A DNA stretch of 64,000 nt from Pseudomonas abietaniphila (GTDB lineage Bacteria; Pseudomonadota; Gammaproteobacteria; Pseudomonadales; Pseudomonadaceae): NCBI RefSeq assembly GCF_039697315.1, contig NZ_CP155619.1, positions 1,240,001-1,304,000 of the forward strand, written 5' to 3'. A program made the position numbers and the translations under genes. Every line of letters begins with the position of its first letter. Position 1 is the stretch's first letter. Below the pieces are notes generated by a model. The model was not told where the DNA came from. It was given only the letters and a program-made list of their open reading frames with translations, and did not search any database. Shown piece by piece: positions 1-64,000 of this stretch.

Positions 1-907
1 AACCGGCATCGCCGCCGTAGTAATCACGCTCACCGGTTACTGAATTCTTGACCAGGACACTGCCCTTCGCTTCAGCGTAAACCTGGTAATCAACGCCGGC
101 CTTCAGCGACAGTTTCGGGTTGACGTCATAGGACACCGCCAACGCCAGGCTCTGCATCCGGCCGCTGTTGCCCTGATTGCCGATGAAGGTCAGGTCACGA
201 AGGTGATGCTGATCGTAATCCCGCGCCTTCACCCACTGGCTGTATTTGAAACGGCTTTCAACCGTCCAGTCACGGTAGTGGTAGACACCGACCAGACCGA
301 CATAGGGCGTTTCGTAGGACTGTTGATAGGTGATGCCCTTCAGACCCGCAGGGATGTCTCCGGCTTCATCGCGGTGCCCTCCCTCCGACGAATAGACGTA
401 GCGACCGCCACGGGCCTGCCAGCCCAGTTCGTTGCGCTGATAACCCAGCATCACGCCGAGGGCCAGATCATCCCGTTTCAGCGCCCAGGCGGTCGCAGCG
501 ACTTCCGCCTGCCAGGCCTTCTGCACGCGCGTGTCGGGGTGATCCGAGAAGTGCGTCCAGTTCTCGCCCTCCTCGCCCAGCCAGTCGTAATCCTGCAGGT
601 GACCATCACCCTTGGCCACTTTGGTCCAGCCTTTCGCCTCAAGGGAGAGCCAGTCCAGCGGATGGTAGGTCAGGCCCAGATGCAAGGTCGGTACCTGCTT
701 GAGGTCCCAATTCAGCTGGCTGACTTTCTGGCCATCGTAGATGTCATACACCTTCTCCTGCGCCTGCCCGTTCAACAGGCCCAAACCGAGACTGACTTCG
801 ACGCCACCCAGCTGGAATCGCTGTTCATCCGTCGTGTGTGCGTGCGCAATCGCTTCCTGCCCCAACGTCGCGAGCCCCAGCAGCGCCAGCGTTTTCCGTA
901 CCTTCAT
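1..907 (-). CDS. Omptin-family outer membrane aspartyl protease, 3' end outside window
   Basis: Outer membrane beta-barrel protease of the OmpT/Pla/PgtE type, which cleaves peptides near basic residues at the cell surface. The start at 907 follows an AAAGGAG ribosome site and opens with a signal peptide (MKVRKTLALLGLATLG). The text then alternates short amphipathic strands. Two signatures match the omptin active site: a DYDW motif (Asp-x-Asp pair, like OmpT D83/D85) near residue 109, and RDYDQHH (Asp-x-His, like D210/H212) in the second half. It ends at the window edge within YYGGDAG, so by comparison with OmpT only about 10-15 residues are missing. The family is common in enterobacteria and patchy in Pseudomonas; its substrate cannot be predicted here. 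Confidence 0.85.
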   Translation of the reverse strand, partial: MKVRKTLALLGLATLGQEAIAHAHTTDEQRFQLGGVEVSLGLGLLNGQAQEKVYDIYDGQKVSQLNWDLKQVPTLHLGLTYHPLDWLSLEAKGWTKVAKGDGHLQDYDWLGEEGENWTHFSDHPDTRVQKAWQAEVAATAWALKRDDLALGVMLGYQRNELGWQARGGRYVYSSEGGHRDEAGDIPAGLKGITYQQSYETPYVGLVGVYHYRDWTVESRFKYSQWVKARDYDQHHLRDLTFIGNQGNSGRMQSLALAVSYDVNPKLSLKAGVDYQVYAEAKGSVLVKNSVTGERDYYGGDAG

Positions 908-1123
908 CGACCATCCGCTCCTTTCATTCGAGGGTGCGCCGGGCGGCAACGCACCGCCACGGCAAGCGGCGAAAGGATGAACATCAAGGAAGGACATTTC
1001 TGCCAGCCCGATCCCAGGCAAGCGTGTGAAAACCAAACCTTCCGGAGGGGATGTTTCCTACAAGAAGTAATGGGATCTAGCGCGTGAGGTTATTCAAGCG
1101 CTACCGCCCACGATGCACGCCCA

Positions 1124-1158
1124 CAAAAAAGGGCCGCCCGCTTGCACGGACGGCCCTT
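1124..1158 (-). terminator. Rho-independent terminator of pepN
   Basis: On the minus strand a GGGCCGTCCG / CGGGCGGCCC stem with a 6-nt loop is followed by six Ts, 24 nt after the pepN stop codon. It ends the nadK-to-pepN run of genes. Confidence 0.85.
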
Positions 1159-1181
1159 CTATCAGCAGCAACCGACGTGAA

Positions 1182-3845
1182 TTACGCCAGGCTTTTGCTC
1201 ACCACCTCGTAGACGTCCGGCGACAGCTGACCAGAAGCGCGAATGCGCTCCAGCTCACCTTTCATCAACGCCTGACGGGCGCTGTCGTATTTGCGCCAGC
1301 GGGTCAGAGGCGCCAGTTGGCGCGAGGCGATTTGTGGATTGAAGCCGTTCAGCTCAATGACCAGGTCCGCCAGGAAGCGATAACCCGAACCGTCCGCCGC
1401 GTGGAAGTTGATCAGGTTCTGGCCAGCGAAGGCGCCGATCAGTGCACGCACCTTGTTCGGGTTCTTCAGGGTGAACGCCGGGTGTTGCATCAGGGCTTTC
1501 ACGCGGGCCAGGCCACCGGGCAGGGTGCTGCCGGCCTGAACGCTGAACCACTGATCCATGACCAACGCGTTGTCCTTGAAGTTCTCGGCGAACACCGCCA
1601 GCGCCTTGGCCTTCTCGTCTTCGAACGGGGAGTTGACCAGCACGGCCAGCGCGGTCAGGCGCTCGGTCATGTTGTCGGCGTTGTCGAACTGCTCGATGGC
1701 CGCCGTCAGTACTTCTGGTTTGCCGGTCAGCATCAGGTAAGACAGCGCAATGTTCTGCAGCGCGCGGCGAGCGAAGTGCTCGGACTCGGCGACGTACGCA
1801 GTCTTTTTCGACAGTTCGCGGTTGGTCTGGTAACGCTTCCACAGCGCATCGCTCAGGCTGCTGGCCAGTTGCTGACGCGCAAATTCGCGGGCGGCGTGGA
1901 TGGCATCGACGTCGGCCACTTCACTGATTTCGGTCAGGTAGGCTTCGCCTGGCAGCGACAGCATTTCGGCGACCATCGCCTGATCCAGGCTGTCGTCAGC
2001 AAGCACGGTGCCGAGGGCGGTCACCAAACGCTGATCCATGGCCAGACTCTCGCCTTTCTGGTGCTGGGCGATGAGTTCCTGCAGGACTTGAACCGACAAT
2101 TGCTGGCCGGCATCCCAACGGTTGAAGCCGTCCGTGTCGTGCTGCATCAGGAACATCAGTTGATCACGGTTGTACGGGAAGCTCAGTTTCACCGGCGCCG
2201 AGAACCCGCGCAGCAGCGACGGCAACGGCTGTTCGGCCACGTCGACGAAGGTGAAGGTCTGTTCGGCTTCCGTAACCGAGATCACCCGCGAGGTGCCCGC
2301 TGCCGTGGCTTCGCCTTGCAGACGCAACGGAATTTCCTTGCGGGCTGTATCGAGCAGGCCCAACGACACCGGAATCACGAACGGCTTTTTCTCTTCGCCC
2401 GGCTGGCCTGGGGTGGTCGGCGCGCTTTGGCGGAAGCTCAGGCTGTAGGTCTTCGCGGATGCATCGTAGGACTCGGTAACCGCCAGACGTGGCGTACCGG
2501 CCTGCGAGTACCAACGCTTGAACTGAGTCAGGTCCACGCCGTTGGCGTCTTCCATGGCCTTGACGAAGTCGTCGCAGGTCACGGCCTGGCCGTCGTGGCG
2601 TTCGAAATACAGGTCGCTGCCTTTGCGGAAACCCTCGGCGCCCAGCAACGTGTGGATCATGCCAACCACTTCCGAACCCTTTTCGTACACGGTCAGGGTG
2701 TAGAAGTTGGAAATCTCGATGAAGCTGTCCGGACGCACGGCGTGGGCCATCGGGCCTGCGTCTTCAGCGAACTGGTGCGTGCGAAGGTAGGCGACGTCCT
2801 GAATGCGCTTGACCGTGGCCGAGTTCATGTCCGAGGAAAAGCCCGCGTCGCGGAACACCGTGAAGCCTTCCTTGAGCGAGAGCTGGAACCAGTCGCGGCA
2901 GGTCACGCGGTTGCCCGACCAGTTGTGGAAATATTCGTGGGCGACAATGGCTTCAACACGCTGGTGCGCGGCGTCGGTCGCGGTTTCCGCGCGAGCCAGC
3001 ACGGCGCTGGAATTGAAGATGTTGAGGCCCTTGTTCTCCATCGCACCCATGTTGAAGTCATTGACCGCGACGATCATGAAGATGTCCAGGTCGTATTCGC
3101 GGCCGTAGACTTCTTCGTCCCAGCGCATGGACTTCTTCAGGCTGTCCATGGCGTGCTGGCATTTGTCGATGTTTTCCTGCTCGACATAAATACGCAGCGT
3201 GACCTTGCGGTTTGTCATCGTGGTGAAGGTGTCTTCGATGCACCAAAGGTCACCGGCTACCAGCGCAAACAGATAGGCCGGCTTCTTGAACGGGTCTTCC
3301 CAGGTGATCCAGTGGCGGCCGTTTTCAGAGGGGCCCGCTTCAATCGGGTTGCCGTTGGACAGCAGGATCGGGAAATCCTGTTGGCTGGCAATGACGGTTG
3401 TCGTGAACGAGCTCATCACGTCCGGACGGTCGAGGTAATAGGTGATCTTGCGGAAACCTTCGGCCTCGCACTGGGTGCAGAACATGCCGCTGGACTTGTA
3501 CAGGCCTTCCAGCGCGGTGTTGGTTTCCGGGTGGATCTTCACGCTGGTGTCCAGGGTGAAGGTCTCGGAGGTGGGCTGAACGGTCAGGCTGTCCGGGGTC
3601 AGTTCGTAATCGCCGGGCGTGAGGTCGACGTCGGCCAGTTTGACCGACAGCAGTTCCAGCAACTGGCCATCGAGCACCAGCGGCGGCAAACCTGCGCCGC
3701 GGGCCGGATTGCGGCGCATGACCAACTGCGCGTGGACCAGCGAGTGGTCGTCGAACAATTCGAATGTCAGGTGCGTCTCGTCGATGAGGTACTCAGGCGC
3801 CTGATAATCCTTCAGGTAAATCATTTTCGGCTGTTCGGTGCGCAT
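1182..3845 (-). CDS. pepN: Aminopeptidase N (M1 zinc metallopeptidase)
   Basis: Cytoplasmic aminopeptidase that removes N-terminal residues from peptides during protein turnover. The 887-residue product has the M1 exopeptidase motif GAMEN and, about 35 residues later, the zinc site VAHEYFHNWSGN, with the third ligand Glu in LSLKEG. It is full length for the bacterial PepN family. I place the start at 3845 (MRTEQPKMIYL), which has an AAGGA site just upstream; an in-frame ATG 14 codons earlier has no such site. It lies 44 bp after DUF2797 and is the last gene of a six-gene same-strand run; a strong terminator follows. Confidence 0.97.
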   Translation of the reverse strand: MRTEQPKMIYLKDYQAPEYLIDETHLTFELFDDHSLVHAQLVMRRNPARGAGLPPLVLDGQLLELLSVKLADVDLTPGDYELTPDSLTVQPTSETFTLDTSVKIHPETNTALEGLYKSSGMFCTQCEAEGFRKITYYLDRPDVMSSFTTTVIASQQDFPILLSNGNPIEAGPSENGRHWITWEDPFKKPAYLFALVAGDLWCIEDTFTTMTNRKVTLRIYVEQENIDKCQHAMDSLKKSMRWDEEVYGREYDLDIFMIVAVNDFNMGAMENKGLNIFNSSAVLARAETATDAAHQRVEAIVAHEYFHNWSGNRVTCRDWFQLSLKEGFTVFRDAGFSSDMNSATVKRIQDVAYLRTHQFAEDAGPMAHAVRPDSFIEISNFYTLTVYEKGSEVVGMIHTLLGAEGFRKGSDLYFERHDGQAVTCDDFVKAMEDANGVDLTQFKRWYSQAGTPRLAVTESYDASAKTYSLSFRQSAPTTPGQPGEEKKPFVIPVSLGLLDTARKEIPLRLQGEATAAGTSRVISVTEAEQTFTFVDVAEQPLPSLLRGFSAPVKLSFPYNRDQLMFLMQHDTDGFNRWDAGQQLSVQVLQELIAQHQKGESLAMDQRLVTALGTVLADDSLDQAMVAEMLSLPGEAYLTEISEVADVDAIHAAREFARQQLASSLSDALWKRYQTNRELSKKTAYVAESEHFARRALQNIALSYLMLTGKPEVLTAAIEQFDNADNMTERLTALAVLVNSPFEDEKAKALAVFAENFKDNALVMDQWFSVQAGSTLPGGLARVKALMQHPAFTLKNPNKVRALIGAFAGQNLINFHAADGSGYRFLADLVIELNGFNPQIASRQLAPLTRWRKYDSARQALMKGELERIRASGQLSPDVYEVVSKSLA

Positions 3846-3889
3846 GATGCTGTCCTTATTCAGTTGCTCTACAGGTTGCCCGTTCACGA

Positions 3890-4720
3890 CTACTGGTGAA
3901 CGGCGAGCTGATAGGCCGTGTATTTGCGGATGTTGATCACGCCGGTGTCGAAGATCAGGTATTGACCCTTGATGCCCAGCAACGTGCCCTCGGCGATCGG
4001 GTCCTTGTCCAGATTGAAGCTGACGATCTTGGTCGGGTAGGCCTCGACCGGATACTCGATCTCGATGGGCGCGACGTCGTTCAGCAGCTGGATGGCCTGC
4101 AGGCCGAAACGCGTTTGCAGTGCGGCCAGTCCCTCGGCGCAGGACTCGAACAGTTGCTGACGGATGGCCGTCAGGTCAACCGATGGCGCATCGCCTTTAA
4201 GCAGCGCACGCCAGTTGGTGCGGTCGGCCACCTGACTGCGGAACAGGTCCTCGACGAACCCCGACTGCTGGCGGGTCGCCACGCGCACGATCGGCAACGC
4301 CTGACTCGCACCCTGATCCAGCCAGCGCGTCGGCAATTGCGTGGCGCGGGTGATACCGACTTTAACGCCCGACGAATTGGCCAGATAGACCACATGGTCG
4401 GTCATGCAGAACTGCTCACCCCACGACGGATCGCGGCAGGTGCCGTGTTCGTGGTGGCATCTTTCCGGGCTCATGATGCACACGTCGCACTGCGCCAGCT
4501 TTTGCATGCACGGGTAGCAATAACCCTGGCTGAAGCTGGTCTTGGTACGGCGGCCGCAATGGCTGCAATGGATCGCGCCCAGGTACTCCAGGCGCACGGT
4601 CTTGCCGATCAGGGGATTGACCGGGATTTCCGAATCACCCAGACGAAAAGCGTATTCAACCCGCGTGGCATCGAGCCGCGCGGACATCTTGTTGACGGAA
4701 CCGCGACCAATCTCGATCAA
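3890..4720 (-). CDS. DUF2797 family protein with Cys clusters
   Basis: Protein of 276 residues and unknown function. The N-terminal half has a dense set of cysteines (CSHCG, CYPC, CDVC, then CHHEHGTC) that should bind zinc. Past the middle, KVGITR and the segment rich in Arg and Trp resemble a GIY-YIG-like fold, as reported for this family; that is recall, not proven here. The TTG start at 4720 overlaps the stop codon of the upstream DUF1315 gene (CATTGATCG), suggesting translational coupling; an in-frame ATG at 4687 is the alternative. The gene pair next to pepN is conserved in Pseudomonas. Confidence 0.85.
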   Translation of the reverse strand: MIEIGRGSVNKMSARLDATRVEYAFRLGDSEIPVNPLIGKTVRLEYLGAIHCSHCGRRTKTSFSQGYCYPCMQKLAQCDVCIMSPERCHHEHGTCRDPSWGEQFCMTDHVVYLANSSGVKVGITRATQLPTRWLDQGASQALPIVRVATRQQSGFVEDLFRSQVADRTNWRALLKGDAPSVDLTAIRQQLFESCAEGLAALQTRFGLQAIQLLNDVAPIEIEYPVEAYPTKIVSFNLDKDPIAEGTLLGIKGQYLIFDTGVINIRKYTAYQLAVHQ

Positions 4721-4977
4721 TGGATGGCATCCGACTTGAACAGGATGTTCGGCACGGGCGCCGACTTGGAGGCGCACTCTTGCGGGCCCATGTAACCGAT
4801 ACGCTGTTCTTCGGGCACGTTGCGCACTTCCCAGGCGATCAGCGCCTGCAGCGACAGTTCGCGTTGTTCCTGCGTCAGCTTGCGGCCATCGGACCACTTG
4901 CCGATTTCCACGGCCAGCTTCAGGCTCTCGTAGATGTCCGGGGTGATGTTTTCGATCATTTCAACAAATGAGGACAT
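4717..4977 (-). CDS. DUF1315 family protein (YeaC-like)
   Basis: Small soluble protein of 86 residues opening with MSSFVEMIENITPDIYESLK, typical of the DUF1315/YeaC family, whose function is unknown. A GGGAGAG site lies in front of the ATG. Its last codons overlap the TTG start of DUF2797. It lies 29 bp after the rhomboid gene and probably shares its transcript. Confidence 0.88.
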   Translation of the reverse strand: MSSFVEMIENITPDIYESLKLAVEIGKWSDGRKLTQEQRELSLQALIAWEVRNVPEEQRIGYMGPQECASKSAPVPNILFKSDAIH

Positions 4978-5006
4978 GGGGCTCTCCCAGAATTAAGCGG
5001 GCAATT

Positions 5007-5879
5007 TTAATGTTTACGGCGAGCTAATGCACCGCCCACTAGACCTGTTGCACAACCGATGATCAGACCGCCGACATGCGCCCCGTTGGCGATCTCGCCA
5101 AACCCGAGCAGGCTGATCACACCGGACATGCACAGCACCAGCCAGATCAGCATCATGGCCAGCACGCCACGCGGCAGACGGTAGATGGGGTTGGGTGCCA
5201 GCATTTGAAAGATCCAGCAGTGACCGAGCAGGCCATACAGCACGCCAGACAGCCCGCCGAACAGGCTCGGGCCGCTCCAGAAATACTGGCCGTAGTTGGA
5301 AAATGCACTGAAGGCCAGGGTCAGACCCAGCAGATGCCAGCTGCCCTGACGCGTCTCGATACGTCGCCCCAGCTCCCAGAACCACAACGCGTTCATGACC
5401 AGGTGCAACACGCCGAAGTGAATCAGCATCGGCGACACCACACGCCACCACTGCCCTGCCGCCAGCGACACCTCGACCGGGGTGAACATCACGTAATCAC
5501 CGCTGACGCGGAAATCGTTGAACGTCAGCCAGCTCAGCGCTTCGTAGTTGTCGCCCAGCAGCGTCACGCCCGCGACGATCAGGCACACCAGCAACACGAT
5601 GCTGGTGACCGGACTGCTGCGCACCTGAACCAGCGGGCTGGGCCGGGTCACGGCGACCACTTCGCGACCGGGTGGCAGCTGAGCCGTGGGATCGCCCTGC
5701 GGATACTGTTCGTACAGCTGACGAATGTCATCGGCCAACGATGGCGCGTCCGGCACCCAGAGCACCTGCTCACCGGCTTCTTCACTGACGCGATGCGGCA
5801 CGTTGAGGCGTCGCAACAACTCGACAAAACCGCTGAGGTCGGTGTTCAGCGGCAAGCGCAATACCGCAACCGGATTCAT
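5007..5879 (-). CDS. Rhomboid family intramembrane serine protease
   Basis: Integral inner-membrane serine protease of 290 residues. A soluble N-terminal domain of about 90 residues (like the GlpG cytoplasmic domain) precedes six membrane segments. The catalytic Ser is in GGLSGVLYGLLG and the His in NGAHVGGLIIG; the HFGVLHLVMNALWFWELG segment matches the conserved HxxxN part of the fold. The start at 5879 (MNPVAVLRLPL) overlaps the stop codon of the metallophosphoesterase gene (ATGA), so translation is probably coupled. Substrate unknown. Confidence 0.93.
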   Translation of the reverse strand: MNPVAVLRLPLNTDLSGFVELLRRLNVPHRVSEEAGEQVLWVPDAPSLADDIRQLYEQYPQGDPTAQLPPGREVVAVTRPSPLVQVRSSPVTSIVLLVCLIVAGVTLLGDNYEALSWLTFNDFRVSGDYVMFTPVEVSLAAGQWWRVVSPMLIHFGVLHLVMNALWFWELGRRIETRQGSWHLLGLTLAFSAFSNYGQYFWSGPSLFGGLSGVLYGLLGHCWIFQMLAPNPIYRLPRGVLAMMLIWLVLCMSGVISLLGFGEIANGAHVGGLIIGCATGLVGGALARRKH

Positions 5880-6847
5880 TGAGCAGTCTCCGGCCGTGTG
5901 ACATCGACCCAGACGAATTTCCCAGGGTCGATTTGGGTTTCCTGATCGAGCCGGTAGGCCACCAGCTTGCCGTACAGCACAGCACTGTAATCGAGACACG
6001 CCAGGTTCGGGCGGATCGGCGCGGGCACGCCACTGCGCCAATAATGGCCGACAAACAGTAATGGCTCATCGGCGCCATAGCGCAGCAGGGCATTTTTCTC
6101 ACTGTCGGACAGCGGACGCTTGGCCACGGGTTCCGGCAACGCATCGGGCTGGAATACCACGTCGCCATAGGTCTGCGGGTCGTCTTCCCAGAACTTGGTG
6201 CGAAAGGATGCCCGTGTCAGGCCGTCGCCACCGGTGAGCGTCATGCCGTGCGGCAGGCGCATGTCGGTGCCGCGCAAGAGCCGGTCGAATACGGCGCTGG
6301 CAAAACTGCCCGGCACCGCCGACGCCTGAACGAAATGCTGATCGATCCGGCCATCGCCATGGGCGCTGCGCAACGGTTCGATCAGGCTCGCATCCCAGCA
6401 GGCATGCACCAGCCGGAAACGCTCGGCGTCGACGAACAACGGCAGCTCGTAGAACCAGTTGAGGAAGTCTTTCCAGTCACCGGGGTGCTGTTCGAACTGC
6501 GCCAGCGTTTCACCCAGCAGACGGGCATGACGCGGGGTGTGTTCGCGCACGAACTGTTTGCCGGTTTCCGGTGGTGCAGGCGTGCTCCAGCCCAGCGCGT
6601 TGAATTCATGGTTGCCCATGATGCAGAACGCCTGACCGGCCACGACCATGTCATGAACGATATGCAGCGCCTCGCGAATACGAGGGCCGCGGTCAATGAT
6701 GTCGCCTAGGAACAGGGCGATGCGCTCAGGGTGGCGCCAGACGCCAGCCTGAAAGCGATAACCAAGGGTGTCGAGCAAGTGCTCAAGGGTCTGGGCACAT
6801 CCATGCACGTCACCGATCAGATCGTAGCTACGCGCGGGATCGAGCAT
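5876..6847 (-). CDS. Calcineurin-like metallophosphoesterase
   Basis: Phosphoesterase of 323 residues with the two-metal signature in order: GDVHGC near the N-terminus, GDIIDRGP, GNHEF, then a C-terminal GHYW. This spacing fits the Ser/Thr protein phosphatase and ApaH-like branch; the true substrate (phosphoprotein, dinucleotide or cAMP) cannot be chosen from the sequence. The start at 6847 (MLDPARSYDLIGDVHG) overlaps the nadK stop by one base (TGATG), and the stop overlaps the rhomboid start, so nadK, this gene and the rhomboid gene form a tightly coupled trio. Confidence 0.9.
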   Translation of the reverse strand: MLDPARSYDLIGDVHGCAQTLEHLLDTLGYRFQAGVWRHPERIALFLGDIIDRGPRIREALHIVHDMVVAGQAFCIMGNHEFNALGWSTPAPPETGKQFVREHTPRHARLLGETLAQFEQHPGDWKDFLNWFYELPLFVDAERFRLVHACWDASLIEPLRSAHGDGRIDQHFVQASAVPGSFASAVFDRLLRGTDMRLPHGMTLTGGDGLTRASFRTKFWEDDPQTYGDVVFQPDALPEPVAKRPLSDSEKNALLRYGADEPLLFVGHYWRSGVPAPIRPNLACLDYSAVLYGKLVAYRLDQETQIDPGKFVWVDVTRPETAQ

Positions 6848-7737
6848 CAGTCGCCCCCGCCGCCAAGCCGACTGCCCCAACCGAGTTTGGTCCGGCAGAC
6901 TTCGTAGTAATTGTGGTCGAGCGGGTGAATGAGTCGCAGCTTCTGGGGTTTCTTCTTAACGGTCACGGTGTCACCCGGCGCGCAGGTGAAGTGGTTCTGT
7001 CCATCGCAGGAGACCTGTGGATAAATCGTCATGTCCTTTGAGACAACGATTTTCAGCTCACTGTTGCCGTCGACGACAATTGGCCGCCCGGACAGCGTGT
7101 GCGGGTACATCGGCACGATGACAATGGCGTCCAGTTTCGGGTGCATGATCGGCCCGCCCGCCGACAGCGCATAAGCGGTGGAGCCGGTCGGCGTCGCGAC
7201 AATCAGGCCATCGGCCTTCTGGCTGCAGACGAACTGGCCGTCGATGTAAATTTCGAATTCGATCATGCGCGTGGACTTGCCGGGGTGCAGCACCACGTCG
7301 TTGAGCGCGTCGCCCTGGCCGATGGCTTCGCCGTGCCGGCGGACTTCGGCTTGCAACAGAAAGCGGTTCTCGACCAGATAATGGCCGTCCAGCACCTCGG
7401 CGACCTTCACTTCCAGCTCGTCAGGTCGGATATCGGTCAGAAACCCGAGGCTGCCACGGTTGATGCCGAGCACAGGGACATTGTGCTTGGCCAGCGCACG
7501 GGCGGCGCCGAGCAGGCTGCCGTCCCCCCCGACGACGATGACCATGTCGCAGACTTCGCCGAGCATCTTGCGCGAAGAGGTCTGCATGCCGTGCCCCGGC
7601 AGCACTTCGGCGATGGCGTCTTCGAGGATGACGTGCAGGTGCCGCGACATCAGGAATTTCTTGAGTCGGCGAACGGTCTCGAGCACTTGGGAACTGCCCA
7701 GGCGACCAATGATGCCGATATTACGAAATTGCTCCAT
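6847..7737 (-). CDS. nadK: NAD kinase
   Basis: Phosphorylates NAD to NADP in the cytoplasm. The 296-residue protein has the family motifs: GGDGSLLGAAR (the GGDG phosphate-binding motif) near residue 65, LNDVVLHPG, and TPTGSTAYALSAGGP. The length is normal for bacterial NadK. The start at 7737 (MEQFRNIGIIGR) is the first Met of the conserved region. It is the first gene of a minus-strand run of six (nadK, phosphoesterase, rhomboid, DUF1315, DUF2797, pepN), an order also known from P. aeruginosa, where the gene has been called ppnK. Confidence 0.97.
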   Translation of the reverse strand: MEQFRNIGIIGRLGSSQVLETVRRLKKFLMSRHLHVILEDAIAEVLPGHGMQTSSRKMLGEVCDMVIVVGGDGSLLGAARALAKHNVPVLGINRGSLGFLTDIRPDELEVKVAEVLDGHYLVENRFLLQAEVRRHGEAIGQGDALNDVVLHPGKSTRMIEFEIYIDGQFVCSQKADGLIVATPTGSTAYALSAGGPIMHPKLDAIVIVPMYPHTLSGRPIVVDGNSELKIVVSKDMTIYPQVSCDGQNHFTCAPGDTVTVKKKPQKLRLIHPLDHNYYEVCRTKLGWGSRLGGGGD

Positions 7738-8090
7738 GGGGCTCCCGCAGGGTCGATGCACATAAAGAAGGCGATTATGGGCGAAGGGGTCGGGGGCGGC
7801 AAACCGACAAGCGTAATCGGCGCGATTACCAGGCGCTGATAGCGAGTTCTGCCTAACGGCAGAAGCGTTCCGCCTTCGGCGGGTTACTTGAAAAGACACC
7901 AAGTAACCAAGTGTCCTGGCTCCTGGCTTGGCCCTCCTGCGTCGGGTACCCGCACTCCGACGACGCTCCGTGGGCCTGCACCCAAGTCGCGCTTTGTGGT
8001 GTCTGGAATGTCGCGTACAAGAGCAACGCGGGCTGGAGCTAACGCTCTTCGCTTTCTTGGTTCGTACATCTACCTGTCGCACACCATCCT

Positions 8091-8236
8091 GTAGGAGCGC
8101 GCTTGCCCGCGATCTGCCGGGAACCGGCAGCAAGACCCGTGCATGCGGAGTGTCAGGCATAGTCGAGTCGCCTGATTTTGCTACCGCTGCGCGGCAGATC
8201 GCGGGCAAGGTGGAGCGCCACCCCGGTCGCTCCTAA
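8091..8236. repeat. REP-type inverted pair
   Basis: The left arm starts with GTAGGAGCGCGCTTGCCCGC; the right arm (near 8190-8236) is its imperfect complement, with GATCGCGGGCAAG and GGTCGCTCCTA. The arms enclose about 100 bp. The same REP family recurs near 21991, 22126 and 23971. Confidence 0.75.
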
Positions 8237-8282
8237 GGCCTCCGGCCAGAATCAAAAGCGGCGACGCCATCTCAACCCCGCG

Positions 8283-8387
8283 TGATCATTTCACGCTCCG
8301 CGCGGGGATGCATGGTAAGACGCTCTGCGTCCAAGTCGACGCGGAGCGTCAATCGATGCGTTACCACGCGGAGCGTGGGAACGATCA
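8283..8387. repeat. 105-bp near-palindrome
   Basis: The ends TGATCATTTCACGCTCCGCG and CGCGGAGCGTGGGAACGATCA are complementary with few mismatches. The inner blocks (GACGCTCTGCGTC and GACGCGGAGCGTC) pair as well. The whole could fold into one long hairpin. It belongs to a type of GC-rich palindrome seen in many Pseudomonas intergenic regions (recall). Confidence 0.75.
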
Positions 8388-8695
8388 ACTGCTCTTGGCT
8401 CTGGCTTTTGATCTTCCTGCCTCGCCAGTCCAGACACCACAAAACGCGACTTGGGTGCAGGCTGAACGCAGGCGCCGTGGAGTGGGCCGAGCGGCATGGA
8501 TGCCGCGAGAGCGCTGCCCGGACATGGATGTCCGTTCAGCGCGGACCCACGGAGCGTCGCCGGAGTGAGCAACCCGCCGAAGGCGGAACGCTTCTGCCGT
8601 TAGGCAGAATTCTGTCAACATAGCCGTGACTAATGATACGAGCCAATCCCGACCTGCACCGTGCCACGCACCACAACACCCGCTATTCTCCCCCA

Positions 8696-9694
8696 ATGAC
8701 CCCATTCCCCACCCTCGCCGCCCTGCCCCGTCAACTCCGTACGCCTCAAGTGCGCGACCTCGCATGGGCGATTCTTTCGCCGCCTATGCTTGCGGTAACC
8801 GAGTGGCCGCAGCGTCACCCCTTGAGCGGCAGCGACTGGGTGCAGCATCCCGAGGATTTGGCTGACTTCCTGCGCGCCCTCGATCAGGACAGCAGTGCAT
8901 TGCTCGACTGGCTATCGAAAAGCTCGATCCGCCGTCTGGGTCTGTATTACGAACGCCTGTGGCACTTCGCAATCCGGCACGCGCCGGGCGTGGACATGAT
9001 CGCCGCCAACCTGCCGATCCGGATCGAAGGCCGCACGCTGGGCGAACTGGATATGCTGCTGCGGGACCGGGATGGCGTTCACCACGTCGAACTGGCGGTC
9101 AAGTTTTACCTCGGGCCTCAGGACGGAAACGGTGAGGACCCGGCGCGCTGGCTGGGACCGGGCTCCCATGACCGGCTCGACCTGAAGCTTGCGCACCTCA
9201 ACGAGCATCAGCTGCCAATTTCGGCGAGAGACGAAAGTCGTCAGGCGCTCGCGGCACTGGGCATTGAGTCGCTGGACGACCCTCCGCTCAAGGCTGAACT
9301 GTGGCTCGGCGGATACCTGCTCTACCCGTGGCCTCACCAAGCCGTTTCACCCGAGGGCGCCAATCAGGATCATCTGCGCGGGCGATGGTTGCACCAGAAG
9401 GATTGGCCGAGCTTCGCCGCCCGACATCCCGAAGGGCGCTGGCAACTGCTGCCTCGTCACGCCTGGCTGGGACCGGCGCGCTACGACGAGGCGTGGAGCG
9501 CCGGTGAGTTTCAGGCCTGGCTGGAGCAACTCGCGCCAATCGCCCCGGCGCAATTGCTTGTTCGCCTGATCGAGACGCCCGACGGTCATTGGGAAGAGGC
9601 CGAACGGCTCTTTCTGGTGTCTGACCTCTGGCCCGCTGATGCAGACGCGGGTGCGGTCACACACTCAATCTCAGCACCAGCGCCGCCAGCGTGA
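8696..9694 (+). CDS. DUF1853 family protein
   Basis: Soluble protein of 332 residues without an assigned function. The segment [21 protein letters not shown] (about residues 115-135) has the E...D...E-x-x-K layout seen in PD-(D/E)XK nuclease-like folds, which may be its fold; no activity is shown. The start at 8696 ([11 protein letters not shown]) is a choice: an in-frame ATG 21 codons upstream exists and neither has a good ribosome site. The upstream region is the repeat island. The last 38 bp overlap the convergent ArsB-family gene. Confidence 0.8.
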
Positions 9695-10940
9695 TCAACA
9701 GCACCGGCAGTGTCAGCACGATGCCGACCCGGAAGTAATACCCCCAGCCGATGCTTACGCCTTTGCGCGCCAGCACGTGCAACCACAGCAAAGTGGCCAG
9801 ACTGCCAATCGGCGTGATCTTAGGTCCCAAGTCGCTGCCAATGACGTTGGCGTAGATCATCGCTTCCTGAAGCGGGCCATGCGCCTGGCTGGCGTCGATC
9901 GACAGCAGGCCAATGAGCACGGTCGGAAGATTGTTCATCACCGAAGACAACAACGCCGTGAGCACGCCCGTCCCCATCGCCGCACCCCAAAGGCCATGTT
10001 CAGCAAACCGGTCCAGCCAGCCCGCGAGGTAGGTGGTCAGGCCTTCGTTGCGCAGCCCATAGACCACCAGGTACATACCCAGCGAGAAAATCACGATTTG
10101 CCACGGCGCGTCTTTCATCACCTTGCGTGTGGAAATCTTGTGGCCCTTGGCGGCAATGCCCAGCAGGATCGCCGCGCACACCGCCGAGATCGCGCTGATC
10201 GGAATGCCCAGCGGTTCCAGCGCAAAACAGCCCACCAGCAAGATTACCAACACCCACCAGCCCGCCAGGAACGTGGCGCGGTCGTGAATGGCAGAGCTCG
10301 GTTCAGCCAGTTGCGAGGCGTCGAACGTCTTGGGGATGTCGCGACGGAAGAACAGCATCAGCACCGCCAGGGTTGCAGCGACGCTAACCAGGTTCACCGG
10401 CACCATCACCGAGGCGTAGCGATTGAAGCCGATGCCGAAGTAGTCAGCGGAGACGATGTTCACCAGATTGGAGACCACCAGCGGCAGGCTTGCAGTGTCG
10501 GCAATGAAACCGGCGGCCATGACGAACGCCAATGTGGTCGCCGGTGAAAAGCGCAGCGCCAGCAGCATCGACATGACGATCGGCGTGAGGATCAACGCCG
10601 CGCCGTCGTTGGCGAACAAGGCGGACACCAACGCGCCCAGCAGCACGATGAACGCAAACAGCGAGCGGCCCTTGCCATTGCCCCAGCGCGCGACGTGCAA
10701 CGCCGCCCAGTTGAAGAACCCGGCTTCATCGAGCAGCAGGCTGATGATAATCAGCGCAATGAACGTGCCCGTGGCGTTCCAGATGATGTGCCAGACCTGA
10801 GGAATGTCCGTCAGATGCACCACACCGAAGAGTAATGCCAGCACCGCGCCGAACGTCGCACTCCAGCCGACCCCCAGTCCTTTCGGCTGCCAGATGACTA
10901 AGGTGATGGTAACCAGGAAGATCAGGGCGGCTATGAGCAT
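9657..10940 (-). CDS. ArsB/NhaD-superfamily arsenite-type efflux transporter
   Basis: Integral membrane protein of 427 residues with about 12 hydrophobic segments. [14 protein letters not shown] and [11 protein letters not shown] are the paired motifs of the ArsB family, which exports arsenite (or antimonite) using the proton gradient or the ArsA ATPase. The length equals that of plasmid ArsB. The ATG follows the Fsr stop codon directly (TAA-ATG), so both transporters should be translated together. There is no arsR, arsC or arsH nearby, which makes arsenic specificity uncertain. Confidence 0.82.
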
Positions 10941-12155
10941 TTAACGTCGGGTTCTCGGGAGCAGGATGGCGAGGATGCCAAGCAACGGCAGGAATGAGCA
11001 AAGGGTGTAGACATAGACGATGCCGTGAAGATCCGCGAGGTGGCCTAATAATGCTGCACCAATGCCGCCAAAGCCGAACATCAGGCCGAAGAAGATCCCG
11101 GCGATCATGCCGACGTTGCCTGGAACCAGTTCCTGGGCGTAAACCACGATGGCCGAAAACGCCGAAGCGAGGATGAAGCCGATGATTACGCTCAGCACGC
11201 TGGTCCAGAACAGATCGGCGTATGGCAGCGCGATCGTAAACGGCGCGACGCCGAGAATAGAAAACCAGATCACCGCCTTGCGGCCGATCTTGTCGCCAAT
11301 CGGGCCACCGAAAAACGTCCCCGCCGCCACCGCTGCAAGGAACATAAATAGGTGCAGTTGCGAGCTGGCCACGGTCAGCTGGAATTTATCGATCAGGAAA
11401 AAGGTGAAGTAGCTGGTGAAGCTGGCCATGTAGAAATACTTGGAAAACACCAGCAGCGCCAACACCACCAGTGCGCCGGTCACGCGGCCCTTGGACAGTC
11501 CGTGAGTCGCCGCCTGACCAGCCTTCAGCTTGAACAGCGCAAGGTGCTTTTTGTACCAGCGGCTGATGACGTACAGCAGCCCCACCGAGAACAAGGCGAT
11601 CAGACCGAAGTACGCGATATGCCCCTGCCCGAACGGGATGATGATCGCGGCGGCCAGCAACGGCCCGATGGCTGAGCCACTGTTGCCCCCGACCTGGAAG
11701 CTGGATTGCGCCAGACCAAAACGTCCACCGGACGCCAGTCGGGCGATCCGCGACGCTTCGGGGTGGAAGGTCGACGAGCCGATGCCGATCAGACCGGCCG
11801 CCAGCAAGATCAGGGGAAAACTGCCCACGGTCGCGAGCATCAGCACACCCGCCAGAATGCACAGCGATCCTACCGGCAGCACCAGCGGGTTCGGGTGGCG
11901 GTCGGTGTAATAACCGACCCAAGGCTGCAGCAACGACGCCGTGACCTGAAACGTCAGGGTGATCAGCCCCACTTGAGTAAAACTCAAGCCGTACGACGTT
12001 TTGAGCATCGGATAGATCGACGGCAGGATCGACTGGATCAGGTCATTGAGCAGGTGCGCCAACGCCACGGCACCAATGATGCGCATGACCAGCGGACTGG
12101 ATTGAGGGATCGTGGGGGTCGCGGTCGAGGGGCTGGTGACGGCCATCGGGTTCAT
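10941..12155 (-). CDS. Fosmidomycin-resistance-like MFS exporter (Fsr family)
   Basis: MFS transporter of about 404 residues with 12 hydrophobic segments. Family marks are AHLLNDLIQSILPSIYPMLK, GYYTDRHPN in the loop between segments 2 and 3, and GPIGDKIGRKA in the central loop. Fsr homologues export fosmidomycin when overexpressed in E. coli; the natural substrate is unknown. The start is uncertain: ATG at 12155 or 12146, and one further upstream, all without a clear ribosome site. It is the first gene of a two-gene unit with the ArsB-family transporter. Confidence 0.82.
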   Translation of the reverse strand: MNPMAVTSPSTATPTIPQSSPLVMRIIGAVALAHLLNDLIQSILPSIYPMLKTSYGLSFTQVGLITLTFQVTASLLQPWVGYYTDRHPNPLVLPVGSLCILAGVLMLATVGSFPLILLAAGLIGIGSSTFHPEASRIARLASGGRFGLAQSSFQVGGNSGSAIGPLLAAAIIIPFGQGHIAYFGLIALFSVGLLYVISRWYKKHLALFKLKAGQAATHGLSKGRVTGALVVLALLVFSKYFYMASFTSYFTFFLIDKFQLTVASSQLHLFMFLAAVAAGTFFGGPIGDKIGRKAVIWFSILGVAPFTIALPYADLFWTSVLSVIIGFILASAFSAIVVYAQELVPGNVGMIAGIFFGLMFGFGGIGAALLGHLADLHGIVYVYTLCSFLPLLGILAILLPRTRR

Positions 12156-12293
12156 CCATCGGACGGTTGAGCGCCGCACGCGAGATGATGACAAAAGATG
12201 TCGGCGGCATAAGGGGTCGCCAATGTGCCATTTTTTGGGGCAGTGATGCCATGTTTTGTTGCGAGTTTGCGGGGCTCATCTCATCAGACTCTT

Positions 12294-12323
12294 CTGTGGG
12301 AGTGAGCTTGCTCACTCCCACAG
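12294..12323. repeat. 30-bp perfect palindrome, REP/terminator-like
   Basis: CTGTGGGAGTGAGC and its exact complement are separated by TT only. It sits between the MHS transporter stop (12338) and the Fsr start, so it could end transcription from the MHS gene, although no T run follows. The sequence is a REP-family relative. Confidence 0.7.
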
Positions 12324-12337
12324 GGACGGCCCAAGCC

Positions 12338-13678
12338 CTAGGCGGCGGGCTGCATCGCTGGACGCCGGGCCAGGCTGCCGTCCACATCGTGCAGCGACAC
12401 CTTCGAGGTCTCGGGCAATGCCAGACCGCCGACCAGCCCCAGAAGCGCGATCACAATCAGGTAGAACGCAGGCGACAGGTTGCTGCCCGTCAGGCCGATC
12501 AGCCAGGTCGCCATCAGGGGCGCGGTGCCGCCGAAGATCGTGTACGCCATGTTGTAGGTGATTGCCGAGGCGGTGTAGCGCGTGCGTGTCGGAAAGGTTT
12601 CCGACAGCAATGCCGCTGTCACCACATTACACAGGACGGCGCCGGTCGCCAGCAGCATCACCCCGACGATCGATCCGGTGAACGATCCGGAACTCGCCAT
12701 CAGGAACGACGGATACACCACTACCGCCAGCAGGACACAGGCGGTAATCACTGTCGCCCGACGCCCGACCTTGTCGGAAAACGCCCCGGCCACCGGACAC
12801 ATCACTGCGGCAAAAAGCAAGGCAATCAGCGACACAAGCAACGCAGTCGCCCGGCTCAAACCACCCGCCACTTGCAGGTAGGTCGCGAAGTAGGTGGTGA
12901 ACATGTAGAACGACAGCGCCGTCAGCGAAATGAATGCGCCTAAGGCGCAGATCGCCCCACCGTGATTGCGCAGGGTTTCCTTGAGCGGCGAATGCGCGAC
13001 GGCGTGTTCCTCGGTGACCGCCTGGAACGCCGGGGTTTCGTCGAGCTTCCAGCGCAGATAAAGACCGACCAGCCCCAGTGGCGCGGCGACCAGAAACGGC
13101 AGACGCCAGCCCCAACTGCTCATGGCGTCGGCAGACAGCGAGGCCTCCAGCGCATACGCGAAAATCGCCGCTGCGGCGAACGCCGAGAAGGTCGAAACGG
13201 GCACGAAACTGCCGTACCACGCGCGTTTGCCCCGTGGGGCATGTTCCATCAGGTAGGCACAGGCACCGGCGTATTCGCCACCGGCCGAGAACCCCTGCGC
13301 GCAGCGGATGATCGTGAGCAACACCGGTGCCGTCACACCGATGGCGGCGTAGGTCGGTAGCAGCCCGATGATCGTGGTCGCCCCGGCCATCAGCAGGATG
13401 GTGAACGCCAGCGTGCGTTTGCGGCCGATCCTGTCCCCGAGCATGCCAAAGAACAACCCGCCCAACGGACGGAAAGCAAAGGCCACGGCAAACACCGCGA
13501 AGGTCTTGAGCAATGCCACGCTGGCATCGCCACTGGGGAAGAATTGCTGGGCAATGGTGGTTGCGAGAAACCCATACACGGCGAAGTCGAACCATTCGAC
13601 GAAATTGCCGATCCCGGCCGCAACGATGACTTTTCTCAAAGTGGCAGGGTCAACCTGCTCAATGGCTGGAGTGGTCAT
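12338..13678 (-). CDS. MHS-family MFS transporter (ProP/ShiA/KgtP type)
   Basis: Inner-membrane proton symporter of 446 residues. The N-terminal signature GNFVEWFDFAVYGFLATTIA is typical of the metabolite:H+ symporter family; GMLGDRIGRKRTL in loop 2-3 and the CAQGFSAGGEYAGA segment support it. Known substrates in the family include proline/betaine, shikimate, citrate and 2-oxoglutarate; none can be chosen here. The start at 13678 (MTTPAIEQV) has a CGAGG element upstream. No catabolic gene lies beside it on the same strand. Confidence 0.88.
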   Translation of the reverse strand: MTTPAIEQVDPATLRKVIVAAGIGNFVEWFDFAVYGFLATTIAQQFFPSGDASVALLKTFAVFAVAFAFRPLGGLFFGMLGDRIGRKRTLAFTILLMAGATTIIGLLPTYAAIGVTAPVLLTIIRCAQGFSAGGEYAGACAYLMEHAPRGKRAWYGSFVPVSTFSAFAAAAIFAYALEASLSADAMSSWGWRLPFLVAAPLGLVGLYLRWKLDETPAFQAVTEEHAVAHSPLKETLRNHGGAICALGAFISLTALSFYMFTTYFATYLQVAGGLSRATALLVSLIALLFAAVMCPVAGAFSDKVGRRATVITACVLLAVVVYPSFLMASSGSFTGSIVGVMLLATGAVLCNVVTAALLSETFPTRTRYTASAITYNMAYTIFGGTAPLMATWLIGLTGSNLSPAFYLIVIALLGLVGGLALPETSKVSLHDVDGSLARRPAMQPAA

Positions 13679-13863
13679 GCAAACCTCGGCGCACGTAGGA
13701 AAGATCCGATTATCGGTACAGCGCCTGAGCCGCCTGACTCCAGAAGTGTCGCCGACATACTCAGGACCGACCTGTCGAGGTGTCTGGTCCGCAGGATTCG
13801 TGCCAGAGAGCGCGCGCGACGGGATAGGTATGCCCTCATTCTTTCGCCAAGCGACGAAACCCC

Positions 13864-13885
13864 GTGGGAGCGAATTCATTCGCGA
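13864..13885. repeat. REP palindrome, GAATTC-centred family
   Basis: A 22-bp core with GGGAGCGAATTCATTCGCGA. The identical 22-mer occurs near 38009 (opposite orientation) and 43400. It lies in the gap between two minus-strand genes. Confidence 0.75.
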
Positions 13886-13940
13886 GAGGCCGTAACATCC
13901 AGCACATCGCTGTCGGATGTAGCACCGCAGCACGAATGAA

Positions 13941-14849
13941 TCAGCGTCCGCCCAAGCCCGCGACGAATGCTGTTTTTCCTTGAAGCCCGCCAGTGTGTAC
14001 GAAGATCAGCCTGGAGCCCGCGGCAAAACGCCTAGCATCGACCGCCTGCCGCAACGCCAATAACGCCTTGCCGGTGTACAACGGTTCAAGCGGGATACCA
14101 CTCTGCTGTTCACACTCAGCGATGAACACCATCAGCTCGGGATCGGCTTTGGCAAAGCCGCCTCGGCTGGCATCGAGCAATTCGTAACGCTGATCGTCGG
14201 ACCCGCCGAGGATGGCCGGAATGTTCTGCGCAACGCCATGCCCCTCGGGCACTGCCATCGCCCCATACACCTTGTGCCCATCCGACTCCGCAAGCACAAG
14301 ACCCGCCAATGTGGTTCCCGTACCGCAGGCCAGCCACCAGCCGTCGTAGTCCTCCCAGCCGAGATCAGCAAGCTGGCGGCGCGCCTGACTCACAATCTCG
14401 GCGCAGCCCAACGCGCCATCCAGCCCGCCACCGCCTTCTGGAACCGGATGCAGCTGTGGATAACGCTCACGCCACGGCGCCCAGAAATCCGGTTCATGCC
14501 GGGCGCGGTAACCGGCATAGCCCAGCCAGTGCAGCGCCATGCCGAACGCCTGCACATCGAGCATCGTAGGGGTTTGCACCGGATGCCCGCGCACCAGCCC
14601 GACCGTTGCAAAGCCAAACCGCTTCCCCGCTGCGGCCAGTGCGTGAAGGTGATTGGAATGCGCGCCACCTAGACTGATCAGCCCTTCAGCGCCGGCCTGG
14701 CTGGCGGCCGTCAGATGGTGTTTCAGTTTGAACCACTTGTTGCCACTGATCAGAGGGTCGATCAGGTCGAGGCGCTGGATGGCGACGTCGATGCGGGCTG
14801 CACGGAGCCAGTCGAGATGGAGGGGTTGCAGCGGGGCGGGAGGGAGCAT
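13941..14849 (-). CDS. D-cysteine desulfhydrase / ACC-deaminase-like PLP enzyme
   Basis: Fold type II PLP enzyme of 302 residues. SGNKWFKLKHHL near residue 35 holds the PLP lysine, and SLGGAHSNHLHALAAAG follows as in D-cysteine desulfhydrase and 1-aminocyclopropane-1-carboxylate deaminase. The ACGTGTTLAGL segment binds the phosphate. The protein is about 30 residues shorter than typical ACC deaminase. The sequence does not separate the two activities; D-cysteine desulfhydrase (D-Cys to pyruvate, H2S and ammonia) is the more common annotation. The start at 14849 has no visible ribosome site. Confidence 0.8.
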   Translation of the reverse strand: MLPPAPLQPLHLDWLRAARIDVAIQRLDLIDPLISGNKWFKLKHHLTAASQAGAEGLISLGGAHSNHLHALAAAGKRFGFATVGLVRGHPVQTPTMLDVQAFGMALHWLGYAGYRARHEPDFWAPWRERYPQLHPVPEGGGGLDGALGCAEIVSQARRQLADLGWEDYDGWWLACGTGTTLAGLVLAESDGHKVYGAMAVPEGHGVAQNIPAILGGSDDQRYELLDASRGGFAKADPELMVFIAECEQQSGIPLEPLYTGKALLALRQAVDARRFAAGSRLIFVHTGGLQGKTAFVAGLGGR

Positions 14850-14892
14850 GGCGATCGTTGATCAATCAAAGAAGGCGGAGTTTACCACCGCA

Positions 14893-14914
14893 ACTGAGCC
14901 CTGCCGGGCTCAGT
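14893..14914. terminator. Bidirectional hairpin between fadH and the desulfhydrase gene
   Basis: ACTGAGCC and GGCTCAGT enclose a short loop, forming a strong stem without a T run on either side. It lies 81 bp after the fadH stop and may attenuate read-through. Confidence 0.45.
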
Positions 14915-14995
14915 CCGCCTTGTTAGTCACGACCGCCGATGCGTGTAGGAGCGATCAGGGTGGCGTTTCTACAGGGTGAAGCGGGCATTCGCCCC

Positions 14996-17119
<2,124 letters not shown>

Positions 17120-17249
17120 TCATGACGCAGACAGTAAACAGCCCAAGGGTCACGCTCAATGACTGAAAGTGACAAGTTAATGATCGAGATGCGCAGCGGA
17201 TCACCCATTAAGGCGCAATGACTTGGATTATCCGAATAGAGAGGCAGAG

Positions 17250-17272
17250 GCTGGCCTTGGGGCAAGGCCAGC
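17250..17272 (-). terminator. Hairpin after the DUF3053 gene
   Basis: GCTGGCCTTG and CAAGGCCAGC form a perfect 10-bp stem with a 3-nt loop, 23 bp after the stop of the lipoprotein gene. No T run follows, so termination would be weak or factor-dependent. Confidence 0.5.
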
Positions 17273-17295
17273 GTAAACATTCAACAGCGAGGGGA

Positions 17296-17997
17296 TCAAC
17301 GACCCAGCATGACCGTTTGCATTCGCGCCTGGGCTTTTTGAACGCTCTGGGCTTGTGCGTTCAGGTCCTGCAACAGCGCGTTCAGTTCCGCCTGCACTTT
17401 GGCGTCCTGAACCTTGACCACCGCGCCATTGATTTCAATCTGCGCCTTATGGGCATCGACGTAATCGGCCACCTTCAAACTGCTGTCCAGAGTGCTGTTG
17501 ATCTGAGGCACTACGCTCAGGAATGCAGTGGCGGGGACAGTCACGGTCCGGTCATACGCGCTGTCGTAAACCGCTTTCAGGTCTTCAGGCTGTTTGAGCT
17601 GGGCATGGGCACTGTCGGCCTTGGCCTGTTGCGCCTTCAGTTGCGTGGCCATGTCGTTCAAACCGCTTTGCACCGCCTTGAGGTCGTCACGGCGCGAAAC
17701 CACATCGCCCAACGAGCGCACGGCGCTTTTCTGGACAAGAGTGCCCAACGGTTTGACGCTGGCGTCCATGTCGCTGTTGAAATCAGTGATCACCGCGTAG
17801 TGGGTTACATACTCGCCAAACGACTTCGATTCATCGGCCGTCAGTTTGGGCACATGAACCCCCGGTTTGTCGACGATGCGAGTCTGCAGAAATTGCTTGA
17901 ATGCGGCGCGCTGGTCAGGCTCGCTGCTGCCGCAAGCGGCCAGTGCGAGCGGAAGCGCGATGGCGAGCAACCAGTGAGGGCGGAACGAGACGTTCAT
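17296..17997 (-). CDS. DUF3053-like lipoprotein
   Basis: Probable outer- or inner-membrane lipoprotein of 233 residues. The signal peptide ends in the lipobox LALAACGSS (Cys near residue 21). The mature part is alpha-helical, with a likely coiled coil from about 110 to the end (AQQAKADSAHAQLKQ and LNAQAQSVQKAQARMQ). It resembles the DUF3053/YiaF family of unknown function. The start at 17997 (MNVSFRPHW) has GGAG upstream. A membrane protein gene lies upstream on the same strand, 172 bp away. Confidence 0.8.
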   Translation of the reverse strand: MNVSFRPHWLLAIALPLALAACGSSEPDQRAAFKQFLQTRIVDKPGVHVPKLTADESKSFGEYVTHYAVITDFNSDMDASVKPLGTLVQKSAVRSLGDVVSRRDDLKAVQSGLNDMATQLKAQQAKADSAHAQLKQPEDLKAVYDSAYDRTVTVPATAFLSVVPQINSTLDSSLKVADYVDAHKAQIEINGAVVKVQDAKVQAELNALLQDLNAQAQSVQKAQARMQTVMLGR

Positions 17998-18169
17998 GTC
18001 GGTAAATCTCCAGGCAGTGAATAAACCCGTGGCAGCCGAGTGCCGCACACGAGCGGGTGATGAATGAGGCGGGGTCACGCTTCGAAAGGTTGCCGATGCA
18101 CTGGCGACCTGCGAGCGACTGAAAGGTCGGTGCTATCCACCCGTTCCGTCGCTCAACTCAATACCGGAT

Positions 18170-19087
18170 TCAGAGCAATACCGGCGCAGTCTGCTGAAGA
18201 TCCGAAGCCGTCTCTTCCATCAACAGTCTCACCGTGCTGAGGAACAGGTCATGGCTCAGGATGCCGGTGGCGACGGTCGACAGCACGACCTTCCCTGACT
18301 CATCCTTGATCACGACCTTTTCGCTCCAGGCGCTCAGGTCAACGGTGCGCAGCGTAGCCACTGGCACTTGGCTGTCCTGGAGGTGCAGGACGTCGCGGGA
18401 CACTCGGATCGGCAGCGTCTTCACGTTCAGGAAATCGCCGCCCATGCGTTTGCGCCATACCTGCGCGGAGTCGATGTAATTGAACGTCACGCTGCCGCCG
18501 GTCTGGAGCGTATGCAGCACCTCTGGCTGCCGGGCATTGAGATAGAGTTCGCGGAACAATTGCTGGAAATCCTGGAAGCCTTTGAGCGCTTCGATCACGC
18601 GATGGAAAGGTTCGCTTGCGTTGCGACGAATCGCCAGATTGGTCACCAGCCCCGTGAATCCCGTCTGCCCCGAACCGAACAGGTAGAGGTCTTCGATCTC
18701 GGTGAACGCCAGATAGGTTTTCTTGCCGTGGGTGATGTGGGCGATGCCGCGCTCATACAGCTCGTAGCGGCTCTGACGCGATTTCTTGTGCCACGCATGG
18801 ACACCGAATGCTCCCAGGCCGAGGACCGCCAGGAAAGCGCTGGTGCAGTAAATCAGCAGGGTGGCGCTGGAAAACTCAAGCGCGCTGCCGCGTTGGGTCG
18901 TGAGCGTGACTGGCCCCGAACCGCTGACGGGGAGCAAGGTGCTCAGGTACAGCACGAAACCGGCCATGCCGAGCATGACCACGCCGAACACCAGAAGAAA
19001 AATCAGAAAGCCTGTGCCGTACTGAAAACGGGCGACCAGCTCGCCGGTGGCCGGCTCAGTGGTTGAGGTCGTTGAGGTCGTTGGCAT
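18170..19087 (-). CDS. Uncharacterised membrane protein with two N-terminal TM segments
   Basis: I do not recognise this 305-residue protein with certainty; it may belong to a DUF6585-like group. A Thr-rich start (MPTTSTTSTTEPATGEL) is followed by two hydrophobic segments (about 24-48 and 78-97). A cytoplasmic part with RYELYERGIAHI and a beta-rich PH-like pattern completes it. A CAGGGACG stretch lies upstream of the ATG. It could act with the downstream DUF3053 lipoprotein, but the 172-bp gap leaves that open. Confidence 0.7.
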   Translation of the reverse strand: MPTTSTTSTTEPATGELVARFQYGTGFLIFLLVFGVVMLGMAGFVLYLSTLLPVSGSGPVTLTTQRGSALEFSSATLLIYCTSAFLAVLGLGAFGVHAWHKKSRQSRYELYERGIAHITHGKKTYLAFTEIEDLYLFGSGQTGFTGLVTNLAIRRNASEPFHRVIEALKGFQDFQQLFRELYLNARQPEVLHTLQTGGSVTFNYIDSAQVWRKRMGGDFLNVKTLPIRVSRDVLHLQDSQVPVATLRTVDLSAWSEKVVIKDESGKVVLSTVATGILSHDLFLSTVRLLMEETASDLQQTAPVLL

Positions 19088-19424
19088 GAGTGTTTTACGT
19101 CCCTGTCGTGGTGAATGAAGCCGCGCCGTCCGAATAGGCTTCGCCGTCTGACCGGCGCTGTAAGCGTGTCGCTCGCGGCTGCAAACCGCCGCTGAACGTG
19201 AGGCTAGATAGCCTGCGGAACAATAAATTCCCTTTGGATCCTATTTTTTTGTCGTTTTGAGAAACGTCGCTCATTCAGCGAGTCGAAAATCGCGCCCCTG
19301 GCCTCTAAACCCGCGCTGCCCCATGCAATGCCGCCGAATTATCGTTAAACCGCTGTTTTGTCGTATCCTGCCCGCCTCTCGATTCCGCATCCGCTATCTT
19401 CATCAGGGCAATCATCCGTCCCCC
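19088..19424. other. Noncoding gap between divergent genes
   Basis: A gap of 337 bp between the minus-strand membrane protein and the plus-strand nitrilase-fold gene. It includes an AT-rich patch (19223-19256, with ATTTTTTTG) likely to hold promoters for both sides. I see no clear -35/-10 pair, repeat or RNA. Confidence 0.4.
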
Positions 19425-20576
19425 ATGCGAAAAGTTCTTGGCACGTTCATCACAGTGGTATTGGCGATCCTTCTCGTCAGTTATGCGCTGTGGACGAGCA
19501 AGCGACATGCCGGCCACTACCTCACAGACCTGCGCATTCAGCTGGTGATCAACGATGGCCAACCCGGCGGGCACGGCAACCTGCTGGGCATTCAACCTGA
19601 ATTGTTCCCGTCGGATTATTCGAGCCTCAAGCGCCTGCACCGCAAGCTCGCGGCCTATCTGGAGCAGGCTCGGGAGCGAGGTCTGCTCAACGACAAAACC
19701 GTCGTCGTACTGCCCGAACACATCGGCACGTGGCTGCTGGCGGTGGACGAAAAATCGCAGTTCTACGAGGCGACGACCATCGAAGAGGCCATGAACTGGC
19801 TGTCATTCAGCAACCCGTTGCTGTTCCTCGACGCCCTGTTTCACACCCGTGGTGAAAGCTGGCTGGATGACGTGCACTTGCGCATGAAGTCGCGCAGCAT
19901 GGCGCGCGATTATCAGACGGTCTTTGGAGGGCTGGCCAAAGAGTTCGGCGTGACGCTGGTGGCCGGCTCCATCGTGTTACCCAACCCGAAAGTGCAGGAC
20001 GGGCAGCTACTGGTCGGCACCGGCGCGCTGTACAACAGCAGCGTGGTATTCGGACGTGACGGCGTGCCGATGGGTCAGCCGCAACGGCAACTCTTCCCCA
20101 ACCGGTATCAGCGCGGCTACATCCGCGCCGGTAAAAAAGCGCCGCTGAACGTCGTCGAAACGCCAGCCGGCCGCCTCGCCACACTGATCGGCAGTGACAG
20201 CTGGTATCCGGATAACCACAACCGCCTGGACGAGAGCGGAGCCGAGTTGATCGCCGTCCCGGCCTTCGTCGCAGGCACTGGCAGTTGGTCGCAGCCTTGG
20301 CGGGACGATAAACACGAAGCGCTCGCGGCGCATCTGCAACTCGGAACACAGCCCTTGAGCGAAGGCGACGCCTGGCAACGCCTGACCCTTGCTCCGATGA
20401 CGCGCGTCAAAGCCGGCATCAGCGTCTTCATGCGCGGTCAGTTCTGGGATCAAGGCAGTGCTGGTCACAGTTTTGCCAGCCGGGGCGGCCAGAGCATCGC
20501 CGAACAATCCGTCAGCGCCGCGCCCAAGGGCGCCAAGCCCGGGCATGGGGCGCGCCTGATCAACCTGTGGTTGTGA
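19425..20576 (+). CDS. Membrane-anchored nitrilase-fold protein without catalytic cysteine
   Basis: Carbon-nitrogen hydrolase (nitrilase) fold of 383 residues with one N-terminal membrane segment (about 7-25). The family Glu is present in VVVLPEHIG, and the core pattern ALYNSSVVFGRDG is recognisable. However, the position of the nucleophilic Cys (usually LICYD) reads LIGSDSWYP, and the Lys region reads GQPQRQLFPNR. No cysteine occurs anywhere in the protein. It is probably not an amidase by the normal mechanism. The start at 19425 (MRKVLGTFIT) begins the TM helix; an upstream in-frame ATG would add a poorly conserved tail. An AraC regulator starts 3 bp after the stop. Confidence 0.8.
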   Translation: MRKVLGTFITVVLAILLVSYALWTSKRHAGHYLTDLRIQLVINDGQPGGHGNLLGIQPELFPSDYSSLKRLHRKLAAYLEQARERGLLNDKTVVVLPEHIGTWLLAVDEKSQFYEATTIEEAMNWLSFSNPLLFLDALFHTRGESWLDDVHLRMKSRSMARDYQTVFGGLAKEFGVTLVAGSIVLPNPKVQDGQLLVGTGALYNSSVVFGRDGVPMGQPQRQLFPNRYQRGYIRAGKKAPLNVVETPAGRLATLIGSDSWYPDNHNRLDESGAELIAVPAFVAGTGSWSQPWRDDKHEALAAHLQLGTQPLSEGDAWQRLTLAPMTRVKAGISVFMRGQFWDQGSAGHSFASRGGQSIAEQSVSAAPKGAKPGHGARLINLWL

Positions 20577-20579
20577 CTG

Positions 20580-21620
20580 GTGAACGCGCCCCGGGTCCGC
20601 CTCGGTGATCTGTCGGTCGGCTTCGTTCATGGCCTGGCCGGTGCCATCCGTGACTTGGGCCACGACCCGCAACCACTGCTCGATCAATTCGGTCTGGACC
20701 CGGCGCGGTTGGCGGAAGTCGGCGCAAGACTCTCGATTCCGCGCTACATGCGCCTGGGCCATGCGGCGATTCAACTGACCGGCACGCCGGCCCTGGGGCT
20801 GCGCATGGGGCGTTCGAGCCGGTTGAGTCAGGCTGGACTGGCCGGTGTGACGGCGGCTCAGGCGCCCACGGTAAGAGAGGCGGCGCGCACACTGATCCGT
20901 TTCGAGCCGTTGTACGGTTCCAATTATCGCGGGCAGTCGAGCTTTCACGAGGACAGCGAAGGCGCATGGCTGCGCTTCTATTCCATCAGCCCTTACAACG
21001 ACTACAACCGTTTTGTCGTGGATTCGATTCTCGCGGGCTGGCTGCATCAGCTCTCTACACTGGCGGGCACAGAGGTCCTTGCCGAAAAAATCGAGATTGA
21101 ATTCGACGCCCCTGCCTACGCCAGTGAATATGGCGCGCTGAGTGAAGAACCCGTGAGTTTCGAGGCGGGCGTCAACCAATTGCGTCTGAGCCAGCGCGTG
21201 CTCGGGCTGCGCAACCCGGATCATGTTCCTGGCACGTGGCGGCAGTTGCTGCAGCTGTGTGAGCGGGAACTGGAACAACTCACGCGCACCCGCAGCCTGC
21301 GTGAACGCATCACTCAGTTGCTGGGACCGTTGTTGAATGGTGGGCGGGAACCGGATCTGGAGGAAGTGGCAGCACGACTGAAGCTGCCCACCTGGACCCT
21401 GCGCCGCAAACTGGCGGAAGAAGGCACGCGCTTTCGCGCGATTCTCAATGACACTCGGCGAGATCTTGCGATGACCTATATCCGTGACACGGAACTGGCC
21501 TTTGGCGAGATCGCCTACTTGCTGGGTTTTGCGTCGGCCGAAGCCTTTCAACGCGCCTTCAAACGCTGGAACGGTCAGACCCCGGGAGAGTTCCGCCGCA
21601 GCCAACGTCATTCAGCCTGA
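20580..21620 (+). CDS. AraC-family transcriptional regulator (OruR/ArgR-like)
   Basis: Regulator of 346 residues. The N-terminal part (about 15-200) is the arabinose-binding-like domain of the OruR/VirF group (LSIPRYMRLGHAAIQLTG). The C-terminal part (about 235-340) has two helix-turn-helix motifs (LEEVAARLKLPTWTLRRKL and FGEIAYLLGFASAEAFQRAFKRWNG). The start is GTG at 20580, 3 bp after the nitrilase-fold stop, so the pair is co-transcribed and probably functionally linked. The effector is unknown. Confidence 0.9.
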   Translation: MNAPRVRLGDLSVGFVHGLAGAIRDLGHDPQPLLDQFGLDPARLAEVGARLSIPRYMRLGHAAIQLTGTPALGLRMGRSSRLSQAGLAGVTAAQAPTVREAARTLIRFEPLYGSNYRGQSSFHEDSEGAWLRFYSISPYNDYNRFVVDSILAGWLHQLSTLAGTEVLAEKIEIEFDAPAYASEYGALSEEPVSFEAGVNQLRLSQRVLGLRNPDHVPGTWRQLLQLCERELEQLTRTRSLRERITQLLGPLLNGGREPDLEEVAARLKLPTWTLRRKLAEEGTRFRAILNDTRRDLAMTYIRDTELAFGEIAYLLGFASAEAFQRAFKRWNGQTPGEFRRSQRHSA

Positions 21621-21627
21621 GCGATGC

Positions 21628-21714
21628 TTAAAGCTCCGTAGCGTCGTCGGCGGGTTCAAGCGGATCAAGTTCGTAAGCCTGATATTCCAGCAGTTCTTCC
21701 TGATAATCATCCAT
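21628..21714 (-). CDS. Small acidic ORF (28 residues)
   Basis: A 28-codon ORF reading MDDYQEELLEYQAYELDP and ending PADDATEL. It is strongly acidic, with a GAGGG element about 10 nt upstream of the ATG. It is convergent with the AraC gene, its stop lying 7 bp from the AraC stop. I recall similar short acidic proteins in Pseudomonas genomes but cannot name one. Composition and the ribosome site favour a real small protein; no function is visible. Confidence 0.55.
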   Translation of the reverse strand: MDDYQEELLEYQAYELDPLEPADDATEL

Positions 21715-21990
21715 CACTCATGCCCTCGTGGCTGTTCTCTTTCGTCTCAGTAGTCTTTTTCTGTCGTTTCAGCGACTGGTTTCACTGACCACGACCTTCA
21801 CCCTAAAGTGCCGTCATGAAGGATAAATGAACGCTTCTTGAACAATAGACGAGGTGAACGCGGAAGCATTTACCGGCGCATCCGTGTCAAGGCTCTAGGG
21901 CGCGGTCCATGGCCAGTTGTTGAAATGTTTAGCTCAAGACCAAAAATCGTGCAAGTGGTCAGGAAATTCCTACGCCCATGGGTCACGCAT

Positions 21991-22126
21991 CTGTAGGCGC
22001 GTGGCGTGTCCCGCGATCGGCTGCGCAGCAGTCGTCAACGGTGAAATACGGTGTATCAGGCAGATAGCACTTCATCCTTTTGCTGCCGGTTCCCGGCAGA
22101 TCGCGGGACAAGCCGCGCTCCTACAG
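21991..22126. repeat. REP inverted pair upstream of ilvA
   Basis: The left arm (CTGTAGGCGCGTGGCGTGTC, 21991 on) and the right arm ending 22126 are complementary across about 28 bp with two or three mismatches, enclosing about 80 bp. The right arm stops 11 bp before the ilvA -35 element. The rest of the gap (21715-21990) shows no gene I can support. Confidence 0.75.
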
Positions 22127-22136
22127 GTGCCAGCTC

Positions 22137-22164
22137 TTGACGTACCTGTCCTGTTCGCCATAGT
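22137..22164 (+). promoter_or_regulatory. Sigma-70 promoter of the ilvA leader
   Basis: TTGACG (22137-22142), a 16-bp spacer and CATAGT (22159-22164). The start of transcription should lie near 22170-22172, only 2-4 nt before the leader-peptide ATG at 22174. Confidence 0.6.
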
Positions 22165-22173
22165 CTTCGGGTC

Positions 22174-22239
22174 ATGAACGTTACCCAGCATTTCTTCGGC
22201 CAGATAATTATTACCGCCATTCCAGTCATGGCGGGTTAG
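22174..22239 (+). CDS. ilvA leader peptide (attenuator)
   Basis: A 21-residue ORF, MNVTQHFFGQ then IIITAIPVMAG and a TAG stop. Codons 11-13 are three consecutive Ile codons (ATA ATT ATT), followed by a Thr and another Ile at codon 16, as expected for a peptide that senses charged tRNA-Ile and perhaps tRNA-Thr. The last codons form arm 2 of the attenuator hairpins. There is no ribosome-binding site, and the predicted transcript starts almost at the ATG, so translation would be nearly leaderless. Confidence 0.7.
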   Translation: MNVTQHFFGQIIITAIPVMAG

Positions 22240-22279
22240 CCGACGTTTGCACCGAACCCGCCCTAGAGGCGGGTTTTTT
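22214..22279 (+). promoter_or_regulatory. Transcription attenuator of ilvA (arms 1-4)
   Basis: Arm 1 CCGCCAT (22214-22220) pairs with ATGGCGG (22228-22234). Arm 2 GGCGGGTT (22230-22237) can instead pair with arm 3 AACCCGCC (22255-22262), the antiterminator. Arm 3 can also pair with arm 4 GGCGGGTT (22268-22275), which continues into six Ts: the terminator. A ribosome stalled on the Ile codons at 22204-22212 would block arm 1 and free arm 2; one at the stop codon (22237) would cover arm 2 and allow termination. Same logic as the enterobacterial ilv and trp leaders. Confidence 0.8.
22255..22279 (+). terminator. Attenuator terminator upstream of ilvA
   Basis: Arms 3 and 4 of the attenuator: an 8-bp GC-rich stem (AACCCGCC/GGCGGGTT), 5-nt loop, T run 22274-22279. 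It lies 120 bp before the ilvA start. Confidence 0.85.
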
Positions 22280-22321
22280 CTCTCTGTCTCCCGGGCCCAA
22301 ATCTCGAATCAGGAGTCAGAC

Positions 22322-22402
22322 ATGATCATCATCCGCCCTTCCCTCGCCGTCTTCTTGTCACGCCTGATCATCGCCACCCCTTCGACGAGGCCGACACGAT
22401 GA
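22322..22402 (+). CDS. Short upstream ORF overlapping the ilvA start
   Basis: A 26-residue ORF reading MIIIRPSLAVFLSRLIIATP and ending in TRPTR. It has the strongest ribosome site in the region (CAGGAG, 7 nt before the ATG), and its TGA overlaps the ilvA ATG (ATGA). Three Ile codons follow the start and two more lie inside. It probably couples translation to ilvA and may add a second isoleucine-sensitive step. No known family. Confidence 0.55.
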   Translation: MIIIRPSLAVFLSRLIIATPSTRPTR

Positions 22403-23952
22403 ACCAGATGCTCGAGAAAACGCTGGCCCAAGGCGACCTGCTCAATCACTACGTCAAAAAAATCCTCACCTCGCGCGTCTACGACGTGGCCGTGGAAACC
22501 CCGCTGCACGGCGCTCGTCAGCTGTCCGAGCGGCTGGGCAACCAGGTGTTGCTCAAGCGCGAAGACCTGCAGCCGGTGTTCTCCTTCAAGATTCGTGGCG
22601 CCTACAACAAGCTGGCCCAGTTGAGCCCGGAAGAACTGGCGCGGGGCGTGGTCACGGCGTCGGCGGGCAACCATGCGCAAGGCCTGGCGCTGGCGGCGAA
22701 GACCCTGGGGGTGTCGGCCACCATCGTGATGCCCAAGACCACCCCGGAGATCAAGGTCGAAGGCGTGCGCTCGCGCGGCGGCAAGGTGGTGCTGCACGGC
22801 GACTCGTTCCCGGAGGCGCTGGCGTATTCGCTGAAGCTGGTCGAGGAAAAAGGCTACGTCTACATCCACCCTTACGACGATCCAGACACCATCGCCGGGC
22901 AAGGCACGGTGGCCATGGAAATCCTGCGTCAGCACCCGGGCCAACTGGACGCGATCTTCGTGCCGGTGGGCGGCGGCGGGCTGATCGCCGGCATCGCGGC
23001 GTACGTGAAATACCTGCGTCCGGAGATCAAGGTGATCGGCGTCGAACCCGACGACTCCAACTGCCTGCAACAGGCCATGGCCTATGGCGAGCGGGTCGTG
23101 CTGCAGCAGGTCGGGCTGTTTGCCGACGGCGTGGCCGTGGCGCAGATCGGCCAGTACACCTTCGACATCTGCAAGGATTACGTTGATGAGGTGATCACGG
23201 TCAGCACCGACGAGATCTGCGCGGCGATCAAGGACATCTACGACGACACCCGCTCGATCACCGAGCCAGCGGGCGCGCTGGGCGTGGCCGGGATCAAGCG
23301 CTACACCGAGCAGTATGGCGTCAGCGGCCAGACCTTCGTCGCCATTGATTCAGGCGCCAACGTCAATTTCGACCGCCTGCGCCACGTCGCCGAGCGCGCC
23401 GAGCTGGGCGAAGGCCGCGAAGCGATCATTGCCGTGACCATTCCCGAGCAGCCGGGCAGTTTCAAGGCGTTCTGCGAGGCCATCGGCAAGCGCCAGATCA
23501 CCGAATTCAACTACCGCTACCACACCGACCGCGAGGCGCACATCTTCGTCGGCGTGCAGACGCATCCTGAGAACGATCCGCGCAAGGCGTTGATCGCCAG
23601 CCTGACCGCGCAAGGCTTCCCGGTGTTGGACCTGACCGACAACGAACTGGCCAAGCTGCACCTGCGGCACATGGTCGGTGGGCATTCGGAGCGGGTCAGC
23701 GATGAAGTGGTGTTCCGCTTCGAATTCCCCGAGCGGCCGGGCGCGCTGTTCAACTTCCTCAACAAGCTGGGCGGCAAATGGAACATCTCGATGTTCCACT
23801 ACCGCAACCACGGCGCAGCGGACGGGCGCGTCGTCGCGGGTCTGGTGGTGCCGGAGGATGAACGGCATCTGGTGCCCAAGGCACTGGCGGAGATTGGTTA
23901 TCCGTACTGGGATGAGACGAACAACCCGGCGTACAAGTTGTTTCTCGGCTGA
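22399..23952 (+). CDS. ilvA: Threonine ammonia-lyase, biosynthetic
   Basis: Deaminates threonine to 2-oxobutanoate, the first committed step to isoleucine. The 517 residues hold the PLP catalytic domain (about 1-340), with the Lys in PVFSFKIRGAYNKL, SAGNHAQGLALAA, and the phosphate-binding VPVGGGGLIAG. Two C-terminal ACT-like regulatory domains follow (RPGSF-type starts at IPEQPGSFKAF and FPERPGALFNFL), for feedback by isoleucine and valine. The length fits the IlvA biosynthetic class. The start at 22399 is chosen for its overlap with the upstream short ORF and a nearby GAGG; a Met at codon 4 is the alternative. An attenuator controls it. Confidence 0.96.
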   Translation: MNQMLEKTLAQGDLLNHYVKKILTSRVYDVAVETPLHGARQLSERLGNQVLLKREDLQPVFSFKIRGAYNKLAQLSPEELARGVVTASAGNHAQGLALAAKTLGVSATIVMPKTTPEIKVEGVRSRGGKVVLHGDSFPEALAYSLKLVEEKGYVYIHPYDDPDTIAGQGTVAMEILRQHPGQLDAIFVPVGGGGLIAGIAAYVKYLRPEIKVIGVEPDDSNCLQQAMAYGERVVLQQVGLFADGVAVAQIGQYTFDICKDYVDEVITVSTDEICAAIKDIYDDTRSITEPAGALGVAGIKRYTEQYGVSGQTFVAIDSGANVNFDRLRHVAERAELGEGREAIIAVTIPEQPGSFKAFCEAIGKRQITEFNYRYHTDREAHIFVGVQTHPENDPRKALIASLTAQGFPVLDLTDNELAKLHLRHMVGGHSERVSDEVVFRFEFPERPGALFNFLNKLGGKWNISMFHYRNHGAADGRVVAGLVVPEDERHLVPKALAEIGYPYWDETNNPAYKLFLG

Positions 23953-23970
23953 CAGGGATCTACTTCTTTT

Positions 23971-23992
23971 GTAGGAGCGCGCTTGCCCGCGA
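23971..23992. repeat. Single REP arm after ilvA
   Basis: GTAGGAGCGCGCTTGCCCGC, the same arm as at 8091, with no partner arm nearby. It directly abuts the tandem repeat array. Confidence 0.65.
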
Positions 23993-23994
23993 GT

Positions 23995-24540
23995 GCGGTG
24001 AGTCAGTGAACACATCCATGACTGATATACCGCATTCGATGCCGTCGTAACCTCCGACGTCTCCCACAGGGACCGTATAGGCCCAGAGCCCTTGGTTGTC
24101 GCAAGACTTGTGACTGCCGCAGAACCTGTGGTTGCCTCAAATGTGTGGCTGGCGCAAACCTGGGGTGTCTCAAAATGTGGCTGGTGCAAAATCTGTGGGA
24201 GCTGCTGGAGGTTACGACAGTGGCGAATGCGGTGGGTCAGTGAACACATCCATGACTGACATACCGTATTCGCTGCCGTCGTAACCTCCGACGTCTCCCA
24301 CAGGGACCGTACAGGCCCAGAGCCCTTGGTTGTCGCAAGACTTGTGACTGCCGCAGAACCTGTGGTTGCCTCAAATGTGCGGCTGGCGCAAACCTGGGGT
24401 TGCCTCAAATGTATGGCTGCCGCAAACCTGTGGGAGCTGCTGGAGGTTACGACAGTGGCGAATGCGGTGGGTCAGTCATAACACCGGAGACTGTTACACC
24501 GCCTACCCTGATCTCGCAACCTTCGACCTTTCCCACAGAG
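23995..24540. repeat. Nested tandem repeat: 234-bp unit, two full copies and a partial third
   Basis: The phrase GCGGTG(A/G)GTCAGT recurs with spacings of 234 and 235 bp (GTCAG at 24002, 24236 and 24471). Copies 1 and 2 differ at few positions; copy 3 breaks off after about 75 bp. Inside each unit (24094-24205, 24328-24438) are about six degenerate 17-bp microrepeats of the form GGCTGGCGCAAACCTGT. The junction of copies 1 and 2 has a 111-bp inverted repeat (24193-24303) with ends CTGTGGGAGC and GTCTCCCACAG, inner arms GGAGGTTACGAC and GTCGTAACCTCC. No gene is visible. Confidence 0.85.
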
Positions 24541-24572
24541 AGCGTTTAGAGAACCAAACGTGTGATTGGACC

Positions 24573-25436
24573 TCACTGCGCCGGCGTCACTGCCTCAGGT
24601 GCTGGCTCGCCAGCGGGAGCCGGCTCCTGCGCCGGTGTCGGTGCAGGCGTTTCAACAGGGGCAGCGGTTTCAGCCTTCAGCGGTTCAGGCTCTGCGGGGG
24701 CTGGCATGGGTTCGCTGCTTTGCTCGGCAGCCGCCGCAGGCGCTGTGGCCGGGGTGGCAAGCGGTGCAGGTGCGGCGGCGGGAGCAGCCGCAGGCGCTGC
24801 TGTCGCTGGCTTCTGCTCGGTCAACGCCGCCGCTTTTGCTGCGGGCGCAGGTTCCGGCATGCCCATATCAGCCTTGGGTTTATCTTCGATGTGCGCAGCT
24901 TTCTTCACTTCAGGCGGCAGGAAGTTTTCCACCAACGCGAAGAAACGATCGTAGAACTTGGACGAAGACACCGTTTCACTGGCCACCTTGACCATCGAAT
25001 CGTCCGTAGACCCGATCGGCATCGACACCGAACCCAGCACACCGACACCCAGACTCGCCGAGTTATTCACCTTTTTCAGCGCGTAACGATCCTGAAGGGC
25101 GTTGGCAAACATGGTGGCTTTGCCGTCAGCATTGCCATCAGCCGCACAGACTACGCTGAAGCTGATCTCCATGTGTGTCTCGCCGGTCTGCTGGAAGCTC
25201 TTGTGGCCGCTGATCATTTTCGGATCACTGCTGGTGATGATGTAACCCTGGCTCAGCAGCGCCCGGCGTCCTGCCTCGCAGGTGGCGGAATCGGAGACGG
25301 GGTAGTTGCGCGAGAATGTCCCGGCGTCGTCGAAGTTTTCATGCTCATAGACAGTAGGCTTCTTTGACGAGCAGCCTGCGGCGGCCAGCAGGGCAAGAAC
25401 CCAGCATGCGGTACGAAAGCTCAGTAATTTAGACAT
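24573..25436 (-). CDS. DUF2242 lipoprotein with Ala/Pro-rich tail
   Basis: Probable lipoprotein of 287 residues. The signal peptide ends in LLAAAGCSSKKP (lipobox Cys near residue 21). A folded domain (about 25-195) fits the DUF2242 family (YEHENFDDAGTFSRNYP), of unknown function. From about 195 to the end it is a low-complexity Ala/Pro/Glu tail, which may span the periplasm or peptidoglycan. The start at 25436 (MSKLLSFRT) opens the signal peptide. The stop lies just beyond the tandem repeat array. The upstream gap (25437-25704) shows nothing clear. Confidence 0.85.
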   Translation of the reverse strand: MSKLLSFRTACWVLALLAAAGCSSKKPTVYEHENFDDAGTFSRNYPVSDSATCEAGRRALLSQGYIITSSDPKMISGHKSFQQTGETHMEISFSVVCAADGNADGKATMFANALQDRYALKKVNNSASLGVGVLGSVSMPIGSTDDSMVKVASETVSSSKFYDRFFALVENFLPPEVKKAAHIEDKPKADMGMPEPAPAAKAAALTEQKPATAAPAAAPAAAPAPLATPATAPAAAAEQSSEPMPAPAEPEPLKAETAAPVETPAPTPAQEPAPAGEPAPEAVTPAQ

Positions 25437-25704
25437 CAAACATCCCGGGGAAAAAGGTCGACAGAACAGTGGACCGGAGAAATCGCCGGTAAGTCTGCAA
25501 CAAGCCTTGCATCGGATCAACGCAGAGTTTGCAACCAGGTGGATACATCCTGACGCGCAGAAGCGCTTGGCAGAGCCTGCGACGGGCTGCGTGGGGGTTT
25601 TCACGGCCGTTTGGCTCCCCCAACAGCGCGGCCGAGAAAACGCCCAGCGGACACAGGAATCGACTGACGGTCGTGGTTCTCATGCGCGCCATGGGTAACA
25701 GCCT

Positions 25705-26970
25705 TCAGATCTCGCCGTGCTCCATGCGCACGCCGAGGAATTCAAGGGCACGCCAGTAACCCGGGTAGGTCTTGCCCACGCAGTCAGGGTCCTGAATACG
25801 CACGCCCGAGACTTTTAGCCCCGCGAGGGCAAAACACATGGCGATGCGGTGGTCTGAGTGCGTGTTGATCAACGCGTTGCTGCTGGTCCCGGCCAACCCG
25901 GGATCCGCCGCGACCAGCAAATCATCGCCCTCCACCGTCGCAAGGCCAGGACGCACCTGATTCAGACCGTCGTGCAGGGCCTGAACCCGGTCGCACTCCT
26001 TCACGCGCAGGTTGGCCAGATCCACGAACCGCACCGGCGTTTTATTGAACGCTGCCAACACTGCCAACGTAGGGATCGCATCCTGCATCTGCGAGCCGTT
26101 GATGACCGCCGGCATGTTCGGGAACTGGGCGATCACGTCCATTGCCTTGGCATCGGGCTGGGTGAACGCTTCGGCAGCGACCCCCAGATCGATCTTCCCC
26201 GCAGTCAGCGCTTCAGCCGCCCACAGGTAGGTCGCGGCTGAAGCATCGGGCTCGATCTGATAATCGCACGCGGTGTAACCGGTGGGCGAAACACGCCAAA
26301 GCGCTTCGTCAACGACCTCCACCTCGGCACCGAACGCGCGCATGCAGGCAATGGTCAGGTCGATGTACCCGCGAGCGCCGATCTCTTTACCGGTCAGCGC
26401 CACTTCAATCGGCGCATCACCACAGGCGGCAACCATCAGCAATGCCGAGACGTACTGACTCGACAGACCGCCATCAATTTCAAAGCGCGTGGCCTTGATC
26501 GAACCGCTGCCATGGATGACCACGGGCGGACAACCCGTGGCGCTCTCGGCGTTCAGACCGCCCTTGCGCAAAGACTCCAGCAGCGGACCAATAGGACGCT
26601 TCTGCATGTAATGGTCGCCATCCAGCGTCACGCTGCCGTTGACGGTACACACCGCAGCGGTGAGAAAGCGCACGGCCGTGCCGGCATTCCCCAGAAACAG
26701 CGGTCCTTCAGGCACCTGCAAACGGCCACTGCTGGTTACCACGAAACTGGTGTCATCCGGTTCTTCGATGGTGACGCCCATCTGCCGCAAGGCATTGGAC
26801 ATGTGTCGTGTGTCGTCGCTTTTAAGTGCGCCGCGCAGGTGGCTGGTGCCTTTGGCCAGCGCCGCCAGCAACAAAGCACGGTTGGTGATCGACTTGGAGC
26901 CAGGTGGCGCAACGTGCCCCGTCAACGGAACACCCGGCGGGATCACAGTGATGGTTTGGTTCATGCCCAT
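25705..26970 (-). CDS. aroA: Stand-alone EPSP synthase (3-phosphoshikimate 1-carboxyvinyltransferase)
   Basis: Shikimate pathway enzyme joining shikimate-3-phosphate and PEP. The 421 residues hold PPGSKSITNRALLLAALA (Lys and Ser binding the substrates), LFLGNAGTAVRFL, QKRPIGPLLESL and the C-terminal HSDHRIAMCFA. In E. coli the second motif reads GTAMRPL; here Phe replaces the Pro equivalent to P101, a position where changes affect glyphosate binding. In pseudomonads the housekeeping AroA is usually fused to TyrA, so this may be a second copy. The start at 26970 has GGAGAG 10 nt upstream; ATG at 26964 is possible. Confidence 0.92.
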   Translation of the reverse strand: MGMNQTITVIPPGVPLTGHVAPPGSKSITNRALLLAALAKGTSHLRGALKSDDTRHMSNALRQMGVTIEEPDDTSFVVTSSGRLQVPEGPLFLGNAGTAVRFLTAAVCTVNGSVTLDGDHYMQKRPIGPLLESLRKGGLNAESATGCPPVVIHGSGSIKATRFEIDGGLSSQYVSALLMVAACGDAPIEVALTGKEIGARGYIDLTIACMRAFGAEVEVVDEALWRVSPTGYTACDYQIEPDASAATYLWAAEALTAGKIDLGVAAEAFTQPDAKAMDVIAQFPNMPAVINGSQMQDAIPTLAVLAAFNKTPVRFVDLANLRVKECDRVQALHDGLNQVRPGLATVEGDDLLVAADPGLAGTSSNALINTHSDHRIAMCFALAGLKVSGVRIQDPDCVGKTYPGYWRALEFLGVRMEHGEI

Positions 26971-27084
26971 GGGTCCAGCTCTCCAGGTTCGAAGTCAGCG
27001 CGGCTTAACAAGCCGGCAATGATGTCATTTATCCGTGCACTCTGCAGTATCGAGTTAACGCCCGCGACAAGGGCTTGATCGACG

Positions 27085-28038
27085 CTACACCGCTTTCCCC
27101 GAATCCAGGCGGTATTCCCGCCCCACCTCCATCAGCGATCGCAGCGTATCGGGGTCGGGTTGATAGCCCAGCAATTCTCTGGCCTTGGAACAATCAACGG
27201 TCAGTGATCCGCACAGCTGGGTATACAAATCGCCCTTACCCATCAGTTTGAGCAATCCTCCCAGCAGCATGGGGGGAACCGGGATCGACCACTGTCGTTT
27301 CTGCATCCCCTGGGCAAGCGCGTCAAGTATCTGCGGGGTAGACACGTCAGTGCCATCGCTGGCGAGGAACAGTTGCCCAGCGGCCTTGGGGTGCTGTGAA
27401 GCCAACGCGATCAGGCGGGCCAGGTTATCGATGGACACGATGCTTCTGGCATTGCGTACCGAGCCAAACGGGCTGGGAATGCCTTTATCCACCACCTTCA
27501 GCAAGGTTCTGAAGTTACCGGGGGCTTGCGCGCCGTAGACCAGGGGCGGGCGAATAATCACCAGCTCCATGACCTCTGACCGGACGAGCGCTTGCAACCC
27601 TTGTTCGGCGTCCAGTTTGGAGCGGGCGTAATGTGCGACCGGCCGAGGCACAGAGGTCTCGGTGAAACGCTGGCCGCCGGATTCGTTGCCGTTGACCCCG
27701 ATCGAACTGATGAAAACGAAGCGTCCGACGCCCGCCGCCATCGCCATGCGCGCCAATTCCAGCGTCGCATCACAGTTCACTGCCCGGTAGAGATCTGCAG
27801 TGTCACCCTGCTTGTTCAGCACATGCGCCCTGCCCGCGAGGTGCACGATGCAATCGACCGAACCGAGGCAGCCCCCGACCGCGTTCGGATCAGTAAAGTC
27901 AGCGGCACGGTAGTCGACGCCCGGTACGCTTCCTTCTCCGGACCGGGACACACCGATCACGGAGTGCCCGTCACCGACCAGCCACTCACACAGCCGGGTG
28001 CCGATGAATCCAGTGGCTCCCGTAACAAGAATCCGCAT
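27085..28038 (-). CDS. NAD-dependent sugar epimerase/dehydratase (WbpV/GalE-like)
   Basis: Extended SDR of 317 residues. GATGFIGTRLCEWL binds NAD, HLAGRAH follows, and the active site has SSIGVNGN and YARSK (Tyr-x-x-x-Lys). Such enzymes make UDP-sugars for O-antigen; WbpV of P. aeruginosa is the closest group by memory. No glycosyltransferase or O-antigen gene lies nearby, so this is an orphan, just downstream of the tRNA operon terminator. It may be the remnant of a lost or moved polysaccharide cluster. Confidence 0.85.
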   Translation of the reverse strand: MRILVTGATGFIGTRLCEWLVGDGHSVIGVSRSGEGSVPGVDYRAADFTDPNAVGGCLGSVDCIVHLAGRAHVLNKQGDTADLYRAVNCDATLELARMAMAAGVGRFVFISSIGVNGNESGGQRFTETSVPRPVAHYARSKLDAEQGLQALVRSEVMELVIIRPPLVYGAQAPGNFRTLLKVVDKGIPSPFGSVRNARSIVSIDNLARLIALASQHPKAAGQLFLASDGTDVSTPQILDALAQGMQKRQWSIPVPPMLLGGLLKLMGKGDLYTQLCGSLTVDCSKARELLGYQPDPDTLRSLMEVGREYRLDSGKAV

Positions 28039-28121
28039 GGTTCGAAACTCGATATCCCTAAAGGGAGTGCATGATAAACGCAGAAGTCGTGGCGAGACGG
28101 CCGCCCACTTTTCGCAGGCAC

Positions 28122-28146
28122 AAAAAAAGCGACCCAAGGTCGCTTT
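28122..28146 (-). terminator. Terminator of the tRNA operon
   Basis: On the minus strand AGCGACC / GGTCGCT with a 3-nt loop is followed by a run of seven Ts, 42 nt after the last tRNA. Confidence 0.85.
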
Positions 28147-28187
28147 CTTTGTCGCTTCAAGGAGTTCAAGGGCCTTGAAGCTATGTA

Positions 28188-28264
28188 TGGCGCAGCGGAC
28201 GGGACTCGAACCCGCGACCCCCGGCGTGACAGGCCGGTATTCTAACCGACTGAACTACCGCTGC
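28188..28264 (-). tRNA. tRNA-Asp (GTC), copy 2
   Basis: 77 nt with the 3' CCA encoded. The acceptor GCAGCGG pairs with CCGCTGC, the D arm is TAGTTCAGTCGGTTAGAATA, the anticodon loop CTGTCAC carries GTC, and the T arm is GCGGGTTCGAGTCCCGT. The sequence is identical to the copy at 28393. Confidence 0.97.
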
Positions 28265-28392
28265 GTGTCGCACAGACTTGCATCTGTTTAACTCTGTTGA
28301 AACCGGCTTTTTAGAAGCCTGCTTCGTATAACACTGATTGATTGCCTTGGCGTTCAATCTCAAACCGGACTCAATATCCGATCTGGAAAATA

Positions 28393-28469
28393 TGGCGCAG
28401 CGGACGGGACTCGAACCCGCGACCCCCGGCGTGACAGGCCGGTATTCTAACCGACTGAACTACCGCTGC
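28393..28469 (-). tRNA. tRNA-Asp (GTC), copy 1
   Basis: Identical over 77 nt to the copy at 28188, from which it is separated by 128 bp of unrelated spacer. Second gene of the Val-Asp-Asp operon. Confidence 0.97.
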
Positions 28470-28557
28470 GCAGTGGTGGACTTGCGTCCTGCTGAATCTC
28501 AGTAACCTTCAGCGTGTCTTCCAAACTTCGTAGCGTCAGCTACTCAGCGCTCAACGA

Positions 28558-28633
28558 TGGTGGGTGATGACGGGATCGAACCGCCGACATTCTGCTTGTA
28601 AGGCAGACGCTCTCCCGGCTGAGCTAATCACCC
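28558..28633 (-). tRNA. tRNA-Val (TAC)
   Basis: 76 nt, CCA encoded. The acceptor GGGTGAT pairs with ATCACCC; the anticodon loop CTTACAA carries TAC; the T arm is GGCGGTTCGATCCCGTC. First gene of the operon. Confidence 0.97.
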
Positions 28634-28654
28634 TTTGCTTCGCTGAGGCCGCGA

Positions 28655-28683
28655 AATTTACGCAGGTACCGAACCTAAGTCAA
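28655..28683 (-). promoter_or_regulatory. Sigma-70 promoter of the tRNA-Val/Asp/Asp operon
   Basis: TTGACT, a 17-bp spacer and TAAATT on the minus strand, 22 nt before tRNA-Val. A GC-rich stretch (CGCGGCC) follows the -10, as in stringently controlled stable-RNA promoters. Confidence 0.8.
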
Positions 28684-28748
28684 TAGCCTGCTTGAAGTTT
28701 TTTTTAAAAAACAGTTTTCAGCTGCAAGCTTCTCGCGGCAAGTTAAAA

Positions 28749-28777
28749 GAAAAAAGCGAACCATGAGGTCCGCTTTT
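28749..28777 (-). terminator. Terminator of the metZ-SDR transcript
   Basis: On the minus strand GCGGACC / GGTTCGC with a 4-nt loop and one mismatch, then TTTTTTC, about 30 nt after the SDR stop. It also shields the tRNA promoter from read-through. Confidence 0.8.
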
Positions 28778-28805
28778 CACTTGAAGCTTGAAGCTTGGCG
28801 CTGCT

Positions 28806-29585
28806 TCATTCCACGTAGATCATTTTCTTGCTCATGCCGCCGTCGACCACGAACTCCTGCCCGGTAACGAATCCTGAGTTCTTCGACAGCAGCCAGGCGA
28901 CCGTCGCCGCAACGTCCTCGACCGTCCCCACCCTGCCCGCCGGATGTTGAGCATGATCGGCGTCGGACAACGGTTCGGCACGGCGTTGAGAAGGATCACG
29001 GGCATCGATCCAGCCAGGACTAACCGCATTGACCCGAACCTGCGGCCCCAGACTCATGGCCAACGCGTGCGTCAGCGCCAGAAGGCCACCTTTGCTCGCC
29101 GCGTAGGCTTCGGTGTCGGGCTCAGACTGTCGGGCGCGCGTCGAACTCAGATTGACGATGCTGCCACCGTGGGCGCGCAGATACGGCGCACAATGTTTCG
29201 CCAACAGCATGGGGCCGCTGAGATTGACGGCCAGCACGCGATTCCAGTGCGCCAGATCAAGGCTTTCGAGCACCCTGTTGCGGGGATCGGCCACCGCAGC
29301 GTTGCACACCAGCGCGTCCAGACGGCCAAACATGCCGAGCACCTCGGCAACACCTTTGGCCACCTGCTCCTCGCTGGAAACGTCCATGGCGATGAACGAA
29401 GCATTGTCACCAAGCACACCGGCGACGGCCTCACCACGCTGACGGTCCACGTCAGCCAGCACGACCTGCCAGCCTTCAGTGATCAGCCAGGCAGCGATGC
29501 CCAGGCCAATCCCGCGCGCAGCACCCGTCACCAGTGCGACGCGGCCGTTGTGAACCCCGGCCGCCTCAACCACTAACTCATTCAC
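28806..29585 (-). CDS. Short-chain dehydrogenase/reductase
   Basis: Classical SDR of 259 residues. The cofactor motif is [11 protein letters not shown] near residue 20, followed by NAAVADP, the catalytic Ser in NLSSTRA, and YAASKGG (Tyr and Lys). The Asp in LADVDRQR after beta-strand 2 suggests NAD(H). The C-terminus ends [17 protein letters not shown], typical of the family. The substrate is unknown. The ATG overlaps the metZ stop (ATGA), and the same neighbour pair exists in P. aeruginosa (PA3106-metZ, recall), so it may serve a linked step. Confidence 0.9.
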
Positions 29586-30793
29586 AGGGCAGCCAGACCA
29601 CGCGCCAGGTCGGCCTTGAGGTCGGCAACGTCTTCCAGGCCCACGGCAACCCGGATCAGGCTGTCGCGAATGCCGGCAGCTTCACGCTCCTGCGGCGACA
29701 GACGGCCGTGGGAGGTGGTGCTTGGATGGGTGATAGTGGTTTTGGTGTCGCCCAGGTTTGCCGTGATCGAAATAAGGCGCGTCGCATCGATGAAGCGCCA
29801 GGCGCCGTCTTTGCCACCCTTGACTTCAAAACTGACGACGGCACCGAATGCCTTCTGCTGACGCTTGGCGAGGTCGTGCTGCGGGTGGCTTTCGAGACCG
29901 GCGTAATGCACTTTTTCGATGCCGTCCTGTTGCTCCAGCCACTGCGCCAGCTCGAGCGCGCTCTGGCAGTGCGCACGCATACGGATGTTCAGGGTTTCGA
30001 GGCCCTTGAGGAACAACCAGGCGTTGAACGGACTCAGGCTCGGTCCGGCAGTGCGCAGGAAGCCAACGACTTCTTTCATCTGCTCGCTGCGACCGACGAC
30101 CACACCGCCCATGGCGCGACCTTGACCGTCGATGAACTTGGTCGCGGAGTGCACGACCACGTCCGCGCCCATGCGCAACGGTTGCTGCAGCGCCGGGGTG
30201 CAGAAGCAGTTGTCGACGACCAGCATCGCGCCCTTGCCGTGAGCGATCTCGGCCAGTGCCGCGATGTCGACCAGTTCGGCCAGCGGGTTGGACGGCGACT
30301 CGACGAACAGCAACTTGGTGTTCGCCTTGATCGCCGCGTCCCAACCGGACAGTTCGGCCAGCGGCACGTAATCGACCTGCACGCCAAAACGCTTGAAGTA
30401 TTTCTCGAACAGGCTGATGGTCGAACCGAAGACGCTCTTGGACACCAGCACGTGATCGCCCGCACTGCACAGGCTCATCACGGTCGCCAGGATCGCCGAC
30501 ATCCCCGTGGAGGTCGCAACCGCCTGCTCGCCGCCTTCCAGCGCGGCGATGCGCTCTTCGAAGGAGTGCACCGTCGGGTTGGTGTAGCGCGAATAGACGT
30601 TGCCCGGCATGTCACCGGCAAACGTGGCGGCCGCATCGGCTGCCGTGCGGAACACGTAGCTCGAGGTGAAGAACAATGGATCGCTGTGTTCGCTCTCCGG
30701 CGTACGGTGCTGACCAGCGCGAACGGCGAGGGTGTCGAACCCCACGCCCTCCAGATCGCTGTCCAGTCGACCGGCATCCCATTGCTGAGTCAT
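29582..30793 (-). CDS. metZ: O-succinylhomoserine sulfhydrylase
   Basis: PLP enzyme of 403 residues that makes homocysteine directly from O-succinylhomoserine and sulfide, the methionine route used by Pseudomonas. It has the Cys/Met metabolism signature: YSRYTNPT, the phosphate-binding [20 protein letters not shown], and the PLP lysine in [12 protein letters not shown]. The order cvpA-purF-metZ-SDR on one strand, with 21 bp after purF and an overlap with the SDR gene, indicates one transcript. Confidence 0.94.
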
Positions 30794-30814
30794 GCCGCCT
30801 ACTCCTTGTCTGAA

Positions 30815-32323
<1,509 letters not shown>

Positions 32324-32335
32324 GCGACACAACCC

Positions 32336-32923
32336 CTACTTAGTGGAACTGGATTTACCGAGCACTTCCTGCGGCGTTGTAGGCGGCAGGAGGTGATCCT
32401 TGAACGGGATATCAACAGGTACGCTGACTCCGCTGGCTAGCCACTTGCTGGACATCCCGAGAATCAGGTTTTTCGACCAGTCAGCGACCGTGACAAATTG
32501 TGGGAGCAGCTTCGACTGCTGCCACCATTGATCCTGTTGTACCGGGCCCAGGCTCAACAGCCCGGCCGCGATGACGACCAGCAGGCCTCCGCGCGCCGCG
32601 CCGAAGACCATACCCAGAAAACGATCGGTCCCGGAAAGGCCGGTGACGCGAATCAGTTCCCCGATCAGAAAGTTGACCATGGCGCCGACCAGCAAGGTGG
32701 CGACGAAAAGAATAGTGCAGCCGGCAATCACGCGGGCCGAGGGTGTTTCGATGTAGTTGACCAGGTACTGCGAAAGCGACCCGCCAAACATCCAGGCAAC
32801 CGCACCGGCGATGATCCAGGTCAGCAAGGACAGCGCTTCCTTGACGAAGCCGCGCTTGAGGCTGATCAATGCGGAGATGGCGACGATCGCAAGGATCGCC
32901 CAGTCAACCGGAGTAAATGCCAC
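32336..32923 (-). CDS. cvpA: CvpA family inner-membrane protein
   Basis: Membrane protein of 195 residues with four hydrophobic segments within the first 130 (starting WAILAIVAISALISLKRGF). CvpA is needed for colicin V production in E. coli and is linked to envelope stress; its molecular role is not settled. It shares a transcript with purF, as is usual. A promoter is visible at 32954-32982. Confidence 0.93.
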   Translation of the reverse strand: MAFTPVDWAILAIVAISALISLKRGFVKEALSLLTWIIAGAVAWMFGGSLSQYLVNYIETPSARVIAGCTILFVATLLVGAMVNFLIGELIRVTGLSGTDRFLGMVFGAARGGLLVVIAAGLLSLGPVQQDQWWQQSKLLPQFVTVADWSKNLILGMSSKWLASGVSVPVDIPFKDHLLPPTTPQEVLGKSSSTK

Positions 32924-32953
32924 GTTGAAGCCTGCATACGGATAAGGCGGCGC

Positions 32954-32982
32954 ATTTTAGCAGAGCGCTCGCCCGCCGGTAA
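32954..32982 (-). promoter_or_regulatory. Promoter of cvpA-purF
   Basis: TTACCG, a 17-bp spacer and TAAAAT on the minus strand, 30 nt before the cvpA ATG. I see no clear PurR-type operator. Confidence 0.6.
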
Positions 32983-33133
32983 GCAGGGATTACGGATGGT
33001 CGCCAATTAACGCGAACTATTGGACTTTGGCGGGCGCTACAGCCAGTAAACACTCTCCCCTCGCCGAGCAAACCGTGACTCCCGTTGCAGGAAGGTGTTT
33101 GCTCGCGAAGAGAACGGCGCGATCAGGAGAAGA

Positions 33134-33817
33134 CTACTTACGCTCAGGCACGAAGCGTACGACGATACCTTTGAGCTTCTGTTGCTTGTCGAGTTGGTCC
33201 CGGAGGCGATCCGCCTCGGCGCGCTCGATCAGCGGACCGACAAACACCCGGTTCACGCCGTCAGACGTGCGGATATAGGCGTTGTAGCCCTGAGTGCGAA
33301 GGGTTTTCTGCAGATTGTCGGCATTGGCCCGGTTGGACAGGCTGGCCACTTGAACGGCCCAAGTGATCGACAGACCGTTGGCATCGACCCGACTCGGGTC
33401 TGCGGCAGGCGTTGCAGGCGCAGGTGCTGGCGCAGCAGGCGCCGGGGCCGTTGCCGGTTTTGCCGGAACAGGCGCAGGTGTCGCCTTCGCGGCCGGCGCT
33501 GAGGCGACAGGCTTGGACGGCGCCGGTGCGATGGGCATGGATGGCGGTTGCTGGTTGACCGTCGGCTGGCTCGGATGCGCCAGCTCCTCATCGGTCGGTA
33601 CGGGTTCTTGTGGCAGCGGTTGCTGCTCCGGAACCGACACCGGCTCGACCTTGAGCTGAGAAACAGCAGGCGCCTGCGGGGCCGCTGGCGCGTCCACCTG
33701 CACATGACGCGCTTCATCCTGACGCGAAAACAGCATCGGCAGGAAAATCACCGCGATGGCAATCAGTACCAGCGCGCCCACCATGCGTTGTTTATACGCC
33801 TTATCCAGCAAAGCCAT
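33134..33817 (-). CDS. DedD-like SPOR domain protein
   Basis: Septal peptidoglycan-binding protein of 227 residues. One membrane segment (about 13-30, VGALVLIAIAVIFLPML), a Pro/Ala-rich periplasmic linker (about 40-140), and a C-terminal SPOR domain (about 148-227, starting TWAVQVASLSNRANADNL) that recognises glycan strands at the division site. Layout and neighbours (folC upstream by 3 bp, cvpA downstream) match DedD. Confidence 0.92.
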   Translation of the reverse strand: MALLDKAYKQRMVGALVLIAIAVIFLPMLFSRQDEARHVQVDAPAAPQAPAVSQLKVEPVSVPEQQPLPQEPVPTDEELAHPSQPTVNQQPPSMPIAPAPSKPVASAPAAKATPAPVPAKPATAPAPAAPAPAPATPAADPSRVDANGLSITWAVQVASLSNRANADNLQKTLRTQGYNAYIRTSDGVNRVFVGPLIERAEADRLRDQLDKQQKLKGIVVRFVPERK

Positions 33818-33820
33818 GTG

Positions 33821-35107
33821 TCACTTCCTCCGTGACGCGCCAGCAAGCCATTCCAGGGCCTCGGCTACGCAATAAAAAGACCCGAACAGGACAATTTCGT
33901 CGTCCGCGGTCGCGTGTGCACACTGCGCCTCAAGCGCCTGGGCGACACTGGGGTAGGACGTCACGGTCGCGCCAAGGTTCTGTAATGCCTGAGCAATTTC
34001 CTGTTCCGAGCGACTGCGCGCGGTCGGCAGCGGCGCCACCGCCCATCGGCTGAAGCAATGCGTCAGCTCGGTCAGCACGCCGTCCAGATCCTTATCGTTG
34101 AGCAGGCCGAACACCGCCAGACGCTTGCCGGCGACAGGTCGCTGATCCAGACGCTGGGCCAGGAAGACCGCCGCATGCGGGTTGTGCCCAACATCCAGCA
34201 ACAGGTGCAACGGCTTACCCTGCCACTCGAACGTACGCCGATCCAGTCGACCGGTGACACGAGTATCCAGCAAGGCAGCACGAATGGAGTCCTCATTCCA
34301 CGGCAACCCCATCAACAGATAGGCCTGCAACGCCAGCGCGGCATTCTGCATCGGCAAGTCGAGCAGCGGCAGGTCGCGCAACTCCACGCGCTGCCCCTTG
34401 GCATCGGTACCGAACCAGTTCCAGCCCGCCGACTCGACGGACAGATCGAAATCACTGCCGCGCAAGGACAGCGGGCAATTCAACGCCTGCGCGCGATCCA
34501 GCAACGGCTGCGGAGGATCAAGGTCGCCACACAGCGCCGGGCGACCTTCGCGGAAAATACCGGCCTTTTCGAACGCCACCGACTCGCGGGTATTGCCCAG
34601 CCACTCGGCGTGGTCGACACCGATGCTGGTCACCAGCGCCATGTCGGCGTCTATCAGGTTGACCGCATCCAGGCGCCCGCCCAGACCGACTTCCAGCACA
34701 ACAGCATCCAGCGCCGCCTGCTCGAACAGCCAGAACGCCGCCAGCGTGCCCATTTCAAAGTAGGTCAGGGAAATATCGCCGCGCGCCTTCTCGATCACCT
34801 CGAAAGCCTCGCACAACTGCTCATCGGTGGCTTCCACGCCTTGTACCTGCACCCGCTCGTTGTAACGAACCAGGTGCGGCGAGCTGTAGACGCCGACCTT
34901 CAAGCCCTGAGCTTGCAGCAACGAGGCGACAAAGGCACAGGTTGAGCCTTTCCCGTTGGTGCCGGTGACGGTAATGACGCGAGGCGCGGGGCGGCTCAGA
35001 CCGATGTTCAGCGCTACCTGTTGCGAACGGTCCAGCCCCATGTCAATGGCAGACGGGTGCAGTTGCTCCAGGTAGCTGAGCCAGTCGCTCAGAGAGCGTG
35101 CGGTCAT
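33821..35107 (-). CDS. folC: Bifunctional dihydrofolate synthase / folylpolyglutamate synthase
   Basis: Adds glutamate to dihydropteroate and to folates. The 428 residues have the Mur-ligase fold: the P-loop [13 protein letters not shown] near residue 50, [24 protein letters not shown], and the second-domain motif [11 protein letters not shown]. The ATG overlaps the accD stop (ATGA), so translation should be coupled. Confidence 0.96.
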
Positions 35108-36024
35108 ATGTTCGCCGGAGCAGGTGGAACAACGATCGGTTCGAGTTTAGGGGCAACGAATTTGGGGGTTGGCAGGCCCATCATCTGAGCGAGCAGATTG
35201 CCCAGACGCTGACGCAGCTCCTGACGGTGAACGATCATGTCGATCGCGCCGTGATCCAGCAGGAACTCACTGCGCTGGAAGCCTTCCGGCAGTTTTTCGC
35301 GCACGGTCTGTTCGATCACGCGAGGACCGGCAAAACCGATCAGGGCTTTCGGCTCGGCGACGATCACGTCACCCAGCATCGCCAGACTCGCCGACACACC
35401 ACCGTACACCGGGTCGGTCAGTACGGAGATGAACGGAATGCCTTCTTCACGCAGGCGCGCCAGAACCGCCGAGGTCTTGGCCATCTGCATCAGAGAAATC
35501 AGGGCTTCCTGCATGCGCGCGCCACCGGACGCGGCAAAGCAGATCATTGGGCAACGTTTTTCCAGCGCGTAGTTGGCGGCCTGAACGAAACGCTCGCCCA
35601 CGATCGCACCCATCGAACCGCCCATGAACGAAAATTCAAAGGCACTGCACACCACGGGCATACCCAACAGGGTACCGCTCATGGAAATCAGTGCGTCTTT
35701 TTCACCGGTCTGCTTCTGTGCGGCGACCAGTCGGTCCTTGTACTTCTTGCTGTCACGGAATTTCAGACGATCGACAGGCTCAAGATCCGCACCGATCTCC
35801 TGACGACCTTCGGTGTCGAGGAAGATGTTCAAACGTGCGCGGGCGTCGATACGCATGTGGTGGTTGCACTTTGGGCAAACGTCCAGGGTCTTTTCCAGCT
35901 CTGGCCGGTACAGCACCGCCTCACAGGATGGGCATTTGTGCCAAAGGCCTTCAGGTACCGAGCTTTTCTTGACCTCGGAACGCATGATCGAAGGGATCAG
36001 TTTGTCTACCAACCAGTTGCTCAT
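35104..36024 (-). CDS. accD: Acetyl-CoA carboxylase carboxyltransferase subunit beta
   Basis: Beta subunit of the carboxyltransferase that makes malonyl-CoA, acting with AccA. The 306 residues begin with a four-Cys zinc site (CPSCEAVL and CPKCNHH near 27-50), followed by the carboxyltransferase core ([45 protein letters not shown]). The start at 36024 (MSNWLVDKL) has GGAGAAAG upstream. The 290-bp gap towards trpF holds no gene I can support. Confidence 0.97.
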
Positions 36025-36314
36025 GCTTTCTTTCTCCAGTACCGGTGGCCGAAACGCAATGGCGATCAATGCCACGCGCATGCCTAATCAAATTTCGTCT
36101 GCAGTCTGGCGAACCGTCGCACAACGATCGGCGCCTGGGCCTGACCTGCTGTGACGACATCTTCGTCTATGACTGCGCTCAACTTCTTACCGCGAAACGC
36201 CTGGGCGTCTTCGCCTGTTCAATTTTGGTTGCCCACAAACCGTGGTCGCAGGCTAGTGGACGGCGACCGCTGGTCTGCCGTCACATCAACGGGCCACGCC
36301 AGCGGAAAAAACGC

Positions 36315-36935
36315 TCATGCGCCGTGCACCGCGCTCATGAAGGCGCGGATCTTGTCGTGGTCCTTGATGCCCTTGGTCTTTTCCACGCCACCGCTGACGT
36401 CCACCGCGTAAGGACGGACCTGCGCGATGGCTTGAGAGACATTAGCTGACGTAAGGCCACCGGCCAGAATGATCGGCTTGCTCAGATGTTTTGGAATCAA
36501 TGCCCAATCGAAAGTTTCGCCCGTACCGCCGGGGACGCCTGCGACATAGGTGTCCAGCAGGATACCGCTCGCCTTGTCATACAGGTCGCAGCTGGCGGCG
36601 ATGTCATCACCGGCCTGCACACGCAACGCCTTGATGTAAGGGCGATGGTAGCCTTCGCACTGCTCCGGGGTTTCGTCGCCGTGAAACTGGATAAGGTCCA
36701 ATGGCACCTCGTTGAGCAAGGCTTTCAAAGCGTCCCGCTCGGCATTGACGAACAGCCCGACGGTGCTCACGAACGGTGGCAATTGGGCAATGATCGCCTG
36801 CGCCTGTTCGGCGGTCACGGCACGCGGGCTCTTGGGGTAGAACACGAAGCCGATGGCGTCGGCTCCCGCTTCGACAGCGGCCAACGCATCTTCTATGCGG
36901 GTAATCCCGCAGATCTTGCTGCGAACGGCAGACAT
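36315..36935 (-). CDS. trpF: Phosphoribosylanthranilate isomerase
   Basis: Third step of tryptophan synthesis. The 206-residue TIM barrel begins [12 protein letters not shown] (catalytic Cys) and ends with [18 protein letters not shown] (catalytic Asp and phosphate loop). It sits apart from the other trp genes, beside truA and accD, as is normal for Pseudomonas. Confidence 0.96.
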
Positions 36936-36994
36936 GTAGTGAAGACCTCAAGCCTTGCGAAAGTCCCGGATGGTAGCAAATGCTGTTCCGGGCG

Positions 36995-37861
36995 TCAGCC
37001 TTCCAGTTCTGTGAACCCGGTGAGAAAGTGCGGACCGACATAACGCTCCGGCAACGGAAACTCGTCCCGGTATTCGACCTGCACCAGATAAAGACCGAAA
37101 GGATGCGCGGTCACGCCGCCGGTACGCCGCACGCGACTCTCAAGCACTTCACTGGCCCACTCGATCGGCCGCTCCCCTGCCCCGATGGTCATCAGCACAC
37201 CGGCGATGTTGCGCACCATGTGGTGAAGGAAGGCATTGGCGCGAATGTCGATGACAATCATCTTGCCGTGGCGGGTGACGCGCAGGTGGTGAATCTGCTT
37301 GATCGGTGATTTGGCCTGGCATTGCCCGGCACGAAACGCACTGAAGTCGTGAGTCCCCACCAGATACTCGGCCGCCAGCGCCATGCGCTCTACGTCCAGG
37401 GGGCGGTGGTTCCAGGTGATTTCCTGGCCCAGGTGCGCAGGGCGGATCTGGTCGTTATAGATGACATAGCGATAGCGACGGGCAATCGCCTTGAAGCGCG
37501 CATGAAAATGCGCCGGCATTTCTTTCGCCCAGGTCACGCTGATGTCGTGAGGCAGGTTGATGTTGGCGCCCATGGTCCACGCCTTCATCGTGCGCACGGC
37601 CTTGGTATCGAAATGCACGACTTGCCCACAGGCATGAACGCCCGCATCGGTACGACCGGCGCACATCAGCGAAACCGGAGAATCAGCCACTCTGGACAAG
37701 GCGTTTTCCAACGTCTCCTGAACCGTCAACACGCCGGTGGACTGTCGCTGCCAGCCGCTGTAACGCGAACCTTTGTATTCCACGCCCAGTGCGATTCTGG
37801 AAAAACCCTCGGCGGCCATTTCGGCTGCCGCTGTTTCTGCCTCTGTGTCTGTAGTTGCCAA
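36995..37861 (-). CDS. truA: tRNA pseudouridine(38-40) synthase TruA
   Basis: Makes pseudouridine at positions 38-40 of the tRNA anticodon arm. The catalytic Asp lies in AGRTDAGVHACGQVVHF, and RRYRYVIYN and FLHHMVRNIAGVLM follow, as in the family. The start is uncertain. I take TTG at 37861 (giving a start ATTDTEAE); TTG at 37888 and ATG at 37819 are alternatives, and none has a strong ribosome site. The product has about 288 residues, slightly longer than E. coli TruA. Confidence 0.92.
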   Translation of the reverse strand: MATTDTEAETAAAEMAAEGFSRIALGVEYKGSRYSGWQRQSTGVLTVQETLENALSRVADSPVSLMCAGRTDAGVHACGQVVHFDTKAVRTMKAWTMGANINLPHDISVTWAKEMPAHFHARFKAIARRYRYVIYNDQIRPAHLGQEITWNHRPLDVERMALAAEYLVGTHDFSAFRAGQCQAKSPIKQIHHLRVTRHGKMIVIDIRANAFLHHMVRNIAGVLMTIGAGERPIEWASEVLESRVRRTGGVTAHPFGLYLVQVEYRDEFPLPERYVGPHFLTGFTELEG

Positions 37862-38008
37862 GAGCTTGAAGCCTGTCGAGATGCGCAAGGGCGGCCATTA
37901 TACGGATGCAGGGAAAAGACGCCATTGGCAGTGCGCCCCCACTGTGGCAGCGCATCCATTCGCGAAGAATGCGTCAGGCGACGTTGCGGTACCGGGTGCG
38001 GGAACCTC

Positions 38009-38030
38009 TCGCGAATGAATTCGCTCCCAC
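38009..38030. repeat. REP palindrome, GAATTC-centred family
   Basis: The complement of this site is identical over 22 bp to those at 13864 and 43400 (core TCGCGAATGAATTCGCTCCC). It lies between truA and the fimV terminator. A second, degenerate arm (ATTCGCGAAGAATGCG) lies near 37960. Confidence 0.75.
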
Positions 38031-38066
38031 AGACCCTACATACTCGGCATGTGAGCGCAGCACAAA

Positions 38067-38096
38067 AACAAAACGACCGCCGAAGCGGTCGTTTTT
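38067..38096 (-). terminator. Terminator of fimV
   Basis: ACGACCGC / GCGGTCGT with a CGAA tetraloop, flanked by A and T runs on both sides, 20 nt after the fimV stop. It may work in both directions. Confidence 0.9.
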
Positions 38097-38115
38097 CATA
38101 CAGAGCACATCCCGA

Positions 38116-40902
38116 TCAAGCGAGTCGCGACAACATCTCGCGGGCTTCGGTTTTCTGTCCGTCGTCCCCTTCCGCCACCACCTCATCGAGAATGTCGCGA
38201 GCGCCGTCGGCGTCGCCCATTTCGATGTAGGCACGGGCCAGGTCCAGCTTGGTCGCTGCTTCGTCAGTGCCCGAGAGGAAATCGAACTCAGGCTCGTCAT
38301 CGGCCAGCAACGCGTCGTCTTCGGTGAAGGTCGGCGTGTTGTCGAATGGCTTGGCGATGGCAGGCTGCTCAAGGCTCTGCGACAGGCGCTCAAGCTCGGC
38401 GTTCACGTCATCGATCTCGGAGGCAAAGGCTTGCGAAGCCTGCTCGGTCTCCATCTCGTCGGCCAGCGACAGATCGAAATCGGCCGGCAACTCAAGGTCG
38501 TCTTCCGAAGCAGGTTTGCTGGCACCCAGGTCGGCCGTTTCGTCGAAGGCTGGCAGATCGCGCAACTCATCTTCCATGCCCAGCAGATAATCGTCCTCAG
38601 CCTTCAGCCCCGGCTGATCTTCTGCCAGGTTCAGGTCGAAGTCCGCCAGATCGGTCGGTTCGGTATTCTTGGCCTCGGTCTGTTCACGCAGGATCGAATC
38701 GAAATCCAGATCGTCCGGGGTCGAACCGCCGAACGGTGCGTCCAGATCCAGATCGTCGAGGCCGTCATCCGCAACGTGCGCGGAGTAGTCCTTGACCTCA
38801 GCAGGCGACGTAGCCTCCAGGTCGTCCAGGCTTAAATCGAACGCAGTGTCGAAGTCATCGGGCGCTTGCGCGGCAGGCTCGGGCGCAGGGTCAGCTTCAA
38901 CCACCGGCGCAGGCTCGTCCTTGTCGCTGAGCAGATCCTCAACGTACTTTGCATCCATTTCTGCCGCCAAAGCCGCCGCGGCCGCAACGCCCGCCGCCGC
39001 TGCAGCCGCGGCTGCCATGGCGGGATAACGGGTTTTGAGCTGTTCGACTTCAGCGTGGTTCTTTCCCGTGGCAACCAGTTGCCGCTCCTGTGCGACGAAA
39101 CCTGCCTGGTTGTCCTGCTGGGCGTAGATTTCCATGAGCTTGAGGCGCAGATCGCTACGCAGAGGCTCTTCCTTGATGGCTTCTTCCAGCAACGCAGCAG
39201 CCTGATTGGTGCGGCCATAAGCGATGTGGATTTCGGCCTGCACGAGCACATCAGCGGGACGTTCGCGGGTCGGCTCGACGATCACGGCCGCCAGCGGTGC
39301 CATCTTTACATTGGGCGGAGGTACCTCCAGGCCCTCGAAACTGCTTTCAGGCATGTCCATGTCTGACGCAAAGTCGGACTCTTCCGACAGCGCGCGGGCC
39401 ATTTGTCGGTGTTTCTCAGCCTCGATCAAAGCATTGCGACGACGAGCCAACAGCAACAGAAGCAACAGCAACACCAGCAAAGCACCGCCGCCGATCAACC
39501 CCATGAGCATCGGGCTGGCCAGAATCTTGTCGAGGGCGCTCTGGTTGTCAGCGCTGTCCGCTGCCTCAGGCGGCGCAACGGCCAGCGGCTGATCCGGTGT
39601 AGCGCCTTCCACCTTGGCGCCCTCGACCGGCAGCGCGTCTTCCGGCGCGATTTCATTCGGTGGTTTGCCTGCAGCATCGGGCGCGGCAGACGGCTGAACG
39701 ATTTGGGCAGGCATCGCCGGGTTAGCGGCGTTGTTCGGATTGGTCACGCTGTTCGGGCTGACGGTGCTGTTCGCGTCGGCGGCAGGCGGCGGAACCGCTG
39801 CGCCCGCGGCCTGCATCTTGGCCAGCTGGTCGTTCTTCAGCTGGATCAGACGGTTCAGCTTGTCCACCTGACTTTGCAAATCGCTCATGCGGCTCTTGAG
39901 CTCGGCATTGTCGCGACGGGTGCTGTCCAGGCTTTCCTGGGTCACCGCGAGTTTGTTGCTCAGTTCGGCGGCATCACCGGCCGGCCCCTTCGCGCCTGGC
40001 TTGGCGTTGGCCGCGACCAGGCTCAGGTTGTCCTTGGCGTCGATCTGGGCAGGCGTTGCGTCGGTACGATCACGACGGGTCGCATCCACCTGACGCGCGC
40101 CGGTTGGCATGCGACGGCCCTCACGCCATGCGCGATTCTGTTCGGCAACCTCAGCGACGGCGCGCGGTTGCGGTGTCGCGCTGACTTCCTGCGGCGAAGG
40201 CAGGCGCAATACCTGACCTTTTTTCAGACGGTTGATGTTGCCCGCGATGAACGCATCCGGATTGAGCGCCTGAATCGCCAGCATGGTTTGCTGAACGGTA
40301 CCGCCGTTACGCACACGCTCGGCGATCTCCCACAACGTGTCGTTGTTGGCCGTGGTGTATTCGGTGTATTTCGGGGAAGCCGGCGCAGCAGGTGGCTGGG
40401 CAGGTGCCGGGGATGGCGTCTGTGTGGCCGGAGCCTGCGCGGGCGCAGTGCTCGGTGCAGTGGACGGCAATTGCGCGGCGGCAGCGGCCGCCTGTGGCGA
40501 AAACTTCGGCGGGTCGAGCAACAGGCTGTATCCGCGCAGCACACGGCCGTTGGGCCAGAGCACCTGCACGAGGAATTTCACGTAGGGATCGCGGATAGGC
40601 TTGGTCGACGTGATCCGCAGCACGCTCTTGCCACCGGGATTGACCACCGGCGTAAACGTCAGGTCATCGAGGATCGCCATCCGGCCGACGCCCGCTTGCG
40701 CGAACTCGGCAGAGGTGGCCAGACTCGGCACGACCTGCGCCGCATTGAGGTCCTGGACCTGCGTGAGTTCGATTTCGGCCAGCAGCGGCTGATTCAGGGT
40801 CGACTTGACGGTCAAACCGCCGAGGCCGAGCGCCTGGGCCATCCCGGATGTCAGCGCCGAAGCTGCAGCGATTGCTAAAACCAGTTTACGAACCTGAACC
40901 AT
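38116..40902 (-). CDS. fimV: FimV pilus assembly / polar hub protein
   Basis: Inner-membrane peptidoglycan-binding protein of 928 residues that supports type IV pilus assembly, twitching and cAMP signalling at the pole. Signal peptide (about 1-24); conserved N-terminal domain (GGLTVKSTLNQPLLAEIEL); Pro-rich linker; LysM (about 180-235, TTANNDTLWEIAERV); a coiled coil (about 315-350); one TM segment (about 465-485, LIGGGALLVLLLLLLLLAR); a long acidic cytoplasmic region; and the C-terminal FimV TPR-like cap ending AREMLSRLA. Domain order and size match P. aeruginosa FimV. Confidence 0.96.
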   Translation of the reverse strand: MVQVRKLVLAIAAASALTSGMAQALGLGGLTVKSTLNQPLLAEIELTQVQDLNAAQVVPSLATSAEFAQAGVGRMAILDDLTFTPVVNPGGKSVLRITSTKPIRDPYVKFLVQVLWPNGRVLRGYSLLLDPPKFSPQAAAAAAQLPSTAPSTAPAQAPATQTPSPAPAQPPAAPASPKYTEYTTANNDTLWEIAERVRNGGTVQQTMLAIQALNPDAFIAGNINRLKKGQVLRLPSPQEVSATPQPRAVAEVAEQNRAWREGRRMPTGARQVDATRRDRTDATPAQIDAKDNLSLVAANAKPGAKGPAGDAAELSNKLAVTQESLDSTRRDNAELKSRMSDLQSQVDKLNRLIQLKNDQLAKMQAAGAAVPPPAADANSTVSPNSVTNPNNAANPAMPAQIVQPSAAPDAAGKPPNEIAPEDALPVEGAKVEGATPDQPLAVAPPEAADSADNQSALDKILASPMLMGLIGGGALLVLLLLLLLLARRRNALIEAEKHRQMARALSEESDFASDMDMPESSFEGLEVPPPNVKMAPLAAVIVEPTRERPADVLVQAEIHIAYGRTNQAAALLEEAIKEEPLRSDLRLKLMEIYAQQDNQAGFVAQERQLVATGKNHAEVEQLKTRYPAMAAAAAAAAGVAAAAALAAEMDAKYVEDLLSDKDEPAPVVEADPAPEPAAQAPDDFDTAFDLSLDDLEATSPAEVKDYSAHVADDGLDDLDLDAPFGGSTPDDLDFDSILREQTEAKNTEPTDLADFDLNLAEDQPGLKAEDDYLLGMEDELRDLPAFDETADLGASKPASEDDLELPADFDLSLADEMETEQASQAFASEIDDVNAELERLSQSLEQPAIAKPFDNTPTFTEDDALLADDEPEFDFLSGTDEAATKLDLARAYIEMGDADGARDILDEVVAEGDDGQKTEAREMLSRLA

Positions 40903-41018
40903 AGCCCATCCCTTGTTTAAAATTTCCCCGGCGACCGAGAAGATAAAGCCTGCTAGGGCGTAGGGCGTTTCGACACGCCGCAGCTAGAATGATTCTTTGA
41001 ATTGTTGGCAAGTATCTT

Positions 41019-42029
41019 TTACACAACGTCTTTTATCAACAATTCAGCCACCTGCACAGCGTTCAGCGCCGCGCCTTTGCGCACATTGTCCGACGTCACC
41101 CAGAAATTGAGTTCACAGGCATCGTCGATTCCGCTGCGCAAGCGTCCTACATAAACAGCATCCTGGCCGACCGCATCGCCGACCGGGGTCGGATAATCGT
41201 CCGCGTCGACCAGATCGATCCCCTGTGCGGCATCGAGCGCCGCAGCGACCGCTGCAACATCCACGGGCGCCGACGTCTGCACCGACACGCTCAGGCTATC
41301 GCCGAAAAACACAGGTACTTGAATGCAGGTCACACCGACCTTGATTAAAGGCAGCGACAGCAACTCTCGCAACTCGGCGACCAAACGTTTTTCAAGAGGA
41401 ACATGACCCTGCGCGTCTGGCGTTCCGACTTGAGCCAACACGTTGAACGCCATCTGCCGGTCAAACACCTTGGGTTCCAGTGGTCGAACATTCAGCAACT
41501 CAGCGGTTTGCCGCGCGAGTTCGGTGACACCTTCACGGCCCAGGCTCGATACAGCCATGCACGCGGTCACGCTGACCCGCTGGACGTCGAGGAGCGCGCG
41601 CAACGGCCCCAGCACCACGGACAATGCCGCCGCTGCCGGGCTCGGGCAGGCGACCTGATACGGTTTCGCGAGACTGGCAAGCAACGGAGCGTTGACCTCG
41701 GGGACCACGTTAGGCGCCTGCTCCACCGGCAGACCGCCGGACAAATCGATCACGGCACAACCCGCTGCGGTCGCGCGAGCGGCGTAACTGCGGGTCACGG
41801 CCGGGCCCGCAGCGAAAAAGGCGATCTTCACTTTGTTGAAATCAAACGCGTCGACCTCACGCACGCGCACGTTCTTGCCACGATACGCGACCGAGCTGCC
41901 CGCCGATTCCGCACTGGCCAGCAGGTGCAGATCGCCCACCGGGAAATCGCGCTCTTCAAGGATCTGGACGATGGTTTCGCCGACAGTACCGGTGGCGCCG
42001 ATCACGGCGATAGCAATGGACTGACTCAT
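41019..42029 (-). CDS. Aspartate-semialdehyde dehydrogenase-like protein lacking the catalytic Cys (USG-1 type)
   Basis: ASADH-fold protein of 336 residues. The N-terminal Rossmann motif VIGATGTVGETIVQIL is intact. Where true ASADH has N-x-x-CS/T (E. coli C135), this protein reads VACPSPAAAAL, with no Cys at that site; the single nearby Cys comes three positions earlier. This matches the USG-1 paralogues that lie beside real asd genes. P. aeruginosa PA3116, next to fimV, is its probable counterpart. Catalytic activity is unlikely. No true asd lies in this window. Confidence 0.9.
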   Translation of the reverse strand: MSQSIAIAVIGATGTVGETIVQILEERDFPVGDLHLLASAESAGSSVAYRGKNVRVREVDAFDFNKVKIAFFAAGPAVTRSYAARATAAGCAVIDLSGGLPVEQAPNVVPEVNAPLLASLAKPYQVACPSPAAAALSVVLGPLRALLDVQRVSVTACMAVSSLGREGVTELARQTAELLNVRPLEPKVFDRQMAFNVLAQVGTPDAQGHVPLEKRLVAELRELLSLPLIKVGVTCIQVPVFFGDSLSVSVQTSAPVDVAAVAAALDAAQGIDLVDADDYPTPVGDAVGQDAVYVGRLRSGIDDACELNFWVTSDNVRKGAALNAVQVAELLIKDVV

Positions 42030-42126
42030 GCAAGAACCTCAGAAAAATCGGGGGGCGGCACTTTAACCGCGAGAGAGGTGCCAGGCAATTGACCTGGCAG
42101 AACAGACAGCAAGACGGTTCGATCCG

Positions 42127-42690
42127 TCAGGGCTCCAGACCGATACGGAAGAACTCGCCATGGCTCCAGACGCCCATCCAGCGCTCCCCTTCGATCTCGC
42201 GGGTGACCGACAGGTCAACCAGTTGATAGAAGACATTGCGATGGATCAACGCCTCCAGGTTGCTGCGCACATGGAGGTAAGGCGCTGGCTCCTGGGTTGC
42301 CGGGTCGATCGAGACGCGCAAGGGATGTTTGGCACCCGCCTCCACCACGTCTTCGACGTTGGTGGTGAAACGCAGCACCTGCGATTCGCCCTCGCCCAGC
42401 ACTTCCAGCAACACTGCCACGAAAGGCGCGTCATCGACCGTGATACCGACCTTCTCGACCGGCGTGATCAGGAAATAGTCATCGCCGTCGCGCCGGATGA
42501 TGGTGGAAAAGAGGCGGACCATGGGTTTGCGCCCGATCGGCGTGCCCAGATAAAACCAGGTGCCGTCGCGCGCGATGCGCATGTCGATATCGCCACAGAA
42601 ATCCGGATTCCACAGGTGCACAGGCGGCAACCCCTTGCCGCTCTTGGGGATCTGCGCCAGCAGGTCATTGGCTTTGCCCGGATCACTCAT
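42127..42690 (-). CDS. DUF1285 family protein
   Basis: Soluble protein of 187 residues. The segments LPPVHLWNPDFCGDIDMRI and WFYLGTPIGRKPMVRLFSTI are hallmarks of the DUF1285 family, of unknown function. It lies 10 bp after a DUF4823 lipoprotein gene on the same strand. The P. aeruginosa homologue (PA2958 by memory) sits near the TetR gene and tatD, as here. Confidence 0.88.
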   Translation of the reverse strand: MSDPGKANDLLAQIPKSGKGLPPVHLWNPDFCGDIDMRIARDGTWFYLGTPIGRKPMVRLFSTIIRRDGDDYFLITPVEKVGITVDDAPFVAVLLEVLGEGESQVLRFTTNVEDVVEAGAKHPLRVSIDPATQEPAPYLHVRSNLEALIHRNVFYQLVDLSVTREIEGERWMGVWSHGEFFRIGLEP

Positions 42691-42700
42691 ACGCTATTCC

Positions 42701-43306
42701 TCAGCGGGCTTCGACGCCCAACAAACTGCGAGCGTAATCCTCCATCGGTGGACCTAGCAAATCCTCAGGCTTGGTGTCGTGCAGCGTCAGCAAGCCGCCA
42801 CGGCTGTGAATCCGCGCCGAATCGATCAGATAGCGACTGTTGGTTTCGATCAGCATCAGCTGAATCACACCGCTGTCGACTCCCAGACGATCCACCGCTT
42901 CTTGGTCCGACCACTCGTCAAAATTGCCAATGCGGTCGTCCGCTTTGGCAAAACGGGTATAGAGCAGATAATGCGCGCCAGCCGCACGGGCCTCGTTCAT
43001 CGCATCATCCAGACCTTCCGGTGCGCGCGCGCGGCGAACCATCGGGAAGTACTCGATGAAACCGTTGAAGGCTTCTTCGGCGACCACGTTAGGACGCGGG
43101 TAGGCGCCGCCCGGCGGAGCGAAGGCGCCTTGAGCGATATAAATGAACGAGTCCGGCTGCAGGCGGAAGTTATTGATCCGGCGCGTAGAGCTATGGTCCA
43201 GCAGACCCGCGTCGCTGAGCTCGTCATGGGCGCCCTGTGCCAGATCGCTGACGTGCATGCAGCCACTCAATGCCAACGACGTCAGCAGTAAAACCAGGCT
43301 ACGCAT
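42701..43306 (-). CDS. DUF4823 lipoprotein
   Basis: Probable lipoprotein of 201 residues. The signal peptide ends in LALSGCMHV (lipobox Cys near residue 17). The rest is a compact alpha/beta domain (INNFRLQPDSFIYIAQGAFAPPGG). Similar proteins are assigned to DUF4823; function unknown. The start at 43306 (MRSLVLLL) has a GGAGGAAG site, which decides against the ATG four codons upstream. Probably co-transcribed with DUF1285. Confidence 0.85.
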   Translation of the reverse strand: MRSLVLLLTSLALSGCMHVSDLAQGAHDELSDAGLLDHSSTRRINNFRLQPDSFIYIAQGAFAPPGGAYPRPNVVAEEAFNGFIEYFPMVRRARAPEGLDDAMNEARAAGAHYLLYTRFAKADDRIGNFDEWSDQEAVDRLGVDSGVIQLMLIETNSRYLIDSARIHSRGGLLTLHDTKPEDLLGPPMEDYARSLLGVEAR

Positions 43307-43329
43307 TACTTCCTCCAAAGTCCGGCGAC

Positions 43330-43352
43330 GGAAAACCGGCGAATGGCCGGTT
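43330..43352 (-). terminator. Probable terminator of moaA
   Basis: AACCGGC / GCCGGTT with a 5-nt loop, then TTCC on the minus strand, between the moaA stop and the DUF4823 start. The T run is short. Confidence 0.5.
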
Positions 43353-43399
43353 AATGCAGCTTTTGCGCCAGCTCTGGGTAAACCTGAGGCACTATGCCC

Positions 43400-43421
43400 G
43401 TGGGAGCGAATTCATTCGCGA
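43400..43421. repeat. REP palindrome, GAATTC-centred family
   Basis: Same 22-bp sequence as at 13864 and 38009. A second imperfect palindrome (CTATCG...CGCGATAG) lies near 43462-43488, just after the moaA stop. Confidence 0.75.
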
Positions 43422-43496
43422 AAAGTCTCGCATACAGCAGAGATGTCACGACCCTGCTGGCCTATCGTACGGTTCGATTCGCGATAGGGGCAGGAC

Positions 43497-44465
43497 TCAA
43501 CCGCCGATGATCTTCATGACGGTCGCGCCGCCCGAAAACGCAACCGCCTGCTTGTCACCCAGTGCTTTGATCAGCAAGCGCTGCAACGCCGGCAAAGCCT
43601 CGTGCCGCGGCTTGTCGAAGAGATCGCCGACGTAATGACGATGGCTGGACGACAGGCAACCGTGCAGCCATCCCGTCGAGGAAAGACGCAGACGCGAGCA
43701 CGTGCGGCAGAACGGTACGCTTTCGTTGGCGATGACGCCGAAATAGCCTTTATCAGGAATGCGATAACGAACCGCCGTCGCATCGACCGGCGCATCGGCC
43801 TGCAAATACTCGTAATGCTCGCCGATCAGCGACAGCAGTTGCGCAAGGCTGACGAATTGCTGAAGAAAGGCATTCTGATCGCCTGCCAAATGCCCCATGC
43901 GCATCAACTCGATGAAGCGCAATTCGTAGCCACGCGTCAGGCAGTAGTCCAGCAGCGGCATGACCTGATCAAGGTTCTGACCCCGCAACGGCACCATATT
44001 GACCTTGATCCGAATGCCCGCCGCCCTCGCCTGCTCCATGCCCTCGAGCACGGTGTTCAAGTCGCCTCCCCGAGCGATCACGCGAAAGGCGGCGGGATCA
44101 AGCGTGTCTAGCGAAACGTTGATCCGACGAATGCCGGCGTCCAGCAAGATCGGCAGCTTGCGCGCCAGAAGCTGGCCGTTGGTGGTCAGGCTGATGTCGG
44201 AAAGGCCCATTCGGCCAAGCTGGCGCATGAAGCCCTCAAGACGTGGGCTCACCAACGGCTCGCCGCCCGTGATACGCAAGCATTCGATGCCTGCCGCCTC
44301 AATCAGGTATTCCACGCCGCGCGCCATGGCGTCCGCCGACAGTTCGTTCTGCGCAGCGACCAGCCGCTTGCCGTCGGGCACGCAGTAGGTACAGGAGTAA
44401 TTGCACGCAGACGTCAGACTGATCCGCAGGTTGCGGAAACGTCGGCCTTGGCGATCAACGATCAT
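43497..44465 (-). CDS. moaA: GTP 3',8-cyclase (molybdenum cofactor biosynthesis)
   Basis: Radical SAM enzyme that rearranges GTP in the first step of molybdopterin synthesis, together with MoaC. The 322 residues hold the N-terminal CNYSCTYC cluster motif (about 22-29), LRITGGEPLV for SAM, a second C-terminal cluster (FCRTC...GC), and the C-terminal GG (MKIIGG) needed for catalysis in MoaA. The start at 44465 (MIVDRQGRRF) opens the conserved region. No other moa gene is nearby; pseudomonads often have two moaA paralogues. Confidence 0.93.
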   Translation of the reverse strand: MIVDRQGRRFRNLRISLTSACNYSCTYCVPDGKRLVAAQNELSADAMARGVEYLIEAAGIECLRITGGEPLVSPRLEGFMRQLGRMGLSDISLTTNGQLLARKLPILLDAGIRRINVSLDTLDPAAFRVIARGGDLNTVLEGMEQARAAGIRIKVNMVPLRGQNLDQVMPLLDYCLTRGYELRFIELMRMGHLAGDQNAFLQQFVSLAQLLSLIGEHYEYLQADAPVDATAVRYRIPDKGYFGVIANESVPFCRTCSRLRLSSTGWLHGCLSSSHRHYVGDLFDKPRHEALPALQRLLIKALGDKQAVAFSGGATVMKIIGG

Positions 44466-44611
44466 GGGAAACTCCGGGGATGGCACAGCACGCAAAAAAC
44501 TGACTCATAAATCAACTTTTAGCAAGCGGCATTCCGGGCAAACACTGAGCCGATCATGGGCAGAGCACGCTAGCGTGTCTGCCCATGAGGTGAGCTATCG
44601 AGAAACGAGGT

Positions 44612-45274
44612 TCACGCCCCGGAGATTTCCGGCTTGAGGTCATGACCGGATTCAGGGTCACGCTTGCGCTTGTTGCCCATGCGCACACCGATGTCCATCA
44701 AGAACTGGAAAAAGCCTTCCTGATCTTCCAGCACATTGCTCCAGAACGGCGAGTGGTACAGCGCCACCGCGCCATGCACCAGCGCCCAGGCCGCGCAGTA
44801 GTGGAAATAAGGCGGCACGTCTTCCAGCTTGCCTTCGGAGATCCGGCCTTTGATGAGCAGGGTCAGGTGTTCGAAGTTCGAGGCACGGATCTTGTGCAAC
44901 TGCTCGACCATCTCCGGGACCTGGTTGCCCTTGACCACCTTCTCTTCCAGACGGTCGAACAGGCGATACCGCTGCGGGTCACGCATGCGGAATTCAAAGT
45001 AGGCGCGCGAGAGCGCTTCCTTGTCCTTGTCGACGTCGGCAGAGTGAAGCAACTCGTTCAAATCACGCTCGTAGTCGAGCATAAGACGCAGATAAATCTC
45101 CGCCTTCGACTTGAAATGCTTATAAATGGTGCCTTTGCCAATACCCACGGCATCAGCAATCATCTCGACGGTGACACTGTCTTCACCCTGTTCGAGAAAC
45201 AGCTTGAGCGCGGTATCGAGAATTTCTTGCTCACGGCGCCGAAACTCACGGACCTTACGAGGTTCTTTCTGCAT
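44612..45274 (-). CDS. TetR family transcriptional regulator
   Basis: Regulator of 220 residues. The N-terminal HTH (about 15-60) reads ILDTALKLFLEQGEDSVTVE then ADAVGIGKGTIYKHFKSKAE, a textbook TetR domain. The C-terminal ligand domain is unassigned. The start at 45274 (MQKEPRKVREF) is chosen by similarity to the P. aeruginosa homologue (PA2957 by memory); a Met 7 codons upstream is possible. It is divergent from the class V aminotransferase, with a 76-bp shared gap. Confidence 0.92.
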   Translation of the reverse strand: MQKEPRKVREFRRREQEILDTALKLFLEQGEDSVTVEMIADAVGIGKGTIYKHFKSKAEIYLRLMLDYERDLNELLHSADVDKDKEALSRAYFEFRMRDPQRYRLFDRLEEKVVKGNQVPEMVEQLHKIRASNFEHLTLLIKGRISEGKLEDVPPYFHYCAAWALVHGAVALYHSPFWSNVLEDQEGFFQFLMDIGVRMGNKRKRDPESGHDLKPEISGA

Positions 45275-45350
45275 AGGAAGAGGCTGTGGGTTCAAAATCG
45301 AAGCCGCACATTATGCCTAACTTGCAGCAAATTGCACGGATCATCCGACC

Positions 45351-46484
45351 ATGTCTACGTTTCATGACGAATTCGCCCAAGCCCCCGATTTGCGATATTT
45401 AAACCACGCAGCGGTCGGTCCATGGCCAAAACGCACCGCTGGCGCAGTCCGTCAATTCGCTGAAGAGAACGTTTTACTGGGCGCGCGCGACTATCCGGAC
45501 TGGATGAAGGTCGAGCAACGCCTTCGTGAACGGTTGGCCCGGCTGCTGAACGCACCGTCGACCGATGACATTGCCCTGGTCAAAAACACCTCGGAAGCCC
45601 TGTCTTTTGTCGCTTTTGGCCTCGACTGGAAAGCGGGCGATAACGTGGTGATCAGCGACGAAGAATTTCCGTCCAACCGTGTCGTCTGGGAAGCCCTCAA
45701 GCCGCAGGGCGTCGACGTGGTTCAAGTCAGCTTGAAAGGCGACGACCCGGAAGCGGCACTGCTGGCGGCGTGCGGGCCGCGCACACGCCTGCTTTCCGTC
45801 AGCTCGGTGCAGTTCGCGACGGGTACACGCCTGAATATCGAACGCCTGGGTCACGGCTTGAAGCAACGCGGCGTGCTGTTCTGCATCGACGCCATTCAAC
45901 ACATTGGTGCCCTTCCCTTCGATGTTCAGGCCAGCCAGTGCGACTTCGCGATGGCGGACGGCCACAAATGGATGTGCAGCCCGGAAGGACTTGGCGTTTT
46001 CTATTGTCGCGCCGCGTTAAGGCCCCACCTGAAGCTGCACGAGTTCGGCTGGCACATGCTCGAGCACTCCGGTGACTATGGGCGTGAAGAATGGCAGCCC
46101 GCCGCCAGCGCTCGGCGGTTCGAATGCGGCAGCCCGAATACACTCGGCGCCATGGCGCTGGACGCGAGCCTGTCATTGCTCGAAGAAATCGGGATGGAAC
46201 AGGTCGGGAATGCTGTCCTGGAACGGGTGAAATGGCTCGAAGAAGGTCTGAGCGCGATCAGCGGTGTGCGATTGCATTCATCCCGCGAAGCCGAGCGACG
46301 CTCCGGCATCCTGACTTTCAGCATCGATGGCTTGCAGGCAAACACTGTGTGGCAACAACTCATGCAAAATCAGGTGGTGTGTCTGCCCAGAGGGCCTGGG
46401 GTACGATTTTCGCCGCACTTCTACACACAATCACGCGTGATCGAAGACACATTGGCGATAGTGCGGCGCGTCGCCATGCATTGA
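45351..46484 (+). CDS. Class V aminotransferase / NifS-like PLP enzyme
   Basis: Fold type I PLP enzyme of 377 residues. The PLP-binding Asp and His lie in FCIDAIQHIGALPFDV, the lysine in MADGHKWMCSPEGLG, and the start (LNHAAVGPWP) fits the class V group. Cysteine desulfurase, isopenicillin-N epimerase-like and other activities all occur in this group; there is no conserved catalytic Cys loop that would make it IscS-like. Divergent from the TetR regulator, which may control it. Confidence 0.85.
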   Translation: MSTFHDEFAQAPDLRYLNHAAVGPWPKRTAGAVRQFAEENVLLGARDYPDWMKVEQRLRERLARLLNAPSTDDIALVKNTSEALSFVAFGLDWKAGDNVVISDEEFPSNRVVWEALKPQGVDVVQVSLKGDDPEAALLAACGPRTRLLSVSSVQFATGTRLNIERLGHGLKQRGVLFCIDAIQHIGALPFDVQASQCDFAMADGHKWMCSPEGLGVFYCRAALRPHLKLHEFGWHMLEHSGDYGREEWQPAASARRFECGSPNTLGAMALDASLSLLEEIGMEQVGNAVLERVKWLEEGLSAISGVRLHSSREAERRSGILTFSIDGLQANTVWQQLMQNQVVCLPRGPGVRFSPHFYTQSRVIEDTLAIVRRVAMH

Positions 46485-46561
46485 GGTATCAGCAGCGGTC
46501 TGATATTCCAAAACTGTTTAAAAAACGTACAGCACAGCGCTGGACGCCCGTGGAATATGAC

Positions 46562-46571
46562 CAATACTTAA
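46562..46571 (+). promoter_or_regulatory. RpoS-type extended -10 of the RgsA sRNA
   Basis: CAATACTTAA closely matches the sigma-S extended -10 (CTATACTTAA), with TSS expected near 46578. RgsA is RpoS-dependent in P. aeruginosa and P. fluorescens (recall). Confidence 0.6.
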
Positions 46572-46577
46572 ATTCGC

Positions 46578-46694
46578 TGATGCGGCATCTCCCCCAAGTG
46601 CCGGCATCGGTAAAGGCACCAATGGATAGCGTGTCTTTGTTTTACTCCTAATGGTCTTAACCCGGATTCACCCCCCAGAACCCGGGTTTTTTTT
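46578..46694 (+). ncRNA. rgsA: Probable RgsA (P16) small regulatory RNA
   Basis: A transcript of about 117 nt between the class V aminotransferase and tatD. It ends in a rho-independent terminator: AACCCGG (46659-46665) with CCCGGGTT (46681-46688), then eight Ts. Size, position beside tatD and a sigma-S-like -10 at 46562 match RgsA, which in PAO1 lies between PA2958 and PA2959 (tatD). RgsA acts with Hfq in the stress response. The 5' end is inferred from the promoter, and the identification rests on synteny and memory. Confidence 0.7.
46659..46694 (+). terminator. Terminator of RgsA
   Basis: AACCCGG and CCCGGGTT stem around a 15-nt C-rich loop (ATTCACCCCCCAGAA), followed by a run of eight Ts. 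Confidence 0.85.
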
Positions 46695-46741
46695 GCCTGC
46701 AATTTAACGCTTCAGCGCCTGGTCTTTCGGAAGCGGGCGCC

Positions 46742-47533
46742 TCAAGCGGCCTGCTTGACTCTGGCCAGCGGAAACAGACGCTTGAAGTTATTGCTGGTCT
46801 GTTCGGCAAAACGCTCGTAGCTTTCGCCACGCAGCATCGCCAGAAACTCCGCCACTTCACGAACGTACTGCGGCAGATTGGGCTTACCACGGTAGGGAAT
46901 CGGCGCTAGGTAAGGCGAGTCGGTCTCGACCAGCAGACGGTCGGCAGGCACTTTGCTCGCCACATCGCGCAAGGCGTCGGCATTGCGAAATGTCACGATG
47001 CCAGAGAGCGAGATGTAAAACCCAAGGTCCAGTGCGGCCTTGGCCATGTCCCAGTCTTCCGTGAAGCAGTGCAGCACGCCCGCCTGGGGCAAGGCGGCTT
47101 CACGCAACAGGGTCAGCGTGTCTTCGCGCGCACCTCGGGTGTGCACGATCACCGGCTTGCCTGTCACGCTGGCTGCCTGTAAATGCAGGCGAAAAGAGGC
47201 CTGCTGCAACTCCGCCGCTTCCGGCTCGTAGTGATAATCCAGGCCTGTCTCACCGATGGCCACCACGCGTGGGTGATTCAACTCATTGAGCAACCACTCC
47301 ATCGCGGGCGCCTCGCCCGGTTTGAGGTCCAGCGGATGAATGCCGACCGAGCAATCGACGTCGTCGTAACGCTCTGCCAGCGCCTTGACCGCCCCGGCAT
47401 TGTCGGCGCTGACGCCAATGCACAGAAAATGACCGACACCACGGCCGCGAGCAGCCTCAAGGGCGTTATCGAGCGAGCCGGCGTGTTCGGTGAGATCGAG
47501 ACGATCCAGGTGGCAATGGGAATCTACAAGCAT
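46742..47533 (-). CDS. tatD: TatD family metal-dependent hydrolase
   Basis: TIM-barrel hydrolase of 263 residues in the TatD DNase group. Metal ligands: DSHCHLD at the start, the Glu in AIGETGLDYHY, the His in PVIVHTRGA and HCF, and the late VETDSPYLAP. The substrate is debated in the family (3'-5' DNA repair nuclease or quality control). The last gene of the long fab-pilZ run, 15 bp after pilZ. Confidence 0.94.
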   Translation of the reverse strand: MLVDSHCHLDRLDLTEHAGSLDNALEAARGRGVGHFLCIGVSADNAGAVKALAERYDDVDCSVGIHPLDLKPGEAPAMEWLLNELNHPRVVAIGETGLDYHYEPEAAELQQASFRLHLQAASVTGKPVIVHTRGAREDTLTLLREAALPQAGVLHCFTEDWDMAKAALDLGFYISLSGIVTFRNADALRDVASKVPADRLLVETDSPYLAPIPYRGKPNLPQYVREVAEFLAMLRGESYERFAEQTSNNFKRLFPLARVKQAA

Positions 47534-47548
47534 GGGAATCGCAACAAC

Positions 47549-47905
47549 TTACATCGTGTGGGTAGGACGGTCGGACTTGAGGGCGCCGGCCAGGTAATTT
47601 TCGATCATGTTGCGCGCGGTATTGTCGCCGTCGTTGAACTGCACGCCAACGCCCGCCGCGCGATTGCCCTGTGCGCCCTTGGGCGTGATCCAGGTGACTT
47701 TGCCCGCGACCGGGATTTTCTCCGGCTCGTCCATCAGGTTGAGCAGCATGAACACTTCATCGCCCAGCTTGTAGCTCTTGCTGGTGGGAATGAACAGTCC
47801 GCCGTTCTTGATGAAGGGCATATAGGCCGCGTACAGGACAGACTTGTCCTTGATGGTCAGGGACAGGATGCCGTTACGTGGACCTGGGCTCAGTGGCACG
47901 CTCAT
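47549..47905 (-). CDS. pilZ: PilZ domain protein (type IV pilus)
   Basis: Founding-type PilZ of 118 residues, needed for type IV pilus assembly through its partners PilB and FimX. Here the N-terminus lacks the RxxxR/DxSxxG signature that binds c-di-GMP, as in P. aeruginosa PilZ. The segments GILSLTIKDKSVLYAAYMP, PVAGKVTWITPKGAQGNRAAG and the end SDRPTHTM are near-identical to that protein. The start at 47905 (MSVPLSPG) follows a GAGGAAG site, giving the PAO1 length; an upstream ATG would add 10 residues. Confidence 0.95.
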   Translation of the reverse strand: MSVPLSPGPRNGILSLTIKDKSVLYAAYMPFIKNGGLFIPTSKSYKLGDEVFMLLNLMDEPEKIPVAGKVTWITPKGAQGNRAAGVGVQFNDGDNTARNMIENYLAGALKSDRPTHTM

Positions 47906-47948
47906 CTCAACTTCCTCGGGCAATACTGATGTCATGCAGAGGGCCAGT

Positions 47949-49581
<1,633 letters not shown>

Positions 49582-49591
49582 TTAATCAGAT

Positions 49592-50824
49592 TCATTGCGG
49601 GCTCTGCTCGCCCTTCTTCTCGACCTTGTCACTTGAGTCGGTCGGCGCATTGGGTTGTTCGGCTGTCCCGGGCTCTGGCGTCTTCTGCTCAGCCGGCTGT
49701 GGCTGGGAAGCTGTGGACTCAGGCGCTGGCGTCGTGTCGGTCGCAGGCTTCTCGGCCGTCGGCGCCGCATCGACGCCCGGCGCAGGCACAACGGGCGCAG
49801 GGCTGGAGCGGTAGTCGGCCCGACGTTTGAGCTGAAACTCCTTCACGGCCGCGTTGTGAGCCTCCAGGTCGTCGGAGAACACATGGCTGCCGTCACCTCG
49901 TGCGACAAAGTACAGACTGCTGCCCGCCACGGGGTTCATGGCGGCATGAATGGCCTCGCGGCCGACCATGGCGATGGGCGTCGGCGGCAGACCGGAAATG
50001 ACATAGGTGTTGTAAGGCGTGGCTTCCTTCAGAAAAGCGCGGGTGATCTTGCCGTTATAGCGCTCGCCGAGTCCGTAAATGACAGTTGGATCGGTTTGCA
50101 ACAACATACCTTGCTGCAGTCGTCGTACGAAAACCCCTGCGATCTCCCCACGCTCCTGCGGCACGCCCGTCTCTTTCTCCACCAACGACGCCATGATCAA
50201 CGCCTGATAGGGATCGACATAAGGTACGTCCGCCGCTCGCTTTTCCCATTCCTCCTGCAGCACCGCATCGAGCCGGTTATACGCCTGCTTGAGCAATTCG
50301 GCGTCGGTCATCCCGCGGACGTAGCGATAGGTGTCGGGAAAGAAGCGACCTTCGGGGAAGACATTGGGGTGGCCCAGTTTGGCCATCACCTCACTGTCGC
50401 TCAGATTGCTGAGGGTCTGTTCGAGCTTCGCCTGCTTGCCGAGCGCCGCGCGAACCTGACGGAATGTCCAGCCTTCGACCAGCGTCAGACTGTACTGCAC
50501 GACGTCGCCCTTTTCCCACAACGCCAACAACGACTTCGCCGTCATGCCCGGCGTCATGCGGTATTCACCGCTGTGCAGCGACTGGCCAGACAAATTGAAA
50601 CGCCAGTAAAGGCGCAACAGGAAAGCATCCTTGATGACGCCGTCGGCTTCCAGACGATTGAGCACGCCCGTCGGCGACGAGCCCGCCGGCACATCGAGCA
50701 ATTGCTCTTGCGTCAATTTCAAGGGTTGTTGCAGCGCGTTGCTCTGCTGCCAGAAGGCCAGACCCAGTAACAGCCCCGCCAGAATCACACCGGTTTCCAG
50801 CAAGACAAATAATTTTCGGATCAC
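49592..50824 (-). CDS. mltG: Endolytic murein transglycosylase MltG
   Basis: Inner-membrane lytic transglycosylase of 410 residues (YceG) that cleaves nascent glycan strands and sets their length. One TM segment (about 7-25), a LysM-like region, and the YceG domain with the catalytic Glu in IMASLVEKETGVPQERG and the GLGERYNGKITRAF-TPYNTY segment. The C-terminal 70 residues are a Pro/Ala/Glu-rich tail absent from E. coli MltG. Part of the pabC-mltG-tmk-holB string, as in E. coli. Confidence 0.95.
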   Translation of the reverse strand: MIRKLFVLLETGVILAGLLLGLAFWQQSNALQQPLKLTQEQLLDVPAGSSPTGVLNRLEADGVIKDAFLLRLYWRFNLSGQSLHSGEYRMTPGMTAKSLLALWEKGDVVQYSLTLVEGWTFRQVRAALGKQAKLEQTLSNLSDSEVMAKLGHPNVFPEGRFFPDTYRYVRGMTDAELLKQAYNRLDAVLQEEWEKRAADVPYVDPYQALIMASLVEKETGVPQERGEIAGVFVRRLQQGMLLQTDPTVIYGLGERYNGKITRAFLKEATPYNTYVISGLPPTPIAMVGREAIHAAMNPVAGSSLYFVARGDGSHVFSDDLEAHNAAVKEFQLKRRADYRSSPAPVVPAPGVDAAPTAEKPATDTTPAPESTASQPQPAEQKTPEPGTAEQPNAPTDSSDKVEKKGEQSPQ

Positions 50825-50827
50825 GAA

Positions 50828-51646
50828 TCAGATATCCAGAAGCCCGCGAACGAGGTTTTGCAGTTTACGGGTGACCGGTCCAACCGGCCAGTTCAGTTGC
50901 TCGAACGCACGAACAGGCCAGATGCCATAGACGCTGTTACACACAAAGACCTCATCGGCCTTTTGCAGGTCGGACATCTGCAGATCAAGCGCGCGAGCCG
51001 GCATGTTTGCCTGCTCGGCCAAGGTCAGCAATTCGGCACGCATCACGCCCGCGACCCCGCAGCGCGTCAGGTCCGGTGTCAGCAGCACGCCGCCCTTGAC
51101 CATGAACAAGTTGCTGTAGACCCCTTCGACGACCCGGCCCGTGGTGTCACGCATCAGGCCCTCGGCATGCTCTGCATCGGTCCATTCTCCGCGCGCAATG
51201 ACTTGCTCCAGACGATTGAGGTGCTTGAGACCTGCCAACAGCGGCTGTTCGGCCAGTCGGGTCTTGCAGGGAAAAAGACGAACACCCTGTTCGGCATTCG
51301 CCTGAGGGTAGAGAGGCAGCGGACTGCTTTGCAGGATGCGCCGAGGCTGGGCGTCGACGGCGGGCGCGTAACCGCGCACGCCATCGCCACGGGTGACGAT
51401 CAACTTCATCACGCCTTCGCTCATCTGCACCGCAAATGCCCGGCATTCCCGTTCAATCAACGGGAGATCGAGGTTAAGCGCCAGGCGCCGTCCACCCAGC
51501 GCAAGGCGCTGCAGGTGACGCTCGAACAGCAATGGCTGGCCCGCCTTGACCAGAAGGGTCTCGAACAGGCCATCGCCGTAGGCCAATCCCCGATCCTTGA
51601 CGGGCAGGGAGTCGGCCGGCGCGCCATCGATCCAGCACACTGTCAT
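50828..51646 (-). CDS. pabC: Aminodeoxychorismate lyase
   Basis: Makes p-aminobenzoate and pyruvate from aminodeoxychorismate for folate synthesis. The 272-residue fold type IV PLP enzyme begins [21 protein letters not shown], has the PLP lysine in [12 protein letters not shown] and the C-terminal [14 protein letters not shown]. The ATG overlaps the fabF stop (ATGA). It lies 3 bp before mltG. Confidence 0.94.
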
Positions 51647-52887
51647 TCGGCGTACCGACGGAACACCAGTGAGCCGTTCGTGCCGCCAAACCCGAACGAG
51701 TTGGAAACGACAACGTCGATCGGCATGTTGCGCGGTTCATGAGGCACGAAATCCAGATCGCAACCTTCGCCCGGCTCATCGAGGTTGATGGTCGGTGGCG
51801 CCACCTGGCCATTGATTGCCAGTACGCTGAAAATCGCTTCGATGGCGCCTGCTGCACCCAGCAAGTGACCGGTCATGGACTTGGTGGAACTGACCGCCAG
51901 CTTGTAGGCGTGATCGCCAAAGACCGACTTGATCGCGTTGACCTCGGCCAGGTCGCCTGCCGGAGTCGATGTGCCGTGAGCGTTGATGTACTGGACCTGA
52001 TCCGGCGTGACTTTCGCATCGCGCAAGGCATTGGTGATGCAGCGTGCCGCACCCGCGCCATCTTCCGGCGGCGAGGTCATGTGGAAAGCGTCGCCGCTCA
52101 TTCCGAAACCGATCAACTCGGCGTAGATCGTCGCGCCACGGGCTCTGGCATGTTCCAGTTCTTCGAGAACCAGCGCACCCGCGCCGTCGGACAGCACGAA
52201 GCCATCACGGCCCTTGTCCCAAGGACGACTGGCGCGGGTCGGTTCGTCGTTTCGGGTCGACAGTGCACGGGAGGCGCCGAAGCCGCCCATGCCCAGACCA
52301 CAGGCGGCCATCTCGGCGCCACCAGCAATCATCACATCCGCCTCGTCATAGGCGATGTTGCGCGCAGCCATGCCGATGCAGTGCGTGCTCGTCGTGCAAG
52401 CCGTCGCGATGGCGTAGTTCGGCCCTTGTGCGCCCAAGTGGATCGACAGGAAGCCGGAAATCATGTTGATGATCGAACCCGGTACGAAGAACGGGGAGAT
52501 CTTGCCCGGCCCCTGCTCGTGAAGCAGGCGGCTGGTATTTTCGATATTGGTCAAACCACCGATGCCGGAACCCATGGCTACGCCTATGCGCTCACGGTTT
52601 GCGTCAGTGATTTCGATACCGGCATTGCGCACCGCCTGGAAGCTGGCAGCCAGGCCGTACTGAATGAAGAGATCGAGACGGCGCGCCTCTTTGGGCGACA
52701 GATAATCTTCGACCTTGAATCCTTTGACCGAACCGCCGAAGCGAGTCGTGTAAGCCGAAAGGTCCGTGTGTTCGATAAGGCCAATGCCACTATGGCCAGC
52801 CAGAATGCCTTGCCATGTACTGGGCACATCGTTGCCCAATGGCGTCAGCATACCCATACCGGTGACCACGACGCGTCTACGCGACAC
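51643..52887 (-). CDS. fabF: 3-oxoacyl-ACP synthase II
   Basis: Condensing enzyme of fatty acid elongation. The 414 residues hold the Cys-His-His triad: active-site Cys in [12 protein letters not shown], His in [11 protein letters not shown], and His in [12 protein letters not shown]; the Lys in STKS is also present. The end [14 protein letters not shown] is typical. Encoded next to acpP, separated by a hairpin terminator that probably lowers fabF relative to acpP. Confidence 0.97.
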
Positions 52888-52931
52888 AGGACTCTCCTTT
52901 TTTCTATTGACGAAACGCTGCCCTGTTTAAA

Positions 52932-52965
52932 GAAAAAACCGCACGCCTGGGGCAGTGCGGTTTTT
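52932..52965 (-). terminator. Terminator between acpP and fabF
   Basis: AACCGCAC / GTGCGGTT with a 10-nt loop and flanking A/T runs, 29 nt after the acpP stop. Since fabF lacks an obvious own promoter in the 45 bp left, it probably acts as a partial terminator, making acpP mRNA more abundant. Confidence 0.8.
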
Positions 52966-52994
52966 CCATGACAGCGAGCAACGATTACAAAATC

Positions 52995-53231
52995 TTACGC
53001 CTGGTGGGCAGTAACGTAATCGATAGCAGCTTGAACAGTAGTGATCTTCTCGGCTTCTTCGTCAGGGATTTCGGTCTCGAATTCCTCTTCCAGAGCCATC
53101 ACCAGCTCAACGGTGTCAAGGGAGTCGGCACCCAGGTCTTCAACGAAAGAAGCGGTGTTGGTGACTTCTTCAGCCTTGACGCCAAGTTGTTCGGCAACGA
53201 TTTTCTTGACGCGCTCTTCGATGGTGCTCAT
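52995..53231 (-). CDS. acpP: Acyl carrier protein
   Basis: Carries growing acyl chains on a phosphopantetheine arm. The 78-residue acidic protein has the modification Ser in the motif [18 protein letters not shown]. The start [11 protein letters not shown] is invariant. Its own promoter (53284-53311) and a following terminator would allow a separate abundant transcript. Confidence 0.98.
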
Positions 53232-53283
53232 ACCGTGTGTTAACTCCTAGTGGACAAATTCGGGCAGCTGGCCGATGGGTAAG

Positions 53284-53311
53284 TGTATAGAAGAGGTTTT
53301 GCGTATTTCAA
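53284..53311 (-). promoter_or_regulatory. Sigma-70 promoter of acpP
   Basis: TTGAAA, a 16-bp spacer and TATACA on the minus strand, 52 nt before the acpP ATG and inside the fabG-acpP gap. Confidence 0.75.
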
Positions 53312-53417
53312 GCTCAACGCAATCCCCGCTACGCCCATCGCCCCTCAACCCATTAATAGATTTCAGCTTTATAACGGATTTTAGACAGCCCGTATGACAT
53401 TTTTTCGATACGGGAAG

Positions 53418-54155
53418 TCACATGTACATGCCGCCGTTCACGGGGATTGTAGCCCCGGTAACGTAGCCTGCACCTTCCGAGGCAAGAAAAGCGACCACAT
53501 GCGCAATCTCTTCGGCCTGCCCCAGTCGACCCAGAGGAATCTGGCTCGTCAGGGAATCACGTTGTGCCTCAGGCAGCTCGCGGGTCATGTCGGTGTCGAT
53601 AAACCCTGGGGTCACCGAGTTGACAGTCACTGCTCGCGAGCCGACTTCACGGGCCAGCGCGCGACTGAAACCTTCCAGTCCCGCTTTCGCGGCGGCGTAG
53701 TTTACTTGACCTGCGTTGCCCATGGCACCCACTACGGAGCCAATGCTGATGATACGGCCCCAACGCGCCTTGGTCATGCCGCGCAAAACACCCTTGGTCA
53801 GGCGATACAGACTGGTCAGGTTGGTGTTGATGACGTCATGCCACTCGTCATCCTTCATGCGCATCATCAGGTTGTCACGGGTGATGCCTGCGTTATTGAC
53901 CAGGATCAACGGTGCGCCGACGCGCTCCTGAATCTGTGCCAGAACAGCACTGACGGACTCGTCGCTGCCGACATCGAGGGCAATACCGAAGCCTTCGATG
54001 CCGTTTTCCTTGAAGTAAGCCGTGATCTTCTCGGCTCCGGACTCGGTCGTGGCAGTACCTACCACAATGGCGCCGTTACGCCCCAGTTCCAGGGCGATCG
54101 CCCGACCAATGCCACGGCTCGCACCGGTGACCAGTGCAACTTTACCCTGACTCAT
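53418..54155 (-). CDS. fabG: 3-oxoacyl-ACP reductase
   Basis: NADPH-dependent reductase of fatty acid elongation. The 245-residue SDR has VTGASRGIGRAIA, NNAGITRDNLMMRM, the Ser in SIGSVVGAMGN and YAAAKAG (Tyr, Lys), and ends GATIPVNGGMYM. The start at 54155 (MSQGKVALVTG) follows AAGGAG. Confidence 0.97.
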   Translation of the reverse strand: MSQGKVALVTGASRGIGRAIALELGRNGAIVVGTATTESGAEKITAYFKENGIEGFGIALDVGSDESVSAVLAQIQERVGAPLILVNNAGITRDNLMMRMKDDEWHDVINTNLTSLYRLTKGVLRGMTKARWGRIISIGSVVGAMGNAGQVNYAAAKAGLEGFSRALAREVGSRAVTVNSVTPGFIDTDMTRELPEAQRDSLTSQIPLGRLGQAEEIAHVVAFLASEGAGYVTGATIPVNGGMYM

Positions 54156-54169
54156 GCAGGTTCTCCTTA

Positions 54170-55108
54170 TCAGGCCAGCGCCGCGAGAGTGGCGGCGAAG
54201 GCATCCGGGGTATTGAGGTTGTGGGTGTTCACGCCATCGGCGCAACGCTTGTTAAGACCCGCCAGTACTTTGCCTGGACCGCACTCGACCAGTTGGAGTG
54301 CACCGTTGGCAGCCAGCGCCTGAATCGACTCGACCCAGCGAACCGGCTTGTACAGCTGTTGCAGCAAATCGGTTTTCAGCGTGTCCAGATCCGAGACCAC
54401 GCTGGCGCTGACGTTCTGCACCAGAGGAATTTGCGGCGCCTGCCAGTCGATGGCAGCGACGGACTCGGCGAAACGCTCGGCGGCAGGACGCATCAGCTCG
54501 CAGTGCGACGGCACACTGACCGGCAATGGCAACGCACGTTTGGCGCCTTTGGCCTTGCAGGCCTCAATCGCACGCTCGACGGCCGCTTTGGCACCGGCGA
54601 TCACGACCTGGCCCGGCGAGTTGAAATTCACGGCGCTGACGACCTCGCCCTGAGCCGCTTCGGCGCAGGCTGCGATCACATCGGCATCGTCCAGACCGAG
54701 GATGGCGGCCATGCCACCCTGACCGGCCGGAACGGCTTCCTGCATCAACTGACCACGACGCTCCACCAGTTTGACGGCATCGGCCAGCGACAGGCTGCCA
54801 GCCGCCACCAGTGCGCTGTATTCACCCAGGCTGTGGCCGGCGACGAACGCCGGACGCACGCCACCTTCTGCCAGCCACAAACGCCACAAGGCGATCGAAG
54901 CCGTCAGAATGGCCGGCTGGGTTTTGTCGGTTTGGTTGAGGTTTTCTTCCGGGCCCTGCTGAGTCAGCGCCCAAAGGTCATAACCCAAAGCGTCGGAGGC
55001 TTCTTTAAACGTGTCCAGGATCAACGGGTACTGCGCGCCCAACTCGGCAAGCATGCCGAGGGACTGCGAGCCCTGACCCGGAAAGACGAATGCGACGGAA
55101 GCAGACAT
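54170..55108 (-). CDS. fabD: Malonyl-CoA:ACP transacylase
   Basis: Transfers malonyl from CoA to ACP. The 312 residues open with FVFPGQGSQSLGML; the nucleophile is in AGHSLGEYSALVAAG, the second His is in SVPSHCELM, and the Gln and Asn are in place (NFNSPGQVVIAG). The start at 55108 (MSASVAFVF) has AGGGG upstream. Confidence 0.97.
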   Translation of the reverse strand: MSASVAFVFPGQGSQSLGMLAELGAQYPLILDTFKEASDALGYDLWALTQQGPEENLNQTDKTQPAILTASIALWRLWLAEGGVRPAFVAGHSLGEYSALVAAGSLSLADAVKLVERRGQLMQEAVPAGQGGMAAILGLDDADVIAACAEAAQGEVVSAVNFNSPGQVVIAGAKAAVERAIEACKAKGAKRALPLPVSVPSHCELMRPAAERFAESVAAIDWQAPQIPLVQNVSASVVSDLDTLKTDLLQQLYKPVRWVESIQALAANGALQLVECGPGKVLAGLNKRCADGVNTHNLNTPDAFAATLAALA

Positions 55109-55238
55109 TAACAAGCCCCTGATTATTGTCGTCGAAAAGAACGTCCGGACGGACCGAACGCAAGGTAATTCAAAGTGTTGCGACCGAACAGTTGGATGAC
55201 CCACCAGTCACAGGGGTCACATTCTAGCTCAAGACACG

Positions 55239-56246
55239 TTACAGCAGCGCCTCCAGACGCCCATGCAGGCGCTCTGGCAGATTCTCCTGTATTTCGATCA
55301 GGGCACGCTGAATCGCGCTCTGAAAGCCCTGGGCACCTGCGGAGCCATGGCTCTTCACTACAATGCCCTGCAACCCCAAAAAGCTCGCGCCGTTGTGACG
55401 CGCGGGCGCCAGATCGGCCTTGAGGCGTTTGAGGAGCGGCATCGCCAGCGCCCCGACAGCCCTGGACAGCACGTTCTGGCGAAACAACGTCTCGATCCGC
55501 TCACCGATCATGGTGGCCAGGCCTTCGCTGGATTTGAGCAGGATATTCCCGACAAACCCGTCACACACCACCACATCGGCCTCACCGCGGTACAGACCGT
55601 CACCCTCGACAAACCCGATGTAATTAAGCCCCGGGGCGGCCTGTAACAAACTGGCCGCCAACTTGACCTGCTGATTGCCCTTGATGTCTTCGGTGCCGAC
55701 ATTGAGCAGTGCGACCTTTGGCCGCTCCACACCCAACGCTTCGGCAGCGACCGACCCCATGACCGCGAACTGGTAGAGGTTCTCGGCACTGCAATCGACG
55801 TTCGCGCCCAGGTCCAGCAGCTGACAGTAGCCACGCCGGGTCGGAATCGCCGCGACCATTGCGGGACGATCGATGCCCGGCAAGGTCTTGAGGACGAACC
55901 GTGAGAGGGCCATCAACGCACCAGTATTTCCGGCACTGACACACGCCTGCGCCTTGCCGTCCGCCAACAGACGCAATGCGACACGCATCGACGAATCTGG
56001 TTTGCCACGCAGGGCAAGCGAAGGCCGGTCATCCATGGTGATGACTTCGGTGGCATTGACGACGAGCAGGCGCGACCGATCGACACCGGAATGGCGTGCG
56101 ATGAGTTCTTCAAGAAGGGAAGCTTGACCGACAAGGGTCAGATGGAGCGAGGGTGCAGCGAGCAGGCAGGCGATGCTGGCCTGAACAATGCTGCGGGGAC
56201 CGAAGTCCCCGCCCATTGCGTCGATCGCGATGACCGGAGCGGACAA
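55239..56246 (-). CDS. plsX: Phosphate acyltransferase PlsX
   Basis: Makes acyl-phosphate from acyl-ACP for phospholipid synthesis. The 335 residues begin [12 protein letters not shown] and include [43 protein letters not shown] and the late LLGLQG-like segment ([15 protein letters not shown]). The fab/rpmF context is the usual one. Confidence 0.97.
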
Positions 56247-56250
56247 GAAA

Positions 56251-56433
56251 TTACTCGTCAGCGCCCTTGTCGATCACTTTACGGCCACGGTATACGCCTT
56301 CAGGCGATACGTGGTGACGCAGGTGAACTTCACCGGTGGTTTTTTCTACAGACAGGGTGCTAGCCTCGAGAGCGTCGTGCGAACGGCGCATGTCACGGGC
56401 AGAGCGGGATTTTTTGTTCTGCTGAACAGCCAT
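56251..56433 (-). CDS. rpmF: 50S ribosomal protein L32
   Basis: 60-residue basic ribosomal protein starting [20 protein letters not shown]. It belongs to the zinc-independent (C-) type, since the C-terminal half has no Cys pairs. Cotranscribed with DUF177 (13 bp upstream) and plsX (4 bp downstream). Confidence 0.98.
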
Positions 56434-56446
56434 AATTGATTAACTC

Positions 56447-56974
56447 CTAAACGTTTGGGTCACGCTTTAACTGCGCCAATACACTGAACGGGTTGGACCG
56501 CGTTACCTCGTCCACGCTCGGCTCGGGCTCATCGAGGCCCGCCGGCTGCTGGCATTCTTTCGGATCATGAGTTGGCACAATGGGCAAGGCGAGCAAAAGC
56601 TCATCCTCGATCAACGCCAGCAAATCCAATGGATCTTCGCCGAGTTCCAGCACGTCATAGCCTTTCGGCAACGACTGGGTGTTTGCACCCTCCTTCACCA
56701 CGGCGTAACTGCATTCGCTGTGGATCGGAAAGGTGACCAGCTCAAGACAACGCTGGCAAACCATTTTGACTTCGACGTCAATTTCGCTGTGAATAACCAC
56801 GGCGCGTTGCTCGTCTCGTTCAAAAACGAATTTCGCCTGCACTGTACCGAGATTGTCAGCAAGCGGGTCGCAGAGTCTCTCCAAATCAGCCAGCAGCATC
56901 TCTCCCTGAAGAGTAGTGCCACGATCAGCTAATTTGCGCGGGTCAACGTGAGGTGGAATCGGGTCATTCAACAT
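56447..56974 (-). CDS. yceD: DUF177 (YceD) family protein
   Basis: Protein of 175 residues, MLNDPIPPHVDPRKLADRG and the Cys pair CQRC (about 75-78), typical of YceD, which is co-encoded with L32 in most bacteria and linked to 23S rRNA maturation. A promoter (TTGACA-17-TAGAAT) ends only 9 nt before the ATG, and no ribosome site is present, so the mRNA should be leaderless or nearly so. Confidence 0.94.
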   Translation of the reverse strand: MLNDPIPPHVDPRKLADRGTTLQGEMLLADLERLCDPLADNLGTVQAKFVFERDEQRAVVIHSEIDVEVKMVCQRCLELVTFPIHSECSYAVVKEGANTQSLPKGYDVLELGEDPLDLLALIEDELLLALPIVPTHDPKECQQPAGLDEPEPSVDEVTRSNPFSVLAQLKRDPNV

Positions 56975-56983
56975 AGGCGCAGC

Positions 56984-57012
56984 ATTCTAGGGACGAGGTC
57001 CTCGACTGTCAA
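56984..57012 (-). promoter_or_regulatory. Near-consensus promoter of DUF177-rpmF-plsX
   Basis: TTGACA, a 17-bp spacer and TAGAAT on the minus strand. Transcription should start within a few nucleotides of the DUF177 ATG (56974). Confidence 0.8.
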
Positions 57013-57080
57013 AGGAAATTCAGGGCTGTTCGCAACCTGACCCTCTGATTACACTCGACTTTCATGTTTTGGAGAACCCC

Positions 57081-57659
57081 ATGCTGCCTTTGCTCCTTGC
57101 TTCCAGCTCGCCTTATCGCCGGGAATTGCTCGAACGGCTGCGTTTACCGTTCGTCTGCGCATCCCCGGATATCGATGAAAGTCATCGCCCGCAGGAGTCC
57201 GCGATTGCGCTGGTGAAACGCCTGGCGCAAGAAAAGGCGATAGCGCTGGCCGCGCGCTTTCCGGATCACCTGATCATTGGCTCGGATCAGGTTGCCGTGC
57301 TGGGCGAGCAGATTCTCGGCAAGCCACACACCTTTGAGCGCGCCCTGGAGCAGCTCAGCGCGAGCAGCGGCAAAAGCGTGAGTTTCCTCACCGGCCTTGC
57401 GTTGTATAACAGCCAGACGGGCCATTGCCAGGTCGACTGCGTGCCGTTCACTGTCCACATGCGCGAACTCAGCGCACCTCGCATCAGCCGCTATCTGCAT
57501 GCCGAGCAGCCGTACGACTGCGCAGGCAGCTTCAAGGCCGAAGGTTTGGGCGTGAGCCTGTTTCGCAGCACGGAAGGCCCGGACGCCACCAGCCTGATCG
57601 GCCTTCCTTTAATAAGGCTGGTGGACATGCTTGCAGAGCAAGGCGTCGAAATCCCCTGA
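57081..57659 (+). CDS. Maf/YceF-type nucleotide pyrophosphatase
   Basis: House-cleaning pyrophosphatase of 192 residues. LLASSSPYRRELLERL opens the Maf fold, followed by the SDQVAVLG motif (catalytic Asp) and CAGSFKAEG. The E. coli YceF group (m7GTP) lies at the same locus beside yceD and fits best. The start at 57081 has a GGAG site upstream. Divergent from the yceD operon. Confidence 0.92.
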   Translation: MLPLLLASSSPYRRELLERLRLPFVCASPDIDESHRPQESAIALVKRLAQEKAIALAARFPDHLIIGSDQVAVLGEQILGKPHTFERALEQLSASSGKSVSFLTGLALYNSQTGHCQVDCVPFTVHMRELSAPRISRYLHAEQPYDCAGSFKAEGLGVSLFRSTEGPDATSLIGLPLIRLVDMLAEQGVEIP

Positions 57660-57684
57660 GCGAAACGCATTTTGCGCGATAAAA

Positions 57685-57709
57685 AAAACCCGACCAATGG
57701 CCGGGTTTT
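57685..57709. terminator. Bidirectional terminator between maf and sppA
   Basis: AAAACCCGaCC and GGcCGGGTTTT form a stem with a 3-nt loop and A/T flanks. It serves the convergent maf and sppA transcripts. Confidence 0.85.
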
Positions 57710-57725
57710 CTGTGCTCAGGAGCGC

Positions 57726-58721
57726 TTAGCGCAGTGAAGGACCGTTGAATCCGGCCCACATTGCGATCTGCTCGGCCACGCTCGAACCCAGCTTCTTCGA
57801 GAAGCGATCGAACGGCGACTCCTGCACGGTGTAGTCGACCATGTCCTTCTCGCCGATTACCTCACGCGCCACATAACTGGCGCTGCCCAGGCCGTCCACG
57901 AGGCCCAGAGCGAGAGCCTGTTCGCCTGTCCACACCAGACCGGAAAACAGCTCTGGATGGTCCTTGTCCTTCAAGCGGTCACCGCGCCCTGCTTTCACAC
58001 TGGCAATAAACTGCTTGTGCGTCGTGTCCAGCACACCCTGCCAAAAAGCAGTCTCGTCAGGCTTGGGTGGCTGAAACGGATCGAGGAAGGCCTTGTGCTC
58101 ACCCGAAGTGTACGTACGGCGATCCACGCCCAGCTTCTCCATCGTGCCGACAAAACCGAAGCCGGCCGCCGTGACACCAATGGAACCCACCAGGCTCGCC
58201 TTGTCGGCGTAGATCTGATCAGCAGCGCTGGCAATGTAATAAGCGCCCGAAGCCCCGAGGTCGGTAATGACCGCATAGACCTTGATGTTCGGCTTCTGCG
58301 CGCGCAGACGACGAATCTCGTCGTAGATGTAGCCCGACTGAACCGGGCTGCCACCCGGACTGTTGATGCGCAGGATCACGCCTTTGGTTTTTTCATCCTC
58401 GAAAGCCGACCGCAGGCTGCCAACGATGTTGTCCGCGCTGGCCGCTTCAGTGTCGGCGATCATGCCCTTCACTTCGATCAAGGCAGTGTGACTGGCCTTG
58501 CGCGACGCTCCTTTCTCAAAATCCATCAGCGGCGAAAACATCACCAGCATCACGAACAGATAAAGAAACGTCAGGGATTTGAAAAAAATGCCCCAGCGAC
58601 GGGCGCGACGCTGCTCCTGAACGCTGGCCAGCAAGGTCTTTTCCAGCAGCTGCCAGCTTTTTGCATCGGCCTTGCGCTCGCCGTCATCCTGCGAAGACGG
58701 TGCTTTCCATTCATCCGACAT
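57726..58721 (-). CDS. sppA: Signal peptide peptidase SppA (S49)
   Basis: Inner-membrane Ser/Lys protease of 331 residues, the short (single-domain) form. One TM segment (about 48-65). The Ser is in LGASGAYYIAS, the Lys in ADKASLVGSIGV; RINSPGGSPVQSG forms the oxyanion region. It degrades cleaved signal peptides. The HAD phosphatase and rluC precede it on the same strand (7 bp and an 11-bp overlap). Confidence 0.94.
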   Translation of the reverse strand: MSDEWKAPSSQDDGERKADAKSWQLLEKTLLASVQEQRRARRWGIFFKSLTFLYLFVMLVMFSPLMDFEKGASRKASHTALIEVKGMIADTEAASADNIVGSLRSAFEDEKTKGVILRINSPGGSPVQSGYIYDEIRRLRAQKPNIKVYAVITDLGASGAYYIASAADQIYADKASLVGSIGVTAAGFGFVGTMEKLGVDRRTYTSGEHKAFLDPFQPPKPDETAFWQGVLDTTHKQFIASVKAGRGDRLKDKDHPELFSGLVWTGEQALALGLVDGLGSASYVAREVIGEKDMVDYTVQESPFDRFSKKLGSSVAEQIAMWAGFNGPSLR

Positions 58722-58728
58722 AGATCAA

Positions 58729-59409
58729 TTACCCCAACAACGAAGATTCGGCAGTCCGCGCACCCAACCAGGCACGCAATTCGGAAAAATGCTCGATCGC
58801 CAGACGCGGCTCATATTGACGCAACGAATCCAGCGCCTGCGCGCCATACCCTACGGCCACGGAATCCATGCCGGCGTTACGCGCCATCAGCAGATCGAAC
58901 GACGCATCGCCGATCATCAGCGCCTTTTCAGGCCGAACACCGCAATGCTGCAGGATTTCGTTGAGCATCAGAGGATCGGGTTTGCTGGCTGTCTCGTCGG
59001 CAGCGCGCGTCGCATCGAAGTAATCCAGCCAGCCATGAGCCTTGAGCACGCGATCCAGGCCGCGACGGGCCTTTCCGGTTGCTACCGCCAGGCGGTAACC
59101 CTCGGAACGGAACGCCTCCAGCGACTCATGCACGCCCTCGAACAACTTTGAGGGCTCGACATCCATCGCCATGTAACTGTCTGCGTAGCGCTGACGAAAA
59201 TCGATCAGGTCATTGGCCGTGATGTCGGGGTACAACGTACGAATCGCCTCAGGCAACCCCAGGCCGATAATGCCCTTGATCGCCAGGTCGTCTCGCACAG
59301 GACGGCCGGACAACTCGGCGGCGGTCCGCATGGCCTCGACAATACGACCGATGGAGTCGGACAGCGTGCCGTCCCAGTCAAAAATCAGCAGCTCGTAATC
59401 ACGGCGCAC
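58729..59409 (-). CDS. HAD superfamily phosphatase (phosphoglycolate phosphatase-like)
   Basis: Hydrolase of 226 residues with the four HAD motifs: [19 protein letters not shown], the Lys in SKPDPLML, and [16 protein letters not shown]. The cap and sequence fit the Gph/pyrophosphatase-like group; substrate unproven. Overlaps rluC by 11 bp and is followed by sppA, the standard Pseudomonas order. Confidence 0.9.
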
Positions 59410-60358
59410 TCAGTAAACGCTCCACGGTCTTGGCCCACATTTCATCCACGGGCGCTTCCACTTTCAGCTCGCCACCATCCGGCAGCGGTACGGTGAGTGC
59501 ATAAGCATGCAGGAACAGACGCTTGCCGCCCAGATCACGAATTTCGCGAGAGAAGTCCTCATCGCCATATTTGCTGTCACCGGCGATGCAATGGCCAGCA
59601 TGCAAGGCGTGTACGCGAATCTGGTGCGTACGACCGGTGATCGGGCGCGCCTCCACCATCGTCGCGAAGTCACCGAAACGGCGCAGCACCTTGAACAGCG
59701 TCAGCGCCTCTTTGCCTTCTTCATTCACCTCGACCATGCGCTCGCCCGAGCGCAGGTTGCTCTTGAGCAAGGGGGCACGAACCTGCTTCTGAGACGTCGC
59801 CCAGTTTCCACGGACCAATGCCATGTACCGCTTGTCGACGCCGTCACCACGCAACTGCTCGTGCAAGTGACGCAACATGCTGCGTTTCTTGGCGATCATG
59901 AGCAGACCCGACGTGTCCCGGTCCAGGCGATGGACCAGTTCCAGCTCCTTGGCGTCGGGACGCAACTGACGAAAGGCTTCTATGACGCCGAAACTCAGAC
60001 CGCTGCCGCCGTGAACCGCGATGCCAGCGGGTTTGTTCAGGACAATGAGGCCTTTGTCTTCGTAAACGATTGCCGCTTCCAGGCGCTGCAACAGACCCTG
60101 TGCGACGGGCACAGGTTCGTCACGTTCAGGCACCCGAACGGGTGGAACGCGCACAATGTCGCCTGCCTGAAGCTTGTACTCGGGCTTGATCCGGCCTTTG
60201 TTCACTCGCACTTCGCCTTTGCGCAATATGCGGTAAATCAAGGTCTTGGGAACGCCCTTGAGGTACGTGATCAGAAAATTATCGATGCGTTGACCGGCAA
60301 GTTCCGGCGCAACCTCTACCAGCTGAACGCCGGGGGTTGGGGGGGTGATATTCGTCAT
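59399..60358 (-). CDS. rluC: 23S rRNA pseudouridine(955/2504/2580) synthase
   Basis: RluA-type pseudouridine synthase of 319 residues. An N-terminal S4 domain (about 20-80, [20 protein letters not shown]), then the catalytic Asp in [12 protein letters not shown], and [13 protein letters not shown]. The start at 60358 ([10 protein letters not shown]) precedes the S4 domain. Divergent from rne, as in many gammaproteobacteria. Confidence 0.96.
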
Positions 60359-60387
60359 GGCGCAAATCATAACAATTTTTTATGGAT

Positions 60388-60416
60388 TTGAAGCACTTAA
60401 TGATTGCTGCTATAGT
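60388..60416 (+). promoter_or_regulatory. Sigma-70 promoter of rne
   Basis: TTGAAG (60388-60393), a 17-bp spacer and TATAGT (60411-60416), 30 bp from the divergent rluC start. The transcript would start near 60423. Confidence 0.8.
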
Positions 60417-60422
60417 CGCGAA

Positions 60423-61075
60423 CGCCGCCAAAAGCGGCCTGGACAGCGGACAAACGGTATGACAGCCGGCCCTGCCCAACGCAATTCACGAGGGCGCGAG
60501 GCCGCCCTACGGGGCTTTCGGTGACAACGGAGCGTCAGCAAGCGTAACGAGCGCAGGTGACATGAGGCCTGAAACAAGCCCGATCGCAGAGTGAGTCACT
60601 CGCCATCGAGGCCCATGTTCAAGGCCAGTTCACAAAGTGCAGTCGCTGGCAGACAAACCGGGCGAATGCTTCGGAAACCGAAGCCTTAATTTGAGCCATG
60701 ACGCGTGAACTTCCCATCGAAGATCGCGTAAATGCAAACCCGCTGCGGATTCAGCGCGCGGCAGCACCCGAATTATCAGGGATACGTGTGGGGTGGAGAC
60801 GCACAACCGTCGGACTGTGTAGCAAAAGGCTTTATTCAAGACGCTTCATATCGTCCGCTACCGATGGTTGATTCCTCCTCCTGACCAAGCTTTTGCTGAC
60901 AGGGTGTCATTTGTCACCACAGCAAGCAGGAAACGTCGTCGCGACTACGGCCCCGCTGGCCGAATATCGCTAGACACTGGAGTGTCCAAGCACTCCTGAC
61001 GCGCCCTGACACCGACCGTGAGAAGTCGTGTGTGCCGAACGCCGTTTCCGGCAGCCCGGAAACCGACGGTACTAC
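60423..61075 (+). promoter_or_regulatory. Long structured 5' leader of rne
   Basis: About 650 nt between the promoter and the rne ATG without a supported gene. Hairpins visible: GCTTCGG/CCGAAGC (60668-60684), a TTGCTG...CAGCAA stem (60893-60925), and a GTTTCCGG/CCGGAAAC hairpin just before the start (61044-61063). In E. coli the 361-nt rne leader lets RNase E cut and lower its own mRNA; a similar role is likely here but is inference. Confidence 0.6.
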
Positions 61076-64000
61076 ATGAAAAGAATGCTGATTAACGCGA
61101 CTCAACCTGAAGAGTTGCGTGTTGCGCTGGTAGACGGCCAGCGCCTATACGACCTGGACATCGAATCCGGGGCCCGCGAACAGAAGAAGGCCAACATCTA
61201 TAAAGGCCGGATCACGCGCATCGAACCCAGCCTTGAAGCCGCGTTTGTCGACTTCGGCTCTGAGCGTCACGGCTTTCTGCCGCTGAAAGAAATCTCCCGC
61301 GAATACTTCAAGAAGTCACCGGAAGGTCGCGTCAACATCAAGGACGTCCTGAGCGAAGGCCAGGAAGTCATCGTTCAGGTCGAGAAAGAAGAGCGTGGCA
61401 ACAAGGGCGCTGCCCTGACCACCTTCATCAGCCTGGCCGGCCGTTACCTGGTGCTGATGCCGAACAACCCGCGTGCCGGTGGCATTTCCCGCCGCATCGA
61501 AGGCGAAGAGCGCAACGAACTGCGCGAAGCGCTGAACGGTTTGATCGCCCCTGCCGACATGGGCTTGATCGTGCGCACTGCTGGCCTTGGCCGCAGCAGC
61601 GAAGAAATGCAGTGGGACCTCGACTACCTGCTGCAACTGTGGACCGCCATCAAGGAAGCGTCCCTGGATCGTGCCGCGCCATTCCTGATCTACCAGGAAA
61701 GCAACGTCATCATTCGTGCGATCCGCGACTACCTGCGCCAGGACATCGGTGAAGTCCTGATCGACAGCGTTGAAGCCCAGGAAGAAGCCCTGACCTTCAT
61801 CCGCCAGGTGATGCCGCAGTACGCCAGCAAGATCAAGCTGTACGAAGACAGCGTTCCGCTGTTCAACCGTTTCCAGATCGAAAGCCAGATCGAAACCGCT
61901 TTCCAGCGCGTCGTCGAACTGCCTTCCGGTGGCTCCATCGTCATCGATCCGACCGAAGCCCTGGTGTCCATCGACATCAACTCGGCGCGCGCCACCAAAG
62001 GCAGCGACATCGAAGAAACCGCCCTGCAGACCAACCTTGAAGCGGCTGAAGAAATCGCCCGTCAACTGCGTCTGCGCGACATCGGCGGCCTGATCGTCAT
62101 CGACTTCATCGACATGACACCGGCCAAGAACCAGCGCGCCGTGGAAGAAAAAGTCCGCGAAAGCCTGGAAGCCGACCGCGCCCGCGTTCAGGTCGGTCGC
62201 ATCTCGCGCTTCGGCCTGCTGGAAATGTCCCGTCAGCGCCTGCGCCCATCGCTGGGCGAAAGCAGCGGCATCGTCTGCCCGCGTTGCAACGGCACCGGCA
62301 TCATCCGTGACGTCGAATCCCTGTCGCTGGCAATCCTGCGCCTGATCGAAGAAGAAGCCCTGAAAGACCGTACCGCCGAAGTCCGCGCTCAGGTGCCGAT
62401 CCCGGTCGCTGCGTTCCTGCTCAACGAAAAACGCAACTCGATCACCAAGATCGAACTGCGCACCCGTGCACGCATCATCATTCTGCCGAACGATCATCTC
62501 GAAACGCCGCACTTCGAAGTTCAGCGCCTGCGTGATGACAGCCCGGAAGCCCACAGCCTGCAGTCCAGCTACGAAATCGCTGCGGCCGCCGCCGAAGTGG
62601 AAGAAGTCCAGCCCGCGGCAGCGACCCGCACCCTGGTTCGCCAGGAAGCCGCAGTCAAGACCGCACCGGCTCGCGCCAACGCTCCGGTCCCGACCGAAGT
62701 CGCAGCACCGGTAGCCGCCCCTGCTCCGGTCGCTCATGAGCCAAGCCTGTTCAAAGGCCTGGTGAAGTCCCTGGTCAGCCTGTTCGCCACCAAGGAAGAG
62801 CCCGTCGCGCCGGCCGCAGTGGTTGAAAAACCGGCTGCCGAGCGTCCGGCCCGCAACGAAGAGCGTCGCAACGGTCGTCAGCAGAGCCGCAGCCGTAATG
62901 GTCGCCGCGACGAAGAGCGCAAGCCGCGCGAAGAACGTGCGCCGCGTGCCGAGCGTGAAGAACGCGCGCCACGGGAAGAGCGCGCTCCGCGTGAGGAACG
63001 TGCTCCACGTGAAGAGCGCGCACCGCGCGAGCCACGTGAGACCCGCGACGAAACCGCAACCCCACGTGAAGAGCGTCCTGCACGCGCGCCGCGTGAAGAG
63101 CGTCAGCCTCGTGCTCAGCGTGAAGATCGCAAGCCACGCGAAGAGCGCGTCCGTGAACTGCGTGAGCCGCTGGATGCCGCACCGGCTGTCAACGTGCCCC
63201 GCGAAGAACGCCCTGAGCGCGCACCGCGCGAAGAGCGTCAGCCTCGTGCGCCGCGTGAAGAGCGTCAACCACGTGCCGAGCAGGCCGCAGCAGCGGTTGA
63301 AGACGAAGCACTGTTGAACAACGAAGAGCAGCAGGACGAAAACGGCCAGGAACACGCCGAAGGCGATCGCCCTCGCCGTCGCTCCCGTGGTCAGCGTCGC
63401 CGCAGCAACCGTCGTGAGCGTCAGCGTGACGCCAACGGTGATGTGATCGAAGGCAGCGAAGAGCACCAGGCCGAAGCCGGTCACGACACCGTTCGCAGCG
63501 AAGGCAACAGCACTGAAATCGCTGCGGGTCTGGCCGTCACCGCCGCCGTTGCAGAAAGCGTGATCAGCGCCCCGGCCGAAGCCGACGCTCACCGTCAGGC
63601 TGAACGTGCCACCGCAGCTGTCGAAGCACCCGCTGTTGAAGCCGCGCCTGTCGAGAAAGCCGAAGCGCCTGTCGTCGAAGCGCCAGCCGTGGAAGCACCG
63701 ACGGCGACCGCCAAACGTTCGATCATGCCTGAAGTTGAAGTCGCGCAATTCGACGCTTCTCTGAGCCCGTTCGAGCGTCAGGTGAAAGCCGCCGCTCAGG
63801 CTGAGACTGTCGAAACCCCGGCTGAGGTTGAAGCGCCTGCTGTTGTCGAAGCGCCTGCTCCGGCACCGGTCGTTGAGGCACCTGTTGCAGCGCCTGTCGC
63901 ACCGGTCGAAGCGCCGAAAGCCGCTGAACCCGTGGTTGAGAAGCCAGTGATCGAGCAGCCAGTGGCTGCCGAGCCTGTGGTTGCAGCGGCTGAACTGGCG
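61076..64000 (+). CDS. rne: Ribonuclease E, 3' part outside window
   Basis: Endoribonuclease E, scaffold of the RNA degradosome. The first 975 codons are present. The N-terminal catalytic half (about 1-510): S1 domain ([20 protein letters not shown]), DNase I-like part with [11 protein letters not shown] and DFIDM (catalytic Asp residues), and the zinc-link CPRCNGTG (C401, C404). A short amphipathic segment [14 protein letters not shown] (about 557-570) is a probable membrane anchor. After it come many 6-residue APREER-type repeats (about 615-735), an acidic stretch, [18 protein letters not shown] (RNA binding), and Ala/Val/Glu-rich tail. The start [10 protein letters not shown] is conserved. 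Confidence 0.97.

Follow-up and report, generated by a model that had tools for sequence, protein, structure and literature searches.

What controls the threonine ammonia-lyase gene ilvA in the window, a 64,000-nucleotide stretch of Pseudomonas abietaniphila DNA, and what is the function of the small RNA sequence lying upstream of it? The original prediction, made from the sequence alone, placed a complete attenuator in front of this gene. All of its parts (promoter, leader, three helices and a T run) were found at 22137-22279, and they are listed in Table 1 together with the features further downstream. We consider it very likely that they form a conserved ribosome-mediated transcription attenuator for isoleucine, which responds to charged tRNA-Ile and regulates a second threonine deaminase.

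Anatomy of the element

The leader encodes 21 residues with three consecutive Ile codons, as predicted. A single base separates the last of these codons from arm 1, and the leader stop codon lies at the end of arm 2, which extends to its first base. The helices had been described as 7-8 bp long and mutually exclusive. Each does exclude the next, and the lengths agree for 1:2 (7 bp) and 2:3 (8 bp), but the terminator helix 3:4 has 9 bp. The second short ORF also overlaps the ilvA start through ATGA as proposed. In the region 22000-22450 there is one promoter-like site (22137-22164; mean of 0.1 in shuffled sequences) and one terminator-like site (22254-22276, 9 bp; mean of 0.3). The promoter is of the sigma-70 type. 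The fold prediction suggested as a check gave a negative result: the plain-strand fold of 22170-22300 is no more stable than that of shuffled sequences (z -1.01; 33 of 200 shuffles fold at least as well). The case for an attenuator therefore rests on architecture and conservation.

Table 1. Features of the ilvA upstream region (window coordinates)
Feature	Position	Strand	Remarks
-35 element TTGACG	22137-22142	+	Direct read; starts 37 nt before leader ATG
Alternative -10 element CATAGT	22159-22164	+	Preferred by promoter scan, spacer 16
Putative -10 element TAGTCT	22161-22166	+	Spacer 18, 7 nt before ATG
Predicted transcription start	22174	+	A of leader AUG; based on promoter spacing and C at -1 in 91/93 loci
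Leader ORF 1, MNVTQHFFGQIIITAIPVMAG	22174-22239	+	21 residues, TAG stop
Three adjacent Ile codons, ATA ATT ATT	22204-22212	+	Direct read
Rfam RF00624 (P9) match	22204-22277	+	93.3 bits; gathering score 43
Arm 1, CCGCCAT	22214-22220	+	Partner 22228-22234
Additional Ile codon of leader	22219-22221	+	Direct read
Arm 2, ATGGCGGGTT	22228-22237	+	Partner arm 1 or, as 22230-22237, arm 3
Arm 3, AACCCGCC	22255-22262	+	Antiterminator with arm 2, terminator with arm 4
Arm 4, GGCGGGTT	22268-22275	+	Intrinsic terminator; stem 22254-22262 with 22268-22276
T run of terminator	22274-22279	+	Direct read
Arm 5, CTGTCTCCCGGG	22284-22295	+	Complements 22266-22272 (GAGGCGG; plus CCC/GGG) and the downstream Shine-Dalgarno; putative function
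Arm 6, Shine-Dalgarno AGGAG (22311-22315) of ORF 2 and flank TCAGA	22311-22320	+	Predicted pairing with arm 5
ORF 2, MIIIRPSLAVFLSRLIIATPSTRPTR	22322-22402	+	Ile clusters at codons 2-4 and 16-17 (22367-22372); ATGA overlap with ilvA
ilvA Shine-Dalgarno GAGG	22387-22390	+	Predicted pairing with ORF 2 codons 20-21
ilvA, threonine ammonia-lyase, 517 aa	22399-23952	+	Domains PALP and Thr_dehydrat_C

We infer both the stalling response to isoleucine shortage and its direction from the sequence. RNA polymerase would start at the leader AUG or within 1-2 nt of it, and a ribosome would load on the 5' end without a Shine-Dalgarno sequence. When isoleucine is ample, the ribosome would reach the UAG at 22237-22239 and cover arm 2, so that the 3:4 terminator forms and ends transcription near 22279; the product, the 'P9 sRNA', would be about 106 nt long. 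Under isoleucine shortage, the ribosome would stall on the Ile codons at 22204-22212 and cover arm 1; arms 2 and 3 would then pair as the antiterminator, no terminator would form and ilvA would be transcribed. Less certainly, arm 5 may add translational control by pairing with arm 4 or with the next Shine-Dalgarno, and ORF 2 may be a second Ile-rich reader coupled to ilvA in the clade of the window.

The element corresponds to a known RNA family. Positions 22204-22277 match Rfam RF00624, 'Pseudomonas sRNA P9', over model positions 1-74 of 74 (93.3 bits, E 5.4e-19; gathering cut-off 43 bits). In Rfam release 15 the family is of type 'Gene' and is described as an sRNA; P9 reportedly came out of an early sRNA screen in P. 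aeruginosa. Its consensus begins with AUUAUUAUUACCGCC, the Ile codons of the leader, and the model ends within the terminator; the promoter and the leader start lie outside it. The Rfam family and the window element thus have the same sequence and hairpins and differ in how they are read, there as an sRNA gene and here as the 3' part of a cis-acting isoleucine attenuator. Other Rfam matches in the window are the rne-II leader, the RgsA sRNA and three tRNAs (60782-61066, 46489-46685 and 28191-28633).

Distribution of P9 and the second threonine deaminase

P9 was detected above the cut-off in 105 of 149 sampled Pseudomonas genomes (109/149 at an E-value of 0.001 or better) and in none of 14 control genomes. 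The primary locus was retrieved for 93 of the 105 genomes, one each, and 12 were left out. A threonine-deaminase (ilvA-like) sequence lies downstream of P9 in 92 of these 93 loci. The exceptional cases are L132, with an ilvA remnant only, L010, with an interrupted gene, and L006, where the gene is cut. In L172 (genome G007) a second, weaker P9 match begins 88 nt past the start of the first, with Ns at the join, and is either a tandem copy or an assembly artefact.

At the family level P9 matches occur in 89 of 198 genomes. Thirty loci were returned; the window (L002) and L028 were already included, leaving 28 rows, among which L203 coincides in place with L160. An Ile leader and downstream ilvA sequence are present in each of the 28. 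At the order level matches are found in 26/194 genomes, 8 of them above the cut-off. P9 hits lacking an Ile leader of this kind were left out (L192-L196, L237-L239, L243, L244 and L246-L249).

The original prediction spoke of a single threonine deaminase gene, which is incorrect. The genome carries another ilvA, which adjoins rpiA and has no P9 match at the gathering threshold. Window positions 22439-24433 are 97.5% identical over 1996 nt to this other copy (G000:C1:3496892, L119), a stretch that includes about 480 nt of repeat-rich downstream sequence. Short tandem repeats with units of 17 and 33-34 nt (CGCAAACCTGTGGCTGC) are located at 24100-24433 and occur downstream of both copies. The similarity of the two copies can be read as a recent duplication or as gene conversion.

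Two copies are common in the genus. At least two ilvA matches (E 1e-80) were found in 102 of 149 genomes and one match in 47. Among P9-positive genomes 101/105 have at least two (exceptions G030, G066, G085 and G115), and 43/44 P9-negative genomes have one (exception G123). Fisher's test of this association gives P 1.4e-31 uncorrected for kinship, a value that overstates independence because the genomes are related. For G056, G123 and G126 even the best matches reach only E 1e-138 to 1e-185, so the matches in these genomes may be pieces of one gene. An nhmmer search of 80 named ilvA loci placed P9 upstream of 11 and not before the other 69; rpiA is within the flank of 0/11 P9-positive and 69/69 P9-negative loci. 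P9 marks the second, rpiA-unlinked ilvA. Its reading frame is often short: in 53 of the 93 loci (including the interrupted L010) a stop occurs before 400 aa, which means a gene without most or all of the C-terminal regulatory region, while 38 genes exceed that length and the other two are a cut gene and a remnant. A gene named ilvA2 is present in P. aeruginosa PA14 according to excerpts of PMC5542712, without this implying that it is the P9-linked copy.

Conservation of the leader, the start site and the pairings

Conservation of the Ile codons in relatives, on which the prediction was in part to stand or fall, was confirmed. All 93 Pseudomonas loci have leaders of 20-22 residues with at least two adjacent Ile codons ('II') directly 5' of arm 1, and tandem Ile is also present in 28/28 family-level rows. 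The C-terminal core of the leader is mostly IITAIPxLAG or IITAIIxLAG, and the N-terminal half drifts while the Ile-coding frame is kept (93/93). The codons used for Ile in the 93 leaders are ATT (304), ATC (33) and ATA (5), whereas the ilvA gene of the window uses ATC 25 and ATT 5 times. A scan of two leader peptides and ORF 2 against NCBIfam returned zero matches.

These observations bear on whether P9 is instead a trans-acting sRNA gene which happens to lie upstream of ilvA, with an incidental leader ORF and incidental pairings. Rfam does file P9 as a gene and sRNA, and an attenuator RNA can work in trans, as reported for S. meliloti trpL in the excerpts of PMC7298713. We regard this explanation as very improbable: an ilvA sequence follows in 92/93 loci, the Ile frame persists in all 93 alongside a drifting N-terminal half, and the three helices are mutually exclusive. 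The location of P9 and the kept frame argue for cis action.

A second question is which amino acid would be sensed. Thr follows the Ile codons almost everywhere, most leaders read II-T, and several related elements before SnoaL-like and kinase genes read IITT, so the sensor might be threonine, or Ile and Thr together. However, this Thr is encoded where arm 1 begins, so the residue may be held there by structure, and it is replaced by Ser (L174), Pro (L186-L188) or Ile or Leu (L228-L230) while Ile-Ile is kept. The product pathway of ilvA is also that of isoleucine. A role for threonine is quite unlikely, and isoleucine alone is the preferred signal.

The promoter lies at a nearly fixed distance from the leader. 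TTGAC is found 35-38 nt upstream of the leader ATG in 93/93 Pseudomonas loci (37 nt in 34, 35 nt in 27, 36 nt in 19 and 38 nt in 13) and in 28/28 family-level rows (one place counted twice), although the ATG was picked as the in-frame one fitting this spacing and the selection favours it. In the window the picked ATG is the sole in-frame start. The best -10 hexamer, chosen from three spacers, ends 6-9 nt before the ATG in all 121 ilvA rows (one place counted twice). The base at -1 is C in 91/93 loci, and a Shine-Dalgarno-like 4-mer within 18 nt upstream occurs in only 2/93. The two marks of a leaderless mRNA, a promoter that puts the AUG near +1 and a start without a Shine-Dalgarno, are thus both present in the sequence. 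Given the TTGAC spacing and the scarcity of Shine-Dalgarno-like motifs, the ilvA leader is probably leaderless, with transcription starting at the A of the AUG or 1-2 bases upstream.

The alternative is an attenuator with a normal 5' leader, which would start further upstream and have a weak ribosome site. In its favour, the promoter, which gives the predicted start, is a consensus match, and relatives of the IITT type (L184-L191, L225-L227) lack TTGAC at the ilvA-type spacing. The leaderless feature is therefore not common to the whole wider family. It is nevertheless unlikely that the ilvA element has such a 5' leader, in view of the joint spacing of both promoter boxes in 121/121 ilvA rows, the rarity of Shine-Dalgarno-like 4-mers and a TTGAC 34-37 nt before the ATG in 11/11 elements that precede a P-loop kinase gene.

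The three pairings were examined in alignment A1, which consists of 75 of 143 P9-like rows with near-identical sequences dropped and elements at other genes included. Paired cells amount to 91.4% for 1:2 (31-58% in slid versions), 88.8% for 2:3 (slid 32-62%) and 95.4% for 3:4 (slid 40-62%). The main informative position is the column quartet 20/38/75/87, at which all three pairings are kept. For arms 1:2 it contains G-C in 56 sequences, A-U in 17, G-U in one and an unpaired combination in one; for 2:3, C-G in 56, U-G in 13, U-A in 5 and one unpaired, so that the pair is held in 74/75; for 3:4, G-C in 69, A-U in 5 and one unpaired. The changes are linked: G becomes A in arm 1 (17 sequences) and in arm 3 (5), and C becomes U in arms 2 and 4.

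The compensatory changes proposed as a test are accordingly present in part. In the wider set one position covaries across four arms, but the arms of ilvA-linked sequences hardly vary, so the covariation support comes mainly from elements at other genes. The single covarying pair of 2:3 is not above shuffles (403/500 reach it). The column pair 42:71 of 2:3 is paired in just 17/75 sequences, and the outer pair 24:34 of 1:2 is unpaired in 41/75. What defines an attenuator was found here, namely a leader with tandem Ile codons, an intrinsic terminator before the gene and a conserved, mutually exclusive antiterminator, with weak covariation in 2:3.

Arm 5, ORF 2 and related elements

The T run is followed by a conserved CTGTCTCCnGGG, arm 5. 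A Shine-Dalgarno within range precedes the next start in 113 of 121 ilvA rows, and its core pairs with the first 25 nt past the P9 match in 111 of these 113 in local folds. In alignment A2 (72 of 113 prepared sequences) the CTCC/GGAG core is paired in 51 to 54 of 54 ilvA rows. Arm 4 and its loop can also pair with arm 5: this 4:5 helix is paired in 93.8% of A2 cells (slid 35-66%), with matched changes at 19:46 (L184, L185), 20:45 (L163, L164) and 14:49. Two-sided changes number seven, and slid versions also reach seven, so the count is not decisive. The 4:5 pair 24:40 is held in 70/71 rows and the rival 5:6 pair 40:91 in 30/52 ilvA rows. Arm 5 is conserved and could pair either with arm 4 or with the next Shine-Dalgarno.

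Folding calculations were used to compare the two states. When the antiterminator is enforced on an RNA that ends short of the Shine-Dalgarno, the arm 4-arm 5 pairing averages 0.94 and exceeds 0.5 in 121/121 rows; shuffled tails give 0.80. In the readthrough RNA at equilibrium, the Shine-Dalgarno of the ilvA set (113 of 121 rows) is unpaired at 0.21 with 2:3 and 0.20 with 3:4, being more open by over 0.1 with 2:3 in 11 loci and less open in 5. The corresponding values are 0.45 and 0.38 in the P-loop set (more open in 2/11, less in 0) and 0.55 and 0.46 in the IITT set plus L242 (more open in 3/10, less in 0). A simple thermodynamic relay that frees the Shine-Dalgarno is ruled out for the ilvA set by the equal hiding. 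A relay through arm 4 and arm 5 that depends on the order of synthesis is a hypothesis, for which the shuffled tails are a weak control.

The preference of arm 4 for its own arm 5 is variable. A foreign arm 5 is as favorable in 4:5 energy as the own one in 0/124 cases for L225 and L240, 0/125 for L242, 1/74 for L190, 2/125 for L185, 2/107 for L188, 3/125 for L184, 5/107 for L187, 12/119 for L228, 14/124 for L163 and L164, 14/125 for L231 and 41/74 for the window (L002). Compared with shuffled versions of itself, the own arm 5 does better than 95% of them in 67/121 ilvA, 11/11 P-loop, 7/9 IITT and 1/2 other rows.

Arm 5 may merely hide the downstream Shine-Dalgarno, its match to arm 4 being a by-product of the purine-richness shared by arm 4 and the Shine-Dalgarno. 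We give this explanation nearly an even chance. It agrees with the local folds, with the equal hiding in both states across 113 loci, with the shuffled tails that pair with arm 4 too and with the common arm 4, which in the window shows no preference for its own arm 5. It accounts less well for the occupancy and matched changes of the 4:5 helix, and for arm 5 bases outside the Shine-Dalgarno pairing that are kept all the same (24:40 versus 40:91).

ORF 2 (25-38 residues, with a strong Shine-Dalgarno and the ATGA overlap with ilvA) is present in 22 of 24 checked loci of the clade of the window and absent in L010 and L216. In 22 loci of mostly other clades no similar ORF was apparent and ilvA lies past the terminator region. 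Of the 22 peptides 19 are distinct. Their Ile content is 14.7% of residues (shuffled sequence, 3.4%), and all 22 carry Ile within codons 2-4. Among 19 folded sequences, which are related to each other, 17 have an Ile codon at most four codons upstream of the codons whose predicted pairing hides the ilvA Shine-Dalgarno; shuffling the codons from the fifth onwards gives an expectation of 5.9. Ile richness and Ile near these predicted hiding codons make it plausible that ORF 2 is a second Ile reader coupled to ilvA. The early Ile cluster fits poorly with this idea, since stalling at codons 2-4 would keep ribosomes from ilvA. The sober alternative is plain translational coupling.

Related elements precede other genes. 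In L184-L191 and L225-L227, P9-like elements with leaders of the IITT type or similar (L190 lacks II) stand before genes that are SnoaL/DUF4440-like or AAA_33-like. Pfam or NCBIfam assignments were made on one or two proteins per kind and other neighbors were named by eye from similarity. L225 has both kinds of gene one after the other. For the AAA_33 protein of L184 there is a weak match to a homoserine kinase model (22 bits; cut-off 197). P9 and ilvA are separated by a SnoaL/DUF4440-like gene in L197, L205, L208, L212, L213, L218 and L219, in an apparent two-gene operon.

At the order level, 11 of 194 genomes, all from other Pseudomonadales families, have, immediately upstream of a P-loop kinase gene, an element with an Ile leader that looks leaderless (L228-L236, L240 and L245). 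Four or five Ile codons are usual in these leaders (e.g. MNTQRTQTTGRIIIIIP), within a range of two to five. Their Ile runs vary both in length and synonymously (RIIIIIP, RIILIIP, RIIIIP, also KIITIA and RITITP), which favors selection on the residue. The one kinase tested is weakly similar to PRK08118, 'DNA topology modulation protein'. In L241 and L242, from other families, Ile-rich leaders (MNRLLSAQIIMIMHTKRLLVD and MYRVNSSNIMMIIRTGNRLVG) and a terminator precede ilvA relatives that are 38-41% identical; these are possibly independent Ile attenuators.

Taken together, P9 could be a leaderless Ile sensor that acts twice. The 2:3 antiterminator would free arm 4 to capture the emerging arm 5, leaving the next Shine-Dalgarno open ahead of any hiding, and in the clade of the window ORF 2 would read Ile again and open the ilvA Shine-Dalgarno; related sensors would stand before the P-loop kinase and SnoaL-like genes. 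This extended proposal is tentative and on balance doubtful.

Comparison with known systems and significance

The enteric ilv, thr, leu, his and trp operons are controlled by ribosome-mediated attenuators whose leader peptide is rich in the regulated residue. The P9 element shares with them the residue-rich leader, the 1:2/2:3/3:4 logic and the intrinsic terminator; it differs in its target, a second threonine deaminase, in a leader without a Shine-Dalgarno and in an extra arm that faces the downstream Shine-Dalgarno. A precedent for the leaderless start is the trpLE(G) attenuator of Sinorhizobium meliloti (rnTrpL/peTrpL), where, in the excerpts of PMC7298713, the 5' end of the RNA is the AUG of the leader ORF. 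That system belongs to an alphaproteobacterium, senses Trp and has a 14-aa leader, and the likeness drawn here is one of function. In Pseudomonas itself, attenuation of amino-acid genes is known for P. putida trpE and trpGDC from a reference title in PMC8297930, although for Trp and other genes. The Bacillus subtilis vmlR leader, as described in excerpts of PMC9226507, combines uORF stalling and a terminator with a subsequent Shine-Dalgarno-sequestering hairpin that is disrupted upon induction. It resembles the proposed arm 5 relay in this succession of terminator and hiding hairpin; its antibiotic-induced stalling, NusG pausing and Gram-positive host set it apart, and it is likened here by its working.

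The original prediction knew of no described attenuator at this gene in Pseudomonas. The RNA had been catalogued, as P9, but among the matches listed from open-licence full texts, a scope outside which most subscription papers fall, no description of P9 or Pseudomonas ilvA2 as an attenuator was found. Naville and Gautheret 2010 (PMC2965389) does not mention ilv, isoleucine or threonine; a P. syringae start-site paper (PMC3247240) does not mention leaderless, threonine, attenuat(ion), Rfam, riboswitch or sRNA; and ilvA, isoleucine and threonine are absent from the available main text of a P. aeruginosa 3'-end paper (PMC8297930). As far as these searches show, recognition of P9 as an attenuator is new. 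The way in which transcription is controlled belongs to a known type; what is new is the probable leaderless start, the extra arm, the Ile-rich ORF 2 and the related targets.

If P9 is read as an attenuator, a function can be assigned to an Rfam family which the database still lists as an sRNA. This reading also suggests why many Pseudomonas keep two threonine deaminases, as the P9-linked copy would switch on at isoleucine shortage. If true, a leaderless leader peptide in an attenuator from the Gammaproteobacteria would offer a clean way to test how the ribosome keeps up with RNA polymerase on leaderless RNA. The related elements suggest connections, open to testing, between isoleucine supply and the P-loop kinase and SnoaL-like genes, and the dual-acting sensor, if real, would put these genes in the isoleucine-starvation response.
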